Of a DNA stretch of 36,450 nucleotides, positions 1 to 36,450 are shown piece by piece. The DNA lies in NCBI GenBank assembly GCA_003693705.1, contig RBZT01000682.1:1-36450 (forward strand). The letters are read 5' to 3'. The notes beneath the pieces were generated by a model. That model was not told the origin of the DNA. It did not search any database and saw only the letters and a list, made by a program, of their open reading frames with translations. The stretch comes from Polymyxa betae (Eukaryota; Endomyxa; Phytomyxea; Plasmodiophorida; Plasmodiophoridae). Positions within the stretch are counted from its first letter, which is position 1. Each line of letters starts with the position of its first letter. Made by a program: the position numbers and the translations under genes.

Positions 1-265
1 GTTTTCATCCACCGTGGCGGTAGGCCATCACCCACTGGTTTCACAGTATAGTAATTCTGCGCGTCGGGGTTCTCGAGCGACTTGGGTTGTTGTGGAGGCG
101 CCACACTGCTGGAAGGTGTACAGATACTAGTCGAGTGTTGGCTCGCGGTGGCAGTCGAGATTGTCTGTCGTGTGAGCCTTTTCTCCTCCCCGCGTATAGA
201 CGTCTGTTATGCTCTCGGGATTGGACGCAATACCAACACGCGAGCCATTTCTTACGAATTACGCT

Positions 266-499
266 TTAAATTACAGTACCTTGTTTTCCGCAATTCCAGC
301 ACCAGGCTTGGTTCTTTTTCTTGGCGCCTTTCTTTCGTTCGCTGGCCTTGAGTGCGGTCTGCACCTCTCTCAAAGCCTCAATTGCAGAAACACGTTGGTC
401 CCTGTTCAATTGGGGGTGATCAAATTGACGATCTTGGAAGTAGAACCATGGCTGAACTCTACGAGAAATGGAGATCTTGTCTATAAATGCAGAATTCAA
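266..499 (-). pseudogene. Ty1/copia-type gag fragment with broken zinc knuckle
   Basis: A 77-codon minus-strand frame ends in a basic stretch (KKGAKKKNQ) followed by CWNCGKQG, the first half of a retroelement CCHC zinc knuckle. The second half (H and last C) is missing because the frame stops straight after it, so this is a remnant and not a working nucleocapsid. Gag of copia elements packages element RNA into virus-like particles. After the stop, another minus-strand frame of about 70 codons stays open to the window edge (SLENPDAQNYYTVKP is part of it). I do not recognise it and it may be unrelated. Only the half knuckle and the basic context support the gag call. Confidence 0.4.
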
Positions 500-525
500 A
501 GAGTGTCCATATATTTACATTGTTC

Positions 526-1048
526 ATGACGGAAGGTCCGATCGGGACCGCCTTTGACTCTTCGGACTACGCGATCGATCCTGAGTCACCTTACGATCAA
601 AACCCTAAAAACTTAATATTCATTCCTTCACGCCCCCTCAGTTGAGTGTTCGTAGAACCCTTTCCCTGGAGTTGAGAAACGAATGGAAATCCTGTATTGA
701 TAGTCACGAATTTGAGGAATATAATGTTGGAGCACTCTGCGAAGATTTTGGGGAAAAATAGAAAACCATTTTCGGAGGCGCACGCAGTTTTAGGAAACAT
801 GCATGGTACTGTGGGACTCTGTGTAAGGTTATTTTGAACAAATATCCACGAAAACCTAACCAATTTGCTGCGATCTTTTCAGTTGAAGGATGGATGGACG
901 GACTTCTTTACATTCAGTAAAGTCCGTTACTATTGGAAATGCTGCCCTGGGAGGGCTTTGGTGAATTCATCAGAGATATTTCTGGCTGATTCGAATCTCT
1001 TGAGAGTGAGAATTCGCGATTTCCTCTTTCAGAAAGTGAATTTTTAGG
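526..1048. other. No gene recognised
   Basis: This stretch lies between two copia remnants. Short frames on both strands show no recognisable domain and no repeat structure was noticed. Confidence 0.4.
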
Positions 1049-1795
1049 TCAATGTGTTTCATTGAGGACTGGTTTAAGCTGCGATGGACAGAGGATATAC
1101 AACCCTGATAGATTCAAAGATGACCAATGGTGACTGCATTGGAAAACCAATTTCGACAAGTTGGTTTCGGAGCCATTTTCCCCGTCCTTACAAGCTCGAC
1201 AGATGGGGATTAGGTTGAGTGCAACATCGGGCCCTTCTAAGACCTTGGAGACCTTCATGTTGCCGATACTCGCGGAGCAGCATCCGGTAACTGGAATCGC
1301 CGTTCCATCTGCTAGAGACATTTGGCGATCGCTCGGGTTTGTAAGGTTTCTGTTCGTCAATTTGGCAGTTTGTGATGTTAAAGATCGAGTGTCGACAATC
1401 CAAGTGTTGCGGTTAATGGATGAAGCGGCGAGAGCGCAGTTTCCCCATACTGCCTTGACATGTTCCTCTTTGTTGTCATCATTTTTCGATTTTTATTTGG
1501 CCTGCATGACTGCATCGATGATCGAAATGGCTTTCTTGGCAGCAGAGGATGCATTTGTGATGTTTGGATCCGCATTCGTCTACTGTGTTTCATTCTTCTT
1601 ACAATGCAGACATTTCACCTTAGGTTTACCCTCGCTTTTCTTCTTTGACCTGGGGCAATTCCGATTTGCCTCTTGGACCTGAACAACGGCGGGCTCGTTC
1701 TTGGCAAAGTCAATGAATGCGTTTTCCAACAAGTCGTATGTTTGGCGAACTTTCGGGCCGTCCAATAACTGCTCTCTCAGTACGTCCAGCTTCAA
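1049..1795 (-). pseudogene. Ty1/copia gag-protease remnant
   Basis: On the minus strand a gag C-terminus reads into a basic segment and KCLHCKKN, the start of a CCHC zinc knuckle, then changes frame. About 70 codons downstream comes NTWIVDTRSLTSQ, in the place where copia proteases have WIVDSGAS. The catalytic D-S/T-G is therefore altered to D-T-R. The following LADGTAIPVTGCCSASIG and LNLIPICRACKDG match the usual flap and the end of the protease region. Integrase and RT are absent downstream on this strand, so the copy is truncated. The frameshift and lost active site make it non-functional. The copia assignment is fairly secure; whether it belongs with the 266-499 fragment is unknown. Confidence 0.65.
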
Positions 1796-1961
1796 AAGGA
1801 GCCTCAGAGCGATTGCAGAGAAGATCTAGGTGTCGTTGGCCTGGTTTCCGGTGGCTTCAAGCTGATTCCTGATGAGGCTGGCACTATCCAGGGATTCCAG
1901 AATATCTACATCTTTTGTAAGTGTGTGCTGCTACAAGATTCTGCGGCGATTTGGTCGGTTG

Positions 1962-2290
1962 TCGTTCGAGCCTTTTCCATTGCTGACCTACGAGCAGCGT
2001 ACTCGAGAGTGGTTCTTACTTCGATTAGGGAGGATTACTGGAACTGCAGCTTGGGCTGTTTTTAACTCGATAGCACAGATATGTTGCGAGCTGCAGACGT
2101 CGACTCTCGTGCAAGGGAGCTTTCTGTTTCTACACAAATATGTGACAGTTTTTGGGTCAAGTACGTTTCCGTTCTGCCGAGTATACCCAGCCTCAGTGAA
2201 ATCCCCACTGCTGGTCGCGTGTATTCTGAAGACGAGCTGGAAATTCTTTCTGTTGCGGATCTGAAGAGATCTGTACAGCAAAAGGTTTGA
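1962..2290 (+). pseudogene. Remnant with YqaJ-like nuclease N-terminal look
   Basis: The plus strand reads YEQRTREWFLLRLGRITGTAAW, then shifts frame near 2080 into a coherent stretch (VDSRARELSVSTQI ... YSEDELEILSVADLKR). The first motif resembles the opening of YqaJ/lambda-exonuclease-type recombinase nucleases, which typically start with a pattern like TPEWxxLRxGRITAS. The second resembles the 'Y-x-x-x-E-L-x-x-L-x-V-x-D-L-K' linker I associate with such eukaryotic mobile-element proteins. The nuclease catalytic core is not present. The assignment rests on short motifs, so another transposon-encoded protein is possible. Confidence 0.25.
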
Positions 2291-2683
2291 GGGTCCGCAG
2301 TAACAAATCGGTTGATCAAATGAATACTGGAATGTAGTGAAGGGGAAGGCGAAGCTTGGAGGGTTATCTCTTGAAAGGGTTCTTTTTGAGTCAATGAAAA
2401 CAACTGCAATGAAATGGGATCTTTGAATGAATCAAATATTCTCAAATGGTTTCGGCCTTTTGAGAATATTTGATGGCAACTCTGCCTATAAAATCCGATC
2501 TGTGAAAGAATATGGTCTGCTTAATCGTTAAGGCCAACGAGCCGCCGCTTTTTCTCCAGATGCGGCTGATGAATCTATTTTGGCCTGTGTTGAATTCAAA
2601 ACAGTCACTAGACGAGATTGATCTGAAGAGCACCACAGAGCTATTATGATCAGGTTCGGGAATTTTCAATCTATAAATATTTA
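2291..2683. other. No gene recognised
   Basis: No recognisable protein or repeat was found. There is a short local inverted repeat near 2436-2473, where CAAATATTCTCAAA faces TTTTGAGAATATTTG. Confidence 0.3.
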
Positions 2684-3376
2684 GGGCTCCGATTGGGTCG
2701 GGTCGGGTAGCTACCCGACATTTGTATGGCGAGAGAAAAAAAGATTACAGAAACGCTGTATAAACATCTTGATTGGGTGCGTTATTAGTGATTACCTAAC
2801 GTCAATGCACTTTGTGTCTCAGGCTGAAGGGAATGTCAACGCAGACTAAAATATTGTGTCCGCAGTTGATAATATCATAAATCCGACACGGACGATCCAG
2901 GAATTGACAGTATGTCTATTTCGACAAAAGATGTGAAACTATCGCATGAGATCTGTAATGTAATATAAGGATAAACAGAAGAATTCTCGCAGCGCAAGTT
3001 CAAATATTTGGCAGTACTTATTTCTCCCAATCGGTCACTTTTTCTCCCAATTAGAGATTATCAGAAGTGAAACAGGTTCGATCTGATCAGAGTAGTCAAT
3101 ATTGAAGTCTATATTTTTGAATAGTTGCGAAAGCGTCGGTGACGAAATGGGTGCTTTGCTCTTGCGGGTTGAGATAGTCGTGACATTTGCAATGTTGCAG
3201 CTTGACAAAATACACAAATGGGAGCTGAACGTAGGCCCCTGCGCAGTTTACAGCTCAATTTATTAACCGTCGGATACAGTCGGGTAGTCGGGTCGGGTAT
3301 CGACCCGCTATCCGAAACCGACCCGAACCCGACCCGACTCGGGTTTTTCGGATACTACCCGAACCCGATCGGAGCC
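2684..3376. mobile_element. Foldback/MITE-like element with GGGTCGGGT-rich inverted termini
   Basis: The left end begins GGGCTCCGATTGGGTCGGG. The right end, read from the other strand, begins GGCTCCGATCGGGTTCGGG, so the two ends form imperfect terminal inverted repeats about 690 bp apart. The right end additionally contains a self-complementary GGGTCGGGTAT/ATACTACCCGA-type hairpin. The interior is AT-rich with no convincing coding sequence. Non-autonomous hAT elements with similar GGGTCGGGTA termini are known in eukaryotes, but the flanks (AATATTTA and TATAGATA) do not give a clean 8-bp target duplication. The superfamily is therefore an inference. Confidence 0.5.
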
Positions 3377-5040
3377 TATAGATATTGTTCAGGATCCGGT
3401 CACATTTTAAGAATCGATACCGAAAAAGACAATCGTGCTCAACTGGGTCATGATATGTGTTGTAGCGATCTTATAACGCTTTTTTCGTACCTGCATCGCT
3501 TTCTTCCATCATTAGAGTGTTTCATAGTCGAGGTATTTTGGAATTAAGAGCGGAGCATCAGCAAAATGTCCCGTTTACTCAACAAAAATATTTGTATTGG
3601 GTGTACAACCCGCAAATTCCTGTTCCAGCATTTTCCGAGTCGAGTTCGGATTTTGTACGGATTCCCAGACTATTGAGTGCACGTTTGCTCTGTGGGGATC
3701 AGTAGGAAAATTGCTTGAGAAACGGGGCAGACCTCTTCCTCCATGAAAACAGATTCTTCCTTTTCTCGTAGCTCTCTGGAACAAGATCAAAGGTGGCGTT
3801 GATGTCTACAGCCGGGTGTTGAAGAGCTGTAAATCAGTGCATCACTGCTTGAATCCTGTAGCAGCCATCTGGCTTCGTTTGCTGATGACGTCTGTTTATA
3901 ATGCCCACCAATCGCTTCTTTTGCTGCAGCTATGACAATCGTACGTTCAATGCTCTTACGATCCTGATGCTGTTTAGTCATTTGAGTTTCTGACGAATTC
4001 TACTCGGTGTCACATTTTTCGCGACTTTCAGAGGTACAAATCTTCACTAAGCCCATTCTCAGAGTTTTTTCTGGATGCGTCCACAGACGTTCGAAAGCTC
4101 GTTGTCGTAGAGCATGTATTTAACGGTACCACAAGTGATGACAGCACACAGATTCCACAACCGGCCAATGAATTGGGGTCGGTGATCACTAGCTCGACAG
4201 TCACATACAACTAACGAACAATCTTTTCATGGCCAGGAAGCGAAAAAAACGGAAATCTGGGTCTAGTTGCTGTGCTGAACGAAAACACGTAACAATCCAA
4301 CGCACCCACGGTTAGGTCTCAAAACGAAGTTTAGTTGTGCGATTTGTGAAGTGCATCTTTGCAAAGTTGAACGATTCGTTACCTGCAGCACTCACCAACA
4401 GAGCTGCTTTGATCAATGGGACACAGCCAGCGCTCTGAATCGTCCTTGTGCAACGTCAACGGATCTTTTAGGTGTCAGAGGGCATTGAAATCGTCCAGCA
4501 CCACCTCGAAAGAGAACTGTAGATGAGGGCCCTTTTAGACGCACACAAAGCGATGCAATCGTTACTCCCGCCAGTCGTCGATCGACTCGACGTCGTACCT
4601 GAAGCTCAGTCTTCTGCCTATGTTTCAAATATAATAAATCGTGTTTGTTTCTGGCCTATGTTGAAGGATAAAACTCAATAAATTGGACTGCTAACCTACA
4701 ATTTTTTCCTATCAGGCACTATAATAATTTCGACCATCGCAATTTTTTAACACACACTCCGTGCCGAGCAGAGAAGCGAAAAATCTTTGCCAACCCTATT
4801 CCTTACATTTTTAGGTTGGAAATCTATTCTATTGACCTTCCATAATAAGATTTAAGAATAAAGGACAGCCGGTTCGCAGCAAAATTCAATTCACTTTCTA
4901 TCCTACATTTTATCCTATACTCCACAGAGTACGGGGTTAAGGAAGAAGAGAAGAGGCGACAGCAGCAGACGCTCAAAACGTCTACAGGTGCACTTTTTTA
5001 TCAATAAAATCTAATCAGCACACTCTGCGACTTACAAATA
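3377..5040. other. Non-coding, AT-rich intergenic stretch
   Basis: No protein family was recognised on either strand. A short minus-strand frame (about 3981-3787) looks non-random but has no recognisable domain. From 4640 onward the sequence is markedly AT-rich. Confidence 0.35.
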
Positions 5041-5213
5041 CAAATTTTTCGAATCTCTCTCATAACGAATTATTCAAAGAAAACTATTAATTATGAGATA
5101 TGAGAGAGTATTTATTATGCTCATCTAAAATGCTCGGGATAGCCAACAACTATCAGGTATGCAGGAGAACCAGTTATGAGAGAATCAATTATGCGAGAGT
5201 CTACGGTACTGTG
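5041..5213. repeat. Inverted TATGAGAGA repeats with pogo/Tigger-like terminus
   Basis: Motifs of the form TTATGAGAGA and their complement TCTCTCATAA recur several times within 170 bp. The right edge, read on the minus strand, begins CAGTACCGTAGACTCTCGCA and continues with TAATTGATTCTCTCATAACTGG. This resembles termini of pogo/Tigger-like (Tc1-mariner superfamily) elements, which often start CAGTNGACTCTCGCATAA. A matching left terminus was not located, so this is either a decayed MITE or one end of a deleted element. Confidence 0.35.
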
Positions 5214-5505
5214 GCCAAATGTGAGCGCTCAATGATCAAACACAAACACTCTGATTTCCTCTCAAAGAACAACTAAAGTGATTTTTGGAATTGTCATGCA
5301 CCCCATTCTGGACCGAATTGTCCTCGGGTCAAGAATCTGATCAGCCCGTGCAGCAGCATACGCCACTGAGCATTCCCAACAGGAACTGGCGATGAAACAT
5401 AGGGGTGGAATAGCGCAGACGACCCTGAGGGCTGTAGTGAAGGATTGAGGTCACAGTCTTGTTGCTTACTCTCAGGATTTTTAGACTGCAATCGTCTGAT
5501 TCTTG

Positions 5506-5623
5506 CCAAATTTGTGGTAAATATTTATAAGAACGCGTGCTTGAAGCACGCGCAGCCTCCTTCGCAGCTTTAATTTCAGTCGCGCAGAAACGTTTGTTTG
5601 ACATAGTTATAATCGTGCCTCAA
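5506..5623 (-). repeat. Dispersed repeat, copy A (inverted relative to 9834-9954)
   Basis: On the minus strand this segment reads TCAAACAAACGTTTCTGCGC, then CTGCGAAGG, GCTTCAAGCACGCGT and TTATAAATATTTACC. The same order with small differences occurs at 9834-9954 on the plus strand. The shared part is about 105 bp with high similarity and includes a TATAAATA box-like sequence. It may be a piece of an LTR or of a non-autonomous element. In this copy it can be read as protein (SNKRFCATEIKAAKEAA), but copy B breaks that frame, which argues against a coding role. Confidence 0.6.
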
Positions 5624-5945
5624 ACACTTAGTATTCTGTCATCTGTTCATCCCAAGGGCAGACTCCGTTTACGTTTACAGTCTACAGCCCACCGGGCACA
5701 CATCGCTGCGTTTACGAGGCGTATGGAATGCATTATAGATGAGTTCCTTTCTAAGAGTATCCGCTGGCGATTGGGCACTGGGCGTTGTGAAGAGTTTCGC
5801 TGTTCTAATCATTTTTGTTAATGCTCTTAGGATGCAACAGCTAGTCAAGCCTTTTTGTGAAACGACCGAGTCGTTTGATTTTCTTTGTGATATTTTTGTT
5901 TTTAATGTTGCAATCTGAACTAAAGCTGACCACCTGCAGATGGTT
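5624..5945. other. No gene recognised
   Basis: Only short overlapping frames without recognisable domains are present; no clear repeat was found. Confidence 0.3.
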
Positions 5946-6234
5946 ATAATGCGTTAGAGAGGCTTTGGATGTAATATAGTATACCTATCTTATCCATCCA
6001 ACGCTGTTGGGATGGTCTGTCGCGAACCAAAGCAAATTCGTCCTGAAGCAAGCTGTAAGCAGCCTGTAAAACTTCGGGACTCGCTGATTAATAATCGTCT
6101 CCGTATCCAAGCATGGAATGCATCTTCTCATTCATATGTTCTTCAACATTTAGAATAATCTGATCCGTGGGATCAGGAGGATTGCTCATTAAGCTATCTG
6201 CCCACTGCACGCTGTTCCCTGTTGCTTTGCGTCA
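5946..6234 (-). pseudogene. Unrecognised coding remnant
   Basis: A single minus-strand frame of about 95 codons reads as normal protein and is interrupted by one TAA (after the segment MHSMLGYGDDY). It has balanced composition, with stretches such as VQWADSLMSNPPDPTDQ before the stop and SPEVLQAAYSLLQDEF after it, and ends at a second TAA. No domain was recognised. It lies just downstream, on the same strand, of the MULE transposase remnant, but its sequence does not suggest a transposase part. A retroelement gag or a captured host exon are possible readings. Confidence 0.3.
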
Positions 6235-6439
6235 GTCAATGTTGAAGATATTGAAAGACAAAGTGTACCGCATTCAAGTTCTTCGACTACATCGTCTTCA
6301 GCAATGGAGCAGTTATTTACTGGTAAGGCGTTGGTGTTCACAACAATTGCCTGGAGGGGGTCTGAACGGATGGATCAGCTAAGATAACTTGACGGTTACC
6401 AACTATTCAGATATTTGACTGTGATATCAAAGCTGAAGC

Positions 6440-8298
6440 CTAACCTGTTGACTGTTTTTGATTAGGACACGTTGTAATGTTATGCCCAGGATTTTTACAG
6501 GCCGAGCAACGTTTGCTGACCCTTTTTGTTCGATTCTCATGCATTCTGGTGATCGCGGAAGAATTAGTGCCAAAGTCTGCAGGGCGGCCAACGCTCATTT
6601 TCGGCCTCATTGGTGGTTGCAATGCTGCAAAAGTCGCAGTCGGTGTTTTGGCGCTAGCGCTTGAGGCTTCTTTTAAGTCTTTTAGGACGTTACTGCACTT
6701 AATCATTGTCAGCCTATAGACATGATCGCTGCTGTTGGAGCCCTGCTCGACAATTTGCTTGCATATCTCGTCCAGTCTGTGATAACGCCTTTGTTGGCTG
6801 CTAGGGCAAACAATTTGTTTGTATATGCCAACTTCAATGCGGGCGGCTTTGTTGACAGAGCCTTGCTCAAGGTTGAATTTAGGGTCTTCAGCATCCTGAC
6901 TCGCGGTGTCATCTGCAAAAATGTTCAAGGATTTCAGCGCTTTCTTTGTCAATGGATGACTCTCCTATCGCCAGCGAGGATGCAGGACAGCTTTACAATA
7001 GAAATCCTTTCCCTCACGACTGTACACTTCACAAATTGCTGCACAAGGTATCAGAGTCGAATAAAAATCTGAGCAGTTACACGAGGCAAATGTTGTTGGA
7101 TCCTGTGGATCATGACAACCAACGCTGTGAGAATTCTCCTGTGGTTTTCTGTGTACAACGGTCCATGAACCATCATCATGTGATTGAGCATCGACATATT
7201 GATGCACCGATTGAGCACGATCCTTCCATTTAGCATCCACGTGCTTGCCATTTTGGATCGCTTGATCAACAGTTCAAGAGCGTTCACATCCTGGCGCTCG
7301 CATATGGAGAAAAAATGCTTAGATGTCTCGAACATGTTAAAGTTTTTCATGTCTTTCTTCAACAGGGGGTCCTGATTAATTCCGGCGTTAATCGATTCCG
7401 TGCGCTATGATGCCACATGACCAGCTGTGAAATGTCGGGACGTTTTTTGTCGCTCAATTTCTCGATGACTTTCAACGCAGCAGGGAATCTGCCGTAAGTT
7501 TGTTTACAATCAACGAATGCCTGATTCAAGCTTTCGGTCGAAGGGAAAACATTGAAAATAAGGGTATTGCAATCTTTCAAGAACTGAGTCCCCATTTCTT
7601 GCGACATTCCGTTTTTGGCAGACATACGTTGTTCTGTAATGCTGGACACACAGAATATGGATGATGTCGCAATCATGCGCAATGACAGCGTATGAAGAAG
7701 CTCCGTCAATCATCAATGTTGCTGCCTTGCGGTCTAACCTGAAAGCCTGAAGCCCACGTATCGCAGCGTCAGAATTTTCTGATTCGGCAAACACAAATCC
7801 CGTCAAAACAGACTTGCCCAAACAGTCAACGTTTGTGGCGACATTTAATTTCAGATCGTAGGGTGTGATCAAGAAAGTACCGTCCAAAAGTGTGAAATCG
7901 CAGTAAGATGATGCGTACTCAGCCATGGACGGGCTCTGCAGCATTACTTCATTAATGCGCATCGATTCATGAATTTTGCAATTAAACGCTCCGCCATTGG
8001 ATGAAAGAGATTTTCCAAATTCCATAAACGGATTGATAGCTTCTGAATCGCTTCCGAACAATGCGGACCTACCATTTTTCACCATTCTTTGTACCAGAGA
8101 AGCAGAAAATTCCCGGTTAGGGAAATGGGCTTCAAGGCAACGCCGAGCTGACGCTCCTCGCATTGAGGGCAGAAGTTCGGTCATATACTTAGATTTTTCT
8201 GGCGTCAGCTCCGTTTCGTAATTTACAAGACGAGTACCGTTCACCACGGAGGGCTGTCGAATTTCGTGGCTGTGCTCCAAGCAACATTTCTCACGCAC
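6440..8298 (-). pseudogene. MULE transposase with SWIM finger and C-terminal zinc knuckle, frameshifted
   Basis: Read across at least four frames on the minus strand, this is a nearly full-length Mutator-like transposase. The order is: an N-terminal region; a DDE core with LLDGTFLITPYDLKLNVAT (first acidic site), a GFVFAESENSDA segment and LMIDGASSYAVIAHDCDI (second acidic site) followed by LCVQHYR; a helical part (QTYGRFPAALKVIEKL); a SWIM-type finger at about 7070-6965 (CNCSDFYSTLIPCAAI ... YSREGKD); and a zinc knuckle CSACKNPGHNITTCP near 6480. The SWIM consensus CxCx(n)CxH has lost its histidine, with alanine in its place. Frameshifts lie near 7680, 7360, 7235 and 6960. MULE transposases cut and paste DNA elements with long terminal inverted repeats; none was located here. 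Confidence 0.82.
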
Positions 8299-8330
8299 TA
8301 TTATACCTGCGTTATTTCCATATTGTCACC

Positions 8331-8612
8331 TTAGAGTTCAGTTACTGGCAGTGCAGTATAAATTCTTTGCTGGAAATTGTAAGTGAATTTGATTTTAAAT
8401 GTACAGTACACTTCGTGTCCGATCCTTTTTCCATTGAGCAATAAAACCAGCCACGTTGGATTGCTCTTTATGTCGAAAAGTATTCTAATGCCTTTTGTTC
8501 GCTCATGGGATTCGTCCTTCTGGCTACCCAAAAGGCCCTGGCTCGAGCGAAATCGTTCATTGCATCGACCATGGCTACTATTGTTAGGAAAGAAGCAGGC
8601 AAAGGCTCTCAA
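8331..8612 (-). pseudogene. Possible 5' part of the MULE gene
   Basis: This minus-strand stretch lies just upstream of the MULE core. It switches between two frames, one containing VDAMNDFARARAFWVARRTN and the other KSNPTWLVLLLNGKRIGHEV. A FLYWCH- or FAR1-type N-terminal zinc domain would be expected here in a MULE, but I cannot identify the metal ligands. The link to the MULE rests on position and strand only. Confidence 0.25.
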
Positions 8613-8909
8613 TCATTGCTTGCATGAACTCCGTCTACTGTCTGAGGCAATAACATAGGATGCGATTCTATAGAAGTAAGAACAAACCAATTATCGGTAA
8701 AATTTATTACGATTGTGTGTTTAAGGCGGAGGCCAAATTCGCCATCGGGAGGGAGGGAATAAGGATCCTGTCCCCTCAATTCGCCAAAGATCTAGCTTCT
8801 GGACCTCCCTTAGATTCGCGAGTTTCGTATTTTATTTTCAATGTCTTGGCTTGGGTAGGCAACGGGTGAATCGATGTTGATGTTATCGACTCGTTTGAAG
8901 AATGATTCA
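8613..8909. other. No gene recognised
   Basis: A plus-strand frame of 69 codons (8660-8869) is open but has no recognisable domain; nothing else is visible. Confidence 0.3.
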
Positions 8910-9235
8910 GGATAGAGGCGCCGAGGTCGGGTGATCACCCCAAGACCCGAGGCTTGCGCCAACCTGCTGTGGTGTTAACACAATGGTGCTGATAGAAGGG
9001 TACAGTGTCTCTAGTCCTTGAACCACTGGGATCCCAGTTGGATCTTGGGCTCCACAACCGCCACGCGGCAGCCGCACTTCTCTTGACTGTACCATCAGCA
9101 CAGTTCACGCAACGCGGCATTTTGCTGTGGCCATTAAAACAAAAATTAAACAACCTGTGTGAGACTCGAACCTAGAGCCTGACAGTAACATCCTCATCTT
9201 GAATCTCTTGGTCTATGATGGAGCCTTTGAATCTT
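8910..9235 (-). repeat. tRNA-derived SINE candidate
   Basis: On the minus strand a B-box-like GGTTCGAGTCTC (about 9172-9161) lies some 30-40 bp downstream of an A-box-like TAGACCAAGAG (about 9215-9205). This is the arrangement of an internal RNA polymerase III promoter in a tRNA head. A non-tRNA body follows, including GCGGCTGCCGCGTGGCGG, and the whole is about 300 bp. No full tRNA cloverleaf can be folded by eye, so a true tRNA gene is unlikely. The 3' end and target duplications were not resolved. Confidence 0.4.
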
Positions 9236-9738
9236 CATCCTTTTACCCATAATCTCGATACTTGCTGATTTCGTTCCTTCATTGCCAGATCCCAATTATG
9301 GAAAAATCCGTCCGAATTCCTACCATTTCCGTCATGAGAATTAGGGAAAAATCGTTCCGACCGCGAGACGGATTGTATCGGAGACGATTGGTTGCTATTA
9401 TACTGCTCTTGTTCAGAGGAACCGCTGTAATAATGCTGCGTACTATCAGAATCGGACAACGAATAACCAGAAGACGTGAAAATTGATCGACGAGGATGTC
9501 GGTGAGTATGATGGTGAGATCGGCTGCGCCGATTACGATGAGCGGAATCCAAATAAGCGGAGCGGGACCGTCGCCGACTACGGGAGGATAAATGCATGAA
9601 TCGCCTGCTAAGATGACGGAGTCGTTGTCTCCGAGGCGGACTGGGTGAATATTGACGTCGACGGCGGGACCCTCTGGCATTGACGGATCGACCTCGGCGA
9701 TCGTGCTGATGATGGGTATCACTAGCCCCAATCGACAT
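9235..9738 (-). CDS. Arg/Ser-rich (RS-type) hypothetical protein
   Basis: A complete ATG-to-TGA frame of 167 codons. Residues about 15-85 are dominated by RS, SR and RR dipeptides and histidine runs (SRSRRRSRSAYLD, RNRRSRSHHHTHRHPRRS). The C-terminal half is rich in S, Q, D and N and ends in MKERNQQVSRLWVKG. RS domains mediate protein-protein contacts in splicing factors, but no RNA-recognition motif is present. It could be an exon of a host gene, a retroelement gag N-terminus, or a chance frame in GC-rich sequence. Opposite-strand frames overlap it. The intact start and stop and the strongly biased composition are the support for a gene. Confidence 0.35.
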   Translation of the reverse strand: MSIGASDTHHQHDRRGRSVNARGSRRRRQYSPSPPRRQRLRHLSRRFMHLSSRSRRRSRSAYLDSAHRNRRSRSHHHTHRHPRRSIFTSSGYSLSDSDSTQHYYSGSSEQEQYNSNQSSPIQSVSRSERFFPNSHDGNGRNSDGFFHNWDLAMKERNQQVSRLWVKG

Positions 9739-9833
9739 GGCTGTTATAAACGCTAGCTTTCTATCTCAAGATGACAATAAACAATGATGGTATGGATAAG
9801 GAACCCAGCACGGAAACACAAATGTCGAAGTGC

Positions 9834-9954
9834 TTGAGGCACGAATGAACCCACAGTCAAACAAACGTTTCTGCGCGACAGTGTAATTAAAACTGCGAAG
9901 GTGGCTGTCGTGCTTCAGGCACGCGTGCTTATAAATATTTACCGCCAAATTTGG
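9834..9954 (+). repeat. Dispersed repeat, copy B
   Basis: This is the plus-strand counterpart of the repeat at 5506-5623, with the same order of blocks from TGAGGCACGA through TCAAACAAACGTTTCTGCGC and GCACGCGTGCTTATAAATAT to CCAAATTTGG. It differs by scattered substitutions and short indels, as expected for old copies of a mobile or LTR sequence. It contains a TATAAATA box-like core. Confidence 0.6.
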
Positions 9955-10565
9955 GGCAGTCTGTTGAATTGTTTTCGACATCCCGAGCCTCAATTAAGGC
10001 TCATGCCATATTCTATGACAGCTTGCCATCAATGTTGGAACAATATGGAAAACTTACAAAAATAAATGACGCATAAAACCGGTCTCGAATTGGCGGCTGG
10101 CTTCCCATCCACTTTCCAAATGCTTAGCAGGCTCATACACTCCTTAATATCCGGATCGAGTGTATTGGTGGTTTGGGTCCTTTGACATATCACACGGTTT
10201 GAAGCTTTCAGGATCGCATGGTCACGCTTAACCATAAATTCCTGCAGCAGCTTATCATCACTTTTTCTCTGCTCAAATATTTCGGATTCTATCCCCATGA
10301 TAAAGTGATCTGGCTCTATACCTGATTAGATTACTTGCCACCTGGATTATATATCTCTTTGTGTTAAAAGTTTCGTGGGGTTTTGCTAGTATAATTTCGT
10401 GGGGAAAGCTGATTGCACCCGATGAGTGGCAATCAGAGATTTGAAAGTGATGAATAATACACTTCACATAAAATTTGTGTTTCTGTCCCGATATTGTCCC
10501 CTCGTAGTCGCTGCCAACGCTGAATGAGGTGCCGACTGAACCGATTTCCGAAGGCGCTCATACTT
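9955..10565. other. Mostly non-coding; one unrecognised minus-strand frame
   Basis: An ATG-started minus-strand frame at 10298-10029 (89 codons) has a natural-looking composition (for example FMVKRDHAILKASNRVICQ), and its frame is open slightly further upstream. No domain was recognised. The rest shows nothing definable. A 5' LTR for the copia remnant to the right would be expected here but could not be recognised. Confidence 0.3.
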
Positions 10566-11500
10566 CAACAATGGGCTCTGGGCCCAGCTCGCGACTCTAC
10601 ATGGCGAGAAGTTGCTTGGGACTGAGAGCTGCTCAATCAGGAAGATCCAGATGCAGTCGTTCCTGCGTCGGAACGATTTGGAGTCCTTCGTTAGCGAATC
10701 TAATTAGGACGAGGAGCAGCGGTCTCAAGTCGCGTATGCGGTTTTCGATGAGATGCTGTGTTCATTCTCCGACAACCTGATACCGGCGTTTTGTCAGCGC
10801 CTGTAGCAATCGTCTGCTTCACAGATCACACAAACGAATGCAGGTGAAATCGGAATGGAACCTCTTCCATCCAGCTCGGTCCGGTTATTCCGCCACGGAA
10901 TCCGTTGCGGAGTGGGACCGATTATAGGGGGTAGTTTTATATATATATAAAGTAATGAGTAGTTTTTTGGAAATTATTGTATTAATTGACAAACGCCACG
11001 ACTGCGAGCGATTTAGGGAAGGCGGTGGTATAGCGTTACGAAAACCTGTCTCGGACGCGTGTCATCACTCTGAGAGCGCTGTTCTAAAATCTTAAGCTCT
11101 ACAAGGACGGCAATCTGAGCGTATTCTTAGACAAGTTTCATGAGATTGTATCTGAGCTGCGGCAGGCTCTATGAGTCAGTGAGCTGCGGCAGGCGTCTAT
11201 GAGTCAGGTCTCGGACGCGGATGAGATACAGATTTTGGTCCAGAATATCAAGACTGATCGCTGCGAGTCAGAGCTACGATGTTATCATGTATAAGCCCGA
11301 GTTGTCGTTGATGGATGTCTGTGATCGGCTCCGAGCATCCGAGGACAACATTGTGGCACGGTTTGGATCATCGAAGCATCACAAAGATCGGACGAACCAA
11401 GGCCAGCTACTCTTTACGGGGGATGAGATTAAAACCATGCGACAGGTCAGAGGGCGCTGCTTCAATTGCAGCTAGCGTGGGCATTTCGCCAAGGACTTCC
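10566..11500 (+). pseudogene. Ty1/copia gag remnant
   Basis: Reading across frames gives a copia Gag. The start includes ESCSIRKIQMQSFLRRNDLE, in the position where copia gags have the NYxxWKxxM motif. The middle has SRTRVITLRALF and DGNLSVFLDKFHEIVSELRQ, then VSDADEIQILVQNIKTD. The end is a zinc knuckle RGRCFNCS-stop-RGHFAKDFRSPKK, in which one in-frame stop interrupts CX2CX4HX4C and the final cysteine is replaced by F. Several stops and frameshifts make it non-functional. A local tandem duplication breaks the central part (see 11153-11207), and about 180 bp around 10800-10985 do not read as gag. Confidence 0.72.
11153..11207. repeat. Tandem duplication of 27/28 bp
   Basis: Two adjacent copies of TGAGCTGCGGCAGGC(G)TCTATGAGTCAG sit inside the copia gag remnant. 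The copies differ by one inserted G. The duplication introduces a stop (TGA) and a frame change in gag. Confidence 0.9.
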
Positions 11501-11921
11501 GGTCTCCCAAGAAAAGTGAGAAACCATCGTCTACTGATGAGTTCGCATTTGCTGCCGGCGCTCAGGAGCAGCTTTATGATGTGGCCGACTCTTGTTATGT
11601 CGATTCCGGTGCATCACGTTATATGACCGGGAACAAAGGCCTGCTTAGCAACTTTTCTCGAGCTCCAGGACAAGGTCAACATTTTTGACGGCAGATGGCC
11701 GTACCTTTTGTACGGTTGGAGCTGGCGATATGAAGGTCGGTTGGGGTAAGACTGTTACGTTGGAGGACGTGCTTTATGTCCTTGACCTGAAAATGAATCT
11801 TCTGTCTTTGAGTGAGGCGACTGCGAATGGCGCCAAGATTTCGTTCTCTGGCGATTCCTGTTACGCCTCGCTAAACTGGAAGGAGCTCATGCTGGGCGTT
11901 TGCCAAAGATGTTCTCGTTGA
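11501..11921 (+). pseudogene. Ty1/copia aspartic protease remnant
   Basis: After the zinc knuckle the reading continues as SCYVDSGASRYMTGNKGLLS (about 11590-11650), with an intact D-S-G-A active-site motif. A frame change follows, then TADGRTFCTVGAGDMKV, VTLEDVLYVLDLKMNLLS and LSEATANGAKISFSGD, which are the expected flap region and junction to integrase. This protease would have processed Gag-Pol. At least one frameshift near 11670 and a stop after WKELMLGV inactivate it. Confidence 0.75.
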
Positions 11922-11939
11922 CTTTATCCGGGCCGTTGA

Positions 11940-13315
11940 CAGAGTTTTGCATAAACTACCCGGGCATTTAAACTATACGGCTATTGAGAGTATGGTTAGA
12001 GATGGAGCCGTCAGAGGAGTGAAGCTTCGGAGCGCTTAACCCGATAAGTGCCCGAATTGCGTCGAGGTGAAACCAACTAACAGTGCGTTTATTCCCAAAC
12101 AGAACTCAAGGCAGACAAACCATGTCAACGATCTAATGCATTCGGACGTGGTATTTGGTGGAAAGAAATATGCTGTAGTCTATATTGGCGATTTCTGAAG
12201 GTTTTTTCTGCTATTGGTTTAGCTCGAAAGAGCAATGTTCTGGATGCGTTCTGTTGAAGCAACGTAAACTGTTGCTATGAAATTCTGTTTGGTTATGAGC
12301 GAAGAGTGGCTAAGGTACCTCGATCTCTCGTACAATGTTGCACGGCCTTTATTTCCACTTCAATGATTGTTGTTTATTTATAGAGTTGATTATATACACA
12401 GACTAGTTGGCGATGGTATTATGGGACCTTTTCATTGTTGCGCATGCCGTGAGGCGCCACTCCATTCATGTCGTCGTCACATGGCTCCAAGTCGGGGGTC
12501 AAGTATAGGATCCACATCAACACGTTCAAGGACTACAAAGAAAGGCCGAAACGATGCATCGAAGGCCAATTCAACGCTTTCGCTCTGATAAAGGTGAAGA
12601 GTATTTTTCGTCGGCGTTCAGCGATTTTCTGAAGAACAACGGTAAAAAGCGCAAGCTCACTGTGTCTAGGCCACCTCAGGAAAATGGCGTTTCGGAAAGG
12701 CTCAACCGAACGATGATGGAAATGCCTCGAGCAATGATATTGGAGTCCGGTCTGTCCAAGGCATATTGTGCGGAAGCTGTTCATACGGCGGTATACATTC
12801 GGAACAGCTGCATATCTTCTGCCTTGCTAGCGGCAAATACCCAGTATAAATTTTGATTTGGGCGCAAACCCAGTATCGAGCATTTTCGCGCTTTTTTGCA
12901 ACAAGGTTTGGTACAAGATAGATGGTGCGGTAAACTGGATCAGCATGCCAAGGTCTGTAGAATTATTGGAGACTCGACTGATAAGAAAGGTTATCAAATT
13001 AAGGACGAGAATTTTCACAAGGTGGTCGTCAGTTGCGACGTCAAGTTTCAGGAGCTTGAAGGGCCCCGAATATGAGGCGATGAAACTCAACTTAGTGAGA
13101 TACAAGAGCGACGGTCAGCAATTGGCAGAGAGCCTGAACCAATCGACAAGTGTTTGGACGAAGCCAGCTTTATCATCGACGATCAGACTTTGCTTTGTCT
13201 CGCCCGCAACGATGACGAACCGAAGAGCCGGGCCGAGGCGCACAAGTCGGATGAAGCCGATCTAAGGCAGGAGGCTACAGTCGACTGCGCCATTGCAGGA
13301 ACAGAGTGATGAGAA
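11940..13315 (+). pseudogene. Ty1/copia integrase remnant
   Basis: The zinc-binding N-terminal part is visible as PGHLNYTAIESMVRDGAV ... DKCPNC. The catalytic core has LMHSDVVFGGKKYAVVYIGD (first D) and FRSDKGEEYFSSAFSDFLK followed by PQENGVSERLNRTMMEM (with the catalytic E). The C-terminal part includes PSIEHFRAF, DSTDKKGYQIKDENFH and VVVSCDVKFQELEG. About 290 bp near 12215-12505 do not read as integrase and may be a small insertion. Several frameshifts are present. RT and RNase H are missing downstream, so this copy is 3'-truncated. It runs in the same direction as the gag and protease remnants and is best read as the same element. Confidence 0.78.
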
Positions 13316-14123
13316 AGAGGTGAGCGCCGACTAAAGGCGCGGGGTGGTATAAGCCACCCAAAAGACAGGGGATCGGGAACGGACCAAGTCTCCGATAAGA
13401 GTATCTCGCAAGGCGAACGACAAACTGTGAATCGTGTTACAGCGCTGGTGGATTGTTGGATGAACCGCACAAGACGTCGCCTTCAGGCCGGGTGATTTGA
13501 ATGGGAGGTGAAGCCACTCCATTTCATCGTGGTTAATGAGCGCCAATCCCGGCGGCTCTTAATAAGGGCTGCTGGACAGCGTCGCGAATTAACAAAGACT
13601 TCTCCCGTCAACCTTAGCCTGCGACACGTTCATATTGGACGTACAGATTTTTTTAATGTCGATTGGATGATTTTGGTAACTACGAGGCGACATCACGGAA
13701 ACAGACATTTCAAGGACTTGGGATGTGTCTCTGAAGACGAACAGGGTCACAAGACCGACTCGGCCGATAGTTTTATGCCGTATCACGAATCCGACTTTAG
13801 CATTCAAAGTGAATCCGAGTCGGACTCACAAGAATCCGACAACTGATGAGATGATTGCGTCACCGATGAAGAATAATGGAAAAACTCAAGGTGAGGATGT
13901 TACAAGTTTCCAAACGATTGTGTGGTGCGGCGCATCCACCACGCAGTTTGATCATCTTTCGAGCCTAGCGTGTGCTCATGCAATAATCGAAATCATGTCT
14001 CGTCTAACTAAGTCTCTCGCCTTTTTTTCGTAGAACCGGTTAAAAATCTTTCCCTCCTGCTGAATCCTATAACAATCACCATGGACCCATTTCCTCTCGG
14101 AATCCAGAATATCCTCAATCTTA
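13316..14123. other. No gene recognised
   Basis: A plus-strand frame at 13508-13846 ends in an acidic Ser/Glu/Asp tail (SIQSESESDSQESDN) but starts with GTG and shows no domain. The stretch between the copia remnant and the MITE is otherwise featureless. Confidence 0.3.
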
Positions 14124-14243
14124 GAACGCGTTTGGATACCAGGCAATTTCTGTATCGGATTTTTCGAAAACTGGATTTCTTTCCTGAAAGAACCGGTTTT
14201 CGGAAAATCTGGATTTTGAGTACTTGCGGGCACCAAACGAACG
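14124..14243. mobile_element. PIF/Harbinger-type MITE (about 120 bp)
   Basis: The left end reads GAACGCGTTTGGATACCAGG. The right end, read on the opposite strand, begins CGTTCGTTTGGTGCCCGCAA. The inner parts are also complementary (GGATTTTTCGAAAACTGGAT against AGATTTTCCGAAAACCGG), so the whole can fold back. The CGTTTGG core is shared with the termini of the large PIF element at 28474-33698. The flanks are TTA on the left and TGA on the right, compatible with a mutated 3-bp TTA target duplication. Confidence 0.6.
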
Positions 14244-14482
14244 TGAGCTCGTCTGAGTATGAAGACACTTGGAATCACGATCGTATGTACCATGTGACAA
14301 ACCCCAGTATAATTGGAAGACTTCTTGGGTTTATCCGCATTCTTCTTCAATATTCTTACACATCTGTTCAGTCAGGTTTTCCGGACCTTTGCAAGCCGGA
14401 TGACCGGTTTTTTACAATGATAATACTCGATCAAAGCTTTCTGAAGACGCTTCGAAACAGTTCTGTTTTAGATTTGTCACAA

Positions 14483-14783
14483 TCATGAGCTTTGACTCGA
14501 TAATCTTGCTGGCAGGTCGCTGCACTTGTCTTCAATTATGAATGGATGCTCAGGTTCATACTGTGGATCTTGCTCAATATAAAGATAATCCAAATCGTTG
14601 CCCTAAAATTGAATATGATTAGATACGATATGGTCTGTCAAACAGAACAAAATTTCCCTTTCATAATTTAAAATAAGGTTGTGCAAAATCACACAATAAC
14701 GGATCACTAATGCCATTGCATGCCGATCCCATAATTCGCAGGGTTTTGTTTAAACATGGAATCGGCGCTGCAGGATCCAAAGC
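14483..14783 (-). pseudogene. PIF/Harbinger transposase C-terminal fragment
   Basis: The minus strand reads LWILQRRFHV-stop-TKPCELWDRH, then AMALVIRYCVILHNLILNYE. This corresponds to the end of PIF/Harbinger DDE transposases (the AFGxLQxRF and CVxLHNxI motifs). A further TAA lies after HIVSNHIQF, and an acidic tail follows to a TGA at 14483. Two in-frame stops show it is dead. The upstream DDE core cannot be followed confidently. Confidence 0.6.
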
Positions 14784-15402
14784 GATCGCTCGATATTAAA
14801 GTTGTCCGTAAATGGTTATAAACTCAGGGTTCTCGTCCTGAGCTCACATAAACTCCGGATGAAGAATTTTTGCGCCACGGACTTTCCCAAAACTCGGGAC
14901 CAAACTCCAAACTGCTGCCCAAAACGTCCAGAACTGAGTTTCATCCCGAGTTTGCATCGAAGGATGATATTCTTGGACTTCTTCATGTTGAAACGGAGTG
15001 CAGTGGGCTGAATTACACCAACGACAGCAACCTCCCTGCAGCTGATAGTGGCGAAGGCCAATGCCATTGGAAAGGTAGACTTTTTGACGACCTGCCGTGT
15101 CACACTCCCGAGAAACAATGGATCGATGATGTAGCGGGCAAAAGAGGAAATGCCGGCCCAAAGAAACGAGTCATTGTCGACAGCTATCGTCTTAGCGTCC
15201 TAATGGCCTCTTATTATCGTCATTTTGAGGAATAAAACGTCAGCAGGACCAAGGTAACACAGATCATTCCTGCTAAGGTGTGGACAAAGGTATACTGTCA
15301 AAACAATGTTCTGCTTCCCTCAAAGTTTCTCTATTCCGAGTGTACGCTTGAGGTTTATGGAGATTACAGTATAGAATCAGGGGTAAATTATACCTTTTTC
15401 AT
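14784..15402. other. No gene recognised
   Basis: A plus-strand frame (14870-15235, TTG start) and minus-strand frames overlap here without any recognisable domain. The minus strand lies directly upstream of the PIF fragment and may be its decayed 5' part, but the motifs are not readable. Confidence 0.3.
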
Positions 15403-15700
15403 ACCAAACACCAGCTGTTGACACCAATAATTTGGTGATTCCACTCCAATCAGCATGGTGTAAACACCAATTGTCGGGTATCCACTGGTGCTAGTATCTT
15501 TCCACGTATCGAATCCAATCGAATCCATCCAATCAGGTGGTAGTGTCAATACTGGTAGAACACCAGACACCTTTAGTTATAGTTGATACTTTTGCGACAC
15601 CATAAGGGTCCGTGGCAGTCCGATGACAGCTGCTACTATGAAAGGGTTCTTCTGAGACCAAATCAGCACCAGTTGGTGTCAGACAGCTGGGGTCGGCTCC
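15403..15700. repeat. ACACCA/TGGTGT-rich palindromic cluster (left)
   Basis: About ten ACACCA or TGGTG words occur in 300 bp, several as palindromes: TGGTGTAAACACCA, CACCAGTTGGTGTC, and ACACCAATAATTTGGTG. The opening AACACCAGCTGTTGACACCA is matched in direct orientation at 18572-18596 (AACACCAGACCGGGTTGACA). Protein-coding content was not seen. Confidence 0.6.
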
Positions 15701-15818
15701 ATACTGGCCCATGGTCATCGGCGATTCAACTAAAAATTGTTACAATTCACAATTAAAAAATACCAGCATTGTTCAAAATTTCAAATAATTTATTCATTGT
15801 TTCTCAAAATTCAAACTA

Positions 15819-16275
15819 TTAATTATTTTTCAAAACATGCAGCCAAGGCCGTGGCGGGTTTCCAGCTTTCAGCCACACCATGGACCGCCATTTGGTCCCA
15901 TATTTTTCCCATAGCTGACCGGCTGCCTCGCCGACGTTAGCATAGGATCCTTTCATGGCCCGTTTCGTGTTTGGATCGCAGGCCCATAACCCAGCCGTAT
16001 GTGGGATGATCTCGCCTAACCGGTTTCGGTCTGAACTTGACAAACTGGCGGATGAGGTCGAGTTCGCGGGAAGCATTCCGGGCTGGATCAATGTGCTCTT
16101 GAGGGAATATATCCATTTCGACATCCTCGTTTTGACGGCTACCGCTACTCTCCGGATCTTCCAAATCTTCATCTTCGTTAATTTGCCATATTTTTTCTAA
16201 AAGCACTGGTTTAACCCAGTGTCTAGTTTTTTGGCATAAACCCCGAACCATGTTGATGAATTGAACGTACGCCAT
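15819..16275 (-). pseudogene. Unrecognised reading frames (3' part of the 15.8-16.6 kb unit)
   Basis: Two overlapping minus-strand frames look like one protein with a frameshift. The upstream one (16275-15937) has AYVQFINMVRGLCQKTRHW and an acidic stretch (EDEDLEDPESSGSRQNEDVE). The downstream one (16172-15819) includes RLGEIIPHTAGLWACDPN and AAGQLWEKYGTKWRSMVW and ends with a stop at the AT-rich left flank. No domain is recognised. The continuity and lack of stops over each frame argue that it was once coding. It follows the 16197-16574 frame on the same strand. Confidence 0.35.
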
Positions 16276-16574
16276 TGAACTTCGCTGGAAAAAAACGTTG
16301 ACGCTCTCCGCTTCAGCCAGTTATCAATCAGCAACTCTTTCATCATTTTAACATTTGTTCTCAGAGTTGGGAAAAATGTCATGCTATAGTCCAGACAGCC
16401 AAACTGCGTCCCAGAAAATTCTTCAATTCCTTCAGATGTTAATAAATTATTCATCTCAATAAATTTCCAGAATTTTTCCAGAGACCCGAACGTTTCTCCG
16501 GTCACCTCCCACCGTTCGGAAAACAGATCCTTAGCCACCTCGTTTTCTGTCATATCTTCCCAGGCTTCTTGCAT
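16197..16574 (-). CDS. Unrecognised protein, 125 aa
   Basis: An ATG-started minus-strand frame of 125 codons. It is acidic near the N-terminus (MQEAWEDMTENEVAKDLF) and aromatic-rich in the middle (FGSLEKFWKFIEMNN, CLDYSMTFFPTLRTN). No signal peptide or membrane segment is seen. The last about 25 codons overlap the next frame, which reads more naturally (AYVQFINMVRGLC), so a frameshift near 16270 probably truncates it. It lies about 55 bp downstream of the 261-codon frame on the same strand, separated by AT-rich sequence. Confidence 0.4.
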   Translation of the reverse strand: MQEAWEDMTENEVAKDLFSERWEVTGETFGSLEKFWKFIEMNNLLTSEGIEEFSGTQFGCLDYSMTFFPTLRTNVKMMKELLIDNWLKRRASTFFSSEVQWRTFNSSTWFGVYAKKLDTGLNQCF

Positions 16575-16629
16575 TTATAAAAAATTAAAACAACGATTCT
16601 TCATAGTTTTGTTCAATTTTGGAACAAAT

Positions 16630-17415
16630 CTAATATTTTTCATTCATCCCATGATAATACTTGAACGAGAGGCCGCCTAATTGGAACGATACTCCGCCGT
16701 AATCGGTCCAGAATAACTGATGAGTCTGGCACTTCTTTAATGATCGGCGTTGCCCTCGTTCTGGACAGCGTAACAAACGCATCCTATCCGAACTCCTCTG
16801 CATTGCCATATCCGCCACGAATCCCACCGATTCGTTCCCTACATCCAGTCGAAGTCCGTGATCGTGATATAGCAGGTCCAATCGATGCAAACAATCTCGA
16901 AGCAGGCTTTTCTGCTCGTACACAATCCAGACGAGCCGCTCTACTCCAGCTCGAACGCAGCTATCAATTAAGGCGTCTGTCGGACATGGAAATCGGGATC
17001 CATTCAGCACCATCTGACTACATACAGAATTATACAATTTGATTGAATAAAATTCCTGCAGATTAGATCGAATTTCGTTCATCAAAACTGGGCCAGGTTT
17101 TTGTGGATGAACCAGGCGAATGCATGGAAACGAAGTCATAAGTGCATATTGTCGTAAATATTTGTATTTTGTGCCTGATCGCACCATACAGTATGATGGC
17201 GCCTGATAATCTCCGAGAACTTGGCGAATGCCAATACGGTCCTGCACCATTATTACACTATCAAGGTCGATTTTGTCGGCATAATAATTAGAATTTTTGA
17301 TAGCGTAATCATCGAAATCAAAATAATCCAGCAAGTCCTGATAATGTTGCATAACAAAATTTGGTTTAAGCAGCTTGTGATCGTTCCGCAGTACACAGAT
17401 CCCTGATATTTTCAA
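16630..17415 (-). CDS. Unrecognised protein, up to 261 aa
   Basis: This is one of the longest uninterrupted frames in the window. It opens with TTG; the first ATG is residue 22 (about 17352), so the true start is either there or in an upstream exon. The protein has hydrophobic-aromatic segments (HYQDLLDYFDFDDYAIKN, YKYLRQYALMTSFPCIRL), a proline-rich turn (VHPQKPGPVLMNEIR) and a basic C-terminal part (RMLL-type and RGQRRSLKKC). There are eight or so cysteines, but no clear metal-binding pattern. No transposase, capsid or polymerase motif is recognised. It is transcribed away from the plus-strand frames at 17558 and 17994, giving a divergent arrangement around an AT-rich 140-bp gap. Confidence 0.45.
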   Translation of the reverse strand: MKISGICVLRNDHKLLKPNFVMQHYQDLLDYFDFDDYAIKNSNYYADKIDLDSVIMVQDRIGIRQVLGDYQAPSYCMVRSGTKYKYLRQYALMTSFPCIRLVHPQKPGPVLMNEIRSNLQEFYSIKLYNSVCSQMVLNGSRFPCPTDALIDSCVRAGVERLVWIVYEQKSLLRDCLHRLDLLYHDHGLRLDVGNESVGFVADMAMQRSSDRMRLLRCPERGQRRSLKKCQTHQLFWTDYGGVSFQLGGLSFKYYHGMNEKY

Positions 17416-17557
17416 TTATATTATTATCTGTAATTCATCATTTTAAAACTATAAAAAACAAAAATATATACTATTTAACGCAATAATAGTTTGAAGAAAT
17501 TACGCTCTATGGGGTTAGTTCTCTCATTCAATTATCGACCGTCTCGTCATTTAGATC

Positions 17558-17833
17558 ATGCTGCCGGCTTTCGTCGCCGCCGTCCGGGACGCCGCCAAAC
17601 TCCTCGCGGATCGGCTCGACACTATTCTTATGGATGAACTGATGACCAAGACGGATGCTGCTCTCGGAGTAAACTACAAGCCGCCGACATCGGGAGTGTT
17701 CAACACGCCGACAGCCCCGCTCACGCAGTCTCGTTTCCATCAAATCGGAAGCCAAAACACTCGTGCAGAGTTGAATCAATCTGCTAAACCCAGTCCAGCA
17801 GACTCAAAAATTTCCAAGAAAAATTCTGTCTAG
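17558..17833 (+). CDS. Unrecognised small protein, 91 aa
   Basis: An ATG-to-TAG plus-strand frame. Residues 1-35 are predicted helical by eye (MLPAFVAAVRDAAKLLADRL); the rest is polar with TP and QS-rich stretches and a basic end (SKISKKNSV). No domain is recognised. It is the first plus-strand frame right of the divergent AT-rich gap and precedes the 17994 frame by about 160 bp. An opposite-strand frame overlaps it almost completely, so strand choice is not certain. Confidence 0.35.
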   Translation: MLPAFVAAVRDAAKLLADRLDTILMDELMTKTDAALGVNYKPPTSGVFNTPTAPLTQSRFHQIGSQNTRAELNQSAKPSPADSKISKKNSV

Positions 17834-17993
17834 TACACACACAAAAAATGGTAATATTGCAAACCCTTAACAAGTTCACTGATTCCGATCGTCTGTAGTG
17901 AAAACTTCACCGAAATCACAGTCTATCAAGACTGTCCCTAATAACACAATAAAAAAAGGCTGTTGATGAAGCAAAATCCAAAAACAGAAATTG

Positions 17994-18473
17994 ATGGCCG
18001 CCTGGATCAGTGTCTGCGGAAGGTCTGGCCACACGACTAGTACCTGGAAAGGATTGGTCGATCTGGTCGGCAAGAAGTACGATATGAGTGCAGACGGGTG
18101 GAAAACCTGTTTCCGCTCACATCTATCTGAACAATTCAAGAATGACCGAGCCGAATTTGATGGATTCGCTGAAGACTTTAAAAAACAAAATCCAGAGACT
18201 TACAAATTAATGTGCGAGACCGCCGCCCAGCTACCGGTATCGAAATCGCCTGGTCGTACTGGCTTTACCAATATGCCCAAACGAAAGTTTAAGCGGACCA
18301 TCCAAATGAGTGATCCAGAAAATAATCAAGAAGATAATCAAGAAGATAATCAAGAAGATAACGACGATTCTGATGCCGACAGTAACCCTGACGAAAGTAG
18401 CGATGAGGAAGGAGATGAAGAAAAAGAAGATGAAGAAGTCAAAGATGAAGACGTCATGGAAGAAGATTATTAA
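17994..18473 (+). CDS. Protein with acidic C-terminal tail, about 159 aa
   Basis: Starting at ATG 17994, residues 1-85 are mixed polar/aromatic (GWKTCFRSHLSEQFKND, FDGFAEDFKKQNPETYK), followed by a basic patch (NMPKRKFKRT) and a strongly acidic tail. The tail contains three exact repeats of the tetrapeptide NQED encoded by a perfect 12-bp tandem repeat (18324-18359), then runs of D and E to the TAA. A basic patch followed by an acidic tail is common in chromatin- or histone-binding proteins, but the family is not recognised. It is intact over its length and runs with the 17558 frame. Confidence 0.5.
   Translation: MAAWISVCGRSGHTTSTWKGLVDLVGKKYDMSADGWKTCFRSHLSEQFKNDRAEFDGFAEDFKKQNPETYKLMCETAAQLPVSKSPGRTGFTNMPKRKFKRTIQMSDPENNQEDNQEDNQEDNDDSDADSNPDESSDEEGDEEKEDEEVKDEDVMEEDY
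18324..18359 (+). repeat. 12-bp tandem repeat, three copies
   Basis: AATCAAGAAGAT is repeated three times in frame and encodes NQED three times. It is a coding minisatellite inside the acidic tail and could vary in copy number between strains. Confidence 0.9.
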
Positions 18474-18571
18474 GAATTTACGATAACAATGACGACGACG
18501 CGAAGAAGGAAGACATATAATTTCATTATCAATAAATACGAGTTTGACCACTATTCACCACATTCTATGCG

Positions 18572-18668
18572 ATAACACCAGACCGGGTTGACACCATGCC
18601 CTGGCGTTAACTCCAGATTGTGTCAACTCTAGACCCTGGCGTTAGGAAGAAATCAGCCGACACCAGAT
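18572..18668. repeat. ACACCA-rich palindromic cluster (right)
   Basis: AACACCAGACCGGGTTGACA is a direct match in layout to the left cluster at 15403. Within it, GTTGACAC pairs with GTGTCAAC about 35 bp away, and CTGGCGTTAACTCCAG is a near palindrome. CCTGGCGTTA occurs twice. Together with the left cluster it brackets the unrecognised frames between 15.8 and 18.5 kb. Confidence 0.55.
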
Positions 18669-18716
18669 TGCTCGATTGCTGAAGAAACTCTAAAAGAACG
18701 TATCCAGGAAACGAAA

Positions 18717-19136
18717 ATGGAGCAAAAGACCGGTACCTCTGATCCTGAAGGTAATCTGGCAACATTACAGCCGTCTGACGTGCCTGAAAAAATCAAGCAA
18801 ACCGATGGTCATGCCAAGAAAAATATTCTTCTTAAAAGAGAGGAATGCATCAATTGTATGGAGACCGGGATCAAATCTGTCCAGAAGCCAACACCGGAAG
18901 CATCGCTAGAGCCGGCTTTAAAGCCTACAAAAACCAAAATCCAGCGCTTTCAGGAGCAAGCATCCTCGATCACAAATATTAGTGATAGTTTTGATGCCAC
19001 CCGATCGGTCAAGCAAAAGTTACTGGAGGCTAAAGACGCTCGAGCTCAAGTTGACAATCTCAAAGAGGCACGCGATTTGGGTCTGACATCAGAGGAAGAA
19101 TTAAAGGCCCGAGCCAGCGCTTTATTATTGAAATAA
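18717..19136 (+). CDS. Unrecognised Lys/Glu-rich protein, 139 aa
   Basis: An ATG-to-TAA plus-strand frame, open for about 28 codons upstream of the ATG. It is rich in K, E, T and P, with a CxxC-like pair (EECINCMETG) and a C-terminal helical, coiled-coil-like region (VKQKLLEAKDARAQVDNL, EARDLGLTSEEELKARAS). It has no catalytic motif. It begins immediately right of the right ACACCA cluster and could belong to the same unit or be a retroelement gag. Confidence that it is coding is moderate because the frame is long and compositionally consistent. Confidence 0.42.
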   Translation: MEQKTGTSDPEGNLATLQPSDVPEKIKQTDGHAKKNILLKREECINCMETGIKSVQKPTPEASLEPALKPTKTKIQRFQEQASSITNISDSFDATRSVKQKLLEAKDARAQVDNLKEARDLGLTSEEELKARASALLLK

Positions 19137-19265
19137 ATGAATATGGGTCGAGATGTAATCAAAGCTAAATGTGGAATGTCAAACGAAAAAAGTTAGTAAA
19201 CACATACTGATGAAATCTGAATTTAGAAGTCTCCATCCCATCCTTGATCTTCATCATCATTGGTT

Positions 19266-20592
19266 TCACCTTGCACATCCGCTCGCATATCCAACCGTCG
19301 TCACTGGATGAAATTTGTTAAGACGGCTGCCGCCTGAAATAGCAAAGGAAATTGACTTTCGAAAGAAGTGACATTTCTCCATATTAATTCGTAAATTGGC
19401 AGAAGTGAGGCGATTTAACGTGTCGACTAAATCGACGAGATGTTGTTCGGGATCAGGAGATCCTATTGGGATGTCGTCCTGGAAGCACTTCACTCAGGTC
19501 GAAGTCTGAAAGATAACATTCATCATTCTTTGCAAAACTGATGATGTAGGCTTCAGACCGAACGGTGTACCTGCGAACATCAAACGACGACCGAACCAAG
19601 TAAAGGCGAGTTTAACACGATCTGGTGGATTGACAGGCAGTTGTAGAAAACTCTGCTTAAATCGATGGCGCTGAAGATTGTATTACCGGCGAGGAATCGA
19701 AATAATTCTGTGACCAATAGGCGATTCAATCGTCTTGGATCCAGACAGTCACGTCCTGGCTGTTTAACGCCAGTCTTCGGGTCCTTCCTCCGAGCAACTG
19801 TCAGTGGCAGGTTCCACTGACAATTTCTTGGAGCTTCAGTGACCTTGCCATTGTCGATCCAATCCTGAACTTGACGGTCGACCAAAGGATGTAGTGTTTC
19901 CGTGATATCGTATTGGCGTTTGCAGATCGGTGGTATATCACCAGTATCCAAGACCATAACGGCTTCGGGTAAGTTAAGAAAAGAATTTCGAGGAGCTGAT
20001 TGATTGTCCCGAATGGCTTTCAGAATTTGCGAATGCTGAGCATAATGATGTAGCTCTGCCGAACTCGGCAAAATCATACAAGGTTCTTTATCTTCAAACG
20101 AATAGGAATGCGGGTGCGATGAAGGCGTACCTATGGGTAGGCTTATGATTCCGACTCCTAAGACTCGGAATAAATCAAGTCCAATAGTGACTGTAACGCC
20201 TTGCGGCGGCTGGACGATTTCGAAGCGGTGCGAATACGACCAGGAACCCCATGTGAAACTTACCTCCACAGAACCTTGGCGTTTAATGAACAGTCCGCGT
20301 TGTGATAGGCTAATTTTCGAACCGGTCTCTGCTGGTATAAAAGTCTGTTTGGATTGTTCAGGTAATTCTTCGAAGATATTGATTTGATCAGAGATGGAAG
20401 AAAAGGAAGAACCGGTATCGATGTAAGCGCGTTCATGAATATTTTCATCGAGTGTGATTGGGACAAAAATAGCGGTGTCATAGTCGATATCGTCATCGCT
20501 GATTGCATGGAAAGCTGGGCATTTATTGAACAGCTTTTGAACTCCCGACACGCTTTCCAAATTCCGCAGTGGGCGAGGAACGATCGATGCAA
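19266..20592 (-). pseudogene. Ty3/gypsy protease-reverse transcriptase remnant
   Basis: The minus strand encodes an aspartic protease with AYIDTGSSFSSISDQ and the second hydrophobic motif GVTVTIGLDLFRVLG. An RT start follows: VQDWIDNGKVTEAPRNCQWN, CLDPRRLNRLLV and FSAIDLSRVF. After a frameshift near 19645, FLQLPVNPPDRVKLAFTW and MFAGTPFGLKPTSSVLQR lead to KCFQDDIPIGS, the position of the Y-x-D-D catalytic motif (here FQDD), and NLRINMEKCHFF. Thumb, RNase H and integrase are absent, so the copy is 3'-truncated. The element copies its RNA into DNA and integrates via LTRs; no LTR was recognised. Confidence 0.82.
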
Positions 20593-20649
20593 TCTTACCT
20601 AATGAGATGCTTATAACACAGCATTAACCAAATCTTCGCAGGAGTCGAA

Positions 20650-21988
20650 GTGAGCGCCGTCCACCTCAACAGCAAAAACCAACTGGCGAGACCCGACATT
20701 CAGACGCTCTCCATTTCTCAAATAAAAGTGCCTTCGTCTGTCAGAGAAGCTTTATCATCAGCATGCGCTGGCCATTGGTATGAAGCCATGGCTAACGAAA
20801 TGCAACAAGTAGAGACCTTAAAAACATGGACCCTCGAACAACAACCCCTGTACGAAAAGCAAGCTCGTGCAAATGGGTTTTTAATATCAAGCCGGACCAG
20901 ACCGGAGACGGGTCCATACGTAAATTCAAGACCAGGCTGGTGGTCAAGGGCTTCGCCCAACAGGCCGGAACTGATTATGATGAAACGTTTGCCCCTGTCG
21001 CACATCATCAATCATTCCGCGTTCTGTTCGCACTTGCTGCTCAGCACGGCCTGTCTGTGCACCAAATTGATATAGTTGGTGCTTTTCTCAACAGTGAAAT
21101 TGAAGAAGAAATTTACATGAAACAACCCGACCAGTTTATCGTCACCGGCTGTGATCGAGCAGTTTGCAAGCTCAACAAGGCTCTGTATGGACCGAAGCAA
21201 GTTGGCATGATATTGAACCAGCAACTGGACAACTTCCTGGTCAACGACCTTAAGTTTCGACATGCGGTATCCGACCGATGCATCAACGTTCTCAGACAGC
21301 AAAACAGCATTGTCCTGTTAGGAATCCACTTCGATGATATTCTGCTCGCCTACAACAGTAATGATCTTTGTCAGTCAATAATTCGTCAATTCTCTCTGAA
21401 ATGGGAGGTTCTGACCTTGGGGACCCGTCACGGATCTTGGGACTACACATCTATCGTGACACAACCAATGGCACCATATACAAAAACCCGACGGAGTACA
21501 TTGAAGAGCTCTTCGCAAGGTTCAGAATGACTGATTGCAAACCACTTGGGACACCACACCACCCCGGAGTGTACCTGACTACCTTAATGGGTCCCAGTAC
21601 TGCAGAAGAAAAGATAGAGATGCAATTTGTTCCGTGCGCTGAACTTGTCGGAAGTCTAAATTGGATATCAACTAACACCCGTCCTGTGATAGCCACTTCT
21701 GTTGGGATCCTATGTACATTCATCAGAAATCCAGGACGTCAACATTGGAAAGCAGCCCAAAGGGTTTTACTGTATTTATCCGGAACTAAGAACTGACAAT
21801 CGAGCGAAACATATTGATGTTAAATACCATTATGTCCGAGAGCACATCAGGAAAGGTCAAATTCAAGTTCACTACGTTCCGGCAGAAAGAATGATCGCAG
21901 GTATGTTTACAAAGCCTACGTTAACCTCCAAGTTTAAACTTTGCATGAAGGAGATCGTTAAATCCCAGGATATCAGCTTGAGGGGGCG
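20650..21988 (+). pseudogene. Ty1/copia reverse transcriptase - RNase H remnant
   Basis: Across three plus-strand frames the canonical copia RT appears. SSVREALSSACAGHWYEAMA is followed by SCKWVFNIKPDQTGDG, FKTRLVVKGFAQQAGTDYDE, TFAPVAHHQSFRVLFALA and VHQIDIVGAFLNSEIEEEIY. LNKALYGPKQ comes next, and FDDILLAYNS stands where Y-V-D-D is usual. RILGLHIYRD and VGSLNWISTNTRP lead to VLLYLSGTKN. The frame then jumps directly to HIDVKYHYVREHIRKGQIQ and MIAGMFTKPTLTSKF, so the catalytic core of RNase H is deleted near 21795. It ends in ISLRGRVE, as copia polyproteins usually do, at a purine-rich tract. The 5' half of the element is missing. Confidence 0.88.
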
Positions 21989-22302
21989 TGTTGAACTCCA
22001 ACCTGCTACCCTTGCAGTGGACCCTGGGGCGACGCATGCCAACACACAGCATACAGCGCATCCCAGCATATCGCCCACAAGGATAGTGTGATGACAACAA
22101 TGCCTACAGCTTGCATGGTAAGTCCGTGACGGATTTAATTACTTATATGACAGTGCCCTATTCTCTGATCCGTATTTAATGGCAATCGAACCGATACATA
22201 GTATAGTACATTCATTCATCTTTTCACTCTTCCTGTAAAAACGTCCTTTCTATTGTCTAATCTTTCGATTAAGACCCGGTCCTTCAGCCCTGCTGTCTAA
22301 CA
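21989..22302 (+). repeat. 3' LTR of the copia element
   Basis: Directly after the polypurine tract GAGGGGGCG, the sequence TGTTGAACTCC starts a 314-bp segment that ends CTGTCTAACA. It therefore has TGTT...AACA short inverted termini, typical of copia LTRs. A TATTTAA-like box lies near 22174. No 5' LTR is in the window, so LTR-LTR divergence and the target duplication (right flank GATTT) cannot be checked. Confidence 0.68.
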
Positions 22303-22305
22303 GAT

Positions 22306-23400
22306 TTGAGATGTTTCGCGAAAAGTGAGAGGTTGTCGCCTCCAGTGAATGTTACACTTGGCGATGGTGGATCTGTACTTGCAACCTACATAGGAACGGT
22401 CAAACTAGCAAGTGACATTACGCTGACAAGAGTCCTGTACGTCGGGAAACTTCGAGGAAACTTGTTCTCGGCAACGGCGGCTTTTCGAGTGAGCGAAGTT
22501 GAAGCGAGACAATTCGGAAACAGCTACCAAGTCCTCAAGGATGTTCAAGTTGTTATGTCAAGGACAAGGTCAAAAGGCATGATTCGTTTCAAAGCGAATT
22601 ACGATATTGACTGCACTCCGGTCGCGACGGTAACATTGGAAGACCTTCATCGGCGATGCGGACATACGAACTCCGCGACTATTCTTGAGATGATTCGAGC
22701 AAAGATTCTTCATAATCCAACAACAAAAGAAATGTTATGAATGTGTGAGACGTGCGCAAAAGGAAAGCTGACAAGGGCGATCATAAAAAACAATCGGTGA
22801 CGGCAGTATCCCGGGATGTTGACCATCTCGTTCATAGCGATCTTTGCGGACCGATGCCTACAAATTCCCTTCAAGGCAATCGATAAATGGCAACATACAT
22901 TGATGACGCGAGAAACTACGCTCGTGTCGCATGCATTAGTGAAAAGTCACGCCAGTTGGAAGAATTCCAAATCCGCAATTGAATTCATGAAGGAGCACGG
23001 AATTAGATGGGAGCATCCTGCACCAAGAACTCCGTAAATAATTGAAACGCCGAAAGAATGAATCGGACATTAATCGAGATGCCGCGTTGCAACCTGATAG
23101 ATTCAATACCTTCCAAGACCCACTGGGAGTACGCAGTTAAAATGGCTTTGGAACCGCACCCATACATCATCAATCAAAGTTCGATTGACATCTTATGAGA
23201 TCGCGTTTTAAAAGAAATGCGATCTGTCGAATACCCCGATATTTGGCTCTAAAGTTGACAGCATTTAGACGATGCAATGCGTGACAAGCTTGATAATCGA
23301 TCCAGAACATGCATTTTTTGGGGTTACGCAGCATCCACCTTAACAGCAGCGTGAATATCGGCTGTACGTGTTACCGGAGCCTTACTTTGGGCATGGCATT
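22306..23400 (+). pseudogene. Second Ty1/copia element: protease end to integrase, 5' cut by LTR insertion
   Basis: Immediately after the LTR the reading starts in mid-protease (CFAKSERLSPPVNVTLGDGG, LTRVLYVGKLRGNLFSATAA). It goes on to a pre-integrase domain (LEDLHRRCGHTNSATILEMI) and CETCAKGK completing the HHCC finger. The integrase core has VDHLVHSDLCGPMPTNSLQG and MATYIDDARNYARVACI. After frameshifts come ERMNRTLIEMPRCNLIDS (catalytic E region) and SRTCIFWGYAASTLTAA. The latter part has many stops. The start in mid-domain is the signature of insertion by the upstream copia element or of a recombination junction. The right end is overrun by a minus-strand PIF remnant near 23380. Confidence 0.75.
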
Positions 23401-24291
23401 TCCGTTTTGCCGGCTTTCGTGCCTGACAAAGCGATCCCGAACTTTAATGGGATATATACGGTCAGCCAACCAATAAGGAATTGTATATTCATTACCGTTT
23501 ACGCGATAAACTATTGTTGGAGCTTTGCCGTTGATCGCGTCGTTCAGAAGGGTAGAACGGTCTGGTCATTAATTTTAACGAGCCCGGCAACCCAAAGAAA
23601 AAGTCGCAAAAACGGCACCGGCTGTCAGCTATTGCTTCAAGCTTCACTGTCGACCAACCTTCTTATCCCGTGAACATCCCTGCCCATTCAGAAGGACAGT
23701 TCTTCCAAGCCCAGTTCATGCAGTCTATTGATCGTTGACAGCCAGGCCAACCATCTTCTAGCGAATCGTCGAGGATTCGGTGCTTATCGTCTATGGTTGG
23801 AGAGCGTAATGCCTTTTCGCCACATATTGCATCTATCGCATTGCAGAACCATTTGACGGTTTCTAGAATTTTAGATTTTCGCATCCTGTAGTGGTCGTCC
23901 TCCTTTTGCTTGATCCGTTAGCAAAGATTCGTACTGCCCACGCGATTTTTTGTTTTGCACTGAGCCCTTTTTCTTGCAGGCATCACGTTTCTGAATAAAG
24001 TATGGATCGTGCTGCTGGATACGAAGAACGAATTCATCAAACAGCTCAATTGGGATTCGGAAACTGTGTAGCGAATGTCTTGTTTAGTGTATGTCGGATT
24101 GGGTCCCCAGAAATCATGGAAAAGCAACGAATCATATAGCTCCGTCTTACGATTTTGTTCGGTTTCCGACAAAGTTGATAGCAGATTTCTTCATCGAGGG
24201 TATCTTCGCTGTCGGACTCATCAAGTATAAGCAACAGTAGTTCATCGTCACTGTCGCTGTTGCTGTTACTTTCATTTTCTAGAAAGGACAA
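23380..24291 (-). pseudogene. PIF/Harbinger transposase remnant (minus strand)
   Basis: The minus strand begins with an acidic Ser/Asp-rich N-terminus (NSNSDSDDELLLLILDES). The transposase region follows, including QLSCLMNSFFVSSSTIHTLF, KWFCNAIDAICGEKALRSP, and GCQRSIDCMNWAWKNCPSEW, the first catalytic aspartate motif of HARBI1-like nucleases. EGWSTVKLEAIADSRCRF, FFGLPGSLK and VNGNEYTIPYWLT come next. The second catalytic aspartate (normally in YxLxDGIYP) is gone, and the third acidic motif is missing because the copy ends near 23380. Multiple frameshifts are present. It is oriented against the copia remnant it overlaps at its 3' end. Confidence 0.75.
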
Positions 24292-24325
24292 TCACCGTCT
24301 AGATTGATCCATTTATAATGATTCT

Positions 24326-24660
24326 GTGATACGGTGGGAAACCCCGCACAAACCCTTAAACTTATATTATAAAAACTATCCGTGTGATGATCATGATAAT
24401 TGCGACCGGTGCCCTTGCTCTAAGGGAAAGATCATCACCCCGATGAAAGCACGAGATTTAGATCGAGCTTCTGCTCAATGTTGCTTAGCGATGATAGCGC
24501 TAAACAATGCAATCACTGCTGTACGGCAAGCGGGAGAATGGGGAATGGGGCCAGCTCCAAAGGTGTATCGAAAGTTAAACCTCCGTTTACCATTCAACCC
24601 AGAAGTTCGTCAATTACTTCTGACTAACATCTTTCGTCTATAATACTTTCGTGTACGACT
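24326..24660 (+). pseudogene. PIF/Harbinger transposase C-terminal fragment
   Basis: A plus-strand frame reads GKIITPMKARDLDR, then AMIALNNAITAVRQAGEWGM (carrying the E of the DDE triad), VYRKLNLRLPFNPEVRQLLL and NIFRL. It continues after a stop as FRVRLSGISQIR. This is the conserved C-terminal block of a Harbinger clade different from the neighbours. The N-terminal part is absent; the minus-strand PIF remnant to the left has the opposite orientation and so is a separate copy. Confidence 0.72.
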
Positions 24661-24789
24661 ATCCGGAATAAGCCAAATTCGATGTTAATGAAACTAACTG
24701 CTATTAATACAGTCTGCTATTAATACAGTCGCGCCAAGCTGTCTAGAGCACGTGTGGTTTCTGAGCACGGCGACTGCATCCTAAAGGCC

Positions 24790-25064
24790 GATGACAATCC
24801 CTTCGTGGCCTGCAGTTAGCCATCAACAAGCAACAAGACGTCCAGTCTGCTTACGATTGGATTATGGCATGCTGTGCTCTGCATAATATGGTGAACAACC
24901 GGCGCTTGCATGCTGACAAAATCACCTGGTATCGGGAGCGCTCCGACAAAGAAATGGAGCGATTCGATGCAGAGGTAGCCAGAATGCAAAACGTCGGCAT
25001 CTCGGAAGCCAGTTGGAGGCGCAGTATTCAAAGCCAGGTACTGCATTTTTGGGCTGGCATTTAG
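24790..25064 (+). pseudogene. Second plus-strand PIF/Harbinger C-terminal fragment
   Basis: The sequence reads SLRGLQLAINKQQDVQSAYD, then WIMACCALHNMVNN, the C-terminal CxxLHNM motif of PIF transposases. An acidic, helical tail follows (RERSDKEMERFDAEVARMQN) to a TAG. It has a frameshift at about 24820. The motif spacing differs from the 24326 fragment, so they derive from different families. Nothing upstream on the plus strand supplies the DDE core. Confidence 0.65.
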
Positions 25065-25075
25065 ATTTGATTTAT

Positions 25076-25800
25076 TTACCAAATACAAGTTCCACAGCTT
25101 TGGTGATATCCTCCCAGGAAGACGAAACCGAGTCCCGAATCTGATGCTTCGCTGGCTCCGATCCATGTCGGATTGAAATCGACGTTACTTGTAGCCGTCT
25201 GGAATAAACCCACGTCACGCCACCAGAGAAGTTGGGTGCGAGCCTCCCTGGTCCATCGCCTGATTTCCGGTTGTCGTCTGTTGGGAGAGAGAATCAGAGT
25301 GTGTAGAGCGGACAGACGGGCTTGGGGCTGGAAGGAATTATAGATATTTGAAAAGTTGAGCTGGCCACGTAAGCGAGCTAACTGACGAATGGTCGGTGTC
25401 TTCAATTCCAGCATCCGGTCAATGCTGGCCGCATAGGCGTGGCGCTTCGATTCGGTCAAACACGTCTGTAACTTCTCTGGGTCGGACATTGGACCGTGAT
25501 ATCCAAAATGGCGAGTCGGGACAAAATTAGATTTACGGATGTTGATAGCAAAAACCTGAGCCCCGTAGAAACTGGCTGATCTGTTCTGTGGCTTCGGATA
25601 GATAAGAGGCGTCGGAGTGACGGAATAGGAAATCATAAACCGATGCTTTCACACGCCAACGATCTCTGATAACGTTACATAGAGACGATGTCAGCTGTTG
25701 GAAAAACGCCGGACCCTCTGTAGTCGAACATTCCAATATCCATTTTCTAAATCAATCATTGCAGCGTATCCGCCTCGAGCCGTCTTGAGATGAGCCATTT
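25076..25800 (-). pseudogene. DIRS-like reverse transcriptase / RNase H remnant
   Basis: The minus strand opens with MAHLKTARGGYAAMIDLENG and YWNVRL (RT motif A). It changes frame to FFQQLTSSLCNVIRDRWRVK and ASVYDFLF, where a Y-x-D-D motif is expected but a deletion leaves VYDF. The rest is in one long frame: INIRKSNFVPTRHFGY, DPEKLQTCLTESKRHAY, PTIRQLARLRGQLNFSNIYN and GASEASDSGLGFVFLGG, the RNase H start. RQLARLxGxLNF followed by ASDSGxG is typical of DIRS/Ngaro and related YR retrotransposons. A pararetrovirus-like relative cannot be excluded. RT motif C is destroyed, so it is inactive. Confidence 0.6.
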
Positions 25801-26089
25801 TCATTGAATAATGAGCCAACCATCAGTCCAGCTCCCCTTCCAAAGGATCCGTTCGCACCGGACACGATATCATCCGTCAACTGTTCTAAGAAGCTTTTTT
25901 GACTTCCAGATTAAGGTTGATTCATGTTGCAGGGCTTCGGGATTGCTGGGTGATGTATTTCTGTTCCTATACGGCCTTGAAGTCATCCACGATCTCAATT
26001 TTATGAAGGAAAACGCTAATTTCAAAATCTTAATTTCGAGACAGTTGATTATTCCACGGTATCCTTCAAGTTTGACCTAGATAGCATGG

Positions 26090-26900
26090 GCTAAACGAAT
26101 CGTGTGCTTGGAACGGTCCAGTCCAATTCTAGCCGCGGTAACCAAACGAATATGCTCGGATAGGAGTTGGAACACAGATATGACCATCCCAAGTGTCGGA
26201 TGCTCTGAGGCAAACTTCAAAACTGCTGAATCATTGTAAGGTTTCAAAAATGAACCGAAATCATGAACAGCAGACCAAGTTTCTTTCGGAAGATCTTTGG
26301 CTAAATCGCCATTCGATGATATCGTTAATCCCGCGAATCCATTATAACGATCGCGAAGGGGTCGGAACATTTCTTTCGAATGGCGCCTGCATCTGGATAA
26401 CAGAGCTTAACATTAGCCATGTTGAGTCCCAACAAGTTCCACAATCTAGGTCAGTAAGCTTACAATTCGTTTTGAGTGTTGAACAGACAGATTGAAGAGC
26501 CTCAAAAAGCTTCGTTGAATCCGTGATCTTCTTAACGAGGTCGCGAAACTGAGATTCGCGATATATACCATGGGGCCTCATTTGAGCCCTTCCATCACTG
26601 AAAGCAGCAAGGCATGAGCAAGACATCGTAACAGGAAAGAAATTCGGGCCAGTCATGAAGCAACCAGTGCTGAATCTTCCAGCAAGTCAGCTGAATCTGG
26701 AAATTGTTCCATCAAGTGGTGATCAATTGCATCTTGAAGGCAAACGTTAACGCTGGTCATCATTGCAGGGTTTGTCGAGGCGCTATCCCCTGTTATTGCC
26801 CAAATGGATTGCAAAAGATATCCGTGCCTGTCTACCCTAATCATTCTGCAATTATCTTTGCAATCTCAGCATCAGCATCAAGAAGATAGGCTCAAAGATT
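26090..26900 (-). pseudogene. hAT transposase remnant
   Basis: Minus-strand frames contain AITGDSASTNPAMM (the hAT catalytic D region), YRESQFRDLVKKITDSTKLF, LDCGTCWDSTWLMLSSVIQM (the position of the NTRWNSTY block) and QAPFER. After a frameshift come LPKETWSAVHDFGSFLKPYN and HPTLGMVISVFQLLSEH. The C-terminal dimerisation domain does not follow; the frame ends at 26077-26090. hAT transposases move elements with 8-bp target duplications; no termini were found next to this copy. Confidence 0.72.
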
Positions 26901-26929
26901 TCCTTAGTGGCCTCACATTGCGCAGCCTC

Positions 26930-27510
26930 TCACCCTGGATAACGTCATTCAGACCCTGTCAACGATGACTCTGAACATTACCGATCAGGTGGTTCAAGAC
27001 GATGATCACAGGCTTGTGCAACTTATCAAATCCTTCTTCAGCGAGGGGATGCTAAAGGTGGGCAACAGCAAGCTGTTGCCTCAGGTGCTCAAAATCAGAT
27101 TATGTCGCAAGCTTCCAACAACTACCGTTGTGCGGTGATGATTAATCTTGAAGGTCCGCCTCTGTTCAATGGGATGGGAGTACTCGTGTTGAACTGCGTA
27201 AAACTACTATGAATGCCTGTGGAAGGCTGGCAATCAGATTTCTATCCGTTCCCTTTTGCATCCAGACAAGCTGTGCTACATTGCTAACTGGGATTTCGAC
27301 GAGAGCGTGGAGGGTTGCTCACGGACAGCATTCTCCACAAGTAGGTGCACAGCCAGCTAGCCCAGACATCCTTGGATAGCATCGTCCAGAGCCAAGCGCT
27401 GATAGTTAGTCTAAGGATGGAAGTCATCCAAGGAATGCCATTATCCGCTGTGGAGCAGTTCATGCAACGATTGGAGAGCAGTCTTCAGCAATATCAAGTA
27501 ACAAAACGGC
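26930..27510 (+). pseudogene. Gag-like coding remnant, unassigned
   Basis: Three plus-strand frames in succession give natural-looking segments: TMTLNITDQVVQDDDHRLVQ, then AVASGAQNQIMSQASNNYR, later SQALIVSLRMEVIQGMPLSA and VEQFMQRLESSLQQYQV. The Q/N-rich linker and helical ends resemble retrotransposon gag. No zinc knuckle or other diagnostic motif is present, so the family is open. Confidence 0.25.
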
Positions 27511-28473
27511 ACTGAACATCTTTGATTTCAGCTTGCAAATTACAGATTGCATTGAGTTGAGATTGCTGCCGGTCAGCTGTCTGTGGCATTTGGAAATGCA
27601 AATTGGTTCCGGATGAGCGTGAAATTCGTGTTCCTGTTTCCGACAGAATTCTGAGCAGCACTCGACATGATCCCGAACCGTACGTAGTAACAGTCTTCTC
27701 TGCAATAAAGCAGCTTCATCAGGGCTGATCTCCGCTTCCAGCATCATTCGATTAAATGTTGAAACAATGACATTTTTTTCACCCAGCACATCGTTCATGT
27801 CTTTAGCTGGTATGACTGCAACAGCAGACATACATTGAGCAAGAACTGGATTAATAAATTTGCTGTTGGATGCAAACAGAATCTCTGCCAGACGGTAGGT
27901 CTTCAACTCCGCATCATCTTTTTTGTGTCTCCGTCAGGAACATAAACGCGGACATTGTCCCCCAAAAGCGACCGTTCCTGTTTTATAAGGGACTCTAGCC
28001 ATCCTGTGTTAGACTTCGAAATCCCATTTAACATCGTAATGCTTTTGCGGTCCTGTCCGCAACGGCACTTGATCTTCCCAGCCGTGCCGTTAGACAAAGC
28101 ATTCACATGCGGGCAGTTTCTGGATGAATCAACGCCTTGTGAAACATAAACGCTATTAAAACGTGAGATGTTAAGGCAGGATTGACATGTACTTCAACTT
28201 CATCAAATGATTTCAACAGCTCTGAAAGATCCTTATTGATGAATTGCCATGGATATTTCCGAACCGCAGCTTGTGGAAATAATCACTTGTGGTCCTTTAA
28301 ATTATTTCAAAAAAAAATCCAATTTCTGAATTCAAACTAACGTACATCGGATTTTTGATTCAAAGGGCCACAAAGCATTAGACAGCGGAAGTACATGTGA
28401 AGTGGGTCCATAATCCAGTCATTCAAGTTGTATGCCAGAGGTAAAACCTCAGTGTGAGATGATGTTTTCTTTA
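27460..28473 (-). pseudogene. Unrecognised gene, 3' portion (split by the PIF insertion)
   Basis: Minus-strand frames read KKTSSHTEVLPLAYNLNDWI, then MDPLHMYFRCLMLCG. A possible intron follows with donor GTACGT. Further on come YPWQFINKDLSELLKSFDEV, KIKCRCGQDRKSITMLNG, DNVRVYVPDGDTKKM and a longer 3' frame (27906-27460) with SPDEAALLQRRLLLRTVRDH. It begins exactly at the TTA target site of the PIF element. The frame can be followed across the insertion to 33702-33976, so both parts look like one gene. I do not recognise the family; frameshifts near 27905 and 28150 suggest decay. Confidence 0.4.
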
Positions 28474-28656
28474 GGGTGCGTTTGGCTATCTGCGCTGCGG
28501 AATTTCGCAAATTCCTTTTTTCCAATATATCTGTAAAATATTGTAAGAACACGTTTGAAAAAATCCATGTCGTTTGGATGCTTTGTTTAAAAACTCACAA
28601 ATTTGATAGTCCTGATCGAATATCTTCTATTGTACAGTACTCTCTTTGCGACAATC

Positions 28657-28962
28657 ATGTCAAATGATGGGCAGTTTCAGGCTCAGGTTATGCCGGCCGT
28701 AAAACAAGATGTCGGGCGCACTGAATGGACGGGTAACAAGCAGCTAAGTCCGATGGAGCTCATTATCGTCGAGGTGAAGAGCGAGTTCTACAATCCGCTT
28801 TCATTTGCTGTTGACGTCTGGCTTCGTTTGGGTGGGATGGTCAGAGGGAGGCCGCGTTTGGTTTGGTTTACCGAGCACAGCACACTCCATTCCCTGCCAT
28901 CCATGGCCATTTCACCGTGCCGATTAATCTTCTGTTCAAATGCCATGTCTTCTGGAGCCTAG
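28657..28962 (+). CDS. Unrecognised frame near PIF left end
   Basis: An ATG-to-TAG frame of 102 codons. Its first 60 residues look natural (MSNDGQFQAQVMPAVKQDV, PMELIIVEVKSEFYNPLSF); the rest overlaps a GCCGCGTTTGGTTTGG motif that resembles a PIF terminus, so the C-terminal half may be a later insertion. No domain is recognised. Confidence 0.2.
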   Translation: MSNDGQFQAQVMPAVKQDVGRTEWTGNKQLSPMELIIVEVKSEFYNPLSFAVDVWLRLGGMVRGRPRLVWFTEHSTLHSLPSMAISPCRLIFCSNAMSSGA

Positions 28963-29024
28963 ACAATTTTTGTTAATTATAATTTAAAGTCTGTCCTCTC
29001 TTCACGGCAGATCCAGTATCATTG

Positions 29025-29319
29025 CGGTGGTCCCTTGCTAACATTTACTGCTCTGATAATATTGCGTTTTTGCACCGGATCTGTTCGTTGGTACAATTGG
29101 TAGCAATTTCGAGCGCCAGCGTCCCAGCGCTTGTATCATATGATCTGGGGTTTTCATTTCGCCTGGTTCAGTCGCCCCACCAATCCTATTGCTTTGATCG
29201 ATCTCTAAACAGGAGGAGGTTTTCTGATTTGTACGCATTCTTCCAATTCCTTGGGAAGGTATCATCTTCAGATTTCTACTCCGCTGTCTAGTGGACAAGG
29301 TTCGTAACGGAATTCTCAT
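29025..29319 (-). pseudogene. Tyrosine recombinase C-terminal remnant (DIRS/Crypton-like)
   Basis: The minus strand reads SNRIGGATEPGEMKTPDHMI, then QALGRW, matching the R-x-G-x-A-T ... H/I-x-x-LGRW region of retrotransposon tyrosine recombinases (second catalytic R and following helix). A frameshift just after this leads to NCYQLYQRTDPVQKRNII, which contains the nucleophilic tyrosine. Such recombinases replace DDE integrases in DIRS, Ngaro and Crypton elements. The upstream catalytic part is not readable. It lies in the same direction as, and about 200 bp downstream of, the gag-like frames at 29526-30443, so both may be one element with the RT deleted. Confidence 0.55.
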
Positions 29320-29525
29320 CTTTCAGCCTTATCATCGGCTTCGGTGGTGGATTATTGATATTGTACATTGATCATGCATCGGAGTTTATCTTGCTGGTTT
29401 CGTCAGATCTAATCATTCCAATTTAACTTTCATTGGCAATTTCGGTTTCTCTTCCATTCACCGAATCAACTCTTGTCCCCAAAAACCTATTTCGGTGATT
29501 TGTTTTTAAAGACTTTTGAAATGAC

Positions 29526-30443
29526 TCATTCCTCTTCAGGGTGGACGCTGCTTACTTCCACTATCAAGAGTGTTCTGTTCGCACTCATCAGCCAACGTAA
29601 CATGTAGTTGGAGGTTTTCTCTTTTTTATCATCTATCGCTTCCAGGGGTAGGTGGCTCCATCGGCATCTATGTCCGTAAGTACAACGGCCAAGGATGAGT
29701 GCCTTACAGCGCTCTTTCCCATACTTGTCAAATGCAGAATCAATGCGGGCCATGATATCATTTGCATTAGTGTTGTCGCGCTTTGGCCGCTCGTTCGACA
29801 TATCAATTTGCTGGTTTAGAAGGCGGGGTATCAGCTTGAGTTGATCTTCCTCTTCCATTTGATAATCAAATAAGCAGGTATATCCAACCGGGCTGCCCTC
29901 CACTAATTTGCGTTTACGTTGGTCCAACTCATAAACTGCAGCCCATACGTAGATCTTGGGCACGTGCATAGATATTGGTGATGTACCATAGCCTCCGGAT
30001 GTCGTCGTGCCGCTTGCCCGGTGATCAAGGCTGCTAGGACAGCATAATGGACACGGAGCGACTATGTGAAGTTCGGTATGTTGCGGCGTGTGGTGGCGGA
30101 TGGTAGAATCTTCTCGAAACCCCCTGAATCACAATGGTATGTGTTTCTTTGACTTTAGTGTCGTGCGCGGCATGGATTGCGGGGTAGTCAACGTACTTGC
30201 CGTCTAATATCACCCTAAGGACTTTGTCTCTTCTAGAATGGCCCAAAGCGCATCAGTGATTGATGGACCCCGTTGATCCACTTGCCTTTTGAGTGCTTCA
30301 ATCTCCTTTGCATTCTGGTGCTTTAAGTTTGCGATCTCAGATTGTAAATGATTGTCATTCCGTCGTTGACGTTGTTTAAATTCATCTTCTCGCATTTGGA
30401 ACATCTTCATGCTGTTCTCGACCTTTATGGTAATTGCATGCAA
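29526..30443 (-). pseudogene. Gag-like remnant with CCCH zinc finger and coiled coil
   Basis: On the minus strand, an N-terminal coiled-coil segment (MREDEFKQRQRRNDNHLQSE, IANLKHQNAKEIEALKRQ) is followed, with frame changes, by VILDGKYVDYPAIHAAHD and RRHPEAMVHHQYL. Then comes IYVWAAVYELDQRKRKLVEG and a CCCH finger ERCKALILGRCTYGHRCRWS followed by HL (C-X7-C-X5-C-X3-H). Gag proteins of DIRS-like and some other YR elements carry a similar C-terminal CCCH finger after a capsid-like helical part. The neighbouring tyrosine recombinase supports this reading. A cellular CCCH protein is the alternative. Confidence 0.45.
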
Positions 30444-30880
30444 GATGTCCGCAGGTACATTTTGACTGACATTTGTGGGAGTAGGCGAGTCTCGATTACT
30501 TGTGTCGTTAGATTCAGATTGTTGCGATCCTTCGTCGCGACTAGCATCGCGATCGTTGTGGTGTTACGATCATTCTCGGGAATGTCATTTCGACAGCAGT
30601 TCCGGTCCTCGTCTTGGTTCTCGTCGGCGGCATCGCCAAAAAATCTCGCTCTCAAACGTCTCGATCCGACGACAAACGAATCTGGCAAGAGACAAATCGC
30701 CTCGAGACGGAATGTACGTCACGGTGTTCAAGATGTGCGGCGCGGAGACTCCTACTGTCGACACCACACCACCGCCAAGTCAGACTTTATGTTACCTCAC
30801 TACACCGCCGTCAACTGTTGCCTTCTGCCTGCAATCCGCAAGCTCCCTAATACTTAAATTTTAATTTATGCTGACATCAG

Positions 30881-31810
30881 GTCGCCAAAGGCGGAAAAAG
30901 CAGATAACGGATATAAGAAACAGGCTTGGCAAGCTGTAGCTTCCGCCTTTAACCAGGAATTCGGGACGAGCTACGAAATCATGAAGTTAAAGTCTCAGAT
31001 GACAGATGAAATTTGTATTCCTTTCGAAATCATAAAATGCTTGGGTTTACAATGAATCGAACAGCTGAAAGAAAATGGACATTTTTAAAACGTTGAGAGA
31101 CAATAGCGGATTCGGCTGGGATGATGAACGTCAACTGCCGACAGCACCAGACCAGACATGGAACTTTCGAAATATTTCTCGCTTATCTAATATTAGGGTT
31201 ATGTCCAGAACAAGGACGAATATGCCATGTTTCGAGACACTTCATGGCCTTTGTTTCAAACGGTTGACGCGCTTTTTGAATGATCAGCAGTCACGGGGGC
31301 GTTCGCTATCGAGCCAATACAGCCGCAGCATGTGATGGCCGAGGGATTCGTCCCGAACCCGAATGATTCGACGGCTCGATCGCTAGCGGAATCTTTTGAA
31401 GTCTTTGATCCTGAAGACGATTATTCGTCGTCGCTTAGCTCTGACGACGAACCCCAGCGGAAGCGAAAGAAACGTAGTGCGATAGGCAGCCCTCGTTTTA
31501 AGTGAAAACTTCAAGAATTGTCGAAGGGATTTTGGCTCGCTCCGCCTCCAGCACGCCACGCGGGAGGAACACTCTTGCAAGGGCGATTGCGGAAGCTATT
31601 ACGAGATTCGCTGATTTTCGTTCCCAGAAAACATCGGAACCTGGTGCCGAAATCGTGGCAGTAACCTCGACTGAACGAGCAATTTGTATTCTGGAACAGG
31701 AGTACTCAGATGAATTGCTTGATGAAGAGATGGCGACCGCTTTTGAGGTAATGGAGAATGAAATCAAGGCTAGAAGCTTTTGTGCCATTCGCAAGGGAGC
31801 GGAACGAGAT
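30881..31810 (+). pseudogene. PIF-associated Myb/SANT-like DNA-binding protein
   Basis: The plus strand, starting after a possible splice acceptor (CTGACATCAG), reads AEKADNGYKKQAWQAVASAF, then NQEFGTSYEIMKLKSQ. Further on it reads FKTLRDNSGFGWDDERQLPT and APDQTW, the typical Myb/SANT-like (trihelix) domain encoded by the second gene of PIF/Harbinger elements. After frame changes there is PLFQTVDALFE, an acidic/basic linker (DPEDDYSSSLSSDDEPQRKR, likely a nuclear localisation signal) and a conserved C-terminal module (AICILEQEYSDELLDEEM, ATAFEVMENEIKARSF, RDIWLRKQM). This protein normally brings the transposase to the termini. At least three frameshifts separate the parts. It converges on the transposase at 31998-33017. 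Confidence 0.72.
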
Positions 31811-31997
31811 ATCTGGCTCCGAAAACAGATGCTCAGTCATCAGAATTCATGTTTAATCATAAATCACTCTACAGTCTCCACATGGTATCAGCTATTTGTT
31901 TTCGCCAGTTCTTAACTACCGAATCACCCTTTGACCTAGAATCATAACACTCAGCACTGAGCCCTATTGGATCGAATTTTTCCGATCTTTACTCTTC

Positions 31998-33017
31998 ATC
32001 ATATAGCTGCACAAAAGTATCATCTCCCATCTCCCGTCGAATGATGTTATGCAGATCGCACAGGGCTAGCACCAATCTCCCTTGGCATTCGTAAGGATAT
32101 GATGGAGGCGCTGTTAATATTGGAAACCGTTTCTTCATCACCCCAAAGATCCTCTGAATGACGTTGCGGAGCTGGGCTTGGCGAAGATTAACGGCTTTAC
32201 AGCGCTCTTAGGCTTATAATTCAATAAAATGGTCAGGCAGCTTCTGGTAACAATAGCATCAGAGAATGGCATACTTTTGGTTTGCTTTTCCCCATTCTTT
32301 CAAATGATATCGTACTCCACGAAATGGGGTCAGGCTATCTTTCGCTAATCCGATTCCTGCATCCCCCAAGTAATATTTACCAGTAGGGATAGTCAACGAT
32401 TTTAATCGTGCGACTTGTAGAACAGTACCGTCTGCAGCCGAGCCTTCCCATCCATGAAGTACATATAGGAAATACATGTCGATTGAACATACAGCTAAGA
32501 CATTCTGACTGTAAAACCCTTTGCGGTTTCGAAAAGGGACAGTATTTCCTTGAGGAGGAGTCGCTTGGATATGTGTCCCGACAAAAGCGCAAATACAGTC
32601 CTTGAACTATGGAAAGAATGTTTTGTTGGTGGTGATTTCCCTGGGCGCGGTGTACCCGGGAGAGCGATGTAATCGGCAGCATTGTCACCAAAGAATTCAC
32701 AACAGCATTGAAATGTCTGCTCACTTTAGTATTTATTACTACCGGAATGTATTTCAAACGTACCTGCTAATGGTTTCACCAGAATGCTGAAATCGCTCTT
32801 GGGAGCTTCTATTGGATGCATTTTGACCGACGATATACAGGAAAATAGCCAACTGTTCTTCGGTAGTAATACCTCGTGATGGCATCAGGCATCCTTTAGC
32901 AACAATGGCATTTTTCAAATTAAGGAAAGTAAGACGATTCATTCGGAAGAACTCCAAGAAGCGCCGTTCGTTAGTAATACGCGACAGCAATTCCTCTATA
33001 TAGAGGTTGTCGGTCAT
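31998..33017 (-). pseudogene. PIF/Harbinger DDE transposase with one intron, lightly frameshifted
   Basis: This is nearly the whole transposase. Exon 1 (ATG at 33017) has a helix-turn-helix-like N-terminus ending ERFQHSGETIS, a hallmark of the family. After a 47-bp intron (32717-32763) come FNAVVNSLVTM, DYIALPGTPRPGKSPP and CICAFVGTHIQATPP, in which the usual GAIDGTHI has become CAFVGTHI, losing the first D. FRNRKGFYSQNVLAVCSID and LYVLHGWEGSAADGTVLQ (second D) precede YYLGDAGIGL and FRGVRYHLKEW. After a frameshift near 32200, RNVIQRIFGVMKKRFPILTA (third acidic position replaced by Q) leads to LALCDLHNIIRREMGDDTFV and the TAA. The missing first and third acidic residues and three frameshifts argue that it is inactive. 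Confidence 0.82.
32717..32763 (-). other. 47-bp spliceosomal intron in the PIF transposase
   Basis: On the minus strand the donor AG/GTACGT, an internal TACTAA-like branch site (AATACTAAAG) and an acceptor GAGCAG/A bracket 47 bp. Removing it restores the family sequence from ISR to HFNAVVNSL in frame. The very short length and strong branch site point to a compact-intron eukaryote such as a fungus. Confidence 0.7.
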
Positions 33018-33698
33018 GATGGACGTTCGGCATGGCTCCTTGCAAAGGTATTGTGCCGCATACGATCCTGTTGCTTAAACAAGAAAGTCAGCAACATCGT
33101 CGTCATCGTCATCGATCCCGCAAGCCTCAAGTCCCCGGGAGAAGGCAGTGTTGAGTTTCTCGCATCGGGAAGCGGCTACGATTCAGAACGATGTGAGCTA
33201 AACATAGTCAATAACAGAATGAATGTATTATAGAGAGAAGTCAACGTTTTATAGATGCCACCAATTAACGCCTGATTCATATACCTAGAAACTCCGTGGC
33301 GGAGTTTACATGTACAGTGGCTGCTGCCCAGCCGGCACTGTATTGCCAGTGGCGAGGAAGGGCGTGTCGGAGTTTTCCATCTTCACTGGAGGGCTTGATG
33401 TCCCTTTACTGTCGGTTAATGTAGGGATACTAATCGAGCGACAGCCCGAATAGTAGACGAGATTAGCTTCCTGCTCAACTGGCAGGAGCCATATCTCGAA
33501 CAGCAGGTAAATAAAAAATATTTAAAATCGCCGACCAAATAATTAGGTCCGGCTTGAAAATCGTTTTTTGCAAAATTCACGGGTATTTATGCAAAAATCC
33601 CGATTTTGCAAAATGGGCTTCCAAACGCGTTCAGCATCTTGTATAGTCATATTTTGCAAAATAGTATTTTGCAAAAGTGCGAGTATCCAAACGAACTC
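33018..33698. other. PIF right-end subterminal region without gene
   Basis: No protein was recognised. The last 140 bp contain four copies of the palindrome TTTTGCAAAA or close variants and an extra CCAAACGCGTTC near 33618-33631, which itself resembles a PIF terminus read from the other strand. Such repeats are candidate transposase or accessory-protein binding sites. Confidence 0.5.
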
Positions 33699-33701
33699 TT
33701 A

Positions 33702-33976
33702 GCCCAAACTGTGTATAAATTAACCCTATTCAATTTTTTTTTCAAAATCAACAATTTCCGTCATTTTGTGCTGAGCGTACCAGAAGCGCGATCGACCTTC
33801 GGGGATTTCAGGCTTAGACAATCCACCCATATGTCACTGGCTCTACCGCCTTTAATGATCTGCAATCCGAGCAACGTTGCGATTTCATCATCCTGCATTT
33901 GTGATGCGCGCTGAATAATAGCTTTCGCCTCTTCAAATGAAGTCGGAGTAGTGTTCTTATTTAGAGGAAATCCCAT
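33702..33976 (-). pseudogene. Unrecognised gene, 5' portion (split by the PIF insertion)
   Basis: An ATG-started minus-strand frame reads MGFPLNKNTTPTSFEEAKAI, then IQRASQMQDDEIATLLGLQI and ASDIWVDCLSLKSPKVDRA. After a stop at about 33761, another frame reads GLIYTQFGL up to the TTA target site. Beyond the PIF element the same frame goes on with KKTSSHTEVLPLAYNLND at 28473. No domain was recognised. Confidence 0.4.
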
Positions 33977-34119
33977 AGCATGCCTTTCTGGTTGTTAAGC
34001 TTGGCAGTCTTACGAAGAGAACCTGACAATCAAATCTCCCTCAAGGACAGAATTTTGCGCAAGTCAGAGATGGACTTTCGATAAAAGAACGTTTTCAAGG
34101 CGGACATATAGGCCTTAAT

Positions 34120-34590
34120 CAGGGGTTGGAAGAAACAATTCCCTGTAAGGAATAATTCTAATTCCCGACTGAGAATTATTCAGTTTTCAGAAAAGTATGC
34201 ATGGAATAATTCAATCGGTGAATTGATGGAAATGAATAATTCCTGCAGGGAAAAGTTTTTCCTGGAATTATTCCCTATTGCTCGTCATCGTTTTCACTGG
34301 AGTGGAAGAGCTCTGCGTCCCACAGATGGCCTTTCATTTTGAGAAAAATCTGCATCTCGATATTCTCCTGCAGTAGGCTCTTGCGAGTCTCAGTCAAAGC
34401 GAACTTCGAAAAACTGAAAAATCGCTCGCACATATTGCTTGTAGGTCTAATCAATCTACAATCGATATCTTTTGAGGCTCGATCAACTCTCGCTTTCTTG
34501 ACTCTGCGCCAGATAGCTTCCATTGCGTCGACCTCGTCTTCGTTAAACGATCCATCACTGGCAGTATTACTTGATTCAGCTACTGAATTT
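34120..34590 (-). mobile_element. hAT element 3' end with transposase dimerisation domain
   Basis: The terminus at 34120 reads CAGGGGTTGGAAGAAACAAT, a classical hAT inverted-repeat start, preceded by GCCTTAAT as the candidate 8-bp target site. The next 150 bp contain at least five GGAATAATTC/GAATTATTCC subterminal repeats. The transposase C-terminus is coded on the minus strand from about 34577 to the stop at 34275. It includes RPTSNMCERFFSFSKFALTE and EMQIFLKMKGHLWD, the hAT dimerisation domain. The coding sequence breaks off at an AT-rich boundary near 34590, either a splice acceptor (AAATTCAG) or the edge of the viral-like block. It is separate from the hAT remnant at 26 kb. Confidence 0.75.
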
Positions 34591-34693
34591 AAAGATATGG
34601 ATAGAGAAAATATTTATTGTATTAGGGAGTGTAATATTCAATGTTGATAATTAATTTATAATTAAATTTCACAATTTTTTCATACTTATAATA

Positions 34694-35398
34694 ATGAATA
34701 GAAATTTAAACGCAATACCCGTATTTATTAATTCGGCGGAACGTGAAAACGAAACAATTTCGGAGTTTGATATACAAATACCTTCAATCAACCAATCCAA
34801 CGATAATTATAAAATCCTTTTAAACAATTTTAGAATTACCAACGACTTCTATAATATTCATCATTATAATAATGTCATCCAGATAGGAACCACCCAATCA
34901 ATTACCATTCCACCAAATCATTACACATCAACCCAAATTACGGATTATATCAATACAAATAATTCACTGGGTATTACGTGCTCTTATGATACACAAAAAT
35001 ACTCTTTGAATTTCTATAATAACAGTGGAGCAACTTATGCTATAACCATCAATGAAAACCAGAAATTTTTAGGTCTTGAAGCGGGGGCATACGTTTTAAG
35101 AACAACAATGGCATCCAATAAAACGGCAGATTTTAATGGGACAAATTCGATAAAAATATTCATTGATATTCCCTTGATTTCATTGAATACTGCAAACACT
35201 AAAAATAATATTCTGGACGTAATTAACTTTGATAATGATTATGGCACCCAAATTATTTATGAAAACGATTATGACATTACAACAAGTACAAATAACATTA
35301 ATAGGATGAAATTGAGGTTATTAGACGAATTCAATAATCCGTTGCAGTGTAGAACAGACTGGAATGCTAAAATAATATTCTTTACGGGAGACGAATAA
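34694..35398 (+). CDS. Penton-like minor capsid protein
   Basis: A complete ATG-to-TAA frame of 234 codons. Features fit the single-jelly-roll penton (minor capsid) proteins of polinton-like viruses and adintoviruses: an N-terminal VFINSAERE (residues 10-18), corresponding to the VxVDSxxRD opening; a segment YKILLNNFRITNDFYNI (39-55); ITIPPNHYTSTQITDYIN near residues 70-87, matching the IPPGNYT motif; QKFLGLEAG in the middle; and a C-terminal RLLDEFNNPL ... DWNAKIIFF (208-230), matching the D-E-F/Y-G-x-x-L ... dW strand pair. These proteins close the fivefold vertices of the capsid. There is no signal peptide or membrane segment. The frame is intact, unlike most neighbouring transposon genes. 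The family call rests on motif order, not on a search. Confidence 0.7.
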   Translation: MNRNLNAIPVFINSAERENETISEFDIQIPSINQSNDNYKILLNNFRITNDFYNIHHYNNVIQIGTTQSITIPPNHYTSTQITDYINTNNSLGITCSYDTQKYSLNFYNNSGATYAITINENQKFLGLEAGAYVLRTTMASNKTADFNGTNSIKIFIDIPLISLNTANTKNNILDVINFDNDYGTQIIYENDYDITTSTNNINRMKLRLLDEFNNPLQCRTDWNAKIIFFTGDE

Positions 35399-35456
35399 AA
35401 AATAAATTAGTTTCATTTATTTACATATTTATTTAATTTGCTTCTTTATATTAATT

Positions 35457-35612
35457 ATGTCAAGCGATTTAAGGAATTACTCGCCATTAGGATTATCAGT
35501 TTTCAATAACGTTTATGATATTCAATTAAAAATGGAGCAGAATGAACCAAAGGAGGTTTCATTTCAGCACGAAGTACAAAAACAACCTTTACAATGGATT
35601 AAAGGAATATAA
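35457..35612 (+). CDS. Small protein, 51 aa, in the viral-like block
   Basis: ATG at 35457 to TAA at 35610-35612, with normal composition (MSSDLRNYSPLGLSVFNNVY at the N-terminus, ending QPLQWIKGI). No membrane segment or domain was recognised. It sits 58 bp after the penton-like gene and 50 bp before the next ATG, on the same strand, with AT-rich gaps. Its AT-rich codon use is like the neighbours and unlike the host-side remnants. The compact spacing is the main argument that it is real. A small virion or accessory protein is possible but unproven. Confidence 0.5.
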   Translation: MSSDLRNYSPLGLSVFNNVYDIQLKMEQNEPKEVSFQHEVQKQPLQWIKGI

Positions 35613-35662
35613 ATAAATCATTATTAAAATTCAACGAACCAGCATTGACAGAATTACAAACG

Positions 35663-36202
35663 ATGACTACGATGGAACAAGAAAATTCAAGAAGAAATGA
35701 CGGAACCCCTATTTATCTTGGATATAAGATTTTTGAAGCGTATAAAAATAATGGCAAAATACCAAAACAAATCAAGGATGCACCAATTACTACATTACAA
35801 ATTGAAAAACAAGTTAAACACAAAACCGAGCACCGAAAAATAGAAGTAAAGAAAGCACAAATACAAAATTCTAATTCTCAAACCGACCCACAAATTCAAT
35901 TAAATAAACCAGTAAAGAATTTATCAAGGAAGGAAATGGAAAAGGTAATAAAGGAAAATAATAATTCAGTCCCAGAACAGCAACCAAGATTAACAAGAAG
36001 ACAAGAAAAACAAAATGATAGATTGAATGAATTAACTGCTGGATTAATTCAATTTGATAATCCACCTAATTATGAAGCAAATGGTCTCGGTAGAGCAATG
36101 ACGAGGGACGAGCAACGAACGCATACAGAAAGAGTGAAACAGGGTTTATCCCCGAAAAGAAAAAGAGGACGAAAACCGCAACCAAGACAACCACTCGATT
36201 AA
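35663..36202 (+). CDS. Basic Lys/Gln/Asn-rich protein, 179 aa, in the viral-like block
   Basis: The likely start is ATG 35663 (MTTMEQENSRRNDGTPIYLG); the frame is open a few codons upstream but without ATG. A short structured-looking N-terminus (PIYLGYKIFEAYKNNGKIPK) precedes a long charged, low-complexity region rich in K, Q, N and E. Conserved-looking stretches follow (RLTRRQEKQNDRLNELTAG, LGRAMTRDEQRTHTERV), and the end is strongly basic, PKRKRGRKPQPRQP, resembling a nuclear localisation signal or AT-hook. A DNA- or capsid-interior-binding virion protein is one possibility. No family is recognised. It lies between the penton-like gene and the ATPase, a position consistent with a morphogenesis operon-like cluster. 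Confidence 0.6.
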   Translation: MTTMEQENSRRNDGTPIYLGYKIFEAYKNNGKIPKQIKDAPITTLQIEKQVKHKTEHRKIEVKKAQIQNSNSQTDPQIQLNKPVKNLSRKEMEKVIKENNNSVPEQQPRLTRRQEKQNDRLNELTAGLIQFDNPPNYEANGLGRAMTRDEQRTHTERVKQGLSPKRKRGRKPQPRQPLD

Positions 36203-36229
36203 AACTAAAAACTTGGTTTATAGTAATAA

Positions 36230-36450
36230 ATGCCAAGAAATAAACCAGTTGATTAACTATACGGAATTTATCCGTAAGGCAACCACAAATAATAATTCAT
36301 AAAAATCTCCCAGCAATCCCTTTTAGTATAATGTCAGTGGCAAAATCCGAAAGTGGTAAAACAAATTTTAATGTCAATATAATCCAAAAATGTGCCAAAA
36401 CATTTAAGGATAATGTTTATATTTTCGAGAAAACGCCCTGTTTAACTGTT
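36230..36450 (+). CDS. P-loop (packaging-type) ATPase, 5' part; runs off the window
   Basis: After ATG 36230 (MPRNKPVD, then TAA) a second frame, open from 36253, reads RQPQIIIHKNLPAIPFSIM, then SVAKSESGKTNFNVNII. HKNLPxxPFSIM followed by a Walker A-like xxSESGKTNF and a hydrophobic strand (DNVYIFEKTP) is the usual opening of A32/FtsK-HerA-type genome-packaging ATPases in polinton-like viruses. The Walker A glycine before the four variable residues is alanine here. The change of frame near 36254 suggests a 1-base indel; alternatively the true start is ATG 36331 just before the P-loop, which would lack the conserved N-terminal strand. Walker B and the sensor motifs lie outside the window. Confidence 0.55.

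What the first reader, a model, noticed from the sequence alone, without database searches (positions are those of the whole stretch)
34591..36450. Edge of an AT-rich polinton-like viral element with a capsid-packaging gene cluster
Directly visible: a sharp composition change, compact same-strand genes, an intact 234-codon frame with VFINS, IPPxxYT and LLDEFxxPL...DW motifs, and a downstream P-loop SGKT after HKNLPxxPFSIM. Established: penton and A32-like ATPase are the conserved morphogenesis genes of polintons, adintoviruses, polinton-like viruses and virophages. Inference: an integrated virus-like element, possibly a little-described lineage, sits in this transposon-rich region. The two proteins between penton and ATPase match nothing I know.
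Basis: partly seen in the sequence, partly recalled or inferred. Interest (0 to 1): 0.9.

Follow-up and report, generated by a model that had tools for sequence, protein, structure and literature searches.

The report
Fossil polinton-like virus, penton and ATPase
The last 1.9 kb of this eukaryotic contig is a piece of a small integrated DNA virus carrying its corner (penton) capsid gene and the start of its DNA-packaging motor gene, one of several such partly decayed pieces in the same genome and a new member of a kind of virus that is already known.

The parts
34591..34693 (.). AT-rich left border and leader of the element; whether this is the true end or a truncation is unresolved
   Evidence: GC 44% in 34501-34600, 16% in 34601-34700
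34694..35398 (+). Penton (vertex capsid) protein, 234 aa, intact frame
35457..35612 (+). Small same-strand frame, 51 aa from ATG; may or may not be the first part of the next gene
   Evidence: no Pfam family for its first 50 residues
35603..36202 (+). Same-strand open frame, 199 codons (first TTG 35645, first ATG 35663), lysine- and glutamine-rich with a basic C-terminus; unknown
   Evidence: codon-position GC 45/34/22%; no second copy found in the assembly; best Pfam E 0.23
36253..36450 (+). 5' part of an A32-like packaging ATPase, cut by the contig end; no ATG ahead of the HKNLP motif, P-loop AKSESGKT
   Evidence: Pox_A32 E 0.0029, below cut-off; C268 copy E 3.6e-10, 44% over 63 aa; C208 ATPase 34% over 47 aa

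Best explanation
The segment is one end of an integrated, partly decayed polinton-like virus. Its penton would form pentamers that close the twelve vertices of an icosahedral capsid, and its A32-type ATPase would pump the viral DNA into it; the two small frames between are probably lineage-specific virion or accessory proteins. The virus entered the nuclear genome and is now a fossil or near-fossil. The same genome holds pieces with at least two penton lineages (window type and C208 type), and AT-rich primase-helicase pieces that probably served replication. Shown here: penton fold, A32 similarity, several copies, some of them on contigs with cellular genes, and a stop or frame break in 5 of 7 pieces. 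Inferred: that the replication genes and the candidate capsid fragments belong to the same virus kind, and the capsid and packaging roles.
For: Penton. ATPase: Pox_A32 over cut-off for C208 (E 2.6e-7) and for its environmental relative P0002 (2.9e-9); window piece E 0.0029 and 44% identical to a C268 copy. Cluster: C208 holds candidate capsid fragment, two ORFs, ATPase and penton within about 3.4 kb. Replication: Prim-Pol 6.3e-8, PriCT_2 2.7e-7 and DUF5906 7.5e-6 (just below cut-off) on C131; DUF5906 3.4e-19 on C227. Integration: AT-rich island in mid-contig on C131 with host-like composition on both sides; cellular domains on 4 of 5 contigs scanned: PhoLip_ATPase_N and FAM76 on C208, C2H2 on C139, PWI and RRM on C268, BTB on C227, none in the one C115 frame scanned. 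Past constraint: dN/dS 0.18 (window vs C139 penton, 81 codons), 0.13 (C115 vs C208 capsid candidate, 83 codons) and 0.23 (the next ORF, 74 codons), all with dS above 1.
Against: No major capsid gene, integrase, protease or terminal repeat was identified on the window element; the contig ends. The candidate capsid fragments match nothing in Pfam, PHROGs or NCBIfam (C208, C115) or the PDB, and their structure prediction failed (pLDDT 30). No relative was confirmed in viral contigs in 6 of 6 answered scans. The penton model is of moderate confidence (pLDDT 66.8; the other four models 41.8-55.1). The primase-helicase pieces are not linked to a penton or ATPase, and DUF5906 also rings over its cut-off in 3 of 14 bacterial and archaeal control genomes, as Pox_A32 does in 2 of 14, so those families alone do not mark a virus of this kind.
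Confidence: 0.8

Rival explanations
1. The segment is a shard of a giant virus (Nucleocytoviricota) insertion; these too carry a P1-type penton and an A32 ATPase (recalled).
Against: Foldseek ranks six mavirus penton chains first in the PDB (E 2.7e-8 to 1.5e-7, against 7.2e-4 for PBCV-1); the second-ranked viral model, the first that bears a name, is from Tetraselmis viridis virus S1. Penton and ATPase start lie within 1.6 kb here, and the C208 cluster spans about 3.4 kb. The AT-rich tracts seen are roughly 0.3-4 kb; apart from A32, PolB and helicase families no giant-virus gene was searched for.
Confidence: 0.08
2. The segment is a virophage (mavirus- or Sputnik-like) rather than a polinton-like virus.
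For: The mavirus penton is the best Foldseek match in the PDB.
Against: BFVD ranks a Tetraselmis viridis virus S1 protein (5.4e-12) above any row named as a virophage; several rows there carry no name. No virophage protease or capsid protein was searched for.
Confidence: 0.08
3. The penton gene is a domesticated cellular gene kept by the host.
For: The penton frame is intact while the neighbouring ATPase looks damaged.
Against: It lies in a viral-type cluster of unusual base composition; two further penton copies sit in the same genome; low dN/dS is between old lineages and fits selection in free viruses as well.
Confidence: 0.04

Closest known systems
Polinton-like viruses integrated in fungi (Spizellomyces punctatus; Allomyces macrogynus), PMC7805220, passages read
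   Same: Integrated small DNA virus; the paper gives MCP, minor capsid protein and packaging ATPase as core genes and reports MCP, ATPase and DNA helicase for Allomyces
   Different: No sequence of these elements was at hand, so kinship was not tested; chitinase, found in 52% of the S. punctatus group, was not searched for here; the copies here are fragments
Tetraselmis viridis virus S1 (a TVS-type polinton-like virus, recalled)
   Same: Its protein M4QZG2 is the second-ranked viral structure match and the first named one (E 5.4e-12, TM 0.63 of query)
   Different: 16% identity; the rest of its gene set was not compared
Mavirus virophage penton (PDB 6g41, 6g42)
   Same: Penton fold, Foldseek E 2.7e-8
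   Different: 12-14% identity; virophage protease and capsid genes not searched for
PBCV-1 chain P1v1 (PDB 8h2i_bG)
   Different: About twice as long (504-530 residues); giant-virus setting (recalled)

Membership tests
Polinton-like virus | minor capsid (penton) protein | tested here: met
   window 34694-35398
Polinton-like virus | A32-type DNA-packaging ATPase | tested here: met
   C208: Pox_A32 over cut-off. Window: 5' part only, Pox_A32 E 0.0029 below cut-off, kin to C268 and C208 copies
[quoted passage not shown]
   candidate C-terminal fragments on C208 and C115 only; no family, PDB or fold support
Polinton-like virus | primase-helicase replication gene | tested here: inconclusive
   Prim-Pol, PriCT_2 and DUF5906 on C131 and C227, not linked to the window element; DUF5906 also occurs in control genomes
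Polinton-like virus | terminal inverted repeats | not testable with these tools
   the contig ends inside the element
Polinton-like virus | tyrosine recombinase or rve integrase | not tested
   no search made
Polinton/Maverick and adintovirus | protein-primed PolB | tested here: not met
   PF03175 over the whole assembly: one sub-threshold match, E 0.01, 18 bits on C353, in a stretch of host-like composition. The assembly is fragmented, so a missing gene is possible
Virophage | cysteine protease and virophage-type capsid protein | not tested
   no search made for these
Nucleocytoviricota | P1/DUF5901-type penton | tested here: inconclusive
   fold and weak profile similarity; Pfam lists no DUF5901 match for the window protein itself

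The most novel reading that the evidence does not exclude
The window element, C139 and P0001 define a separate family-level lineage of polinton-like viruses, coexisting in one nuclear genome with a second lineage (C208 type) whose close relatives occur in environmental data.
Probability: 0.35. Interest if true: 0.55.

Novelty: new member of a known kind. Interest (0 to 1): 0.42.

Why it matters
DNA viruses of fungi and fungus-like eukaryotes are little known. A genome with fossils of at least two penton lineages points to repeated invasion by small DNA viruses, gives pentons and ATPases to search environmental data with, and marks a host group in which relatives could be sought.

Tried and rejected
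Pfam hits of the penton to DUF1093 (E 0.0082) and DUF4926 (0.23) are below cut-off and were dismissed. PHROGs gave no family for the window penton and only weak ones for the C208 penton (0.079, DNA primase) and the 185-aa frame (0.04, unknown); P0002 matched 'terminase large subunit' at 8.5e-8, which fits a packaging ATPase. NCBIfam gave nothing for the penton, the 199-codon frame, the C208 ORF or the capsid candidate. A PDB search with the ATPase profile gave 25 hits, best E 0.046, which I take as chance. Structure of the capsid candidate failed. Six viral-contig scans confirmed nothing; they look for a few short exact words and may miss distant kin. tblastn against phages: no match for the C208 ATPase or P0004. 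The C227 helicase hits 49 phage records, all under 60% identity; of the 20 listed, 10 are named primase, 7 integrase, 1 hypothetical and 2 carry no annotation; it also matches a PDB chain named Primase at 2.9e-13. This shows a widespread family, not kinship. Passages of PMC11071308 and PMC11244446 gave nothing on polinton-like viruses in fungi; PMC10120064 (passages) excluded fungi from its survey; PMC10675990 (passages) links an algal lineage to the TVS and S. punctatus groups by capsid gene. Host: a chitin synthase N-domain occurs (PF08407), but the frame around it scores highest with PDB 7wjm (349 bits; an oomycete enzyme by recall) and lower with 7xs6 (321) and 7stl (302; yeast enzymes by recall), so fungus versus oomycete-like is not settled; C2H2 arrays lean to fungi or other opisthokonts (recalled). 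A paper search on assembly size and contig number found nothing. The left neighbour 34278-34523(-) looks to me like a hAT transposase end, but Pfam does not support it.

Full report
What was checked. The window is the entire contig C469 (36,450 bp) of an unnamed 24.4-Mb, 541-contig assembly. Its composition is about 40-50% GC up to about 34,600, then drops to 30%. The last 1,860 bp have 30.0% GC; the lowest of 3,274 same-size windows to the left has 41.3%. The 234-codon frame at 34694-35398 is not a chance frame of AT-rich DNA: 0 of 1000 dinucleotide shuffles of the segment reach it, the longest being 156.

The terminal frame is the start of an A32-type ATPase. Residues from 36253-36450 give Pox_A32 at E 0.0029, below the cut-off but the only family listed. 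The same assembly holds a decayed copy on C268, 44% identical over 63 aa, with a TGA inside. The C208 ATPase, which passes the Pox_A32 cut-off (E 2.6e-7), is 34% identical over 47 aa and 80-82% identical to two environmental proteins of 236-237 aa; C208's own frame stops after 161 aa. A search of the assembly with the Pox_A32 family itself listed only C208 over the cut-off and a sub-threshold C237 match (E 0.16), not the window or C268; it also rang in 4 of 14 control genomes, 2 over the cut-off. In the window the ATPase frame has no ATG before the HKNLP motif and an altered P-loop, so this copy may be broken; I only describe this.

The element cannot be followed to the right, because the contig ends and its last 300 bp matched no other contig. 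Instead I looked for relatives elsewhere in the assembly. With the window, seven contigs carry pieces: C469 (penton, two small frames, ATPase start); C139 (penton fragment at the contig start, 56% identical to the window, with a TAG); C208 (about 78.0-81.6 kb: candidate capsid fragment with a frame break, two ORFs, ATPase on the minus strand, intact 242-aa penton); C115 (candidate capsid fragment with a frame break and the next ORF, 71% DNA identity to C208 over 891 bp); C268 (ATPase fragment); C227 (SF3-type helicase, DUF5906 E 3.4e-19, open frame at the contig start); C131 (island of about 22.65-24.7 kb with Prim-Pol 6.3e-8, PriCT_2 2.7e-7 and DUF5906 7.5e-6, on successive short frames). Counts are lower bounds by the tool's own note. 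Five of the seven pieces lie within about 0.3 kb of a contig end (C469, C139, C208, C115, C227); C268 lies within 1 kb, and C131 is internal. Five of seven (C139, C208, C115, C268, C131) show a stop or frame break; the window's ATPase is doubtful and C227 shows none. DUF5906 rings over its cut-off in 3 of 14 control genomes, so the helicase alone is not proof of a virus of this kind.

Integration. The C131 island has about 39-47% GC within 1 kb on either side. I scanned eight frames on five of the contigs: cellular domains occur on C208 (P4-ATPase N-domain, FAM76), C139 (C2H2 fingers), C268 (RRM, PWI) and C227 (BTB), none in the one C115 frame; C131's flanks were not scanned. Free virus or contamination is therefore unlikely for most pieces. 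For the window itself the evidence is that the left 34.6 kb contains a copia reverse transcriptase (RVT_2 1e-44) and a sub-threshold MULE match.

Two lineages. The window and C208 pentons are 25-31% identical. In a tree of 14 pentons (P0012-P0014 left out) the window, P0001 and C139 form one group (support 100/100) on a stem of 2.63 changes per column; it is the only starred one of 11 inner branches. The group is drawn next to P0004 and P0005, inside the C208-type rows, at an open fork (82/99), so its place is unsure and a clean split from the C208 type is not shown by the tree. dN is far below dS for window versus C139 (0.33 vs 1.79, 81 codons), for C115 versus C208 in the capsid candidate (0.18 vs 1.35, 83 codons) and in the next ORF (0.24 vs 1.03, 74 codons); window versus C208 gave no dS (saturated). 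The proteins were under constraint, most simply while they were viruses, and the copies come from distinct viruses rather than recent duplication.

How it most likely works. By analogy with solved pentons, the 234-aa protein would form the capsid's five-fold vertices; the ATPase would pump DNA into the capsid. These roles are inferred. The two frames between are unexplained: the larger has a coding-like codon-position pattern, no second copy found in the assembly and no Pfam family better than E 0.23.

What it is called. Of the three core genes of polinton-like viruses (MCP, minor capsid protein and packaging ATPase; PMC7805220, passages read), two are met and MCP is inconclusive: the C208/C115 fragments are called candidate capsid from their place and appearance alone, and neither families, PDB nor folding supports it. 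PolB, which defines polintons, was not found over cut-off. Virophage and giant-virus readings are not excluded. The same paper reports such elements in the fungi Spizellomyces punctatus and Allomyces macrogynus and in oomycetes, so the kind is known; I could not test whether this element belongs to its S. punctatus group. Eight paper searches listed no paper that, by title and start of abstract, describes this element; the library holds open-licence papers only, and most listed papers were not opened.

Host. It is not named. A chitin synthase is present, which fits fungi or oomycetes; I do not settle which.

Odds. On rechecking I lowered the main reading from 0.85 to 0.80, because the control genomes rang for two of the families, and the novel case from 0.40 to 0.35, because the tree does not place the window group outside the C208 type; the odds of the virus-class rivals were set so that the whole adds up to no more than one.

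Noticed in passing
L012:140-223 (C115) and L026:5481-5563 (C131, reverse strand): An 86-bp repeat, 84% identical, lies close beside the viral fragment on both contigs; it may be a small transposon or an old junction. 71 N lie next to the C131 copy.
   Followed up: partly
window 20826-21527: Copia-type reverse transcriptase, RVT_2 E 1e-44.
   Followed up: no
window 7513-8298 (-): MULE transposase-like frame, PF10551 E 9e-4, below cut-off.
   Followed up: no
window 34278-34523 (-): Frame next to the viral border that resembles a hAT transposase C-terminus by recall; Pfam does not support it.
   Followed up: partly
L005:9386-9613: Small frame after the C208 penton, with cysteines and weak zinc-ribbon similarity (E 0.019, below cut-off).
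   Followed up: no
L026:7300-7450 (-): Upstream of the C131 primase, an AT-rich stretch seems to encode a short cysteine-containing protein on the minus strand (read by eye).
   Followed up: no
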